From Acorus gramineus (Eukaryota > Streptophyta > Magnoliopsida > Acorales > Acoraceae): a stretch of 64,000 nt of DNA. Below the pieces are notes generated by a model. That model was given only the letters and a program-made list of their open reading frames with translations, did not search any database and was not told the origin of the DNA. Below are positions 1 to 64,000 of the stretch, one piece after another. The stretch is taken from assembly GCA_030737835.1 (NCBI GenBank), contig CM060848.1, positions 10,486,509-10,550,508 on the forward strand. Direction: 5' to 3'. A program made the position numbers and the translations under genes. The stretch's first letter is position 1. Each line of letters opens with the position of its first letter.

Positions 1-659
1 TTTCCTACCCCCACCTTCTTTCTCTCTCTCCCCGACCGGCCCCTCCTTAACATTCCCTCCCCTCCACAGCCTTCTCACCATTATCCCCCTCCACCTGCCC
101 ACCTTTGGTCTCTCGCCATTTCCCTCCTTATGGCATTTTCTCTTCCCCCTGCCCCTCTTTTGGCATTGTTATTTTTACCGTCACATTGCCTGTATAAAAG
201 ATTGGGAAATAGAGAGTGGTGGGATTTATGACTTTTTAAATAAAAAGAAAAAAATGGATTTTGGGTTTTTTAAGGTAGTGGGCTCAAAATATTGGGTGGT
301 GGGGATAGTTGCTCATTTGTTATTTGAATCATTTCAATTTTGACACTTAAAAATAAAATGTTAGAAATAATTTGCAGCCTCATGTGGAGCTATACATTTT
401 TCAGCATTTTTTGAAGACATTTCATGTAATGAAATATGTATGTTCTTAAAAATAAATTACTATATACTTGAATGAATTGTATGTAACTATTTATAAAATG
501 TAAAACTATTACATGGGTCAACAAAACTTGTATCTTGTAATAATAATGGGACTACATGTGAAACTACAAATAAAGAGATGATATGCAACAACGATCTAGC
601 AATGAATACATGACATATTAAAAAAAGAGGAACATGTCCAGAGCCTCCATGATGCAGAT
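1..659. other. Intergenic flank, CT-rich then AT-rich
   Basis: The first 180 bases are strongly C/T-rich on the plus strand. The rest is AT-rich with short A and T runs. No credible coding frame, RNA gene or element boundary is visible. A short motif CCCACCACCCAA occurs inverted near 287-303 and again in direct form near 6160, which may be chance or shared repeat sequence. Confidence 0.5.
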
Positions 660-1332
660 ATCATAGTCATAAGTTTCATGGACGGACAAGATCAAATGGA
701 CTAGAAAAGAAAAAAAAAATATTGATCGTTTGAGAGCACCATAACTTCAAATGGCTATAACTTTCAAACTGTAGATCAGAATTGAGCAATCTACATGTCC
801 ACGTGTTCGTATTGATGAACCCTATAGGAGTAGTTGCTATGCCACTACGGTACATTTTGAAGCGATATGAGATCATCTTGGGGGTCAAATTGACGGTTAA
901 AAGTTTTTTTTTACTATTTTTAGTAGGTTTTGAGTTTGTTATAATTTCTTTCCTTGTTTTAGGATTTATATTTGGATTTGAATTTGAATATTAGTTAGAA
1001 TCTGATCATGATTTATTTGTGATTTTAGAGATTTGTTGATATCCTAGTTTATTAAGATTCTCTCCTCTATAAGTAGCCTTTGTAATCACATGATTAAATT
1101 AGATTTGATTTATAGAAATTTATTTATTTTCTTCATTTTGTTATTCTTAGTGAATATCGATTTCGTTGAGTCCCATCATCTCGTATTTCTTGCGAGAAAT
1201 CAACAAATTGTTGAAGTCCATCGTCTTGACATTCTTCGTATAGAATCAATAACGTCGTTGGAGCCTACAGATCTTGCATCCTTGATTGGATCAGCAGAAA
1301 AGCATAACCCTACGCTGCATCACCCCACCTAA
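660..1332 (+). mobile_element. LTR-like fragment, probable Ty3/gypsy remnant
   Basis: The stretch has the composition and order expected of a plant gypsy LTR. It has a U3-like part, then a TATA-like CTCTATAAGTAG near 1061-1076, and a downstream R/U5-like part with many short T-rich and GTTGA-type segments. Two short frames (782-994 and 1090-1332) look incidental. I see no matching second LTR, primer-binding site or coding domain, so the assignment rests on style, not on a proven pair. Treated as a fossil fragment. Confidence 0.35.
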
Positions 1333-1359
1333 AGCCCGTAAGCACCATCCTTTTTGGAA

Positions 1360-1640
1360 AATATTAGACTCAGTCATTTTTACAGTCTAAAACTCAGACC
1401 ATACATGTTATCATTTTATTAAAAAATAGTAAACACCATCTAATAATTTATATGTTTTGATAAAAAAAAGTGTATATTGCTCCATTTTGAATTAAATAAA
1501 CTTATTTTTAGAAAGTGTAAGAAAATATTTAACGAGATATATACATCATCTAATAATATATATGCTTCACTGGATATCTAACAAGGTATATAGGACTGTA
1601 TTTTGTTCTATAAAAAAATTGAGTGTAATAGCATCCCCAT
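1360..1640 (-). repeat. AT-rich dispersed repeat family F1, copy a
   Basis: Read on the minus strand this begins with ATTACACTCAAT and runs through AAAATACAGTCCTATA, CCAGTGAAGCATATA and GGTCTGAGTTTTAGACTG. The same order of blocks recurs at 24,048-24,600 (plus) and, in parts, at 33,467-33,680, 32,690-32,870 and 35,990-36,150. No coding capacity is visible. It is most simply an old non-autonomous transposon family. I could not identify terminal repeats firmly. Confidence 0.6.
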
Positions 1641-1800
1641 CCTTTTTCAGCCCCAATTTCGGTCTCACATACATCGTTAACTTATATATTCATATTAACG
1701 CGATACCTCATTAGAATTTTTTCAGGAAGGATTCATTTGATTCAATGAAATATTTATATCATTTTTACACACCCCTCTAATAAAACAAGAGCATTGATTA

Positions 1801-4800
1801 GGCCTATCAATGGGTCACGAGTCGACCTAAACCCGATTTGAAGGACCCGACAATTAAAACAAGTCGGGTTTGGGTCCACCTTGACCCGATCCTATGGACC
1901 CGAGACCCGATTGACCCAACACTATGGTGATTTTTTTTATTTATGATCCACCCCAACATCCAACCCAACACACCCATGATCCAATCTAATATTTACAACT
2001 AAATACTGAATAATCATTTAAAATTTTAAGCATTTGAAATATTTTTACAACTTTTTCACTTCATGTAAAAGCATAATAATCAAAATCGTATTCAAAATAT
2101 TCCTCATAAAACATTAAAAATTAAAATAGTAAATAATTTGTAACGCCCCCAAATTCAATACTCCATTTTGAAGCATTGAATTTGGTTCGCTACATTAAAT
2201 CCTCAATGTAGAAACGGAGCTTCTAATTCAAACCCTTTTTTTTATATATATAAAACATATAACATTTTATTCAATGGTCCCAATCATAAACATAATCAGG
2301 ATCTAAACATAATCCATCCTAAACGCGGATGAAATACCCACACATATAATAGTTTTAAACATAATAGCCCTCTGTTTTTGCTGAAAGAACTAAGGAAAAC
2401 TACATGCCAAAGGAAATGCTTATTTCAAACACCTAGGATGCAACGAAAAAATAGATAACGCGAGCTTCGATCTCCAATGCCTCAATGAAAATGACAACCA
2501 CCAACTGCTAATCTGAAAGGTTGGGAAATAGAGAGGGACGAGCTACCACGCGCTCAGTGAATGGACACAAGTGTCCCAATAATAATATACTTTAAAGTAA
2601 GGAGTTTATAAAGATGTCATAAGGAACGATTGCATAAATAATAAGTCTTAAAACATTATCCCAAATATACAATAGCATAATTAAAAAAATTTCTATTGCA
2701 GGATGCATGATCTCATAAAGAATATTCTCAAAACCATATGATGCATATGAAATGCAATGGACACGTATGCTCATTTTTCTACGGCACCTAGCCATGAGGA
2801 ATTAGCTTTGGAAATTGTGTCACCTAGACATGGTCACCTAGACATAGTCACTTAGACTTTGGTTCATTTTGAACTGATGTCACCTAGGTGACATGATGCA
2901 TGCATGATTAAACCATTTTTTTCGCGTATATATGCTTGCGACAGTTTCATAAATCTTATAATTCCAATACATATGATACATAATAAAATATCAACCTATA
3001 TGATACTGACATACTTATATGTCTCATACAAAATAAATTTCAATATCAAATTTTTTTTCATGATGCCAACGTGTATACATATACTATGGTTTTAAAATAA
3101 ATAGAGACATTCACTCACCTCCGGTCCTACGCAAGATTATCGGACTCACAAGAAAGCTAACGAAAGTTTACTATTCCTGAGTGTATTCATAGCAATTAAT
3201 CAGATAAAAAACAAGACACATAATGATTAAATAAAATCAAATAGCACAAAAAAATTGGACTCTGCTGGCAACTCAAACTCAACTGTCAGAATCCGTCGGC
3301 TACTGAAACCCAGCCGCTAGGCTCCGCCGGCTGCTTTCAACCAACCACCCCACGGCAGACCCAAAAACAGCAAATATGCCCCTAATGACCTCGATTCCCC
3401 ACCCAAACATCCAAAACTCATACCTAACCTTTCTCATATAGAAAAATAGATAAAAACACATTGAAAACATTTAAGTTTGATCACCTAAATGATCGATTCA
3501 TTTTTTTAGGTAAAAGGAAGTCTTTACAACATATCAAATAAGTTACAAAGTTCGAAACTTGTCCCAAAAGTATAGCAAGGAAAGGGAAGGAAAAGAGATG
3601 AAAGAAAGAAAGGGGAGACGATTGATTCAATGTTAAATCAAAATACCGAAAAACGATGAAATCTTTATAAAACAATTTGAAAAATGGTGAAATTAACTTC
3701 ATATATATTCGTACCTCAAAGTAGTATTACTATATTATATAACAGTAGATAAAATGATGATAAAATGTCCTAACACATGTTTCTATTATGCATGTGGAGT
3801 TTGTGGAGATCTAGGTATAATTTCTATTCAAATATTGTTAAATCGACAAAAACTCAAATCATAAATCATGTAAATCTGAATATATAGACCAGAAAACATC
3901 ATAACAATAGCAAGACCTACGATATAAACAAACCCAATATGATGATCATGTCTCCCTAACCCTAGATCTATGCAAAGCCATGAGTTATGCATCAAAAACT
4001 TACATAATCCATACAAAAAACCTTAAAACCCACAGATCTAATATATATACGAATAAATAACATGGATCTACGATAAAACTCATCATAACAGCGATGAAAA
4101 CATATGAGGTTCAAGTTCATGCAAAGTGGTATCCAGAACAAGACATTAAAAACCCTAAACATACTTTCTATCTTAAAAAGATAACCCTAAACATGATCCA
4201 TGTATAAAATAATCCAAAACCAAATGTAAATCTTGTAAAAATATCTTAAAAATGTCATCAATGAATTAACATAACATCAAGATCGAAAATCACATAAAAA
4301 TCATGAAATAATAAAGAAGAAAAACCCATAAAACCACATGAATCTAAATCACGTCGGTATGAACCCATCATTGGTGATTAACAACAACTAAAAACCTTAA
4401 TTATCATAAAAATAAAAGTAAGAGGGACCCACCTTGATCCACAAAGGACTTCCTTTCAAAAATCACCCCAAAAGACCTTTTAGGGTTTTGATGATATAAG
4501 AGAGAGAGAGTGGACTCGAAGTAGGTTTTACAATGGGGTCCTAGGGCATCAAAAGTTTGGTATTTATAGGGCGAAACACGTGCATGACTTGCACCCTAAG
4601 ACATAATCAAACAGATTCAACAAATATGTCAAACCCCTTAATTTCTGCACTTTTGCACGCAAGTATCCACCGGCTACTTAAATTGAGCCATCAAGGAGAG
4701 ACGGCTGCATTCAAGTAGCCACCTCTGGACAGGACACAAAAATGGCTATAACTTCATCATTTTAACTCCGATTGGTGATTTGAAAGATGCGTTGGAAAGC

Positions 4801-5098
4801 TAACAGAGTAAGGATTCTAACCATAATTTAGCTTCTAATAAAATAGAGGTCAATGAGTCCTCCACAACTACACATTAATATGGCCCAAGGTTTGGAAAGC
4901 AACTTATTACACAAAAATGTACTAGTTAAACCGTGGCCGCTACAGAATTATTTATAATACACTAGTCCTCCTCAACCATTGTAGGCCCTTAAGAAGTTAC
5001 TCAACCTCTCCTGGTCTGAACTAGGCTTATTAGCGAGTCGACCCGACCGACCTAAGACCCGATATTGACCTGACCCGAAGGACCCCCATTGATAGGCC
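1801..5098. mobile_element. Non-autonomous TIR element split by a solo LTR
   Basis: The left end reads GGCCTATCAATGGG (1801-1814) and the right end CCCATTGATAGGCC (5085-5098), an exact 14-bp inverted repeat. Both subterminal parts are rich in GACCCGA-type motifs, present at 1815-1925 and 5035-5085 and absent elsewhere, so the two ends belong to one element. Nearly all of the interior is a solo LTR (2139-4944). The immediate flanks GAGCATTGA and GAGCGTCGA match 7 of 9, a weak target duplication. The superfamily is uncertain (hAT- or Mutator-like). Confidence 0.55.
2139..4944 (-). mobile_element. Solo LTR, Ty3/gypsy type (family 2)
   Basis: The copy starts TGTAACGCCCCC and ends GGCCGCTACA, so it has TG...CA ends. 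The flanks TAATT (2134-2138) and GAATT (4945-4949) match 4 of 5. By analogy with the TGTCACGCCCC family further right, the element's sense direction is minus. A TATA box (TATAAATA on the minus strand, 4561-4568) fits that. It shares the CACGCTCAGTGAAT-like motif and a CACTCACC-like block with the family-1 LTRs, so it is a distant relative. No internal coding region is present: this is a product of LTR-LTR recombination. Confidence 0.7.
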
Positions 5099-5454
5099 GA
5101 GCGTCGACACATCCAGTCTGTCTCGTTTGCAGTCCAAAAGCATTTTACAGATACTTATACACTTTGTTATTGGAGTGTTTGATGTGATAGTAAAATAATA
5201 GATGAATGTATATATGCAAATTTTATTTTTTTATATTTTTAAAGAAAAAAAATATATACTAGATTATTTTAGTATATACTTCACTTTTTAAAGAAAAAAA
5301 TATAGTATGTATTTAATAGATGAATGCATATTTAAAAAAAAAAACAATTTGGTTTGTGGACAGGCTGAACACTGACGTATAGGAGAACCCAAAAAGAGTG
5401 CAAATAAATACAGAAAATGATATGTTCACCCCCTATGCAAATCTATTTGTAGTC

Positions 5455-5655
5455 CACATCAATTTCTTTTTTTAAAAAATTATATATTCTACCACTGAAG
5501 TGCATAATATAAAATGAAATATATATACTGAGATACAATAATATATTTTTTTTGACAAAATCATTTTTTTTTTACTCTATACACTATGATAGAACCCCAA
5601 ATACTATGATAATGTAATATATCTTATATATTGCGTTATCATAGTGTATGGAATG
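5455..5655 (-). repeat. AT-rich dispersed repeat family F2, copy a
   Basis: On the minus strand the blocks ATCATAGTGTAT, GTATCTCAGTATATA, TTTCATTTTATATTATGCAC and AGAATATATAATTTTT occur in the same order as at 23,515-23,665, 34,945-35,130 and 35,285-35,460 on the plus strand. No coding potential is seen. Probably a MITE-like family. Confidence 0.55.
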
Positions 5656-5669
5656 AAACCGATGAAAGA

Positions 5670-6240
5670 GAGAAAGGGGAAGAGAGAGAGAGAGAGAGAG
5701 AGAGGAGAATGGGGGAGTTACCGTGCAATGGTGCGGGAGAGCTATTGTGCCAGGGGAGTGGAGGACGGACAGCGGGGAGGGGGAGGCGAACAGTGGCCAG
5801 GAGCCTGACCCCCTGCCCTGGTCATTCTCTTTCTCACCCTTTATCTTTTCTCCTCTGCGGCTCCACCATACCCCATCCGCTTCCGCTGCTCCCTCACCTT
5901 TGCCCCCTCCATTTCCTCTGCCATCTATCCTTCGTGTCGGTGGCTCTCTCCCGGCCTCTATCTTTCTCTTTCTTCCCCCCTTCTTTCTCTCTCCACCTCC
6001 ATCGGCTCCTCTCCGGCGTCCCTTGTTGTCTGTCGCCCCCTTCACCATCTCGTTCGTCATCTACTCTCTCACGCCACCACTCCTGTGTCGTCGCTGCCCC
6101 CTTATCCCCCCCTCACCCCCCCCCACCCCACTTTCTCTCTTTTTTCTTTTTGTCATCATCCCACCACCCAATTTTTTATGAGGTGGTGATCAGTGTTAGG
6201 GGTAGTAGGAATAGTTCTTCCTGACTTTAAAACAGGTTGT
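5670..6240. repeat. GA microsatellite and CT-rich low-complexity block
   Basis: A run of alternating GA lies at about 5680-5704. It is followed by roughly 450 bases dominated by CT, CCT and CCACC repeats. Overlapping frames on both strands (to 197 residues) are explained by this composition: their products are runs of Ser, Pro, Leu or of Arg, Gly, Glu with no domain. No gene is called. Confidence 0.7.
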
Positions 6241-6275
6241 AAAAAAGATTGAATATATTAATGTTCAATCAATAC

Positions 6276-6843
6276 GGGGAGCTCTCTTTCCACCCCGTTA
6301 GTTCTCTAATCCACCCCCCAAATTTTTTTCCGGTGGATTGGAGAACCAAGTAGACAGAGGAAAAGAGTCTCGCCACAACCACTAGGAAGAGCACGGGTTG
6401 CACAGTGGAGTTCGTGCTTAAGGGGGTGCATGAGTGGGAGAAGGAGGAGAGGGTGGTCAGTGCTCCTCTTCGATGAACCGACATCGGGCCTCAATAACAG
6501 CTCCGCCTTCCAGGTGACCGAGCTTCTCACGATGATGACCCGCGCATGGGGACAAACGGTGGTTGTGACAGTTGTGACGATCCACCAGCTAAGCTATCGC
6601 ATTCTTCACCTTCCAATGGTGGGGCGGTTGAACATGTCGGCCTTGTGGGCATCTCCTCCTATTGGATTGAGTATATTGCCGTTGTCCTCCTCCAATCCTC
6701 CTTTCTCCCCTGCGATGCCTCCACCCCCAACCAACACTTTTCCTCTCTTTCTTTTTCCCCTTATTTTTCAACCCACCCCATTTTTTTGTTTTTTGTTTTT
6801 TTTGTGAGTTAGAGAATCAGAGGGGGTGAAAAGAGAGCTCTCC
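6276..6843. mobile_element. Pack-MULE upstream of FabZ
   Basis: A perfect 9-bp direct repeat AATCAATAC flanks the element (6267-6275 and 6844-6852), the hallmark length for Mutator-like insertions. Its ends form inverted repeats of about 35 bp: GGGGAGCTCTCTTTCCACCC on the left against GGAGAGCTCTCTTTTCACCC (reverse complement of the right end). No transposase is present. The interior instead holds a fragment of an ABC transporter gene (6454-6612), so this is a non-autonomous element that has captured host exon sequence. It ends 207 bp before the FabZ start codon and so lies in that gene's promoter or 5' flank. Confidence 0.88.
6454..6612 (+). pseudogene. Captured ABCG-type transporter ATPase fragment
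   Basis: The plus frame from 6430 encodes LLFDEPTSGLNNSSAF, then a helix, then VVTIHQLSYRILHL. This is the order Walker B (DEP), D-loop (SGLN, usually SGLD), and H-loop His (IHQ, usually HQP) of an ABCG half-size transporter nucleotide-binding domain. Walker A, the signature motif and all membrane segments are absent. The downstream residues to 6807 are low-complexity Pro/Phe sequence. The fragment lies wholly inside the Pack-MULE and cannot encode a working transporter. Whether it is transcribed, and whether it derives from one donor gene, is unknown. Confidence 0.8.
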
Positions 6844-6852
6844 AATCAATAC

Positions 6853-7050
6853 ACCCCAAAGGACAGCGTTGTTCGAGTTTCCAAACAGCACAGCCGATGA
6901 GAGCGGGAATAACAAAGCAGCTGCAGCGACAACACTACCACTGCCCATCGATCGCTCCGCCCGTCCGAAAAGCCTTTTAAACTACCTCCCCCCCGCCTTC
7001 GCCCTCATCACTTCCATTACTCTCTATCTCTCTCCCCTCTCCCACGAAAA
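6853..7050 (+). promoter_or_regulatory. FabZ proximal promoter / 5' UTR region
   Basis: The 198 bases between the Pack-MULE target duplication and the FabZ ATG become strongly CT-rich just before the start, as plant 5' UTRs often do. A weak TATA-like TTTTAAAC lies near 6975. The initiator context is AAAAATGGAA, a good plant start (A at -3, G at +4). The next in-frame ATG is only five codons downstream and would barely shorten the transit peptide. The transcription start cannot be fixed from sequence. Confidence 0.45.
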
Positions 7051-10000
7051 ATGGAAGCTTTGGCCATGGCGAATTCCACCTCAGTCTCTCCCCCGATCAC
7101 CCACTCCACCGCTTCCCGCCCCCGCCCGAGTCTCCGCCTCGACTTCCGCTCCCCTCTTCCTTCCATCTCCCTATCAAACCCTAGCTTCCCGTCGAGGAAG
7201 AGCTCGGTCGTCGTCCGATGTTCATCGGACGGCCCTTCCAATGAAGAGATCCCCATCGAGAAGCGTAAGTTTTCACAGTCTCTCTCTGACTAAAATCTCA
7301 CGGTGACTGGTTGACTAAAAAGTGTCTTTTGTGTTGATGCAGGGTTTCTGGCCTTCCCAACGATAATGGACATCAACCAGATCCGCAACATCTTGCCTCA
7401 CCGGTGATCCTTCTTTCCCTTCATGATTTTGCGTGTTGTTGAACGGTCTTGTTTGTTGATTTTCTTGTTTTGTTTTTTTCTTTATCTTTGGTTTAGGTTT
7501 CCGTTTCTACTAGTTGATAGAGTGATAGAGTACAACCCGGGGGTTTCGGCGGTCGCCATTAAGAATGTGACCATTAATGATAACTTCTTCCCTGGGCATT
7601 TCCCCGAAAGGCCGATCATGCCTGGTGTTCTCATGGTGGAGGTACTACCATTGGCCTCTTTTCTTTGTCATCTTTTCCTTCTTTTGGGTAATATGTTAAG
7701 CTATATGATTTCCCTAGACGTGCGCAAATGTGGCTTGTGTCCTATCATCCTGAATTAAGCAGTCTGCATTGGTAGAAAATGTTGATTGGGACTGTCCAAG
7801 CATGATTAGGGTAATAGTATTGATCAATTTTTTTGATATGCAGCTGATCTAATGATGAATCAAGCACATTATAGCTTTTGTTTTGTGAACGTCATGTTTC
7901 AGCATCTATTATTTTGTATTTATCTATTGTGCGAATTTGTATTTGTACTTGAATAATAGAGAGATCCCTTCATAAACATAACATTGGGTATGTGTTATAC
8001 TTATAAGAGGATGGAAATGGCAGAAGGATGCTCCACACATCCATTCTGTTTTTTGTCGATTGTCAGAGCTGGCAATAACTAGTGTGAGAAATTGGATGAT
8101 CGGGTGGAGGACAGCAGTTATTGCCTTTCATGACCTTGAGTTAGTTTGGGAGTTTGTGACACTCAATTTTTATTTACTCACCCAGTCTTCAGAAAGAATA
8201 TTGATTTTCCCTGGATCAGTCCTCCATGGAAATATCACACCATAGACTGTGCCAAAGAACTAACTACATAAATTTTTCACATTTTTCCTCCACATATGTC
8301 TAGTGCAAGTAATCACATCAATATAAGTTTGATACTGATCTTTGCTTGTTACCAAATTAGTAGTTTTAATTTATTCAAGAGACAATCTTGTTATATGAAG
8401 TATGTATTTGCTATTTTTGTTTTTCTATGAAGAATTGAATTTATGGTTATTCAATATTCATTGTTGCACTTTCAATTTCATCATGCTTATGGGTGACAGA
8501 TTTCGAATGGATCTGTCAGTGACCTTGATTTACTATTGTTTTTGCTGTGAGGAAAGCCGTTTTGTTACCTTGCTGTTGGTTGTTGCATCAAGCTCTTTGG
8601 AAGCCATCTACTGAGTTACCTTCTCTAAATAAAAGTTCAAAATTTAGACCCTGATGACAATCTCTTCATAAATGACAGTCACAACCTTCATAAATGACAA
8701 TCTCTTCTGTTGAGCATTGACATTGTCAGATTACATTCAAATGGGTAAATCTTTTTTGAGGAGAAAGGTAAGATCTTCCATATATCTATAAGGGAAGCTC
8801 CTTGAAAAAGGAGGGAGATGAGGGATCTCCTCAGAAAAGGACCAATGTTTAAATTAAGTTTGTCAATCTTGTTCTTCCAGGATATCATTGATTTCCAAGG
8901 TAGATTTTTTATTCAGTGTTTCATCACTTCTTTTTATTTCATTATGCCTAATCTTTTTCTTTTTTTTTATTCTCTTTTTTTATTTTTTTATTTTTTTGTG
9001 AGAAAAGGTAGACATCCTACCATGATTTGTTGACGTAAACATAGCACAATGTCAAGATACAAAATAATTAAGAAAAGGAAAAACTGTGTTTAAAAAGAAT
9101 ACAAAAGAAATCAGAGCTTGTAGAAGATATATCTACTGCCTCCAACGCAAACTATGCCGCTGAATCACTATTGGTTGCTAGTTTACCACCCTTGAACCCC
9201 ACCTTGCAAGCTACCGCACAATACTATCCAAAGTCTTTGATGAATTTTTAATGGATTGCCAGATAATCTCGAAATACATGCTGGAGTCCTCAAAACTACT
9301 TGGTTGTCAGTTATTCAAATCGCTGCACTGGCAAGAATGATGGATTGAGAGATTTTTGCCCTTTTACTTCTGTCTCCTTTAGATTTTAAGCTTTTCTCAG
9401 CTACCCAAATGTACTACTAGCATCCAAAACTTACGTTGAGGCCCATAGCCGCCTGTGGAGCTGTCCAAACCTTTCTTAGCAGCTTAACAAAGGCAGAATA
9501 AGTTAACTGTCATCTCTGGGGCAGATTCACATAATGCACATGTAGTCGACTTGCTCGGGTGTCATTTCGCTCGATAGACTTTCATCAGCACTCTTATCTT
9601 GGATTCTTGGTAAATCAGCCAAAGGAAAGTCCGGACTTTCAGGGGGTACTGTAATCCCTTAAACTTTCTTATTTTTGCTTTCACCAGATGACAAATTGGG
9701 TTATCCTTCCTCCAATCATGACATATCTTCAACATATTTTGAACTCCATATAACCACCACCACTCTCTTTCAAATTTGATTAGCAGAGGCAGGAAAGTTT
9801 GATTTAGTCATACGCCCTAGAGGCAATGGTAGACCCATACATCTAGTTGGAAACTCCTCCATAATACAAACCACCTGTTCCCCCCCTTCTCGCAAGACTG
9901 AATTTTCCACATTTATGTGCAGCATTGAACTTTTTGAAAAGTTAAGGTGGAGCTCAGACAGCAGCTTGAAACATTTTAAGATGAATATGACACCGCAGAT

Positions 10001-13000
10001 TGCCCCCTCATCTGCCCAACATAAAAGCATTGTGTCATCTGATATTGCATGTGAGAGACTGCCAGACCTGTTAGTCTGCTACACTGAACTTCAAACTGAA
10101 CTTGTCCTTCCTCCACTGCTGACTTCATCATCCTACTTAATGGTCTTCTTTTCTTACCAGACGATAAAGCAATTTGCCTATTTTTCTTACCAGACAGTCT
10201 TTTTTTTGCATTCGCAAATTTTTTAGTCAAAATATCAATTACATTAGCTAACTAGCTGTTCTGGCCATCTCTACCTCCTTTGAATTCATATTGGACCTTA
10301 TCCTTCCTAGTGTACCATGCTTGTCAGCATCATTGTTTCACACGACTGATGTACTTACCCATATTCCAATGCTTGAACTGTTAAATGAGATATTGAGTTT
10401 GTTTTCAATGTTTAGTTCTATCTCTCCTTTTTCCATAAATTTATGAATAATGATTTTGTGTCGTAATAATTGTGATAAAAAATATCTGAATTCTCATGTG
10501 GGAATATTGGTAGGTCATAAGTCACTTTTTTAACCAAGGATTTACTATGAGTTGACAGTGAGTGCATGCTGGAAACAAAAAAATTTCATGGAAACAAAAC
10601 AAAATTTCCATAATTTTTTTTAATGGAAATAGCAACGGTTTATAAGAAAATGATAAGCATGGCAGTAATAATAACCAATATTAGCTGGATTGGGAGATTG
10701 GTCGCAATAAGCTGACGTGTAGAGAAAAATTTGTAAATCATTCAATGGATGTAGAAGTATTTGTAAAAGTTGCAAGAAGGCCTGGATAATGAAAATTCAT
10801 TTGTCGGAGTTTTTTTCTTTTTTGGTCTTAATTCTTTTTCCTTTTCATCATGTCCTTCATGTATGGTGGAATGACCACATAGTTAATTTGATGTCCGACA
10901 AGGGCATTATATGTCTAATGGAGCATCTATGGAAGGCTTAGTAATCCTATATTATAGTGGTCAGAGACACTTCATGTGGTTTCATCTTCGCATGAGGTGG
11001 TCATAGCATATCAAATTAACTGGTGTATATCCGCAGCTTAATTTGCACATATACTATGCCTGGTGGGTATCTCATGCTGGGATTGACTTGCAAGATATGT
11101 TTTCTTCTTAAGACGGTGTCCTTGTTCAATACCTCTGAACAATAATACATGTGCATTGGTTAGATGTGTGAAAGAAAAATCATCTGGCTAAATTATTGCA
11201 CTTTCATCCTTACCCTCGAAAGGATGATCGGGGATGGTTCTTCTGAATTGAAATTATGCAAGGACGCATGATGTGAAGAGAGTCCTCTTAATTTCAGATT
11301 CCTAGAATTTATGAGATTTCAGAAGATAAAGTTGAGGTTGGTACATTATTCCACGATGGTATATTTTAGAATATAATGTTGAGAAGAAATCTATGGGATT
11401 TTGAACTTCTAGACTATCTCAGCTGAGACCGGATCTGGTCAGGACTAGATCCGGTCAGTTCGGTCAATACCGAACTGGACGACGTGAAATTCGAACTGCA
11501 CTACCTATAAATCGAATTGCACAACCAAATGTTGGGTATATTGGATACTGATGATACTTAGGAATTCATATTTTCTTCAATAACTGATTAGATTCCATAA
11601 GAGAGTAAAATATATACCCAACAATTGGTTGTGTAGTTCGATTTATAAGTGGTGCAGTTTGATTTTCACGTCGTCCAGTTCGGTACTGACCGAACTGACA
11701 TGAATCCAGTTCTGACTAGATCCGGTCCCATCTCAGCTGCTTCAGATACTGCACCCAGGAAAACTTCAAAGACAGGTGATTGATTTAGTGGTTTGGGTTT
11801 CCACCCAAAAGATGTTTTCACTGTTAAAAGCTGCAACAATCGTTTGAGAAGAAAAAACATGATTAATATTCTCTGCCACATCTAATTTAGAGAAATTTGG
11901 TGGATGAAAGTTCCTTTAAAAGTTCAAGACTTTTATACAATGAAAGGCTTTCATGTAAGTGCTATAGAGCCATGTGGGCTACAGGTGAATCCACACTTTG
12001 TCCATTATGGGATCTTGAAGAGGAAACATTAGTGAACCTTTTTTGTGGATGTTAATACGTGAGGCTTTTGTGGAAACAGGCTGGGCCAGATGCTAAGGTG
12101 GTGTTTGGTAACTTACAGCTCTAGCTCTAGAACCTGGGTGTTGGAGCTGGAGTTGTGCTCTTGATTATTTTGTTTTTTAGCATGAGTGCCAAAGTGCTCC
12201 TCTGGAGCTAGAGTGGACTGAAAGTTGTTTGGTAAAACAGCTCTCATTTAGTTGCATCTTAAGTGAACGAAATACCCACTTATTTGAATAATATAATATT
12301 AATAATAGATTATTGAATATTAAGAATATGAAATACTATTAATTATTATTAATAACCATTAATTATGACAATAAATAGTAACTTATGACAATATAATTTA
12401 TTATCGTTAGAATAACATTTATTATTTTTTCATATTAATTGTAATAATTATTATAATAGCATATATAACCATAATTAATTAGCCAACAACATATATATTT
12501 TTTTTGAGTAAATTTGGGCATTTCCATTTCAAATTAATTCAAAACAGACAATGTCCGACAAAAAACAAAGATAGGAGAGCATAAAGACAGCGATAGAAAA
12601 AAGAAAATGAGACTCCCATATAAAAACCGGGCACACTGCTAAAAGGAGTAGAAAAGGCTTCGACTCCGTTTCCCGTGCCGTCCCCTTTCTACGGTTGGAC
12701 TACTCTGTCACACCCAATGCGCACTCGTCCAATCTGATGCATGAAGCTCCTGCTACCCCCTTCCCCCACTCTTCGATGCTTCGATGAAATCTTTCCCAAA
12801 GGTTCTCAAAATAAAAGGTGGCGCTTGCAAACACCACTTCATTACGCGACAGCCATATCGCCCAAAGGGCCGCTGGGAGCAGTGAGAGCCTCACCTTCCC
12901 GTTCTTGCTCCTATCTCCCTTCTTCCGCATGCGTGCCGCTGCTTCCCATAGGTCCTGTAATGACCTGAACATGCATTCCACCTGCGAGATCCTCCCTATG

Positions 13001-16000
13001 ACCAACCATAACCAGGCCACCGCCGAGCATTTGCAAAACAAATGATCCATGTCCTCCTCCCCACCGTGACATAAACTACACAATGTCAATTGTCCCGGCC
13101 TCCGTCTCGATCGATACACCTTGGTCACAATGCGCCCCTGCAGTACTAGCCACATGAAACACTTAACCTTCTGGGGTATCTTTGCAGCCCATATGTATGA
13201 AGCATTCGCTGTCCCGGCCTGTTCCCCCGAAAACCACCTTCGCCACCAAGCATAGCCTGCATGTACTGTGTATCCCACCTGCTTCATCGCCCAGGAAATA
13301 TCATCCTTCACTCCCGCCTCCGGGTTCCATCCTTCCAAGTTCCCCAACATCTGTGCTCGATCTCTATCCCCCGCAGCCCCCTCTTCATCCGTGTATCCCA
13401 GCCACCCCCCTCTACCTCCTCCGACCAAAATTCCGACTCCTTCCCTGACTTGCGAATCGCCTTGTCAAAGATCCTTGGAAACAACTCCTTAAACGCCCTC
13501 TCCGCACACCAACGGTCTTCCCAAAATCGGATGGAAGCCCCTTCCCCAAGCTTCCACACCATACCCTCCATGAACTCCCGCCACACCTCCTTGAATCCCC
13601 TGCAAATGTGAGAACTGCCCCCTACCACCTCAGGCAACCGGCCTCCTGCATTCGGAGGGATCACATACCTCTCCTTAAAAATCCAAACCCAAGTAGCCTC
13701 CGGACATACGAACCACTTCCAACACCACTTTGCCAACAGCGCCTTGTTCATGTCATCAAGCTTTAACACCCCCAAGCCCCCCTTCTCTCTTTGAAGGCAC
13801 ACCGTCTCCCACACCACTAAGTATGGAGTGTGCGACCCCTCCAAAGTCCCCCGCCACAAAAAGCGTTTCCGAGCCTTCTCCAATCCATGTAGGATACCCT
13901 TTGGTGCCCTGAAAACAGAGAAGAAAAAAAGAGGGAGAGCAGTCAATACCGCCTTCAGAAGCACCAGACGTCCACCCCATGATAGAAGCTTTCCCTTCCA
14001 GCCAATAAGTCGATTTTCCAATCTGTCCACCACCGGTTGCCACTCTGCTTTTGTCACCCTCTTCTCCACCAGCGGTAAGCCAAGATGGCGACAAGGAAGA
14101 CCCTCCCTGCGGCATCCTATGATCTCCGCCAGCCTCGCTGCCCGACGCGCACTCAAATTTATTGTGATAATTGGGGACTTAGCGAAATTTATACTAAACC
14201 TCGACAAAAGCTCGAAACAGTGCAAAATGAATTTTAAACCGTGCATCACGTGAACCTGAGGGGCCGCTAATAACAACGTGTTGTGCGCAAATTGTATGTG
14301 AGTGAATTTTTTACCTGACTGTGTAACACCAGTCCCTCAATCCATCCATCCCGCTCTGCCGCCACACACAATCTGCTCAAGACGTTCGCCACCATCGTGA
14401 AAAGAACCGGTGATAGTGGATCACCCTGCTGTAATCCTTGGTTCAAATGAAAATAGCTGTGCATCGCCCCGTTCACCACCACTGACGCCTTGGCCATGCA
14501 AATGCACAGTTCAATCATCCTCACCCATGGTGGCTCGAAACCGTGAAGGCTGAGTATGTGCATCAGAAATGACCAGTCGACTTTGTCATATGCCTTCTCA
14601 AAATCAATGTTTAACAGCGCTCCTCCCCTCCCATCTCTGCTGAGCGCCGAAATCGTCTCCTGAGCCGCCACAAATCCCTCTTGTAATGACTGGCCCGGAA
14701 TAAACGCCGATTGAGAATCGTCAATTATGAACCCGCACACCTTACGCAATCTCTTCGCTAAGACCTTCGCCACCAACATATATGCCCCGTTTAATAATCA
14801 AATCAGTCTAAACTCGCCTACCGCGGCTGCACCCTCTTTTTTTGGCAATAGCACAATTGACGATGAATTCAATCCACCTAATCCCGGCGCACCCCGGAAC
14901 ACTTCTTCGAACATGTCCATGACATCCGCCTATACTATCAACCACTACGACTGATAAAATCGCAGCCCGAAGCCGTCGGGGCCCGTTGCCTTATCCCCAT
15001 CCGCCCCAAACACCGCCCTCACTTCCTCTGTGAGTTCAGACTCTTAACTCCGCTAAACAGGAAGATGGCAGTCTCAACAAATCTTCGTCAAACCACTCTG
15101 GCCTCCACCTACGGTCCCTTTTGAACGCGTTTCGAAAATGATCCACCAAATGGTCCCCTATCTCTTTTTCATCTTCGATCACTCTGTCCCCCGCCACCAG
15201 CCTTGTTATCTTATTTCTCTTCCTCCTATACGATGGTGCTTTATGGAAAAACGAGTGTTGTTGTCGCCCGCTTTCAACCACAGCTCCTTTGACCTCTGTC
15301 GCCATTCGATCTCCTCCTGCCTTAGAATTATGGCCATCGTGTCCAGTGTTTTAAATATCGATTGGCCAAATTTTTTTTTTTTTTTGAAAAAAATGGAAAA
15401 AAATTAAAAAAAAAGCAAAAAAATGATAGAAAATTGTGGAAAATAATGAAAATGAATAAGAATAATTTCATATGAAGATATTAATAATTTTACAATGGTT
15501 TTGGTTTGAAATAAAAATGATAACTAATTAATTACAACGTAAAACTATAAAAGTGAAGAAATTTTATTTAAATAGATAATCCATTGCATTGGTTACAAAA
15601 TCCCCTCCCTGAGTTCCACCTAATGGTGTGCCATAACCATAAGAGGTGCCACCACCATCATTGTCGCCGTGTCCACCGTTGTTGTCATCCGAATCTGTGT
15701 CTTCTTCTTGAATTTCATTATCCACATCTCTTATTTCATTTGATGATTCAACTCTTTCTTGGCCCTGAAATTGTGTTGCGGGGATGACTTCGTCTTCTTC
15801 ATCATCGTTGTCATCCTCATCTTTAGGCTCCTCAATGATTGGCCGTTTTCCACGTTGTCTTGCACCTTCAGATTGTTGAGTCTGCTGCGTGGATCGTCTC
15901 GGGCGTTGATGTTCTATGGTGTCGCCGTATGCTTGATGCTCCACTTGAGACCATGTCAAGTCTTCACCTTGGAATACTGGGCCGTTGACATCCATAATCC

Positions 16001-19000
16001 ACTTGTTGTCGTCTTCCAATAAATCCAAATTGATTGGATCTTCATGTGCTGGGTTACGTTGAAGATTTAGGAAACGCTCATGCAATTTTTGATTGTATTG
16101 CACGAACACCAAATCATTCAACTTCTTTTGCTTCAACCGATTCCTCTTCTTGGTGTGTAATGGTTAAAAGCAAGAAAATTAAAGTGAGATATTATAAAGT
16201 AGATAAATTTTAAAAATCGTACTTCATAAATTTGTAAGGACAACTCACATTTTCAAATGCGCTCCAGTTTCTCTCACAACCGGAAGATGAACAAGTGAGT
16301 CCAAGAATTTTGATGGCGACCTTCCTCAACTCTGGTACCTCGCCCCCGTATTTATCCCACCAATTGACTGGGATTGTGTTGTCCCTTGCTCTCACGATGG
16401 TTCCCCAACTGAACGGTCCACTTTCTTGTAAATAATAATCCAGTTGTTTTTGTAGTCTGTCTTGCACCTCCGGATCTGGCTCCATCTTCGCCATTGTCTG
16501 TACACAACGAAGCATATGTGTTTGGACTGCCGTGTCCCAATCCGCGGTCTTAAACCATACTCCGGGGGTTAAGGACAAATCCTGCATGGTAAAGGTCAGA
16601 CGACATCTGACGACTCCATCTTCCTTCTATTACCTCAATAACAGGGCCATATTGTTGTGGTCTATACTGATAGTTTTCCTTAATTTTTTCTTTGGCCCTA
16701 TCCATTGCATTATATAAGTAGCCCATAGAGGGTTTTTCATCTCCATCAACTAATCTCAAGACATGGATCAGGGGAATTCCAGCGTGAAGGGCTCGTTGTA
16801 CACCTTTCCAGAATTGAACAGAAAGAATAGTTTTTTCTGTTTGTTTTCCGGTTCTAAGGTTACACCACTTGCTCTTCGTCCATTCATCTGCTACCATGAG
16901 TGTCCTAAGTGCATTCTTATGTTCCCAAAGTGATTGCAAAGTTAAGAATGATGTGGCAAATCTAGTGGGTCCTGGCCTAACAATATCTCCATTGCAAAAC
17001 AATCTCATGCAGTGCAATAATTGTGTGTGTGCATAAATGAAAACAGTGATTCTTCTAGTTAAACTAATAGTTTTAATATGCATCTTACCAATGTCTTTCA
17101 AAATTAAATTAATACAATGTGCAGCACATGGTGTCCAAAATATTGTGGGGTGCCTCTCTATCACTAATTCACATGCAGCTTTATAATTAGCAGCGTTATC
17201 AGTTACAATTTGAACAACATTTTCTTTTCCAATAATATTTTCAATAACATCATTTATTTCTTTAAACAAATATATTGCAGTGTGTGAATGTGCGAATGTG
17301 CAGATGCATCAATGGATTTAAAAAACATGGTTCCTTTTGGAGAATTAGCTAAAAAGTTAATTAATGATCTTTGTCTTCTGTCAGTCCATCTATCACACAT
17401 TAATGTACAACCATAAGTTTTCCAATGTCCTTTATGTATCTCTAAAATCTTATGAGTTTCTCTTACCTCTTCTTGCAAACATGTTTCACTTATCTCATGC
17501 ATTGATGGTGGGGCTAAACCAGACTCAAATCTACCTATTGCTTCTAATGCAACATGAAAAGAACGTGAAGTTAATGCATGAAAAGATACACCTGCAGTGA
17601 TTGTCCATCTAGCTATCTTTTGAATTGCATTTTTCCTTTCTTCTTTTTTTAATCTATTTTCTAAAGTTGTTTGTTGTCCAGGGCCTCCTCTTAATCTTTG
17701 ATCAACTACATCTTCAACATTACATTTACAAAATAAATCCATAGGACCTTTAGTGTTTTTCCTTCTTTGTTTGGATGGAGGAGGCCTTGAACTAGGACCA
17801 CCAATTTCTATTACATCATCATCACCTAGATGTGGTTGTTGATCTCCTATGTCTCTAGCAAAATCTTCAGAATAAAATGAACCTCTTCTACATTTACTCT
17901 CAGATTTTTTATTCATGAATTCTTTTATTTCTTTTCTAATTTATGATGTTGTTCTAGGGCAAGGTTTAGCATTAGGTCCTGGTGAATGCAATATGTGTTC
18001 TTTGAGTCTGGTTATGCCACCACTACATAGATGTGAGCAAAGTAAACATTTGACTATATGTTTTTCAGTAGCACTTTTATATTCATCATATTTCCATGCA
18101 GGGTCTTTTGTATTAGCCGGTCTTAGATTAGATGAACTAGCTCCAGAAGAAGACATTTAAAAAAAAAAGATTTTTTAGGTTTCAAAAAATTAAATATTAA
18201 TTATTTAATTAAGTGGATGATGCTACTTTAACTACTTTCTAAAAAACCTCTACTAAGTGCAAAGAATAAATACCTCTAAAAATAGGAGAAAAATTGAAAG
18301 AGGAGTAGTCTTCCTCCAAAAGCTTTCAAAGTCTCCACCAAAGTCCTCCAAGTAGTCCACCAATATCTCCACCAAGATAGGAATTTTTTGGATTTTTTTT
18401 TGTGGATTTTTTGTTTCTTTTGGGATTGAGGGATCTTGGGAAAAAATTGTTTGCTAAAAGAGAGAGTAGAGATTGTATGAGAGATTGAGAGTGATTGAAT
18501 GGTAGAGAAGAAGTGTATTGAGTTGTTGTTGTGAGAATGGGGGTTTGGGAGAGTATTTATAGGATTGGGGAAAGAAGGACCAAAAAATAAAAAATAAATG
18601 TTGATGGGGGAGTTTATGCAAATAAACCCCCCAAACGGCTATATAGCCGTTGGGGCCCCAACGGCTTCAATTTTTTTTTAAAAAAATAAAATATGCAGTC
18701 GGGTCCAGCTGGCCACCCGACCCGACTGGTTGATATATCGACGATATATCGATCGCTGATTTCGTCGATATATCGTCGATATACGATATAGCGATGACGT
18801 CATGCTGACGTCAGCGTGATTTCGATAAACCTTCGCGAATCCCCCGCGAATTAGCGTTTTCGTCGGCGAAAACGATATATCGATCGATATATCGATCGCG
18901 ATTTAAAACACTGGTCGTGTCCCTCGCTCTCGCCCTTTCTCCCCTTAACTCTTCTGGTAGTTGACCCCTCTCCTCCCGCATGTCCATCTCACTAATAATC

Positions 19001-21880
19001 TCCGTGCACTCTTTTTTTCTTCTCCCCTGAGCTTCTCTTCCGTTTTTGCCCCAAGTCTTTAAGCAATCCTTCAGCCTTTTCAATTTGAACTCCAGACTCT
19101 TTGCCCCCCTCCTGTTGCCCGCATGCCTTTCCCCGGAAGCCCTTATAATCTCCTCCAATCCCTCCACCGTTGTCCACCACGACTCGAACCTGAACTTGTG
19201 AGGTTGGCGCGGCCCCTCTTGCGTAGCAAAAAATAACGGCAAATGGTCTGAGAGAATCCGAGGGAGACACTTTACCTCGCACCTGGGGAATAGATCATCC
19301 CACTCAAGGTCTATGAGCACCCTTTCTAGGCGTGCTAGAGCTGGGTTATCTCTCAAACTGCTTCAGGTAAAAGACTGAATCAGTAGAGGCAAGTCCATCA
19401 ACTCTTCGTCGTCGATCCATTCGGAGAAGACCCTAGTCGTATTGAAATCTTCTGCTACGCACCACGGGACTCCCCATGCAGCCTTGGTGCCAGACAACTT
19501 CATCCAGAGCTGCATGTGTTCCTTCGCCGTGTGAGGACCATAGACGCACGATAGCGCCCACCTCCCACCTGCGCCCCTATCCTCAAAAAGTACTGATAGA
19601 GAGTACTCCCCCTCGAAACAGTCCACCTTTGACATAATGGAGGAATCCCACGCCACCATGCATCCTCCCGTTGCGTCAATCAAGCTCTTCCACACCATCT
19701 CATCCAGTCTGCCCGTCCCCAACTCCCGTAATACCCCTACACCAACGCTCTCTAATTTGGTATCCTGCATACAAATGACCTGCACCGCTTGATCTCTTAC
19801 CAACTCTGCAATCGCACGAATCTTTCGAGGATCGTGCATTCCCCTCACATTCCAAGAAATGCCCCGCATTACAGACTACCAATATCGTCTCCCTCATGCT
19901 GATCTCCTTGTCCCGCCACACCCAGTTCCATCTCCTTCTCATCCAGTGCCTCATCCACCTCGTCCGGGAACACCTCTTTCTCCCCATAAATATCTTCCAC
20001 AAAAGTGTTGAATTGGTTTCCCTCGGTCACCTGAACAACCTCCATCCCCATCCCTTCTGCCCGCACAATGACAATGGGAATCTCTCTCGCCGATTGCGCC
20101 TCTGCCCTTCCCCTGTCAACGAGCTGTTTGCCTCTATCCCGATCCTCTCGTGTGCCCCCTCCTCCCCTGATTCATTTTCCATTAGCCCCTGATCCACTTC
20201 CATCCCCCGGTCTCCCTCCCTCTCGATTGGAGGTCCCACCCCCGAATCCTCTGAAGACCCCGTGGCTATCCCCACTGACCCCAGGAGCGGTGGCAGTGAT
20301 GCCCCCGTACCTGGTGCTCTCCCGCCCTGATCCCACTTTGCCTCAGCATCTGGAATCAGGATACGTTTAGCCGACGGAAAACTGGTCCCCGCTGTAGGCC
20401 GGGCAGAGCCAACAACATATTGACTTAGTATAATTTCAAATTTTGGTTTTACAAATTGATGTTGATGTTTAGTTTTATAGATTTTGAGATATCTTGTTTT
20501 CTATATTTGAACTATCATTCTCTCTGATTGAGGTTGAAAAGAATTTTGAACTATGCTTATTAGGTTCCAAAACTTCTGAAAAGAAATTAACTTTTTTGTT
20601 TTCAATGAAAAGCCATCTGAGGGTGTCCAGATGGCCAGAAAACAATCTGGACGACCATGAATTTTGAAGTATTTTAAAGTACTCTTAGACTGAAAATTCA
20701 GAAATTTTGAAGGGTCGTCAAGGAAGTTCCAATCGAGAATTTGCATTCTTAAATTTTTGTATGATTTGATGAAAGTCCAGACAATAAATTAATTGAAGAG
20801 CGTCTAGATGAGGTTGTTGAGATTAAGATAAGGGAAATTACTCTTTTGAAGTCTTCATTTACAATTGACCTGGACCATTGGAGCATTTCAATGGCCTGAA
20901 ATCCATGCGTAATAGTCTGTGTGATCCACTCAGTTTATGAAATTCAAATTTTGATTTTTGACATAAGTATAAATGCTTTATTTCAAGATTTTGAACTTAT
21001 AGATTTTCATACTTTCGTGTGAACAAATTTGAGAGACATCTCAAAAACTTTTTTGGGTTTCATTAATCCTAAGATTTCCAGATTTTTTTAAATAAATATT
21101 CCATCTTTAAAAATATAGAATTCTCAATTTTCTTCAAAAAACTAAACTTTTGAGTGTAAATATTCAATCCAAAGTTAATTGAAGGAGGGGATCACACACG
21201 CAAGTGGTTTGTACGCATAATCAAAAGCATCACAACCAGGATCATTCGGGGGATCTGGATGAGAAGATCAAAGACTTTGAGGACGCTGATACAACGGAAT
21301 CTGATTTTGGGTGGATTGCACAGAGATTCAGTTATGGTGTCGGGGTTGTTAGTCGTCGCTTCTTCTATCCTATAGTGATTGGTTCCTGCACTAGGTCCCG
21401 CTAGTTTTTTGCTTTGAATTTTCACTTAAAAATTCTTTTTGCCTATTTGGGTAGATTCATTTCTAATGAATGATGAATGTATGCCTGCATGTGAATGATT
21501 AAGTAGAAATCCTAATTTAAAATTTGAAATCCGAATTAGAGCACTAGGAAGATTTACTCTGCATTTATTGATTTGACATCTGGAAGTATTTATATAATTT
21601 CTGACTGTCATTCACGTTGATGATCCAGGCTTTGGCCCAGGTGGGAGGCATTGTAATGCTTCAGCCTGAAGTTGGTGGCTCCCGTGAGAATTTCTTCTTT
21701 GCTGGTATTGACAAGGTGAGATTCCGGAAACCAGTGATCGCCGGGGACACCTTAGTCATGAGGATGACTTTAATCAAGCTTCAGAAACGCTTCGGCATTG
21801 CCAAAATGGAAGGGAAGGCATATGTGAATGGGGAGGTGGTGTGTGAGGGCGAGTTCCTGATGGCTACCGGGAGTGAATGA
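7051..21880 (+). CDS. FABZ: Plastid 3-hydroxyacyl-[acyl-carrier-protein] dehydratase (FabZ)
   Basis: The enzyme dehydrates (3R)-hydroxyacyl-ACP to trans-2-enoyl-ACP in type II fatty acid synthesis in the plastid stroma. Exons are 7051-7264, 7343-7403, 7497-7641 and 21629-21880. All introns are GT-AG, and the joined frame is 672 nt (223 residues plus stop), close to the usual plant length of about 220. Residues 1 to about 57 are Ser/Arg-rich and poor in acidic residues, a chloroplast transit peptide. The mature hotdog domain runs from about residue 72. [13 protein letters not shown] (89-101) is the conserved entry; [20 protein letters not shown] (125-144) carries the catalytic His126 and Glu140. 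The C-terminal part includes the [15 protein letters not shown] block. No frameshift or missing catalytic residue is seen. The third intron (13,987 bp) separates Glu140 from Ala141 and is full of transposons. The 3' UTR should follow 21,880; no single poly(A) site is clear. Confidence 0.95.
7642..8940. other. Intron sequence, nothing recognised
   Basis: This is AT-rich intronic DNA between the third FabZ exon and the poly(T) end of the first antisense LINE. Short frames at 8060-8245, 8402-8614 and 8818-9033 have no family resemblance. It is likely the original intron sequence plus old unrecognisable repeats. Confidence 0.5.
8950..10310 (-). mobile_element. 5'-truncated LINE (L1-type), RT end to poly(A)
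   Basis: On the minus strand the order is reverse transcriptase tail, then a zf-RVT domain, then a poly(A)-like end. Near 10,010-10,080 the active-site region reads SHMQY and then [13 protein letters not shown] in a neighbouring frame, so a frameshift lies within the FADD-type motif. The next part, [17 protein letters not shown] (about 9935-9985), is the conserved segment after the catalytic loop. Near 9540-9580 the frame [12 protein letters not shown] resembles the zf-RVT CxLC motif. T-rich runs at 8957-8998 on the plus strand are the poly(A) tail. Several stops and frameshifts make it dead. I could not define the 5' edge or a target duplication. Confidence 0.72.
10311..11415. other. Intron sequence, nothing recognised
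   Basis: About 1.1 kb of AT-rich intronic DNA between the LINE fragment and the foldback MITE. No reading frame, terminal repeat or RNA gene could be supported. Confidence 0.5.
11426..11729. mobile_element. Foldback MITE, Mutator-type
   Basis: Ten-base direct repeats ATCTCAGCTG flank the element (11,416-11,425 and 11,730-11,739). The arms are about 115 bases each and fold onto each other. The left arm runs GACCGGATCTGGTCAG ... CCGAACTGGACGACGTG ... CAACCAAATGTTGGGTATAT, and the right arm is its near-perfect reverse complement. A loop of about 85 bases separates them. The 9-10-bp duplication and long TIRs fit a Mutator-derived MITE. There is no coding capacity. Transcribed with FabZ it could form a long hairpin. 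Confidence 0.85.
11885..12110 (+). mobile_element. LINE remnant, zf-RVT domain, sense orientation
   Basis: The plus strand encodes [12 protein letters not shown] near 11,890-11,925. After a frame change it reads [20 protein letters not shown] near 11,991-12,050 and then VRLLWKQAG. This is the plant LINE zf-RVT layout (KVPLKVxxF ... CPLC ... EEETxxHLF..C). It is the opposite orientation to the two larger LINEs in the same intron, so it is an independent old insertion. It is interrupted by a stop and a frameshift. Confidence 0.6.
12095..12480. repeat. Possible MITE end plus AT-rich sequence
   Basis: GGTGTTTGGTAAC near 12,100-12,115, followed by alternating AGCTC/GGAGCT motifs and a second TGTTTGGTAAAAC near 12,223, looks like a plant MITE that begins with a GTTTGGT terminus. 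The second terminus was not located, and the remainder to 12,480 is plain AT-rich sequence. Confidence 0.3.
15564..18156 (-). pseudogene. hAT transposase (BED finger, DUF659-type), broken
   Basis: The N-terminal part (from 18,156) has a BED zinc finger: W in [27 protein letters not shown] with the C-x2-C and distal His layout. A stop ends this frame near 17,941. The next part (17,916-17,254) holds the DUF659-like segment FESGLAPPS ... [20 protein letters not shown]. The catalytic-core part (17,269-16,550) has [15 protein letters not shown] and [16 protein letters not shown]. The dimerisation part is at 16,587-16,210 ([15 protein letters not shown]) and an acidic tail is at 16,136-15,564. Two frame changes (near 17,260 and 16,560) and the stop break the gene. 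An intron probably lies between [10 protein letters not shown] and the [10 protein letters not shown] exon. Confidence 0.85.
18735..18900. repeat. hAT subterminal palindrome cluster
   Basis: Repeated short palindromes GATATATCGATCG, CGACGATATATCG and related forms occur many times. They are joined by TGACGTCA twice within 15 bases and by GCGAATCCCCCGCGAATTAGC. The cluster lies next to the TIR at the transposase-promoter end and is much weaker at the other end. Such subterminal arrays are known transposase-binding regions in hAT elements; here that role is inferred. Confidence 0.7.
20421..21628. other. Intron sequence, nothing recognised
   Basis: This is the right-hand end of FabZ intron 3 after the LINE. 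It is AT-rich with no supported element, frame or RNA gene. The acceptor and branch region lie at its end. Confidence 0.55.
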
Positions 21881-23514
21881 TGTTTGCACATTTTCATGGC
21901 CTCAAATGCCCAGTGCTCTTAGATTCTCTTTTTTTGTCTCTGATTTTATTCCGGTTAAACATGACATTCATTGGTCATGATGGAAATCCTCCATCATTTT
22001 CATTAAGACCATCTTAATCAACTTCTTGTTAAAAGGTTTGTATTGACACACAATATTCTCATTTTGTTTGAAGAGCTATCGACTATCTAGTAAATGAGAG
22101 CCAAGTATAATTATGAATATCTACGGTCTGCAGGCTGTTCAATTATTTCCTTGCGTTCTTGAGCTCCTGAGCCATGAATATATTCTGCTCTCCTTATCTA
22201 CAGGTGGAAAAAGAATAAAGTATGTGAATTGTAAGGTTGCGAACAACATCGAAAACAAAATAAAGCAGAGAAAGGAGTAACAACGATCAAATGAGGTGAT
22301 GCTCACCGAGGAATATTGATTTCTTCTGTTTCTATTACAGGGAAAATTGGAGAAGTTTTTCTTCTTCGGGTGGGTTAGGTTGCAGGTCACATTCAATGTG
22401 GCTCTCCCCATCACTGTTTTACATCCTTGGGCACCAACCGCACCATTTATACAGATGCCACTTTGATTGGAAGCTAATCAATGGGGGTTAGAAAAGCCGA
22501 ATTTTTTTTTAATTTCTTGTCCCCTTTAATACGATCATCAGTCCAAAACTGACTTTGGTTATCTAAAACAGTCTTTTTTTATTTTTTATTTCTTTGATTC
22601 TGGTGGAAGACATCAATTATGAGTCATTGGGCTCGAATCTGATAGGCCAAAAAGACACTACTAAAGGTGTAATAAACTCATTAAGATGTTTCTTTTTAGG
22701 ATTGGGCTTTTGATGCCAGCAACATAGTGACTCTCTCTGCCACTTTTATGATGGTGACCTCTTCCATCTCATGACCCCCCTTGCAAAACCCTAGTGGATT
22801 TCTTGCAATTCTAATTAATGGACTATTTTTTTTTCTCTTTTCGGTATGGTATGTTTTACAGAAACCTGTTCATGTTACCTCAAAAATTCACATATTTTAT
22901 AAAAGAAAATGTTAGGATAGTCATTTTATTTTTGCTGTCACTTTTGTATTGCTAACATATATTTGTCACGTATCTTCACAAAAATGAAATATACTCAGTA
23001 TGAATCAGTGTCCTTTTATAAAAATCTTTGTATGCCATCCACGTTTTGAGGTCCTTAATTTTACCTTGCAATCCATACCATTACAGGTGCTTGTTCCAAG
23101 ACAATCCAATGATGTCCGGTTATAAAATATTGGAGAGCATTTAATATTCTGTATATCTAGAAAATAAAAAATAATAAAGGTGTATAAATCCATGAAAACA
23201 TAGCACATTTAAGAGCATTTTCAAAAGCCTATATATGGGTCTCCTTTTCTAACTTAGAGAGTTAAAAATTGAAAAAAAGGGATCCGAAAGCCTTCCTATG
23301 GGGTTTCATAAATTATTTTTTTGGCTACTAGGCTGCATACACAGCTTGGTAGCCAAAACTACTGTGTAAAAAAGATCAAATAGTCCTTGTGAACAAAACT
23401 TTTTTTCCGGGCCCAACTCTCTCCTCTCAATCCCGTCCTCCCCTCTTCCTTGGAAACCCTAGAAAAAAAATATATTTAAAACCCTTGAATGACAGAGGTC
23501 CACAGCCACCTAGC
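21881..23514. other. FabZ 3' flank; one short hairpin
   Basis: The first 150-200 bases after the FabZ stop are T-rich and likely include the 3' UTR. Beyond this I see no gene. The minus frame at 22,139-22,414 has no family features. A compact hairpin occurs at 23,321-23,356: TTGGCTACTAGGCTG, a 6-base loop, then CAGCTTGGTAGCCAA. Confidence 0.5.
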
Positions 23515-23665
23515 CCATGCTATTATAGTGTATGGAGTTTTATAATTGTGTATGGAATAAAAAAAACTTCATTTTTCAAAAAAAAAAAAAAAAATTATTA
23601 TATTTCTGTATATATTTCATTTCGTGTAACACTATAAACTTTAATAAGAGTGTATAATTTTAAAA
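23515..23665 (+). repeat. AT-rich dispersed repeat family F2, copy b
   Basis: Shares the order ATAGTGTATGG, ATTTTTCAAAA, ATATTTCATTTCGTGTAACA and AAGAGTGTATAATTTT with the copies at 34,945 and 35,285 and, inverted, at 5455. It includes a run of 17 A residues near 23,578-23,595. Confidence 0.55.
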
Positions 23666-23681
23666 AAATTAGTGTTATTAG

Positions 23682-23983
23682 CAATGTTTAGAAATGCGGT
23701 ATGCGGTTTGTGTGCGGTGCGGTCTGCGGGAGTATATGCGGAGGTATATGTAGTATTATATTTTTATCTATTATTTTCAAACAATAGATAATAAGATAAA
23801 TACGTATATCTATTAATAATTTATAACAAAGGATTTTGATAAGAAATTAGAGAAAATATTTTAGCAATAAAAGTAAGTGGACATTAGCTTTTTAGGTACA
23901 AAACTATAAAGCTTCCTAAGCTATAAACCTAAGTTTGTGGCCCGAACCACATATGTGGCCACATACCACATATCTGAACAATG
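23682..23983. mobile_element. hAT-type MITE
   Basis: The left end CAATGTTTAGAAATGCGGTA and the reverse complement of the right end, CATTGTTCAGATATGTGGTA, match at most positions. The left subterminal region repeats TGCGGT several times. The element is 302 bp with an AT-rich core and no coding frame. The 8-base flanks GTTATTAG and ATTACCTG match only half, so the insertion is old or the boundary is off by a base or two. Confidence 0.5.
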
Positions 23984-24047
23984 ATTACCTGCAAATGAAA
24001 TTGCACAATGGTCTGAACATAAAATTTTCCTTAAAAAAAAAGGGAGA

Positions 24048-24600
24048 TGTTACACTCAATTTTATTTACAGTTCAAAATACAGTCCTATACACCTCCTTA
24101 TAAATCCAGTGAAGCATATACCTCGTTAGACGATATATATACCGCGTTAAATTTTTTTTTACACTTACTACAAAATGGGTTCACTCAACTCGAAATGGAT
24201 TGATATGCACCTTTTATTAAAGAGTTTCTTATTTTTAAGTCCCCATAAACTATATGATTTATTGATCGATCCATTACCTTTTTATATTTTGGTTTAAGTC
24301 CCCAGATTTAAAGGATATGTTCCTTTTAGTCCCTCCTAATGACTAAAAAAAAACCAAATAATTTAAGAATAGGTCCCTCCCAAGGACTAATAAGAAACAT
24401 ACCATTTAAATCTAAGGACTTAAACTGAAATATGAAGAAGTGAGAGATCGATCACTAAATCATATAGATTACAGGGACCTAAAAATAAAAAACCCTTTAT
24501 TAAAGCATATACCTCATTAAATGATGTTTACTATTTTAATAAAATAAAAACATGTGTAGTCTGAGTTTTAGTCGATTAAAATGATTAACATTTTTCAAAA
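24048..24600 (+). repeat. Repeat family F1, copy b, split by a Mutator-type MITE
   Basis: Starts TGTTACACTCAAT and continues AAATACAGTCCTATACACC, CCAGTGAAGCATATACCTCG. After the MITE (24,222-24,495) it resumes with GCATATACCTCATTAAATGA and GTAGTCTGAGTTTTAG. Copy a (minus strand, 1360-1640) runs through the same site without the MITE, which provides an empty-site comparison. Confidence 0.65.
24222..24495. mobile_element. Foldback MITE, Mutator-type, inside F1
   Basis: Flanked by a perfect 9-bp duplication TTTATTAAA (24,213-24,221 and 24,496-24,504). The left arm GAGTTTCTTATTTTTAAGTC and the reverse complement of the right arm, GGGTTTTTTATTTTTAGGTC, extend as inverted repeats for about 110 bases through GATTTATTGATCGATC. 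It is 274 bp with no coding frame. A half copy of the same family lies at 45,293-45,383. Confidence 0.87.
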
Positions 24601-24639
24601 AAAATTGATTGGGAGTCAGTCACAATGTTGAACTGTTGG

Positions 24640-25370
24640 GCTGGCCCACGTTATAACCAATCTTGGCAAGCCCTAGTGGCTTATAATGGACTTAAATTTT
24701 TAGTGTAGGAGTGGCTATTGATTATGTCCCCTTACACTCGCTGCATATGATTATGTTAATAATTTCCTCTCCTTGGAAGATTGGATTCCCATTTTTAATT
24801 GGATAATGTTAGCAATTGGATAATGTTGGCTAATGAGATTCTATATTGGTTGGCTTGGGTGGCGGCTTCCACCAACCATCATTCATGTTCGAGACATTAT
24901 TTTGGAGTTTGGATCCTCTGTTTGTTTTTTCCTACTTGTATCTTACTTGACTTTTATTGTAGGATTGACATATCATCACAATTAAAATCAAACAGTTATA
25001 AATATATCAAATCATGAATGGAGAAATAGATCCATTTTATTTAATGAATTCATGACCGACTGATTCATCAAAGCACAAAATAAGTACAGAAAAATAAGTA
25101 GAGGATCCAAACCCATTATTTTAGACCATTACATTCGGGGGGATTTTCAAAGTTGGTAACAGGAAGATCCCATCCTTAAAATCTTTAAATTCACAAAATT
25201 ATAATGGGAAGAAGGGTCTTTTTCTTTTGTGCAAGAAAGCCAAAGAGTTTTTTTATAAAGAAAGGTAGAAATTGCTATTGCGATTTCATTGCTGAATTCG
25301 AAATACAATCCGAAATGAGGTGAGAGGTGAGCTAAAAAAAGAAGAAGAAATGAGCCGAAGTTGTAGAGCA
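24640..25370. other. Intergenic, nothing recognised
   Basis: AT-rich sequence with a short direct repeat AATTGGATAATGTT near 24,797-24,830. No gene or mobile element boundary can be supported. Confidence 0.5.
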
Positions 25371-26465
25371 TTATTGATTCACCAAGCCATCCTTGTTAGC
25401 TGCAACGAAGAAAAAAACAGGGAAACTGAGCCTTGAGGGAGTGTTCACCCAGCCAAGGTCATGCGAGAACCAAATACACATCCTGTCCCCTACCAAGCAC
25501 TTGACAGCTTCCATGCATGAAGGGTTTGTCATACTTTGGATTCCGGCCCAGATTGGGGAAGGATTTGGAGAGCGATGAGGGAAGCAAGCAGCGTATTGTC
25601 TTGTACACCTATACCTAGGCTTGCTATCCACTATCTGACGCAAAGCAGAGAAGGGTTAGATAACCATCTGCATTTCCATTTGCTCAACAAGGCTTTATTC
25701 ATGTCTTCCAAATTGATGATCATTGGCCCATCCTTGTATTTCCTGGTGCAAGTGGTCAATCTAATCCTTCTCCCATTTCATCATATGAACAACATTTCGA
25801 TCATCATTTGATCCACTTCAAAAGAATTTCTTGCATATTCCATCAACGAGGAATAGTATCCCCTTCAGGATCTTGAAGACGGAAGGAAAGAAGATTGGTA
25901 AGTTCGACATGATCGCTTGGAGAAGGGCCAGTCTACCCCTCATGCTAAGAAGATTGTCTTTCCATCCTTGTAGCTTTCTAACGAGTCTCTCAATCAAGGG
26001 CGACCAATTCAATTTTGTAAGTTTACTAGTGTGGAAGGATAGGCCTAGATACTAGGTAGGAAATTCTTGGACATGGCAATGGATCACCCAAATAAGTCCC
26101 TCCAGCTCTTGCCTCTCCATGTTGATCCCGAGCATGCCACTCTTATGGAAGTTTATATGAAGCCTTGATAGTAAAGCAAAACACCTACATATGAAAGTCA
26201 CCCCTCGTATATATTCCTCATTGGTCGCACTCAGTATGATCGTATCATCAACATATTGTAGATGGGAAAGGGTAGGACCACCTTGGGGGAAGTTAGGCCC
26301 CTTATCCATCCACCCCCCCCCCCCCCCATCTTTGTAATCTTGCATCAAGTATTAGCAACAATACTAAATAGTAGTGGGAATAGTTGATCACTTTGACGCA
26401 ACCCTTGGTTGAGGTGAAATTACTCACAAGGTTTCCAAAAATAGCCGTTGGGAAGAGTTTCAAAA
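25371..26465 (-). mobile_element. LINE fragment, RT to linker region
   Basis: On the minus strand: FHLNQGLRQ with the RT motif B context near 26,400, then LSHLQYVDDTIILSATNEEY with the intact catalytic YVDD (26,348-26,052 frame), then KDNLLSMRGRLALLQAIM (26,012-25,818), and further on GDRMCIWFSHDLGWV (25,643-25,371), which corresponds to the GxxIRFWxDxW block of plant LINEs. Both ends are missing, with frame changes and stops between segments. A 15-base C run lies inside it at 26,313-26,327. It is a distinct, more diverged copy than the intronic LINE. Confidence 0.72.
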
Positions 26466-26575
26466 AAACCCTTAGGGCCTATGGCCCAACCGAGCCTAGG
26501 CCTACGGGCGGGCTTTCCCGGGCCAAACCTTGGGCCGGGATTTGGGTTTAACCAGGGCCCAGGCCCGACCCTATG
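26466..26575. repeat. GC-rich insert between LINE and copia sequence
   Basis: About 110 bases of GGGCC/AGGCC-rich sequence (GGCCTATGGCCCAACC, CGGGCTTTCCCGGGCC) that match neither the LINE on the left nor the copia gag on the right. This composition is common in small plant non-autonomous elements. No boundaries were found. Confidence 0.35.
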
Positions 26576-29500
26576 GGAGGTCTTATTGGCAGACTTGGCT
26601 TTGTGGTGCTTTCACAAACCAACTACAAGAGGTGAAAGTCGTGTATGGAGTCCTACCTTCTTGGTGAGGACTTGTGGGAGGTTGTTGGTGGGGGTGAGAA
26701 GGAGGCTCTGGAGGATAGGCCGGAGAATGCTAATGCATTGATGAAGTGGAAGACTTCTAATGCAAAGGCGGAGTTCATATTGAAGAGATCGGTTTCTGAA
26801 GAATTGTTCGAGCAATCATAGATTGCACATCATCATGCAATATATGGGAAACCCTTCATGGGTTGTTCAACAAGACGAACGTTGCTCGGTTACAATTGTT
26901 GGAGAATGAGTTGGGGAACTATTCTCAAGGCGATCGGAGGTGCGGTTGAAGCACGGTTCGGAGATCTCTACTCTCAATTCTTCTATCTCTTGAATATCTC
27001 TCAATTCTTTTTGAATATCAAAAATCTTTGTTCGAAGAACTCTACTCTTGACCCGGATGAGCCTATCTCCGAGGCGCGGCTGAAGCGACACATCGTTTGT
27101 GGGCTCAAGGAGTACATTCCCTATGTCACTTCTATTCAAGGGTGGGTGGTTCAGTCATCCTTGGTTTGAGAACCTTCTTGCTTCGCAGGAGTCTCTAGCT
27201 CAACAAATGGCAGGGTATTCTACTTCTGATGGTGAAAGGAATGCATTGTTTTCTTCAAACAAAAAATCTGGGAAGAAAGACAAGGAGAAAAAGAAGGACG
27301 ATGGTGACTCCTCTAGCAAATCGTAGGGGAATAAAAAAGGTGTTAAGTGTTACCATTGTGGTAAACTTGGACACATTAAGAAGAATTGCCAAGTGAAACT
27401 CAATGGTGGCAATCTTGCTAAAAAAAGATGGTGTGGAAGAAGAAGATTCGGGGAATTGCTTCTTGACGGAGGCAACTTCAGTTGACGCCTTGGCCTCCAT
27501 CAACTTCAAAGAGAATTGGATCATCGACTCCAGTTGCGGCCATCATCTAACCGGCGATGACTCCAAGTTCTCTTCTCTCCAAGATCATTATGATGGCAAT
27601 GATCAAATTGTCACGGCGGACAACACTATACACCCCGTGGAGAAGGTCGGGAGCGTCATCCTCGGAGGCAAAGGAGGCGATGACGCTATCACACTTAAGA
27701 GTGTGTATCATGTTCTGGGTGTGAAGTATCTTCTCTCCGTCTCCAATACGATGGATGCGGGCCATTATGTCTTGTTCGGGCCACAAGATGTGAAGATTCT
27801 TCGAAACGTTTTCAAGTTGGAGGGAGACGTTGTCCACACCAGAAAGACGGTAAATGATCTCTTTATGTTATCTGCCTCTTCTTCGTATGTTCATAAAATA
27901 AGCACCAATGATAGTGCATCCATATGGCATGCTAGACTAGGGCATCTTAGCATGGGTAAGCTCAATATCATGGTGAAAAAGAACCTTGTTGATGGGCTTC
28001 CTTCTTTGAGCACCTTTGGTGGAGGAGAGGTGTGTAAGGGATGCCAATATGGAAAGGCACATCGTCTTCCATTCAATAGGTCCCTTTCTCGGTGTAAAAG
28101 CCCTTTGGAGTTCATCCATAGTGATGACTTGATGGAGTCTTGTTTTACACCATCTTATTCAGGTTCTCTATATATGCTTTTATTTGTTGATGAATTTTCA
28201 TGGTTCACTTGGGTGTATTTTGTAAAAGAAAAATTAGATGTTTTCTCAAAGTTCAAGTAGTTCAAGGTGACCGTGGAAGGCATCCTCAACAAGAATATTT
28301 GGAGGCTCCGCATGGACAATGGGGGAGAGTTCACTTCGGATGACTTCACCTCATTTTGTTGTGAGCACAACATTCGGAGGGAGCTTTCTTGTGCATACAC
28401 TCCACAACAAAATGGTGTGGTGGAGAGAAAGATTCGTCACTTGGTGGAGACGTGCAAGAGTTGGTTGCATGCGAAGAATTTACCCAAGGCCTTATGGGGG
28501 GAGGGTATGGCATGTGCGACCCATGTGATCAATCGAGTGCCTCTTAGCCCGATTAACATGAAGACTTCATATGAGCTATTGTACAGATAGAAGCCCAATG
28601 TGAAGCATCTCAAGGTGTTCGGATCTATTTGCTATGCTCATGTGCCTGATGCAAGGAGGTCCAAGCTGGATGCTAAAGCCAAGAAGTGCATCTTCATTGG
28701 GTACGATGAACTGAAGAAGGGGTGGAAATGCATGGACCCTAAAACTCACAAATTCAAGGTTTCAAGGAATGTTGTATTTGATAAGATCACCTCATTTAAT
28801 AGCCCGATTGTTTTTGCTCCTGAAAGTGTTGGTGCTCTCTCGGACATCAACAACAAGCCGGAGGCCATCGTTAGCTAGCCGGCTCTTCTAGTGCTTCTAC
28901 TACATCAGAGGGCTCCTCTTCTTTGTTGATGGGGGGCAAAGTGAGAGGGGGAGCCGGATTTCTTCTCTTGATCCGGATGGACAGCAATAAGAGAATGTGA
29001 CGGAGGCTCTAAGAGGGCCTACTCTTCGACGATCGGAGAGAAAAATTATGAAACCCATGTGGTATCGCGATGGGAATTAGGTAAGCACCGTTCCTTTTTT
29101 ACTTACTGGTCCTATTGATGAACTTGAACCTTCCTCTTTCAGTGAAGCTAAAGGTGTGAAGGAGTGGGAGGACACCATGGATGAGGGGATAATGTGTGCG
29201 CTCATCAAGAATGAGACTTGGATTCTTGTTCCAAAACCCAAGGATGTGAAGCTGGTCACTTGCAAGTGGGTGTACAAGATGAAGCGAAAGGCGGATGGAA
29301 GTGTTGAGCATTTCAAAGCTCGACTTGTGGCTAGGGGTTTCTTTAAAAAATATGGAGAGGACTATGAGGAAACATCTAGTCCAGTGGCCAAGATGACTTC
29401 CGTTCGGGTGGTGATTTCTTTGGCGGCTTTGCTTGGGTGGAGACTATGGCAACTTGATGTCAAGAATGCTTTCTTGTATGGCGAAATTGACAAGGAGATT

Positions 29501-31405
29501 TATATGGACCAGCCCCCGGGACATGTCTCCACCACTCATCCGGAGTTTGTTTGCAAACTCAAGAAGGCTCTTTATGGGCTAAAGCAAGCAACAAGGGCGT
29601 GGTAAGGTAAAATTGTCGAGTATTTACAATTTTGTGGACATTGTGCTTCTAACTCCGATTCTAGTATCTTTGTAAAGAAGCAAGGGAGTCTCCACATGAT
29701 TGTTCTCATATATGTGAATGGCATGATCGTCACGGGAAATGCTGAAATGGAGGTTGCAAAGCTTAGGTCCAAGCTTTCCATTCGATTCGAGATGAAGAAT
29801 CTTGGTGAGCTAAGCAATTTTCTTGGCTTGGAAGTGGAGAAGGTAGACCCTGGGGTCTTCCTTTCTCAAAAGGGCTATGCGAAGAAGATTGTTGAAAGGT
29901 TTGGGTTGAACCAAAGCAAACGGTGTTCCACTCCTCTTGATTCAAACATGAAGATTGCTTGTGATGATGGAAAGCTTCTTCTGGACCCTAGTCCATATTG
30001 TGCTCTTGTAGGTAGTCTCATCTATTTGACTATCACAAGACCCGACATTGCATTCTCTGTTGGACTTTTGAGCCGCTATACGCATGAACCGCGGAAACCA
30101 CATTTGGAGGCGGCAAGACACATTTTGAAGTATGTGAATTCCACACTTGACTTTGGTCTTCTTTACAAGAAGAAAGCGGAGTTTTCTTTATGTGGATTCA
30201 CGGATGCTGACTTGGGTGGTGACTCAGATGATCGGAGGTCTACATCCGGTTATGTTTTTCTATACAGATCAGTCGGGGTCTCTTGGTGTAGTAAGAAACA
30301 GGATTGTGTCTATTTCTACTATGAAGGCGAAATACAAAGCTGCTCCTCTTGCTTGTCAAGAATGCGTGTGGCTTCGGCGGCTCATTGAGGATGTCCAGTC
30401 CACCATTCACAATCCAACCACTATTCTTGGTGACAACTAAAGTGCTATCAAGCTTGCTACCAATCCGGTTTGTCACGCAAGAACCAAGCATATCGAGATT
30501 GAGCATCATTTCATTCGTGAGAAGGTGCTTGATGGAATGGTAAATGTGGAGGAGGTGCCAAGTAGAGATAATCTTGCATATATCTTCACCAAATCTCTCT
30601 CCAAAGGGCCGTTCGAGTTTTTACGAGCCAAACTTGGGCTTGTACCCAAAAGTTTACTTTAAAGGGGAGTGTGAAATTTTAAAGTGAACTTTATTATCTA
30701 TCTATATTAGCTTTTTTATATTGAGGGATGTAGTGAGGCAACTTTGTATTTTGTGTGGGGCATCATTGACTTATTTGCACAAGTGTTCATTACCCATCTC
30801 CTACACTTTCCACTACCAACCACTTCTTTCATTTCACTACTTTCCAAAACTTGAATTCCTATGCCACCCACCATTTTCCATGACTTGGAAAACCAAATTA
30901 ACCATCATCTTTCCAAGAACCTCATTTACCTATACATAGACCATCACTTCCCACAAGCCTCCTATTACCTATGTCTTGGTAAACTACCTTGACTACCATT
31001 TCCCCATAAACCTCCATTTACCCATACTTTATTACTCTACACTAGGTGTTATGACTCCAACTACCCATAATCCGTTTCTCATACCAACCTTGCCTATAAA
31101 AGAAACCCCTCTCCACCATTTCTGAAAACTCAGCTCAATTTAACTCACTCTTAAAAATCCTAACTCCACTTAAAACATACACTTGTTTAACCTTGTCTCT
31201 AGTAGCCAAATTTTGAATGTAAGCTTGTCTCTTGTAGTGAAACATAGTTGCCAATTTTCCTTCATCTTCAAGTTGTTCATTCTTCTTCTATTTTTAGTTG
31301 TGAATCTTGGGCTAGTGTGACTTTGGTTGCACTATTCGAGAGTCTCGTGTCTCTCCACAGAACGTAGACATCCCTGAGGCTGAGCAACCCGTCGTCGTAT
31401 CAACT
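26576..31405 (+). mobile_element. Decayed Ty1/copia element with 3' LTR
   Basis: Parts in order on the plus strand: gag of the UBN2 type (about 26,800-27,230), a CCHC zinc knuckle (CYHCGKLGHIKKNC, about 27,348-27,390), protease region (IDSSCGHHLTGD, about 27,520), GAG-pre-integrase (WHARLGHLSMGKL), integrase core, reverse transcriptase (KWVYKMKRKADGS, then LDVKNAFLYGEIDKEIYMDQP), RNase H to about 30,660, a polypurine tract AAAGGGGAG, and a 3' LTR. A 5' LTR and primer-binding site were not found. The element is broken, with roughly half a dozen or more breaks, and is moderately old. It may have entered next to the LINE fragment. Confidence 0.85.
30670..31405 (+). repeat. 3' LTR of the copia element
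   Basis: Begins TGTGAAATTTTAAAGTG right after the polypurine tract AAAGGGGAG (30,661-30,669). A TATA box CCTATAAAAGAAACCC near 31,090 marks the U3/R junction. The right edge is uncertain, between about 31,370 and 31,440, because the partner LTR is not in view. Confidence 0.6.
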
Positions 31406-31411
31406 CTCAAC

Positions 31412-31913
31412 TGCTTGATCGATGTTGCTGTCCCAAATCCATTCGTAGATTTCTTTCTGCCCTTGCACTATGTGTCTTCTGTTTTAGTGATTGTGGGATT
31501 TGGTTGTTTTGTGGTTTCTTTTTTCAAATGAAAATGGAATGGGTTTATTGAAGAGAAATGAAGAATGCTGCTCATTCCCATTTGCCCACCATATATTTGA
31601 TGAAATATCTCACAGTAGTACCAACAGAAAAGTTCACAATGAAAGAGAGATGCATGCAGCAATAGTAATTCTTGGCAAGGTCTGCAAGGAGAATGTTATT
31701 AAAGAATTGTGTACAATACAACATCAAGGCCTAAAACAACATGATTTTATGGAAGCACGAATTAATGGTGGTGCTTCTTCAGTGTGTTTTAGTCTGTCAA
31801 TCATATGTTAAAAAAAAAAAAAAAACAACCGTACACAAAACGTAACCCTTTGTCTGAACGGTCTTGATCGAAAATCGTTATAATGTACGGCTTCCGTTAA
31901 TTATATCATGCAA
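31412..31913. other. Unidentified segment ending in a poly(A) run
   Basis: A plus frame at 31,491-31,811 encodes 106 residues without a domain I recognise. A run of 16-17 A residues follows at about 31,810-31,826. The A run could be the tail of an old retrocopy or a simple repeat. There is not enough to call a gene. Confidence 0.3.
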
Positions 31914-31922
31914 TATATCTAT

Positions 31923-32601
31923 GGGTGTGGTTATAGCCACCCCACGAGTTATGCTTCCTAGCCCATTTATTTCTCATATTTAACACCCTACGAGTTCAAC
32001 ATAGAAGATGTCTTATATATTTAAGATGGTTCGACATGGATCATGTCGATTGGGAATCAGAAACCTTATTTTTAGTTCGATATATACGATGTCTCATGCG
32101 TTTAAAGTAGTTCGACATGTCTATCGAAAACCAGAAACTTTGATCCGTCTTCATTCGACATAGAAGATGTTTCATGTGTTTAAACTGGTTAGACATGGGT
32201 CATTCGAACTAGGGTCAAAAGGTTGTGCTTCAATTTCTGATACACTATCTACGTGTTACATCATAAGTAATTCTCATTCCAGCCCTCCAATGTTTTTATT
32301 GGTCAGTGACACCGTAAAGAACAATCGCTCTACACCAAAATGAATATAAGTTATCATATACATGGCATATTAAAATAAAACAAATTTCTTTTATTATATC
32401 ATATGTAATTATCATTCCATACATGATATGCGATGTGATGTCGATAATCATCCAAAATTTCATTGATTTTCAATCGACATGATCAATGTCAAACCATATT
32501 AAACACAGAAAACATCGTTTATGTCGAACTTGTGGGGTGGATTAGATATGAGAAGTTAACAAGGTAGGTAGAATGACTCGTGGGGTGGATATAACCACCC
32601 C
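31923..32601. mobile_element. Non-autonomous Mutator-type element with internal repeats
   Basis: A perfect 9-bp duplication TATATCTAT flanks it (31,914-31,922 and 32,602-32,610). The left end GGGTGTGGTTATAGCCACCC and the reverse complement of the right end, GGGGTGGTTATATCCACCCC, open inverted repeats of about 90 bases (CACGAGTTATGCT against CACGAGTCATTCT). Inside, a unit of about 75 bases containing TTCGACATAGAAGATGT and TTTAAACTGGTT is repeated three times (about 31,997, 32,078 and 32,155). No coding frame is seen. Confidence 0.85.
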
Positions 32602-32689
32602 TATATCTATATCCAGATGGGCGCTGTTACACCTAGATCCATTTCCAGTCCCAATTCCACCCAGTTTCATACTCACGTTAACATGTCAT

Positions 32690-32870
32690 TTGTTTTGAAA
32701 GAATTTTTTTACATTTTCTATAAATACATCAATGCAATTTAGTAGAATATATGCTTCATTTTTTATAAAAACATGTATCTTATTAGATGATGTATATTGT
32801 TTTTAAAAAATTCAAAACACATATAAACTGAAATTAAGACTGAAAATGAAGTTTGATGCAACATATATCT
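32690..32870 (+). repeat. Repeat family F1, partial copy d
   Basis: Contains AGAATATATGCTTCATTTTT, TATTAGATGATGTATATTG and CATATAAACTGAAATTAAGA, matching the second half of F1 copies a and b. It is truncated at the left. Confidence 0.45.
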
Positions 32871-33466
32871 AATGAAATGCCTATTATATTCGGTGAGCTG
32901 TATCAGTTAATGACCCATGGCCCATATGCAATCATTCGCAACTACGGTCACCGCGGGTTTCTATTATAATAATCTACTATCCAATCGGATTCATTCTTAG
33001 TCGGATCGGACGGTCACAATTCATGTAAAGTAAATGGTGAAACAGTGTAACAAATAAGAGTACTCGAAAAGCAACATATCATTATCGTTATGCGCCGGAT
33101 TCAATTATCAGATCTTGTCGTTTCTGGGCCTTGGGTATAACCAGAAAAGACCACCGGAAACCTTTATTTTTGTCCGCACATCAAGTGGTCTCGTCGAAAG
33201 TCACAACGTCCCTTAACAGTGCTACATTGTAGCGCCACGTCAGCTAAACTTTGGTGGGCCTTGCTTTCAATGAGTGGGTATTGTTTGTCTTTGAAGGAAA
33301 ATGTAACACTCATACAACAGAGTTTTATTTTTTAAAATGTATAAAATGTATACGTACTCTAATGAATTAATTGATATTATTTATAAAAAATAAAAAAGTT
33401 TTACTTTGTTCCAGTGAGTGGATATAGGAGATTAACTATGTATATGAGACTACAAATAGAGACGAA
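32871..33466. other. Intergenic, nothing recognised
   Basis: Moderately AT-rich, unique-looking sequence between F1 copies d and c. No frame longer than about 60 codons has family resemblance and no terminal repeats were seen. Confidence 0.5.
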
Positions 33467-33680
33467 CTCTGTTACACTCAATTTGTTTTACGGTATCAAA
33501 TACAGTTATATATATATAGTCTCGTATACTCACCATGACGAGATATATGGCTCATTAGACATTTTTAAAATTTTTTTTTATAAATGAGATCATTCAATTC
33601 AATAGAATATATATTTCATCTTTAAAAAAAGTAAATATCTCATTAGATGATGTGTGTGTTCGTGTGTGTGTGTGTATTTT
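33467..33680 (+). repeat. Repeat family F1, copy c, with GT microsatellite
   Basis: Begins TGTTACACTCAATTTG, then CAAATACAGTTATATA, GATATATGGCTCATTAGAC and AATATCTCATTAGATGATGT. It ends in an alternating GT run at about 33,650-33,676. Confidence 0.55.
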
Positions 33681-34013
33681 TTCCACATCGAAATAGATAT
33701 GTTCACAGTTCTCTAAAAATATGAAAACATACGAGGATTGCATATGTGACTGAAAAAGATTGAATGTAGCATTTTTCAACATTTCAGATGGAATATTTTG
33801 GCCCTGGTTTTTTTCTATCCAAATCAAATTGGGTGTAGGCCCACTAGGCCACCACACACAACTATTCATCGAGGGGAAACTACTCCATGGAGATCACCAA
33901 AAAGTCCCACGAATTGGACTGTGTCGGTTAGCTTTGAAATTGAAAGGGGGGACCGTCTGATAAAAAACGCAAGAGGCAAAATCGTTTTGCCACATCCCTC
34001 GTTACAACCCCCG

Positions 34014-34041
34014 CCCCCCCCCCCCCCCCCCCCCCCCCCCC
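34014..34041 (+). repeat. Homopolymer of 28 C residues
   Basis: Counted directly as 28 consecutive C, preceded by CCCCCG. The complementary strand is a 28-base G run able to form G-quadruplexes. Length in the assembly may not be exact, since such runs are error-prone in sequencing. Confidence 0.85.
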
Positions 34042-34910
34042 ACGAAAATTAATTTACAAGGAAACATATTTATTTTTTAAAATTAAAAAAAAAATCAAAC
34101 CATTAGTTTTTAGAAATTTTATTGGAGAAACCAAATATTACAACTTAAAAACAATTTAATTGAATTATCTTATCTTATCCTTATGTCTCCAACCTTTTAA
34201 AATGTTTCGTACCTTCAATTAAAGAATATTAAAAACTAGTAAGATTAATTTTTAAGGATTATTTGCATGTATACTATCAATTATTTTTTTTAATTCTTAA
34301 ACCATAATCTTGGGATTTTGTCTCCCTTCCTGAAGAGAAAGTTTGTACTGGTTGTAAGTGAGTCTATAAGATCAAGATTAACTCTCATAGTTCAATTGAA
34401 TGTCACAAATTCATTTGGAGGCTTTTCGCTTCATTTAGCATCATGACATTGAATATGATGAATTTTTTGCAATTGTGGGCCAAGATGATGACTATATATT
34501 CAGACCTTCATTTGTGTCGCTTCCATGTGTCAGTGGCCTATCTACCATGTAGATGTGCTTTTCTTCTCGGTGTTAAATCTGAGGAGGTCTACATAGTTCT
34601 CTCTTCAAGTCTTTATCACCCCTTCAGTAATATGTCATATTTGGTGTGTTCTATGGACTAAAGTAGGCTCCTCGTGCTTGATTAGTCTGATTGCGTAGGT
34701 GATTCATGCTGTTGGATATGTTCCCAGATCTTCAGATCCTGCTATGTTTGTTCACACTTCTACATACCACCACACTATCTAATTGCTCTATGTTGATGAC
34801 ATGATTCTTGTAAGAGATGATTCTTTGCACATTCAGTTTATTAAGCAAGCGCAGTTGAAAGAAGGATATACTGATACATGCACCCAGTCTGTTTTGTTTG
34901 TATATATTGA
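34042..34910. other. Intergenic, nothing recognised
   Basis: AT-rich sequence. A plus frame at 34,783-34,965 begins MLYVDDMILV, which resembles the copia reverse transcriptase motif YVDDMIL (about 34,786-34,810), with CYVCSHFYIPPHYLIALYVDDM-like context upstream at 34,740-34,800. This is likely a tiny copia RT scrap. No other copia domain is adjacent. Confidence 0.4.
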
Positions 34911-35590
34911 TACACCCAGTCTGATTGCAGCTCGTTTTGCAGCCCAAAATATTATGATAGCATAATATATTCTGTGTTAGCATAGTATATGAGATTCTGT
35001 CATAGTGTATAAACTAAATTTTTTATTTTTTATTTTTCAAAATGAAAAATAATACACTACTATATCTTAGTATAGATTTTATTTCGTATAACAAAATGCA
35101 TTTCAACGGAGAGTGTATGATTTTTTAATAAAAGAAAAATGGTATAGATTGCAATTGCAACTTCAATGAGAGTTGGATGTATCATTTTCCTTTTTTTTGT
35201 TATTCTAATGTGGCAGTAACAACGGTCTTGCCTCTCTTTTTGTTTGTACATACAGATACACCTAGTCCATTTGTAGCCCATTTTGTAGCCCTAACATAGT
35301 ATATACTGCACTATAAAAAAATATATGAGATTCTATCATGATGTTGGCCTAATTTTTTTTTTCAATTTTTAAAGTGATACACTACTGTATCTCATTATAT
35401 ACTTTATTTCGTATAACATCATGCACTTCAATAAGAAAGTGTATGATTTAAAAATAAATAAATAAATGAGATGAACTATAATTGGGGCTGCAATGAGAGC
35501 TGGATATATCATTTTCCTTTATTGTTATTCTAATGTGGCATTAATAGCTGTCTTGCCTCTCTTTATGTTTGTACACATTGAACCTTCTCA
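34911..35590 (+). repeat. Tandem duplication of a ~340-bp unit containing F2
   Basis: Unit A (about 34,911-35,250) and unit B (about 35,251-35,590) share in order ACACCCAGTC/ACACCTAGTC, GCAGCCC/GTAGCCC, TATATGAGATTCTGTCAT/TATATGAGATTCTATCAT, TTTATTTCGTATAACA, AATGAGAGTTGGATGTATCA/AATGAGAGCTGGATATATCA and TTATTCTAATGTGGCA. Each holds one F2 repeat (34,945-35,130 and 35,285-35,460). Divergence of several percent shows that the duplication is old. Confidence 0.75.
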
Positions 35591-36315
35591 GTTGCCATTT
35601 ATTGAAAATTAATTTCTTTTCATTTTTTGGGAAACTCTCAGATTTCTCATTCTACGGAGGAGAATTCTTTTATGTAACTATGCTAATGCTAGAATTCAAT
35701 TAAGATAATAACAACTTGTATTTATTTTTCAATAGAAGGATAAACTATCATAATGGCTGTTTTGAAAATTATGAGATTGTTTGGATATAATGTTATTTTT
35801 TAGACGCATTTGTGGTTAATAACTAACATGCTCATTAGCATGTGCATTTTAATTAGTATCTAGTGAAAAAGGATTGCATCAGTGTGTATTTTTCTTTCGC
35901 TCTATGCCTCTTTTTTAACTTAAAAAAAATGATAAAATACCTATTCTTGTTTGGCAACATGGATAATGTTACATACAGTCTCTTTTTCAGCCTCAATTAA
36001 AGTCTACACATATTTTAAATTTTTTAAAATTGGAATACCTCATCTAATAAATTACATGTTTTTATAAAAAATGAAATATATACTCAATGAATGCAATTCA
36101 TTGATTCATTTATAGAAAATATGAAAAATTTATATTAAAGCTTAAATGTAAGTATATGCTCCAGAGATTTTTTATTTATGCATATGAGATTGGAATTGGG
36201 GTTTAAAAAAAAATTACCAAAAACGTTCAGTGCATGATAAGAAGATAAAAGATCAATGTGTCCTACCAAGTTAATGTGCAAATCTCCAAATTATCCTTGT
36301 AATCAAAATACCATA
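35591..36315. other. Intergenic; partial F1 copy e
   Basis: Mostly unique-looking AT-rich sequence. About 35,990-36,150, read on the minus strand, resembles the F1 second half (blocks ACATGT, TAGATGAGGTAT). No gene seen. Confidence 0.4.
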
Positions 36316-36339
36316 CCCTTAAACAATGTTCTAAAAAGA

Positions 36340-36500
36340 AGGTCTAGGCGGCGCCTAGGCGTAGGCGGAGCCTTCCTGCTCCACTAAGGATATAATCGGT
36401 TAGTCTAGGCGTCTGGCGCAAAATTGGCCGATTAGTCGGGCCTAGGCGGGGCCTAGGCAGGTGAACTCAAATTTTAGTTTTAATCGGGTATACGGATCCG
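36340..36500. repeat. hAT subterminal CTAGGCG array
   Basis: GGCGCCTAGGCG, GTCTAGGCG, GGCCTAGGCGGGGCCTAGGC and related motifs are repeated at the left end. The short right end has GCGCCTAGCGC. These are likely transposase-binding motifs by analogy with known hAT elements. Confidence 0.65.
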
Positions 36501-36619
36501 GTCCGGCCTGATAAGCACTAAAAAAAAATCCGATTGAAAGGGGAAAGGAGAGAAAGTTTGAAACCCTACCCCCCCATTCGTGTCTTCTCCATTGGCGAGG
36601 CAGCACCCCAAAGAACCTC

Positions 36620-36960
36620 TAGCGCAGCAGCTTCACATTTTCAGGTCTTCTTCTTCTTCTGGTCTTCTTCTTCTCCTTCTTCAGGTCGTCTTCTTCTTCG
36701 TTTCTGCTTCTCCTCTGCTTCTTTTTCTCCTTTAGGTCTTCTTCTTCTTCTTCTCCTTCTTCAGGTCTTCTTCTTCTCCTCCTTCTTCAGGACTTTTTCT
36801 CCTGCATTTTCTGCTTCTTCTTCGGTTCTTCCTCTGCTTCTTGTTTTTGTTCTTCTTCTTCTGTGTGTGCTGTTGGCTTGTTGCTTCTTCTTCCTCTGCT
36901 CCGGCTCTTCCTTTGTTTCCTCTGTTTCTTCTTGTTTTTTGTTGTTGCTTCTTCATTTAG
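36620..36960. repeat. CTT-rich leader of the hAT transposase gene
   Basis: Repeats of AGGTCTTCTTCTTCTTC and TTCTTCTTCTCC occupy the stretch before the transposase ATG. The plus frame 36,534-36,974 and the minus frames here are low-complexity by-products of the CTT repeat and are not called as genes. Confidence 0.65.
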
Positions 36961-36979
36961 TGATTTGTAATTAGATTGT

Positions 36980-39546
36980 ATGGCTGCGTCATCCTCCACA
37001 GCTTCTAATAATATGGAGAGCGAACCTATAGCTGTAGGCGAAGCTTTAACAGGAGGTGGAGAGCAAACTTGTGCTTTGAAACGAAATTCAGAAGATATAG
37101 GATGGGATTATGGAGAGCTTCTTAATCCAAATGACTTAAACACCTTGAAATGCAAGTTGTGTAGTCACAAGTGTAGTGGGGGTGTTTATCGTATCAAGCA
37201 ACATATTGCAAGGATTAAGGGTAATGTGAAATCATGCCCGAAAGCTAATGAAGAAGATAAAAAAAATGCAAAGCTGCAATAGATGATGTCAAAAAGAAGA
37301 AGCTCGAGAATAACCAACGTGGAAGAGAAGTGAGAGAAGACATCCAAATTTCAAGCCTGCGTGAGCTTGGACTGAAATTGGTTCCAAACATATTTGAAGA
37401 TGATGATGTAACTGAAATTGGTTCCAAAAGACCATGTGAGCTTGGACCAATGGATCGCTATGGATCACAAATAGATCCTGAAGCATCAATGGGTGACCGA
37501 AAACGGATGAAGCAATAAAATATCAATGATTTTATTTGGAAAAAGCGAAGGGATAGTGTGCATCAGTATGTGGCACGTTGGGTGTATGAAGTTGGCATCC
37601 TTTTTCATGCTATTGCAAATGATAGCTTTGATCGATTTGTTGAGGCTATTGGTCAGTTTGGCCCAGGATACAAGCCAACAAATCAATATCATTTGAGTGA
37701 ACCACTGTTGAAGGAAGAGGTGGAGAAAACAAAAGAATCATTGAAGCCGCATGTCGAAGAGTGGAGCAAAAATGGTTGTTCTATCATGCCTGATGCATGG
37801 ACATACGGAAAACAAAGGAGCATTATGAACTTGTGCGTCAATTGTAAGAAAGGCACAAGTTTTCTTTGATCAATTGAGGATTCTGAGGATTCGCAAATCG
37901 CACAACATAAATTTGAGTGGGTTGACAAGTGCATTGAAGAGGTGGGGCCTGAAAATGTTATACAAGTGGTGACAGACAATGCTAGTAACAACATGGCGGC
38001 GGCTAATATATTGAAGGAGAAGAGGCCAAACATTTTTTGGACCTCATGCGCTACTCATACGTTGGATCTCATGCTTGAAGGAATAGGTAAGATCCCTAAA
38101 TTCAAAATAGTGATTGAAAAGGCAAAAGCTTTGACCATCTTTATTTATGCTCATCATAAGTCATTGTCTTTGATGAGAAAGTTCACAAAGAAGAGGGATA
38201 TTGTGAGACCCGGGGTTACCAGATTTGCAAGTGCTTTCCTCACCTTACAAAGTTTGATGGAGAAAAAGGAGAAGCTTAGGCTTTTGTTCTCTTCCGATGA
38301 GTGGATCCAATGCAAATGGTCCAAGAGTGCTAAAGGTAAAATAGCGGCGGCAACCGTTTCAAGCATAAGCTTTTGGAACGGTGTTACTTTGGTTCTAAAT
38401 GTTTTTGCTCCACTTGTAAAGGTTCTTCGGCTTGTTGATGGGGATCAGAAACCTTCAATGGGTTTCTTGGTAGGAGGATCGAAAGATGCAAAACAAGAAA
38501 TAATAGAAGCATACAAGAACAATGAAACTCATTACAAGCCCATCCTAGATATCATCGATGCAAAGGGGAAAGATCGGCTTGATGGTCCATTGCATCTACC
38601 AGGGTATTTTTTGAATCCTTACTGTTACTTCAAGAATGATGAAGAGGAGAATGATACGCATGTCATGGATGCACTCTGGAAATGCGTCGAAACATTCTTC
38701 CCAGATTTTGAGACACAAGATTAAGTGTCCAATGTTGAGGTCTTGAAGTACAGGAATGCCTCTAGAAGTTTTGGTAGAAAAATTGTTGTGGCGGGAAGAA
38801 TGAAGAATGATGAAAAATTTGATCCAGGTAATAGTTTTCATTTTTCATATAAGTTCAATATATTTAAGTTTCATGTTATGATTTAATTATTTACTAATTA
38901 TAATGTCTTGAACTATTAGTTGGATGGTGGTTTAATTATGGTGGTGATACACCAAATTTGCAAAGAATAGCAAAGAGGATTCTTTCATTAACTACTAGTT
39001 CCTCTGGATGTGAAAGAAATTGGAGTACTTTTGAGGGGGTGAGTGATTTACATATTGAAGATTTAATTTCTAGCGATATGTCATATTGAATTAATATAAA
39101 TAGTTAATGCTTGCTTTTCCATTTTTTATAGGGTCCATACAAAGAAGAGGAATAGGCTAGATGCAACAAGACTGAACAATCTGGTCTATGTTCAATTTAA
39201 TTCAAAACTTTTCAATAAGAAAAAATGCAAGCAAGATCGATATGGAGATGTACTACTAGCACAGGAAGCTAGTAAGGCTCAAGGATGGTTTGTTAAAGAG
39301 GGAGATGATGAGGAAGATGAAGAAGTCAGCCCTGGTTCAGGACTTACGTGGAGAATGGTAAGAGAGGCGGCAGAAGCTAATCAAGTTTTGGAGCCTAGGA
39401 AGAGTAGTAGGGGAGTTGGCAATCCCTCTCGTAACATAAGAGAGCTTGACGATGAAGATTTATTTGATTCAGATGAGGAGACAGACGAAGATTGTGATGA
39501 TGAGATTGTGCTTGAAGATTTAGATGAAGATGAAGTTGAGACTTGA
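36980..39546 (+). pseudogene. hAT transposase (BED finger, DUF659-type), broken
   Basis: MAASSSTASNN opens the first frame (36,980-37,282) with a BED finger: WDYGELLNP, CKLCSHKCSGGVYRIKQH. After a frame change (about 37,285-37,330) come FGPGYKPTNQYHL and GCSIMPDAWTYGKQRS (37,558-37,869), then VIQVVTDNASNNMAAANIL and RPGVTRFASAFLTLQS (37,942-38,724), the DDE-core region with DUF659. The hAT dimerisation domain continues at about 38,925-39,040 ([15 protein letters not shown]). After an intron it continues at about 39,132-39,546, ending in an acidic tail (DEETDEDCDDEIVLEDLDED). In-frame stops end the segments at 37,518, 37,869 and 38,724. The architecture and the intron position match the hAT at 15,344-18,913. 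Confidence 0.85.
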
Positions 39547-39953
39547 GAAGACGTGAAAATTTATGGATTGTTCATTTGCTTTTTTTAGTGGACTTTTGGG
39601 TGTTAATTCACTACTATAAGTTTATGTTATGCAAATGACATTCTCTCTTTATTTTCTATATAATATGTGATAAGTGATAACTGCATATTTTTCTCTTCAT
39701 GATTATTTGCACAATTTGTCAATTTCACATTTTCACTTGTGTTCTTTTAATGATTTATTATGTATGTGATAGTTCATAGTTTCATATTCTCTCTTCATTA
39801 TTAAGATATTATCTATGTGTTAGGTCACTTGTTTTCCTCATTTTATTGTATTCATTTTATTTTTTTTATTATTTAGCTATTTTATAGATATTATATATAC
39901 ATGTATGTATTATTTTATATTATTTTGATATGGCTGATTAATCCCTAGTCCCC

Positions 39954-42900
39954 TGTCACGCCCCAGGGCGGCCAACCCCGGGTAGCGGCAAGTGTATATA
40001 TCATATCAGAAACCTACACAGGAGGTCAAATATATATACTCTAAACCACAAATAAAATGACAACACAGATCAAACAGGGCTGACATAATATATACACAAT
40101 GTAGCGGAAGCTAAAAACTGAGTCTGTAATCAAAACATATTACAGACTCGATACACAATCATAAGTCCTGTGAGAGCCAATATACATAGAAACAACTGAA
40201 TATATACGACACGTGCTCAGCACGGAAATACAATACATACAACCGAGATAAGGGATGCTGATAGCCTCTGGTACTCGCGGACGTAGCGCTGCTCCGCTAC
40301 TGAAGAAATCCCTCGGAAAGCTCCAACTGCTGCTCTGGCTCTAGCTCAGGCTCAGTGACCACTGGGGAAAAACATATGCGAGGGGTGAGCCACACGCTCA
40401 GTGAACAGCACAACCCATGCATCACAGACAATATTTACCAATATTCCATTATTTTATCCAGCCATCAATACATAACAACATAATCCAGTGGTTCGTACTT
40501 CGCCGAACCACCACACCCTCACCCTCACCCATCAATGGGTGACATAGGCTATTGGGACTGATAATCATCTATTCACAAATCCAGTAGGTCGCTCATCGCC
40601 AACCCACTACACCCTCACCCTCACCCTACCACGGGTGACATAGGATTTTGGGACTGACTAGGCTGTTGGTCACCCTTGGTCCACCGATAGTCTCTCCCTC
40701 CACTCCGTAGGCCGCCTGGTCTACTCCCACATTCAGCACAGTCCGTCACCAAATCAGGAGGTGCCTACTAATGGGAGCCCTCTGTCAGGAAGGCCCTGTC
40801 TAACGCTGGAGGTAGCCTCTACCGGATCCAACGCAGGGAACAGAACAGCCTATCCATACGCATATGATCCACTCGGACCGCCGACTACATATCATCACAA
40901 CTCAAATGTCATGAATTCCTCTGAATTCAACCAGGTGCATCATCAAGATGCGGGAACATGTACAAAAATCAGCAAGGCTGGAATATCATTGGGGGAAAGA
41001 AACTCGGAAGGGCGGCGTGAGTTCCCGTTATAGGATACCCCGACAACCAAACAAGGAACACGGAGTACCCTAACCCGGGTCTCACCGCTGTCCTTGCAAG
41101 GCCCCTCCCCTATAATATCTACCAACTATGCTAATAATTATACCAATCATACAATCATTACATATAATATTATTGGGACTAGAACCTTGGGAGGGCAGCC
41201 CGAGGTCCCGATACAGGACATCCCGACAACCAAACAAGGAACACGGAGTACCCTAACACGGGTCTCAGCGTTGACCTCGCAAGGCTCCTCCCTATAATAT
41301 TATCCTAAGGCATGCGATCTAACAGATACCAGCATTTAATTTAATAAATAAACTAGTAGGACGCATGCATAGGCCGGGGTTTCCTAGCATGAAAACCAGG
41401 GGACATGCTGCATGGCTCATACGCATATCCTAAGGGTGCAAGTCCCTAACATGCAAGGACTAGGGTAGCATGCATTCTACACATAATTCACACAAGCATG
41501 GATTACATATTATTGTAGGTAATATTTATCCATGGCGCCCCAGGAGAGGTCGGTATACGCCCCAAGTGCGTACAACGCCTCTCTACTGGGTTGGATTGTC
41601 CCACTCACCAGAATCGGGGTCGTCGCGCGACCGTCCGTCTAGATCTGCAAGACAGACAATCAATATGGTGAGTTAAAATCCATAAATACTACAAAAATAC
41701 ATAAACCCACAACTAAACTCCCAACACTCGGGCAAACGTGCATACGACCCGCACGCACGCTAGCCCGAGCACTCCGGCCACTACCCGCACGGCCGGCAAC
41801 CACCCGCACGGCCACCCGACCGCCCGGGTGCACCGCCGCGCCTCCGCCCGCGCACCCCGCACGCCTCGCGCCACCCGCGAGCACCCCGCGCGCACCTCCG
41901 CCACCTCGCCGCGCCTCGCGCGCACCGCCACGGCCTCGCCGCGCCCTCCGCGCACCGCCATGGCCTCGCCGCGCCCTCCGCGCACCGCCACGGCCACCAC
42001 CTCGCGCACGCACCTCCGCTGCCTCAGCCACCACCTCGCGCACGCACCTCCGCTGCCTCAGCCACCACCTCGCGCACGCACCTCCGCTGCCTCAGCCACC
42101 ACCTCGCGCACGCACCTCCCCTGCTCGCACGCCTGGCACCCGCGCGACCAGCTCCTTGCGCACCAGCCCGCCCGGCACCAGCCGCCCAGCACCTCGCGCG
42201 CAGCTCGCCCTCAGCCCCACGCACACAGCCGCACGAACAGCCCCGCGCACAGTCGCCCGAGCAGCTCCCCGCACCAGACCCGTGCGCACTCGCGCGCACG
42301 CACGCGCGCATGCCCGCGCGCGCCCGGCCTGCGCGCCGCCTGGGTTGCTGCCGCTGCTGCTTGCTGCCCGGAACAGGGCCCCAGCCTGCCGAGCACCTCC
42401 AACCACCCCTCCCACTGCCGCCGACCACCTCCAACCACCTCCGACCCCCCTTCGACGACCCCCACTGCCACCGACCACCTCCCAAACACAAACCCCCCCC
42501 TAGCAATCATCTAGACAAGAAAAAGGAGGGAAAGGAGGCTTACCGAGGGGAGGAAGAGGCGTCCGGTGGATCTCCACGCGCCGAAACCCTTCCCAAAAGC
42601 CTTCTCACGTCCCGATCTAGCTTGTCCCTCGGAATGGGCCAAAACAGAGGATGAAAAGGGGAGGTCGGGGAGGCTAGGATCGTGGGAATTCGGATTTGAA
42701 GACACCGGAGCGTAGATCGGGACCCGATCTACACTTCTCGTGCTTTAGGTTTTTGATTTTGAGGGGTGTAGGGGGCTCAAACGGAAGAAAAACGGAGGAG
42801 AGGAGAGAGAGAGAGCAAGTCGGGAAGATGATGAACAGTGAAAAGATATTTTTGATTCCTTTTAAGTAGAGCGTGACTTAAAAACCCGTATACGCTCCGG

Positions 42901-43132
42901 AACTGCGAAATTTTTGCAAACGATGCCAGAATTCGATGAAATTTTCGTGAGAGGTCTAAAATGGCACCAGGACACCAAATATGCAGTCAGATTCCCAATC
43001 GGAGTCCTCTAGCTCAGGACGATAGCTAACAGTCCAAAAATAAGCGGTTCCGATCGAAAACCCTAAAAATTTTAAAAACTGCCAGGACGCTCCAACGGTT
43101 ACCAGCAGGTTAAAAGTGACACAAGTATAACA
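39954..43132 (-). mobile_element. Solo LTR, gypsy family 1, in the hAT element
   Basis: Begins TGTCACGCCCCAGGGCGG and ends GACACAAGTATAACA, flanked by a perfect 5-bp duplication TCCCC (39,949-39,953 and 43,133-43,137). The orientation is antisense by comparison with the gypsy 3' LTR at 54,311-56,876. It is the longest family copy (3179 bp), because it has an internal duplication (about 40,990-41,300) and an extended GC-rich block (41,740-42,360). It landed 49 bp from the right end of the hAT element. No internal region remains. Confidence 0.93.
40990..41300. repeat. Internal duplication inside the solo LTR
   Basis: The block CCCGACAACCAAACAAGGAA, ACACGGAGTACCCTAAC, then GGGTCTCA and CAAGGC, CCTATAATAT occurs twice, at about 41,038-41,122 and 41,222-41,300, spaced by about 184 bases. 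The other three family-1 LTRs in the window lack a second copy. Confidence 0.7.
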
Positions 43133-43357
43133 TCCCCCCCCCCAACTGCCCGACTAGCGCCTAGCGCTTTTTAGAACATTGCCCTTAAATAAATTTATTT
43201 AATATATTTGATCAAATAATGTGATGTATATAAATAAGACCGAGAAGGGTAGAATAACTTTTAGCTTATCCAACCTCAAATATCTAATTTTGAGTTTTTT
43301 TTATATGGTTGTTAAATGGGGAATAACTTGGGTTTATTGAATCTATTATATTTATAT

Positions 43358-43749
43358 GGGAAAATTCCAAAGAACCCCTTATAAACTGCTTGAAATCCAT
43401 ATGACCCTCTGACTTTTCAAAAAGTATATATAACCCCCTCAAAACACATATGTAAATCCAAATAACCCCCTGAGTTAAACTTCCATTGACGGATGATGAA
43501 TATTATGCAAATATTCTGTATGGTTAACTCTGACTAAAACACACATCGTATGAACTTTTGGGTATACTTTGGTTTCAGCAATGTAGACAAAATATTCATA
43601 GAATAATCCTAATATGTCAATGAAAATTTAACTCAAGGGGCTATTTGGATTTACATAGGTGTTTTTAGGAGGATTATATGTATTCACAAAAAATTAGGGG
43701 GTCATATGTATTTTGAACAATTTGCAAGGGGGTAATATGGTTTTTTCCC
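43358..43749. mobile_element. Foldback MITE (CCCCCTGA family)
   Basis: Left arm GGGAAAATTCCAAAGAACCC ... ATGTAAATCCAAATAACCCC and right arm GGGGCTATTTGGATTTACAT ... GGTAATATGGTTTTTTCCC are inverted repeats of about 130 bases around a 130-base centre. No coding frame. A target duplication could not be fixed. Partial relatives lie at about 43,845-43,960 and 45,134-45,240. Confidence 0.7.
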
Positions 43750-43844
43750 TATTATAACTAATAAATGGGGAGAAAGTATTTTCCGTTGGTCACATTTTCT
43801 AGCTTTCCTGGTATACATTTCTGCTTTTTATTAAAAGAAAAATC

Positions 43845-43960
43845 CATAAAACCCCTTGGAAATTATCCAAAATCTATATAATTCCCTGACTTTTTTTAAA
43901 GTCCATATAATCCTTGTAAATACCCCAATTTTGACCGTCTGAAAAAAAGAAAAATATCTC
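43845..43960. repeat. Partial copy of the foldback MITE family
   Basis: AAAATCCATAAAACCCCTTG, CCAAAATCTATATAATTCCC and TGACTTTTTTTAAAGTCCAT correspond to the left arm of the 43,358-43,749 element. The other arm is absent. Confidence 0.5.
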
Positions 43961-45133
43961 AAGCGATATTTAAATAAACCACTTTTGGACCATAAAGAAA
44001 ACTATGTAGGAAAATTAGAGGAGAAAAGAAGAAAAAGATATGGACCAACACTTAGAAAAATTAGGAGGCCAGAAAACCGACGGATACCTCAAACTAGCCG
44101 CCTCTCCCCGATTGCTCAATTGAACAAACCACCCCCCAACCGTTTCCCTTAGGTGGGATATAAAGTTGGTATTAAATGTTGATCATTGATGAAGTTTGTT
44201 CTTGTTAGCCACCCTTCTCTGACGGCTCAATCCCAGTAACCTCCAAATTCCACCGCGAGCTTGAGATGGGACATAAAGTGGTAAATGATGGATAGTTCGA
44301 ACCAGCCAGCGCCCTCCGACGGTTACATTGGAGAAGTTGACCCTCACCTGGATATATCCATAAGGCATAAAGCAATTTTACTTGTGAAGTTACTTAGCTT
44401 CACTCTCTTGTCCAACCCATACTCTTACCCAATAGGCCATTGAATGCGTCTTTTTTTAATCATATTTACTTAGCCTCACCCTCTTAACCAATCAATTCTA
44501 TTGTCCAAGGGATAATCCTATGCATCCCTTTCAACTATAAAAGGAGGGGTGGTAGTGAGAATGAAGGGGTGGAAGAATCCGTTTAGAGAGTGGTGTGTTA
44601 GAACCCAAAGCCAAAAGCCTAGCCAAAGTGATCAAACCTCTATCCCCTCCTCTACCCCACCAAATATCAACTGTCATACCCATATCTCACTTATCCAAAA
44701 GCTAAAATTTATTCAATTCCACCACACTAGCCAAACAAACTCAACTCCATACCTAGGTGCTGCCCAAATTTAGAAAACCAAAAATCCAGGCACTAGGAGG
44801 CTAGGTCAACCCAACCGTCGGACCCAGGTGGCTAAGTTAGAGTAACCGGTGCCCTTTTCCCCATTTAGTAGCCTTTTTTCAAATTCTTATCTAGCAGAAA
44901 GGATTCCCTGTTTTTACTTCTGTGTGCGGTCGACCGTAGCTCAGAGAGAAGAACCCTACAATCTATCCCAGCGAGGCGATCAACATAAACACTAACTTTT
45001 CCTGCTTTTTAAGAAAGTAGATGGCGATCACATAAACACCCCAATCTTTCTAAGAAGCTGTCAAGCAGCTCAGATTCAGGTGGTGATCTAATCAGTCGCA
45101 GGACAGATCAGAACAAGGTTCGAAGAAGCCCCC
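43961..45133. other. Intergenic; possible orphan promoter
   Basis: No coding region is supported. AACTATAAAAGGAGG near 44,535 is a good TATA box and is followed by about 300 bases with LTR-like or UTR-like composition, but no element ends and no downstream frame with a domain were found. Confidence 0.35.
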
Positions 45134-45383
45134 ATACTTTTAATACCCACAACCCCCTCAAAACACCTATGTAAATCCAAATAACCTCCTGAGTTAATGT
45201 TCATTGACAGATAAGAATTATTCTGTTTGGTTAACCCTTATTGGAGTCATTATATAGGCCTGTTGTTGAGCCTATTCCCGGAGGCCCGGAAGTTGGGGAC
45301 TTAAACCAAAATATGAAGAAGTGAAGGATCGATCACTAAATCCTATGGTTTATGGGGACTTAAAAATGAAAAACCCTAATGTG
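45134..45383. repeat. Two partial MITE copies side by side
   Basis: 45,134-45,240 repeats CCCCCTCAAAACACCTATGT and AAATCCAAATAACCTCCTGA from the foldback family at 43,358. 45,293-45,383 repeats GGGACTTAAACCAAAATATG and GATCGATCACTAAATC from the right arm of the Mutator-type MITE at 24,222-24,495. Confidence 0.6.
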
Positions 45384-45497
45384 AATGAACCATAACTATG
45401 TAAACCTATGTGCTACACTACTCTATTTGAATTTGTGGATTGGTTAGACAGGTCATTCTAAGTTGGAGTTCCTAGATCTCTGATGTAGGTAGTCTTT

Positions 45498-46220
45498 GTG
45501 GTTACTCTCAGGTCCATATGGAAGGAACGTTGTCAGCGGCACTTTCATGCAAAGCTGACACATAAAGTGGGAGTCCTCAGACTAGTTTTTCAGGCGGTCC
45601 AGTTGTGTTTCCATTGTTCCATCCTCAAGGAAGATTGGTGTCATGCAGTTCTGGGTTTGGCGGCCACTAGGGGAATCTCTATTGTTTCGTTTGAGAGTGT
45701 CCTTGCCTTAGTCTCTTGGCTACCGCAGGAGGTCGGCCGGGTTAAGGTAAATGCTGAAGGCTCTCTATCGGCGAACATGACGGGGCTATGGCACGGCCAT
45801 TCACAATGAAAATGGTGCGCTACTCTTCGCGGCAGACCAAGAACCAACCTTTAATTCCATAAAAGTTCTAGAATTCCGAGCGATATTGTAGGGATTGAAA
45901 CTCACCATCTCCTTGGGTGCTCCTAAGTTTCTATCGAGAGCGATTCATCTACTGCAATCGCATGGGTTCAAGGGAAGGGTTGTTTACTATGGCGTTCTTT
46001 CAGAGATAAAAACAAGATGATGAACATCCTTCTGCTTTTTGAACCCCTGGGCAATTTCGCACATCTATCGGGAAGGGAACTAGGTGGCTGATCACCTAGC
46101 TGCACGAAGAATCTCTCTGAACCACTCTGTCTTCACTCCGGACCAAATCTGGCTGGATCTGCAGGATCTCCTAGACATGGATGCTGAAGGCACTGTCTAT
46201 GCTCGAGTGCGAAAACGTTG
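45498..46220 (+). mobile_element. LINE 3' remnant, RNase H (RVT_3) domain
   Basis: The plus frame gives TLRSIWKERCQRHFHAKL, then VGRVKVNAEGSLS (usually KxNxDGA), then in a neighbouring frame YGTAIHNENGALLFAA and LEFRAIL (usually AEAxAL), ending VADHLAARRISLNH (usually ADxLAxxG). This is the RNase H-like tail typical of plant LINEs. The first catalytic Asp position reads Glu (NAEG), and frame changes occur near 45,790 and 45,950. The upstream RT is absent. Confidence 0.65.
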
Positions 46221-46327
46221 ACCTGTTCTATCTCGGGTCTTTATTGGTTGTGGGTACTTTGGTCAATATCCTTTTGATGTATTTACTCTTTCTTATTTTT
46301 CTGTAATTTTGTTAAATATAGTTGAAA

Positions 46328-46620
46328 CTACTACTACAAGAAAACAAGGCATTAGCTACGAAATATTTCGTAGCAAAACCCTATGTTTTCGTAGCAAAAT
46401 GTCTTTCTCGACGAAAACATTCCGTAGCTATTATGGTTGCAATTGCCTCGTCGGGGAAAACCTTTTGCTGCGAAAATGTCATTTCGCAGTCAAAGGTCAC
46501 ATTTTGCTAAAAGTATATAAATTAAATTAAAAAAAAAATTGACCTTTCCCTGTGAAATTTTTGGCAGGGAAAGGCCAAATTTTCATAGAAATTTTTTTTT
46601 AATTTTATATATTATAATTA
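46328..46620 (+). mobile_element. CACTA transposon terminus (left end)
   Basis: TACTACAAGAAAACAAGGC near 46,331 is one base from the canonical CACTACAAGAAAA end of plant CACTA elements. It is followed by the usual inverted subterminal pairs: GCTACGAAATATTTCGTAGC, TTTTCGTAGC, CGACGAAAAC and TTTGCTGCGAAAATG. The element would extend to the right. I found no matching TTTTCTTGTAGTG end before the copia insertion at 48,242. Confidence 0.6.
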
Positions 46621-48236
46621 ATTAAATATTTAATTATGACAATAATAATAAATAAAAACACTATTAATATGCAATTCCACCAAATCTGATCACAAAGGAT
46701 TTCCATTCACCTTCATGTGAGTTTCAACAATTCTTCATTATTCTCAGTTTCTAAAAAACAATGGAAGATAAGCGATCCTCAACTTTCCATCTGGAGGAAA
46801 TTGACATTCGCAAACCCATCTATCTAATTCAAACATGATTTTCATGATCACGATCTATAAAACTAAGTTGAGATTTTTATTCGCAAATGAGTTTCACAAG
46901 CTCCAATTCACGATTTACTACAGTATTCAATGTCTAAATGGACTTTTCATCAACAGGCATGTGAATTTTGAAACAAATCAATAGTTAAAATGCTAGTGAC
47001 AAGCTCAGTACGTGTAAAATAATTATCTGAATTTAATCACTAACCTTTGCTGCTACGGATGCATAGCTTACGCTGCTGTCTCGCATGCTCCTGCACTAGC
47101 TCGCATAAAATAATGTCTTGCATGCTCCTGCTGTCTTGCATTCTCTTCAAACTCTACCGCAACAAATTAAAAAAATTCAACAAGGTTTCAAACAAGGATG
47201 ATATCACATACATGGGACCAAAGCTATGCATGAAGAAATGTCGTAAATTCAGGGCACAAAAACTAAATAAAAAAAGAGCATTTTAAATAGACTCAGTATG
47301 TCAAAATTTTATTGATTACCTCCCAGGGATCTAACATTATGATGGAAGAGGTTTTGCGAGCTAGCTCACACAGTTGGATTCGTTGCTTGGCCGATAAAAG
47401 ACCCTACAGAAAGAAGGCTAGTGATCTTATTAAAAATGCACACACGAGAATGAGTGAAAATATATAGCACAAAATTGAAATTCAAACACTCCATCATATG
47501 CCTTTCAATGTATAGTCATTATGCATGGATGGCAGCCATACAGCATAGAAAATTCACCGTGAAATTGAACTACAAAAATGGGTGATATGATATCCCATTT
47601 CTGTGCTCCATGAGACCTTTCGCAAAATAAGAAAGAGAGGAGATAAAACAACAAACAAAATCTGATAAGGATCATCTAGGTTTTACATAATAATTTTAGA
47701 TATAACATTGAGCAGTCACTAATCTGGTGAGAAAGTATGACTTTTTATCATGCAGCTACAAACAAACTAAATCTTCTTAGAGTCATGGGTCATGACACCA
47801 ACGGTTAACATTTATCAATGGAAAATGTGTTATCAACAAAGATTAGTGGCATTCACTTTTCATGAAAATATTTTCCATAACAATGGGGCCATTAATTCCT
47901 AGTTGCAGTATCTTAATAAATCAAGTATTGTTGACAAAAAATGTTGTGGTCATTTATAGCGTAAAAAGGGTATCTCCAGTTCACATTAGTCATAAGCTAA
48001 TCTTGCTCCACATCCCATTGTCTATCACATGCTTACCGCTTACGTAACGATAGCATTTTATCAAATTATTCAAGTGGGTTGAAATTTAGACTGACTACGA
48101 TATTACTTGGGACTTAATTGGAACTGCTCTTTTTTTCTTTTTTTTTTAATGAAGGCTCAATACATTGTCTCAGATTTTCCTATCATTGTATAAATAAAGG
48201 AGATTATATACTACAAAGGGCTATTTACTTTCTTTC
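46621..48236. other. Possible CACTA interior, no gene recognised
   Basis: AT-rich with short frames only. On the minus strand 47,045-47,165 contains repeated GAGCATGCAAGACA/GAGCATGCGAGACAGCAG and could be a decayed coiled-coil exon. This cannot be assigned. No RNA gene seen. Confidence 0.3.
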
Positions 48237-48241
48237 CATAT

Positions 48242-48376
48242 TGTTAGATTATATGTGTTATGTCATTACATACGTTGTGTATTATACGTGTGACTCTTAT
48301 GTACTTGTATATATAAAGGGCTTAAACCCTAAGAGGAATACAATGATTCCGATTATTTCATTCTCTAATTCTAACA
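48242..48376 (+). repeat. Copia 5' LTR, 135 bp
   Basis: Starts TGTTAGATTATATG and ends AATTCTAACA, so the terminal 7 bases are inverted (TGTTAGA/TCTAACA). A TATA-like TATATAAAGGGC lies near 48,310. The primer-binding site follows at once, which fixes the right edge. The left flank CATAT (48,237-48,241) is the expected target-duplication half. Confidence 0.8.
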
Positions 48377-48390
48377 TGGTATCAGAGCCA
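48377..48390 (+). promoter_or_regulatory. Copia primer-binding site
   Basis: TGGTATCAGAGCC immediately follows the LTR end. This is the standard plant copia site complementary to the 3' end of initiator methionine tRNA. Confidence 0.9.
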
Positions 48391-48675
48391 CAATCTAAAA
48401 AACCCTAATTTTTTTTTGAATCCTTCATTGCAGTTGCTGTCGTCGTCGTCGCCGTCGTGCCCCCTACCGCTGTGCACGCAGCCCTTGTTGCTGCTCGTGC
48501 CGCCCCTACCACTGCCGTGCACCGCTCTGCCGCTGCCTTGCGTCGCCCTACAGCTGCCGTGTGCTGTCTCGCGCTGCCCTACCTCGTCGTGCCCTGCTGT
48601 GCCCTGCTGCAGCACGCCCTGCCACGTCGCGCACTGCCGCGTTGTGTCTTGCCGCATGCAAGACCCTGCCCGGAT

Positions 48676-51505
48676 TGTTATATATGTGTCACTTTTATCC
48701 TTCTGGTCACCATTGGAGCATTCTGGCAGATTTTTAACTTTTTCTTTTTTCGATCGAAACCGCTAAAACTCTGGACTTTTAGCTATCATCCTGAGCTGGA
48801 GGACTCCGATTGAAAATCTAACTGCATATTATGTGTCCTGGTGCCATTCCAAGCCACTCACAAAAATTTCATTGAATTCCGGTAACGTTTCAGAATTTCA
48901 CAGTTCCGAATCGTATCCGGGTTTTGACCGAGCGAAAAGTCATTGGGAGACTTGACTTGGTCAAAGTTGACCCTTGACTTGGTCAAATGGTTTTGGTTTT
49001 TAGTGTGGTTGGGTTGACTAGGGTCAAATCTCACCTAAACCTAACCTAAACCTAGCTTAACCTAATTTAATTCTAAGTGGTGAGTGTGTGGTGAGTGTGT
49101 GAGGTGTGTGTGTGCTTTAAGTGAAGTCCACGCCTAGGTATAGTGCCCCCCCCCACTATTCATCATCTCCTCCATTTCAAGCTCTCAATCTCTCTCTCCC
49201 CTCTCCTTATTTCCTTGATTTGATCTAGCTAAGGTGGTTAAAAAGAGAAACCCTAGAAGGAGAAAAGCAAGGTATTGTCCCGATCTATCTTTCCATGGTC
49301 TCGGTTTCACCTTCCCTTTTGTTTTTCCTCCTCTCATGGCCCCTTTTTACCTCTGTTTTCAGCCCCTCTTTGGCTGAGAAGAGGTCTTGATAGTGGTGGT
49401 CTTGGTGGTGGCAAATCGGTGCGCGAAGAGCACCCGTTCTTCCTCCCCTTTCCTTCCTCTCCTTGGGTGAGTTTCTTTCCTTCCTTTTCTTGTTTAGATG
49501 CATGTTAGGAGGTGTTTTTGGTTATGCATGGCTGTTGGGTGGTTGGAGGGGGGCTGTTAGGGGCTGTTGGAGGTGTTAGGGTTGGCTCGGGTGCATGCGG
49601 GCTCACCGGCGCGCGTGCGCGCGAGCCTGCGCACGCAGGCAGGCGCAGGCGGGCGAGCTGCGGTCAGGCGTGCGGGGTGCGTGCTGTCCGGCTCGCTGGG
49701 CGCCTGCGGTCGGGCACACTGGGCGCAGTGCACGGCGTGCGTGCGGAGCGCTGCGCAGGGGCGCGTTGCATGCGGTGTGCGCGGGGAGGCGAGCGGGCGT
49801 GCGCGCGGGGTGCTGCGCTGGGGCGCAGTGCGTGCGGGTGTGCGCGCGAGGTGCTGCGCTGGGGCGCAGTGCGCGCGGGTGCACCGGGGGACTGGACGCG
49901 CGGTGCGCGCGGGCACGCGCGAGCGTGCGCACGGCGTGTGGCGGGTCTGGGCGTGCGGGCAGAGGCGCGGCGGCCCGTCTGGGCTCGCGGGCTGGGGGCG
50001 CGGTAGTGCGTCCGGGGCTCGGGCGTGCGTGCGCGCGTGCGCACCCATGCGTGCGCGTGCAGGTGGCCGTGCGCATGGCTGCCCGGGGGTGCGGGAGTGA
50101 GTCGGGGCACTCGGGCTCGCGTGCGTGCGGGCCGTATGTACGCTTGTCCGAGTGTTGGGTATTTTTAGCGTATTTTTGTATGTATTGTGTATTTTACTCA
50201 CCGAGTTGATTACCCTGTCTTGCAGATCTTGACGGACGGTCACGCGACGACCCGGGTATTGGTGAGTGGGACAACCCAACCCAGTTGGGAGGCGTTCGAT
50301 GCACGTAGGCGTGCATTGCCCTCCCCTGGGGCACCATAATTGCATATTAGCTAGTATAAATTGTAAACTATGCCTTGCATGAATATTTTGTTGTATCCAT
50401 GCCACCTTAGCTATGCATGCATGATGAATATGATATATCCATGCCACCTTAGATTTGTATGCTAGGGATATGCACCCTTACATCATATTAGAGGCCTATG
50501 CATGCCTAGACACCTTACCCCGACCTGTGCATGTTCCCACCTAGTTTAATTCAGCTAAATTAAATGTGAGCATGCCTTAGAGAATCTTATCACTTGTTGT
50601 TATAATATAGGCTTCCCCGCATCTTAGTTATGCGCCCTGGAGGAATTTTGAAGAATTCATGACATTTGTAGAACTGAGATCGGTGTCGGCGGATCCAAGG
50701 GGATCATATCCGTGTGGGTAGGCTGTTTCTCTTCCCTTCGTTGGATCCATGTAGGGACTCCTCAGCGTTAGACAGGCCGTCCTGACAGAGGGCTCCCATC
50801 AGTAGGCACCTCCTGATTTGGTTTCGGACTGTGCTGAATGTGGGAGTAGACCAGGCGAGCTACGGTGTGGAGGAGAGGCTATCGGTGGACCAAGGGCGAT
50901 TAACAGCCTAGTCAGTCCCAAAAGACCATGTCACCAGTTTGAGGGTGAGGGTGAGGGTGTAGTGGGTTGGCGATGAGCGACCCACTGGTTTGTGTAGTTG
51001 TTGCCACTTAGAGGCTATGAATGATTTGAGGTTAATATGAATTGTGATGCATGGGTTGTGCTATTCACTGAGCGTGTGGCTCACCCCTCGCATATATTTT
51101 TCTCTAGTGTCATCTGAGTCGGATCTGGAGGAGGAGCTCCCCGAGGGACTTCAGCAGTAGCGGAGCAGCGCCACATTCCGCGAGTGTTAGAGGCTATCAG
51201 CATCCCTTTTTGATTGTATGTATTGTATTCTGTGCTTGGGCACACGTTTGTATTATATTTGGATGTCGTTGTATATATTGGCTCTCACAGGACAGTTGAT
51301 TATGTATCGAGTCTGTAATATGTCTTTGAATTACAGACTCAGTCTTTTAGCTTCCGCTATTTGTGTATATATCATGTCAGCCTTGCTTTTGTTTGTGTTG
51401 TCATTTTTGGTGTTGTTTAGAGTATGTTATTGACCTCCTGTATAGACTGCTGATATCATATATACACTTGCCGCGTCCCGGGGACGGCCGCCCTGGGGCG
51501 TGACA
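48676..51505 (+). mobile_element. Solo LTR, gypsy family 1, in the copia leader
   Basis: Begins TGTTATATATGTGTCAC and ends GGGGCGTGACA, flanked by a perfect 5-bp duplication CGGAT (48,671-48,675 and 51,506-51,510). Its 2830 bp are in the opposite orientation to the other three family copies. The GC-rich, CG/CA-alternating block lies at 49,590-50,150. Conserved blocks such as CACTGAGCGTGTGGCTCACC (51,065-51,084) recur, inverted, in the other copies. No internal region remains. Confidence 0.94.
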
Positions 51506-52749
51506 CGGATTTCCCGGGATCTGCCGCGTCCGAAAAATCTGCCCGGGCACTGCTCCACTGATCCTGCCCGAATTTCTCAGGATCTGCTAGGACAGCTCGT
51601 GCCAGCCTGTCCGTCTCACGCGTCGGACCAAGCGCCCGTCCGCACACGACCCACCCGGTCCAGCACCTGTACGCTCTCGGCCTAGCTCCCGGATCCATGA
51701 ACCCAGCCCAACATCTGACCCAGACCCGACCCGGATCAGCGAACCTGGCCCAGCACCTTGCCTGAGTCCACCCTCAGGTCATCTCCTGGCTCCTCTGGCA
51801 GCCTTCTGCCGCCACCGGCCACTCTCCGGCGCCTCCTTGAGACTTCGAATCACTGAATCTGTCATAACTTCCTCTCTGGAAGTCAGATTAAGGTGTTCCA
51901 AGAGTCCATTTTGCTTGATTTTTTGTGCTCTATGTCCTCATTTGGTTTTGATCTTCATCCGAGTGGTTCTACACAATGTCAGAAACCAACAGCAACCCTA
52001 CTCTTCCACCATCGGCTTTGAAGGTGTCTCGTCAGTCTACTTCGTCATTTATCTATGAGGGCATCCTGGGGGCTGCTCCTGCTACGAAAAGACGACGACC
52101 TTCTAAGAAGCGTTATCAACCGAAAGGCCGAGGACATCATCTTCCTCCTGTTGCCGCTACGACTGCTACTTCGATTGCCTCCATTCAGCCACACTCGAAT
52201 AAGCTTGTCCAGATCAGTCAGTGCCTCGACCATTTGATTCTATAGCAGTCTCTCTATGGTTCTTCTTCTCCCCTTGCCTTGTCTTCTACTACGAGTACTC
52301 CTGCTTATTGGATATTTGATTCGGGTGCCTCACATCACATGACGCTTGATAGTTCTGTCCTCATTGCATGCTCACCTGCACCCTCACACCTACCTTCGAT
52401 TCATACTGCTAATGGCTCTCCTTTAGTCATCACGCAGTGTGGATCAATCACCACCACATCTCATCCCACTGGCCGCCTTTCATTACCCTTTGTTTTGCAT
52501 GCTCCTAACCTTTGCATGAATCTTGTGTCTATTAGTCGATTGCGTGATTCTGGATTCACCGTTACCTTTACCTCTTCTGGGTGTTTTGTGCAAGATCCAC
52601 GTTCAGGGCAGAGGATTGGTGTTGGTCATCAGATTGGCGGACTATATTATGTGGAGTATCTCCATCTTCCTGTACCCAATCCTTCAGTTTTCTGTGGCAC
52701 TGTCACCTCTGATACTGATTTGTGGCATAAAAAGTTAGGTCATATTTCT

Positions 52750-52902
52750 AAGTCTCGACTTAAAGACCTTATTCAGTCTGGTGATTTAGGTCATGTTTTT
52801 GAGTCTCGACTTAAAGACCTTATTCAGTCTGGTGATTTAGGTCATGTTTCTGAGTCTCGACTTAAAGACCTTATTCAGTCTGGTGATTTAGGTCGTGTTT
52901 CA
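52750..52902 (+). repeat. Three tandem 51-bp units inside copia integrase region
   Basis: The unit encoding SRLKDLIQSGDLGHV plus two residues is present three times in a row at 52,750, 52,801 and 52,852, nearly identical at DNA level and keeping the frame. It lies in the GAG-pre-integrase segment just after WHKKLGHI and before the zinc-binding C-x2-C (CEGCKLAK). The near identity implies a recent expansion relative to the age of the element. Confidence 0.9.
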
Positions 52903-54310
52903 TTTTCTCCTCTTTCTGTTTGTGAGGGCTGTAAATTGGCCAAACCTATTGCTACTCCATTCCATCCTAATAGTCATCAGTCCTCTAGTCCATTTGAGCT
53001 TGTTCATTTTGATATTTGGGGTCCTCATATCACGTCAAAGAGCGATTTTTCGTATTATATCAGTTTTATTGATGACTATTCTCGCTTTACCTGGATTTAT
53101 TTATTGCGTCATCGATCTGAGGTCCCAAAGATATATGAGGTCTTTACCACTATGATTCACACCGAGCTTCAGACTCGTATCAAAATCTTTAGGTCTGATT
53201 GTGCTCGAGAACATACTTCTTCCACGATGCGTTCTCTTCTTCAATCCCATGGCACTCTCTTCCAGCAATCCTGCCCTTATACTCATGAGCAGAATGGTGT
53301 TGCTGAAAGAAAACATCGCCATATTCTTGAGACCGCTCGCTCCCTCTTACTTTTTTCCTCAGTCCCCAGCACATTCTGGGCTGAGGCTGCTCTTCTATCT
53401 GTTCATCTTATCAATATCACTCCCTCTTCTGTCCTCTCTAGTATGACTCCTCATGAGCGCCTTTACTCCTCCAAACCTGATTATAGCAGACTTCGCTCTT
53501 TTGGATGTATTTGTTTCGTGCTTCTCCCTCCTCTTCAGCGCACCAAGTTGGCCGCTTAGCTAGTCAAGTGTGTGGTCTTGGGGATTAGTTTCGAACACAA
53601 GGGATATCGCTGCTACGATCTTGTTGGAGATCGTTTTTGCTCACTCGTCATGTGTCATTTTTTGAAAACGTTCCCTATTTTTCTTCTACACCAACTGTCT
53701 CCTCTCCTCCAGTGCCTTCTCCTGTTCAGGCCTCTCCTATTGAGTCTGTACCTCTTCTTGGGCTGTCTATTGTTCTTGAGACCCCTCGTAGTTCTGCTCT
53801 CTCTGAGCCTCCTCTTGGCACTCCTACTGCTGATTCCCCTGGTTCTCCATCTCCTCTTGGCACTCCTATAGCAAACTCCCATAATCCTCCTAGTTCTCCT
53901 CCCAGTGTCTCCTCTTGCTCCTCCCGCAGATGACTCCGCTAATACTTCGTCTTCCACGACTGATGCACCTCCCTCTGATGTGGATCCTCGTCTCTCGACT
54001 GGCTACCCTCAACGTGAGCGTCATCCACCTGCCCGCTGCAGTTTTGACTCTGGACCACCTGATCGATTCTGCTTTGCATTCGTGAGTACCTATTCGTGAG
54101 TGGCAGCAGGCCATGGCTGAGGAGTTTCAGGCGTTTGAGCAGACACAGACCTGGGATGTTGTTCCTCTTCCGGATGGTGTTACACCTATCAGCTGCAAAT
54201 GGATCTTCAAGATAAAGCATCGCCCTGATGGATCCACTGAACGACATAAAGCTCGTCTTGTTGCCAGAGGTGTCACACAGGAGTATGGTATTGACTATGG
54301 GGAGACCTTC

Positions 54311-56876
54311 TGTCACGCCCCAGGGCGGCGGTCCCCGATATGTGGCAAATATATATAATATCAGTAGTCTATACAGGAGATCAATAAAATACTCTAAACA
54401 ACATCGAAAATGACAACACAGACAATAAGGTAGCTGACATAATATATACAAATAGCGGAAGCTTAAACGACTGAGTCTGTAATTCAAAGACATATTACAG
54501 ACCCGAATACATAATCAACTGTCCCGTGAGAGCCAATATACACAATGACATCCAAATACAAGTGTGTGCCCAAGCACGGATAACAATACATACAATCAAG
54601 AAGAGGATGCTGATGGCCTCTCACTCGTAAAACTCAACACGTGACGCTGCTCCGCTACTGCTGTGGTGCCTCGGGGAGCTCCTCCTTCAGATCCGACTCA
54701 GATATAACTGGAGGAAAAGAATATGCGAGGGGTGAGCCACACGCTCAGTGAATAGCACAATCCATGCATCACAATTCATATTAACCTTAAATAATTTATA
54801 GTCCCTAAAACGGGAGCAACTACACATTCTAGTGGGTCGTTTCATCGCCAACCCACCTCCCCCCTCACCCTCACCCTTTACGGGGGTGACATGGGCCTCT
54901 TGGGGCATACTAGACCGCTCTCCACCCCTGGTCCACCCGGTAGCCTCTCCCACACTCCGTAGCCTCTACCTGGTATACTCCCACTATCAGTACTGTCCGA
55001 CGCATCGGAGGTACCTACGGACGGGAGCCCTCTGTCAGGTCAGCTTTCCAACGCCGGGGAGTCCCTACATCAGATCCAACCAAAAGGAGAAGACAGCCTA
55101 CTCACGCGGATACGATCCTCTTGGATCCGTCGACAGTGATTTGTAACACTAATAATGTCGTGAATTCTCAAGAATTCCTCCAGGGCGCATAACTAAGATG
55201 CGGGGAAACATATATTATAACAACAAGGTTATAATATTCTCTAAGGCATGCTTATAACAATATGCTCTCATTTTGATTTAATTAGATTAAACTAGATGGG
55301 AACATACATAGTTCAGGGCTTTCCAATCAAGGGACATGGTGTCTAGGCATGCATAGGCCTCTATACATGATATAAGGGTGCATATCCCTAGCATACAAAG
55401 TCTAATGTGGCATGGTTACATCATATTAATCATGCATGCATAGTTTTACATTTATTACAAGTTAATACACAATTATGGTGCCCCAGGGGAGGGCAATGCA
55501 CGCCTACGTGCATCGAACGCCTCCCTACTGGGTTGGATTGTCCCACTCACCGAAACCCGGGTCGTTGCGTGATCGTCCGTCAAGATCTGTAAGACATGGG
55601 CATTCAATATGGTGAGTAAACTACACAAATACATAAGAAATTTACTAGAAATACCCAATACTCGGACAAGCATGCATACGGACTCGCACGCATGCGAGCA
55701 CGCGCGTACGCACGCGAGTCCGAGTTCCCCGACAAACCCCCCCCCCCCGAACCCTCGGGCAGCCATACGCATGGCCCCCCGCACACGCACGCACGAATGC
55801 GCACGCACGCATGCGCCCCAGCGCCCCTGGCGCACTACCGCGCCCCTGCCCGCCCAGACGCGCTGCCTCGCGCGCGCGCGCTCGTGCGCATCGCGCGTCC
55901 AGCCTAGCGCATACCCACGCGCACGCCCGCGCGTCTGCGCGTACGCGCGCGCGCCAGTCTGCGCGTGCCAGCTCCTGTCTGCGCACGCAGACGCGCGCCC
56001 GCTCGAGCCCCTTCCACCCCCTCCTCAGCCCACCCCCACCCCCTAACACCTATGCATAGCATGCATAACCATTTAAACACCCTAAACAAACATCTAACCA
56101 AGCTAGGGGAGGAGGAAGACTTACCCAAAGAGAGGAAGAACAAGGGAGGAAGCTCGGGTGCCCTTCGCGCACCAAACCACCACAACCGCCACCACCAAGA
56201 CCACCACCACCTCAGCCACTAGCAAGGCCTAAAGATGGCTGAAACAGGGGGGGAGGGGAAGCCATGAGAGGGAGGTAGAGAAAGGGGAAATCAAAACAAA
56301 AACCATGGAAAGGTAGATCACACCCTTACCTTTCTTTTTCCCTTCTAGGGTTTTCTTTTTCTTCTTCTTCTACTACCTCTAATGGGGGAAAATAAAGAAG
56401 AGGGGATGAGATGGAGTGAGTGAGAGAGATGGAGATGGGGAAGAAGGGGTAGACGCCCACAAATAGGGCCACACACACACACACACACACTCACACACTT
56501 GGAACAATTGGTTGGTGGGGATTGACTTGAGTCAACCCAACCACACAAAAAAACAAAACCATTTGACCAAGTCAATGGTCAAAATTGACTTGGTCAAGTC
56601 CCCCCTTTGACATTCCCACTCGGTCAAAACCCGGATACGATTCAGAACTACCAAATTCTGAAACGTTACCAGAATTCGATGAAATTTTCGTGAGTGGTTT
56701 GAAATGGCACCAGGACACATAATGTGCAGTTAGATTTTCAATCGGAGTTCTCAAGCTCATGATGATAGCTAAAAGTCTAAAATTTTAGCGGTTCCGATTG
56801 AAAAAAAGAAAAGTTGAAAAACTGCCAGAAATGTTCTAAAGGTGACCAGAAGGCTAAAAGTGACACATATTTAACA
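54311..56876 (-). repeat. 3' LTR of the gypsy element (family 1)
   Basis: On the plus strand it reads TGTCACGCCCCAGGGCGG ... GACACATATTTAACA, 2566 bp. It is anchored by the polypurine tract on its internal side, which proves the family's sense orientation. A GC-rich alternating block spans about 55,680-56,010 and a CA microsatellite lies at about 56,464-56,490. Confidence 0.93.
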
Positions 56877-56890
56877 TTCTTCCCCCCTTA
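56877..56890 (-). promoter_or_regulatory. Gypsy polypurine tract
   Basis: On the minus strand TAAGGGGGGAAGAA directly precedes the 3' LTR start TGTTAAATATG. This is the usual plus-strand priming site. Confidence 0.85.
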
Positions 56891-58131
56891 GGAAATTTTG
56901 TCCACAAAATAATACAAAAACATCACGGAAGGGAAAAGATGCGGATATGCGCCACGCATGGCGTCCTCGCGCTCCCAAGTGGCCTCGGCACCAGAACGGT
57001 GCTGCCATCGCACCTTAACCAGCTGGACGGTCTTGGTGCGGAGCCTCTTCTCGCGTCGGTCCAGGATCTCGATCGGCTGCTCCACGAATGACAAGTCCGG
57101 CTCGAAGACGAGCGGCTCGAACGGAATAACGTGAGCAGGATCGTGGACGTAACGCCTCAACTGCGAGACATGGAAGACGTCATGGGCCTGAGCCAACTGT
57201 GGGGGCAGAGCTATGCGATAGGCCACCTCTCCAATCCGCTCGAGGATGAGGAACGGCCCAATGAAACGCGGACTCAGCTTGCCCCGCACACCGAAACGGA
57301 AGATGCCCTTCGTCGGGGACACCTTCAGGAAAACATGGTCACCAACCTCGAAGGCGAGCTCACGGCGACGACGATCGGCGTAGCTCTTCTGACGGCTCTG
57401 AGCGACTCGGATACGCTCACGAATCGTCTTGACCATCTCTGAGGTCTGGTGGATGATCTCTGGTCCCTCCAACTGGCACTCTCTGACCTCGTCCCAACAC
57501 AAGGGGGACCTGCAGCTGCGGCCATAGAGCACTTCATATGGTGCCATCCGGATACTCGAGTGATAGCTGTTGTTGTAGGCAAACTCCACCAACGGAAGAT
57601 GCCTCTCCCAACTGCCCCCAAAGTCGAGAACGCAAGCTCGCAGCATGTCCTCTAGGGTCTGAATCGTCCTCTCCGACTGGCCGTCCGTCTGCGGATGAAA
57701 CGTTGTACTGAAGTGGAGGTTCGTACCAAGGGCGTGCTGAAGGCTACGCCAGAACCTCGAAGTAAATCTCGCGTCTCTATCAGAAATGATGCTGACGGGA
57801 GTGCCATGGAGACGAACAATCTCGGAGACAAACAACTGCGCCAGGGTGTCCAGAGAATCGGTGAGTCGAATGGGGAGGAAATGAGCGGACTTAGTTAGTC
57901 GGTCGACGATTACCCAGACGGCATCGCTACCCGAACGTGACCTCGGCAAGCCCGAAACGAAGTCCATGGTGATCTGCTCCCACTTCCACTGAGGAATCTC
58001 AATGGACTGCAGCTTCCCCGCAGGACGCTGATGTTCTGACTTCACCTGCTGGCATACCAAGCAACGGGCAACGAAACGGCCAATATCCGCCTTCATCCCG
58101 CGCCACCAGTAGCCACGATGAAGGCCCCTGT

Positions 58132-60922
58132 TGTCACGCCCCAGGGCGGCCGTGCCCGGGACGCGGCAATGGTATATATATGACATCAGCAATCTATACA
58201 GGAGGTCAATAACATACTCTAAACAACACCAAAAATGACAACACAGACAAAAGCAAGGCTGACATGATATATACACAAATAGCGGAAGCTAAAAGACTAA
58301 GTCTGTAATTCAAAGACTATAACAGACTCAATACATAATCAACTGTCCTGTGAGAGCCAATATATACAATGACATCCAATATAATACAAACGGGTGCCCA
58401 AGCACGGAAATATAATACATACAATAAAAAGGGATGCTGATAGCCTCTAACACTCGCGGGACGTGGCGCTGCTCTGCTACTGCTGAAATCCCTCAGGGAG
58501 CTCCTCCTTCAGATCTGACTCAGTGATAACTGGAGAAAAATATGCGAGGGGTGAGCCACACGCTCAGTGAATAGCACAACCCATGCATCACAATTCATAT
58601 TAACCACAAATAATTCAAAGCCTCTAAGTGGCAGGAACTACACAATCCAGTGGGTCGCTACATCGCCGACCCACCACACCCTCACCCTCACCCTCCAATA
58701 GGTGACATGGTCTATTGGGACTGACTAGGCTGTTAATCACCCTTGGTCCACCGATAGTCTCTCCTCCACTCCGTAGCCCGCCTGGTCTACTCCCACAATT
58801 CAGCACAGTTCGAAACCAAATCAGGAGGTACCTATTGATGGGAGCCCTCTGTCAGGACGGCCTGTCTAACGCTGGGGCAGTCTCTACACGGATCCAACGA
58901 AGGGAACAGAAACAGCCTACCCACACGTATACGATCCACTTGGATCCGTCGGTAACAACTTCCTAACATTTCAAATGACATGAATTCCCGCGAATTCCTC
59001 CAGGGCGCATAACTACGATGCGGGGAAGCCTGTATTATAACCTCATGGTTATAATATTCACTAAGCATGCTCATTACCAATAACTCACATTTGATTTAAA
59101 ATAAATTAAACTAAATAGGACACATGCATAAGTCGAGGCTTTCCTAGCATGGAAACATAGTATCAGGATGCATGGGCCTTTACACATCTCATAAGGGCAA
59201 GTATCCCTAACATACAGGGTCTAGGGAGGCATGGATACTACATAATAATCATGCATGCATAGCTACACTTAACACAAGTTAATATGAACTATAGTGCCCC
59301 AGGGGAGGGCAATACACTCCTAAGTGTATTGAACGCCTCCCAACTGGGTTGGATTGTCCCACTCACCAATACCCGGGTCGTCGCGTGACCGTCCGTCAAG
59401 ATCTGCAAGGCAGGGTATTCAACATGGTGAGTAAAATACGCAAATACATACAAAAATACGCTATAAATACCCAACACTCGGACAAGCGTGCATACGGCCC
59501 GCACGCACGCGAGCCCGAGTGCCCCGACTCACTCCCGCACACCCGGCGGCCATACGCATGGCCACCCGCACGCGCACGCACGGGTGCGCACGTACGCACG
59601 CACACCCTCGGCCCGGGTGCACTGCCGCGCCCCAGCCCGCGCGCCCAGCCCAGACACGCTGCACACTCGGGCGCACACACGCAAGCGTCCAGCCCCGGGT
59701 GCACCCACGCGCATTGCGACCCAGCGCAACGCCTCGCGCGCACACCCGCACACACTGCGCCCCAGCGCAGCAGCCCGTGCGCACCCCGCGCGCACGCCCG
59801 CTCGCCTCCCCGCGCACACCGCACACACTGCGCCCCTGCGCAGCGCTCCGCGCGCACGCCGCGCACTGCGGCCAGTGCGCCCGACCGCACGCGCCCAGCG
59901 AGCCTGACAGCACGCGCCCAGCGCGCCTGACAGCAGCTCGCCTGCCTGCCTGCATGCCTACGCGCGCAGGCGCGTCGTTGAGCCTGCATGCATCCTAGCC
60001 AACCCTACCACCTCCCTCAGCCCTCCCCCACCCCAACCACTCATGCCCACCTTGCACACCCAAAAACACATCCTAAACATGCATCTAAACAAGAAAAGGA
60101 AGGAAAGAAGGCTCACCCAAGGGAGGAAGGGAAGGGGAGGAGATCGGGTGCTCTTCGCGCACCGATTTGCCACCTCCAAGACCACCACCACCAAGATCTC
60201 CACTCAGCCCTAGCAAGGCTGAAAACTGAGGAGAAAAGGGACCATGAGAGGGGGTCACACATGAGGGAAATCGAAAATGAAACCATGGAAAGGTAGATCG
60301 GGTCCTCACCTTCCTTTTCTCCTTCTAGGGTTTCTTGATTCAACACCTCTAGCTAGATCAAAAGTGGGAATAAAGAGAGGATGAGAGAGCTTGAGAGAGC
60401 TTTTGAGAGAGAAGAAGATGAATAGGGCATTTACTATGCTTGGTCGTGGACTTTAAGTCCCCACACACACCACACACACTCACACACTCACCACACACTT
60501 AGTGAAAAAAAGATTAGGTTAAGCTAGGTTTAGGTTAGGTTTAGATGCACTTTGACCCTAGTCAACCCAACCACACTAAAAACCAAAACCAATTGACCAA
60601 GTCAAGGGTCAACTTTGACCAAGTCAAGTCTCCAATGACTTTTCGATTGGTCAAAACCCGGATACGATTCAGAACTGTGAAATTCTGAAACGTTACCAGA
60701 ATTCGATGAAATTTTCGTGAGTGGCTTGAAATGGCACCAGGACACATAATATGCAGTTAGATTTTCAATTGGAGCTCCCAAACTCAGGGTGACTGCCAAA
60801 AGTTCAAAATTTTAGCGGTTCTGATCGAAAAACGAAAAAGTTAAAAAACTGCGAGAATGCTCCAATGGTTACCAGAAGGCTAAAAAGTGACACATATATA
60901 AAAAGTGACACATATATAACAC
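58132..60922 (-). mobile_element. Solo LTR, gypsy family 1, in the gypsy integrase
   Basis: Begins TGTCACGCCCCAGGGCGG and ends CACATATATAACA, flanked by a perfect 5-bp duplication CCTGT (58,127-58,131 and 60,923-60,927). It is 2791 bp in the same orientation as its host element. Host sequence for the integrase zinc-finger region abuts both sides. The last bases hold a 19-bp tandem repeat AAAAAGTGACACATATATA (60,882-60,919). GC-rich block at 59,480-59,990. Confidence 0.94.
59480..59990. repeat. CpG-dense alternating block in a family-1 LTR
   Basis: Long runs of GCGCGCAC, CACGCGCA and CCCGCACG dominate. Equivalent blocks occur at 41,740-42,360, 49,590-50,150 and 55,680-56,010. Frames on both strands, up to about 200 residues and made of Arg, Ala, His and Pro, come from this composition and encode no domain. 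Confidence 0.8.
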
Positions 60923-63900
60923 CTGTACATCTTCGTGCCACCAGGATGCACTGTGTACCTCGAACGATGGGCCTCATCCAAGATCTTCTGCTTCAGCTCT
61001 GCGTCGTCAGGAATGCATACTCGACCTCTGAACCGCAGGATTCCGTCCTCGTGAACCTGGTAGTCCGGACGCTCGCCCCGGGCGACGCCTTTAGAGAGGG
61101 CTAGAAAGTGTGGATCCTGTCCCTGAGCCGTGTGGATCTCGTCGAGAAGAACGGGCTGCACCACTAGCCTGGCCAAAAAGCCACCCGCAGGTGTCTCTCG
61201 AACGCTGATCCAGCAAGCGGCCTCCTCCAGAAGCCTCCAACGACGTACAGCCAAGTGGGCGGCCATGCCCAAGGGCTGCCTGCTGAGAGCATCGGCCACG
61301 ACATTCGCCTTACCCGGATGGTAAGCGATGTCACAATCATAGTCCTTCAGGAACTCGACCCAACGTCTCTGTCGCATGTTGAGCTCCGGCTGGGACTGCA
61401 AGTAAGTCAAGCTCTTGTGATCAGTGAAGAGCTCAAACTCCTCGCCATAAAGGTAGTGCCTCCACATCTTCAGCGCAAAGATGATCGCTGCTAACTCTAA
61501 GTCGTGGGTGGGGTAATTCTGTTCATGGGGCTTCAACTGACGCGACGCGTAAGCCACAACCTTACCGTACTGCATCAAGACGCAACCCACACCCAGCCGC
61601 GATGCATCGGAGTAGACTGCGAATCCACCACTCCCAGACGGAATGGTAAGAACTGGCGCTGAGGTGAGCCTTCACTTCAACTCCAGGAAGCTCTCCTCGC
61701 AAGCTGGGGACCACTCGAACCGGACATCCTTCCGAGTGAGGCGGGTCAGAGGAACAGCTATCTTCGAGAAACCCTCGACAAACCTCCGATAATAACCCGC
61801 TAAACCCAGGAAGCTCTGAATCTCTGTGGGGTTCGACGGTCGACGCCAATTCGACACGGCGAGCGTCTTGTCCGGGTCCACAGATATACCCTCGCCGGAA
61901 ATCACGTGGCCTAGAAAGGCCATACGCTCCAACCAAAACTCGCACTTACTGAACTTGGCGAACAACTGATGTCGGGCCAAAGTTTCCAAGACAGTGCGGA
62001 GATGGTCAGCGTGCTCCTCAAGACTCCTCGAGTACACCAGAATATCATCGATGAAGACTACTATGAAGGAGTCGAGGAAGGGCCGAAACACCCGGTTCAT
62101 CAGATCCATGAAGGCTGCCGACGCATTCGTCAACCCAAACGGCAGTACTCGGAACTCATAGTGCCCATAACGGGTACGAAAGGCCGTCTTCAGAATATCT
62201 GACTCCCGGATCTTCAGCTGATAATCTCAAACTCGATCGCGCGATCCGGCGGTAATCCTGGAAGATCATTGGGGAAAACCTCTGGATACTCTGCCACGAT
62301 CGGAGTCTGACTGATATCTGCCCGCAGTGGTGCGTCCTCCTCAGCAATATACGCCAGAAAGCCCTCACATCCTCCCTGAAGGAGTCTCCACGCCTGGATA
62401 GATGACACGAACCCCAAAGGGGCTATGTCACGATCGCCCACGAACTAGAAAGACCTCCGACCCGGAAGGTGGAAAGACACCGACTTCACGAAATAGTCGA
62501 TGCTGGCGTGACTAGCTGAGAGCCAATCCATTCCCAGGATGGCATCGAAGTCCGTCATGGCGAGCTCTACCAACTCCACTGGAAACTCATGCTCTGCAAT
62601 CACCACGGTACACCCTCGGTAAACAGAACGGAGGAGAATACGGTCTCCGACGGGCAATGATATCTCCAGCATAACATCAAGAGGGGCGGACGCCACGCCC
62701 ATCCGTCTCGCAAAAATGGGAGACACGAACGAGTGCGTGGCTCCAGAATCAAATAACACATATGCAGGGAGCTGGGAGATCAAAACAATACCTCGGACCA
62801 CGCTACCCGAAGCCTGCGCCTCCTTGGCTGAAAGTGCTGCAACTCGACCCTGAACAAACTGTGGCTGAGGAGCAGGGGCACGCCTCAAAGGCTGCACTGG
62901 CTGCCTCCTCTGGTCAACTCGGCCACCCTGTGGCTGCTGCTGCTGACGCTGTGGCTGCTGCTGCTGGTGCGGCTGCTACTGTAGCTGCTGCTGCTGCGGG
63001 TGCAGCACACGGGGTCGGCCAGCATCAGGGCAATTATATAAAATATGCCCGACGCGCTGACAATGGTAACAGCGCCGCCTCTCCGGTTGCCTGGCCTGGA
63101 CTGGTACTGCCGCAATGGGTGCTGGACCTCGCGCTGGCACCACATCGACTGGAGTAGCGGCAGCCGCTGACTGATCAAAGCGGGGCCGCTTCTTCTTGCG
63201 ATGTCCCTGGTCCTGGCTCCTGGGGGGTCTCTGGTCTGCAGAAGGGGTTGGAACCCCCAAAGGGACCCCAAGGTCTCGCTCAACTGTCTTCGCACGAGAC
63301 ACCAAGTCTGAGTACCTCGTGAACGCCTGAGAGGTGACATGTACCCGGATGGTGCTAATGAGACCCATCTCGAAACGACGGCATCGCGTCTCCTCATCCA
63401 TCACCAAGGCGGGGGCGAACCTGGAAAGCCTCGTGAAGCGTGTGGAGTAGTCAGCGACTGACATGGAGCCCTGCATCAGCTGCTCGAACTCTCGCATCAC
63501 GATCTGGCGTGTCAAAAACGGGAAGTACTCCTCCAGAAAGTACCTCCGGAACCCAGCCCATAGAAGTCGCTCCACTCCCTCGGGGATGTCCACCGATCAG
63601 GTAGCCCACCAGTCGGCGGCGCTACCCTTCAACATGAAGGTGGCCAGGGAGACACGCTGGCGGTCGGTGCAGTGCATGGTCGAGAAGATCTTGTCTACCT
63701 CCATCAACCAACGCTTAGGGGCAAGGGGGTATGCCGTCTGGCCATGGAACTCGGGAGGGTGGAGCTTCAGAAAGGCAGTGAGGCCGCTCTGATGCACCCG
63801 TGCTGCAGCCTCTAGCTCCACCTCCCTCTCCAGGGGATCCTGAACTCCCACCACCGGAATCACCACGGGGACAGGGGGTACGTCAGGCACCACCGGTGGA

Positions 63901-64000
63901 TCTGCCACCAAGGGGACCTGTGGAACTGCCTCGCGGGCCGCCCGCAGCTCCTGGATCTCTCGTGCCTGATCAGCTAATGCCCTAGTCTGGGCCTCCAGTG

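Follow-up and report, generated by a model that had tools for sequence, protein, structure and literature searches.

A Pack-MULE upstream of a FabZ-like gene in Acorus gramineus probably preserves an ABCG exon from before a hAT-like MITE became its intron

The 64,000-nucleotide stretch of Acorus gramineus contig CM060848.1 analysed here (the window) holds a short transposable element that carries a piece of an ABCG transporter gene. This element, a Pack-MULE, probably copied an ABCG exon in its pre-intron state, and a hAT-like MITE would later have become the intron of the donor gene, as it would in several other genes. A first-pass annotation, made from the sequence without database searches, had recognised the element, its ABCG piece and its position beside FabZ; it overlooked the intron by which the donor candidate differs from the captured exon, and the MITE nature of this intron.

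Just as had been claimed, a 568-bp element occupies positions 6276-6843 of the window, flanked on both sides by the perfect 9-bp target site duplication (TSD) AATCAATAC (Table 1). With the preceding C counted, the flanking repeat is 10 bp, (C)AATCAATAC, at 6266-6275 and 6843-6852; given the local base composition, a perfect 9-bp repeat would fall exactly at the ends of the terminal inverted repeats (TIRs) with a chance probability of 4.7e-6. The TIRs are identical at 19 of their outer 21 bp and show weaker similarity to about 40 bp, and the left end contains a hairpin with a DNA fold z of -3.1, equalled in none of 200 shuffles. A similar hairpin-like stretch is visible by eye at both ends of one relative (L009). 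The subterminal block shared with other elements is read as probable body of the family and not as a second captured gene. Its portion 6648-6722 had been suspected of being such a capture from an 81% match to C4:28207027, and was dropped because other TIR elements contain the block too; the translation of this portion matched only itself in the genome and no Pfam family. Elsewhere in the window, at 5580-5649, a short inverted repeat, TACACTATGATA ... TATCATAGTGTA, was noticed by eye and might be a very small hairpin element.

The end motif of the element occurs at 135 places in the 398.6-Mb genome (at most 3 mismatches in 21), against 21 for a reversed-pattern control, and the TIRs thus recur elsewhere, as the annotation required. 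Among 12 chosen TIR pairs, eight have a 9-bp duplication with no more than 2 mismatches, three of them being perfect, compared with 1 of 132 cross-pairs, and the remaining four show 3 to 7 mismatches. Left out of the 12 were second-choice pairs in L002, L016 and L053, the duplicate L020, and L070 (9 mismatches); with these five rows counted the proportion is 8/17. Two TIR relatives carry pieces of other genes, LRR-kinase-like in L094 and PPR in L069, both below the Pfam cut-offs; the LRR-kinase-like piece matches, at 71% and 62%, two long open frames of the same genome, on C6 and C3. Pfam scans of the other seven of nine relatives gave no convincing gene piece. On the minus strand of L017, positions 1763-1948 inside a TIR relative hold what we take to be an AP2/ERF piece (motif GTFPTAEMAARAH), for which there is no Pfam match. 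In L094 one right TIR, together with its flank GAGTCCAAAATG, stands twice, at 1008 and at 6473, 5.5 kb apart, which suggests a local tandem duplication. The MULE transposase domain (PF10551) is abundant in the genome, with at least 150 places scored among 1162 candidates; a comparison of these places with the TIR places by eye tied no transposase to the family of the window element, and the 6.5-kb span with TIRs in L094 has no stop-free frame above 195 codons. Three of the features by which Pack-MULEs are defined are present here: a TSD of about 9 bp (8-11), TIRs common to many copies, and a host fragment with a parent gene. Because of its TIRs, the 9-bp duplications and the relatives carrying other gene pieces, the window element is, by structure, a predicted Pack-MULE.

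In frame 6277 the element reads VLLFDEPTSGLNNSSAFQVTELLTMMTRAWGQTVVVTVVTIHQLSYRIL. The annotation had listed Walker B, D-loop and H-loop codons of an ABCG ATPase; the Walker B and H-loop residues are indeed intact, whereas the D-loop has lost its Asp (SGLD to SGLN). A stretch further upstream, in frame 6276, comes from the same ABCG gene, and the fragment contains neither Walker A nor the ABC signature. Pfam recognises no ABC domain in the fragment, returning only AAA_21 with E 0.21, so the ABCG assignment is based on the similarity of the fragment to a full ABCG gene elsewhere in this genome. This donor candidate lies at C2:28.209 Mb (L011), on the same contig as the element and 17.7 Mb apart from it, and its two exons encode ABC_tran (2.6e-30) and ABC2_membrane (1.3e-50) domains by Pfam. 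The nucleotide search proposed in the annotation thus found a donor-like gene: 148 of 189 aligned bases are identical (78%, K2P 0.27), with 18 nonsynonymously and 10 synonymously changed codons among 63, and genome-wide one 57-bp piece of the fragment reaches E 3.5e-11. A sliding-register control for this identity (maximum 67%) was not used, because it is not clean, including a register where blocks 2 and 3 still align. Within the 30 ABCG-related loci fetched (L022-L051, where L022 and L029 are one gene, the C2 gene itself), matches to the fragment are limited to the C2 gene and a 37-bp stretch of L025. The copy carried by the element is most likely a non-coding scrap.

Table 1. Features of the window (positions within the 64,000 nucleotides) and candidate MITE introns on other contigs; L011 is the donor-candidate locus
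Feature	Position or locus	Strand	Length	Remarks
Left 9-bp TSD AATCAATAC	6267..6275	.		direct repeat
Left TIR GGGGAGCTCTCTTTCCACCCC and weaker extension	6276..6315	+		end comparison, genome-wide pattern
Hairpin within left end	6301..6346	.		15-bp stem; fold against shuffles
ABCG piece 1, VEFVLKGVHEWEKEERV	6405..6455	+		frame 6276; matches L011 3997-4047
Junction of net 137-nt deletion relative to donor candidate	6456..6459	.		removes ABC signature; frame shifts
ABCG piece 2, Walker B and D-loop	6460..6513	+		frame 6277; end of donor exon 1, L011 4189-4242
Empty MITE target site, CTTCCAGG then TGAC	6507..6514	+		exon junction 6513/6514
ABCG piece 3, H-loop IHQ	6514..6606	+		start of donor exon 2, L011 4504-4587; 9-bp tandem duplication
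Subterminal block	6637..6722	+		common to L012 and L020/L021 (L012 also matches L072)
Right TIR	6804..6843	-		end comparison
Right 9-bp TSD AATCAATAC	6844..6852	.		direct repeat
TATA-like TTTTAAA between element and FabZ ATG	6975..6981	+		consensus match only
FabZ-like gene, start and first exons	7051..7641	+		FabA domain, PF07977, E 6.9e-18
P450 candidate intron	C32, near 12766664		683 bp	duplication AACCCAGG/AACCCAGG, 8/8; frame restored through haem-binding region
MYC2-like bHLH candidate intron	C55 and C72		207 and 206 bp	duplication 6/8 and 7/8
Lectin kinase candidate intron	C11		148 bp	GC donor; duplication 6/8; truncated MITE
ABCG candidate intron	C8		422 bp	two MITE-like stretches

The C2 gene is interrupted exactly between the bases that match 6513 and 6514 by 261 bp (L011 4243-4503; C2:28209742-28210002), and the element copy reads continuously across this position, CTTCCAGGTGAC. 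The interrupting sequence belongs to a hAT-like MITE family and is flanked by the 8-bp target duplication CTTCCAGG/CTTCTAGG (7/8), so that the uninterrupted sequence in the element corresponds to the empty site. Removal of the 261 bp at CAG|GTG...TAG|GTG restores a single frame in the C2 gene, and 13 of the 15 ABCG loci examined are uninterrupted at this site; the other two, on C2 and C8, both contain this MITE. The interruption has at least 41 matches at E<=0.001 across the genome, counting itself, a lower bound derived from scoring 40 of 110 first-look candidates. The twelve copies fetched are 257-258 bp long and align along their full length; nine start with CATAGTAACAAAGT and seven end exactly in ACTTTGTTACTATG. 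An 8-bp TSD with at most 2 mismatches flanks six of them, four perfectly, compared with 1 of 132 cross-pairs, and in the remaining six the mismatches number 3 to 7 at fixed offsets. The TIRs of the family are short and start YA, as hAT-type TIRs do, which together with the 8-bp TSD marks it as a putative hAT-type MITE; hAT elements have a TSD of 8 nt according to the available text of PMC8903248.

The coding sequence of the donor candidate comprises 661 codons and no stop. Under neutral drift the probability of such an open frame is 0.0025 at 0.13 substitutions per site, and the test is weak at lower ages (0.03 at 0.08 and 0.11 at 0.05). The terminal branch of the MITE measures 0.23 and its sister 0.13, and the donor-fragment K2P of 0.27 covers two branches; the divergence clock does not order capture and MITE insertion.

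The MITE family recurs as candidate introns in unrelated genes, namely the ABCG genes on C2 and C8, a P450 on C32, MYC2-like genes on C55/C72 and a lectin kinase on C11. When related MITEs are cut out at AG|G the reading frame is restored in four more genes besides the C2 ABCG gene; such frame restoration predicts that the MITE introns are spliced, and the joined translations contain P450, bHLH-MYC_N, B_lectin and ABC_tran domains by Pfam. The P450 site is spanned unbroken in the ten best other P450 rows. For the MYC2-like genes the MITE match is weak (61 bp at 74% plus the end motif), and paralogues at 67% are unbroken at the intron site. The two MYC2-like regions (L098 and L099) are near-identical and lie on two contigs, reflecting either a duplication or unmerged haplotypes. 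At the C8 locus, first met within the ABCG set and not through the AGG-based search, the first MITE has a 6/8 duplication one base inside its end, and the acceptor used lies further on (4/8 mismatches). This C8 gene (L033, C8:8190796) also seems to hold another intron upstream.

Except in the C2 gene, the AGG at candidate introns is not independent evidence, because the search required it. The five TSD bases outside AGG agree with at most 2 mismatches at four of five loci (C72 twin left out), against 3 of 20 cross-pairs. The motif AGGYNNAGTAACAAAG was found at 15 places and its control at 8, so that by itself it is no evidence. Two of the 15 were already known and three were left unfetched; of the ten newly fetched, four interrupt coding exons, the C55/C72 pair accounting for two of them, five lack a coding split and the last sits inside what looks like an ordinary intron. 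The motif YATAGTAACAAAGTAY occurs at 60 places (control 7), and the first MITE base is T in 11 of them: in 3 of 4 next to AGG against 8 of 56 elsewhere (Fisher 0.017, or 0.07 with the near-identical pair counted once). Two of these three are that pair and the third is no new intron; selection for GT as the cause of the C-to-T change at the first MITE base is suggestive only.

What could be the course of events? A non-autonomous Mutator-like element, its transposase presumably supplied in trans, would have copied part of the ABCG half-transporter gene at C2:28.209 Mb or of its ancestor, the exon being intronless at capture, and would have landed 207 bp upstream of FabZ. Later the ABCG exon would have received, at CTTCCAGG|TG, a hAT-like MITE of about 258 bp, which would have duplicated 8 bp and turned into a 261-bp phase-0 intron with AG|G at either end supplied by the TSD. 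At the first MITE position the consensus of the family has C and the C2 gene has T, which would complete the GT donor. The same family may have made introns in several genes. Capture before intron gain appears to be the simplest order, by parsimony. We also lean, if only slightly, towards regarding this hAT-type MITE family as a land-plant introner, with at least five independent introns at AG|G targets and the Pack-MULE preserving one pre-insertion target.

The identity of the donor and its state at capture could be read differently. The true donor could be a different ABCG paralogue without the intron, one that has been lost since or is not represented in the assembly; the identity of 78% is modest and the assembly is in 137 contigs, but the matches among the 30 ABCG-related loci, confined to the C2 gene and the short stretch of L025, make this rather unlikely. 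The donor might also have carried the MITE intron already, the element having captured a spliced copy in the form of a cDNA or processed copy. Sequence alone cannot separate this from an empty site, because splicing out the MITE gives the identical junction, and the divergence estimates overlap. It does, however, demand an extra reverse-transcription step that capture of an intronless exon does not require, given that most of the examined ABCG loci are uninterrupted, and we consider it unlikely. As for the introns themselves, the idea that the MITEs sit in pre-existing introns they did not create draws on one copy with an AGG|T start (L096) that by eye lies in an apparently ordinary intron, and on the C8 ABCG intron, where a second MITE-like stretch is present and the acceptor does not come from the duplication of the first MITE. 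This is quite improbable in view of the 8-bp duplications, which abut the exon junction at both ends in the C2 ABCG gene (7/8) and the P450 gene (8/8), and of the ABCG, P450 and MYC2-like paralogues that are uninterrupted at those sites.

The insertion beside FabZ invites a regulatory interpretation, and the first-pass annotation had suggested that the element supplies promoter sequence or a new transcription start to FabZ, or small RNAs against an ABCG gene. Plant siRNAs are 21-24 nt long, and the longest exact match between the element and the spliced donor is 19 nt, which speaks against the latter role. The gap of 207 bp between the element and the FabZ ATG at 7051, given in the annotation and reproduced here, would suit a promoter, and MULE TIRs are able to act as promoters according to the accessible part of PMC3310237; the TATA-like motif, however, lies downstream of the element. 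Neither suggestion gained support here, and we judge them very unlikely: the Pack-MULE is most likely a passenger beside FabZ. A 61-aa query of the FabZ-like gene has a single match in the genome, and there is therefore no paralogous empty site for the Pack-MULE.

The source of new introns is an unsettled matter in both plants and animals; a large survey, in its available text, found introners in 175 of 3,325 genomes and none in land plants (PMC9860276). A MITE family with several candidate introns, one of them with a perfect 8-bp duplication, and an intronless exon copy would make intron birth in a plant directly testable. Literature coverage being thin for subscription papers and preprints, we found no title on a plant introner or MITE-made intron family among the matches listed, and the accessible portion of a plant MITE review (PMC12595863) makes no mention of new introns or intron gain.

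The window element resembles the Pack-MULEs of rice, maize and tomato, as described in the available parts of PMC4858842 and PMC3310237, in being non-autonomous, with TIRs and a 9-bp TSD, in carrying a host gene fragment without a transposase, and in having relatives with different gene pieces. It differs from them in its TIRs of about 40 bp, 21 bp of them strong, against the usual 100-500 bp (PMC4858842, available part), and in that its captured exon lacks an intron present in the donor candidate. The MITE family, in turn, is like the introners of PMC9860276, as far as its accessible text describes them: both are DNA-transposon-like and repeatedly found as introns, the TSD supplies splice sites, and the coding sequence is unchanged after removal; what sets the family apart is five independent candidate loci with predicted splicing in one land-plant genome. 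Single transposon-made introns in Oryza and Zea, together with an AGGT insertion model, appear in the available text of PMC3443670. Those maize and rice introns share with the candidate MITE introns the conversion of a DNA transposon into an intron with AG|G taken from the target. Maize Ds, a hAT-type element, is said to have made one such intron (reportedly described by Giroux in 1994). The maize and rice cases, however, are listed as individual events. Here, in contrast, several genes hold candidate introns of a single MITE family, and a transposon still carries a copy of what is probably the pre-intron exon.
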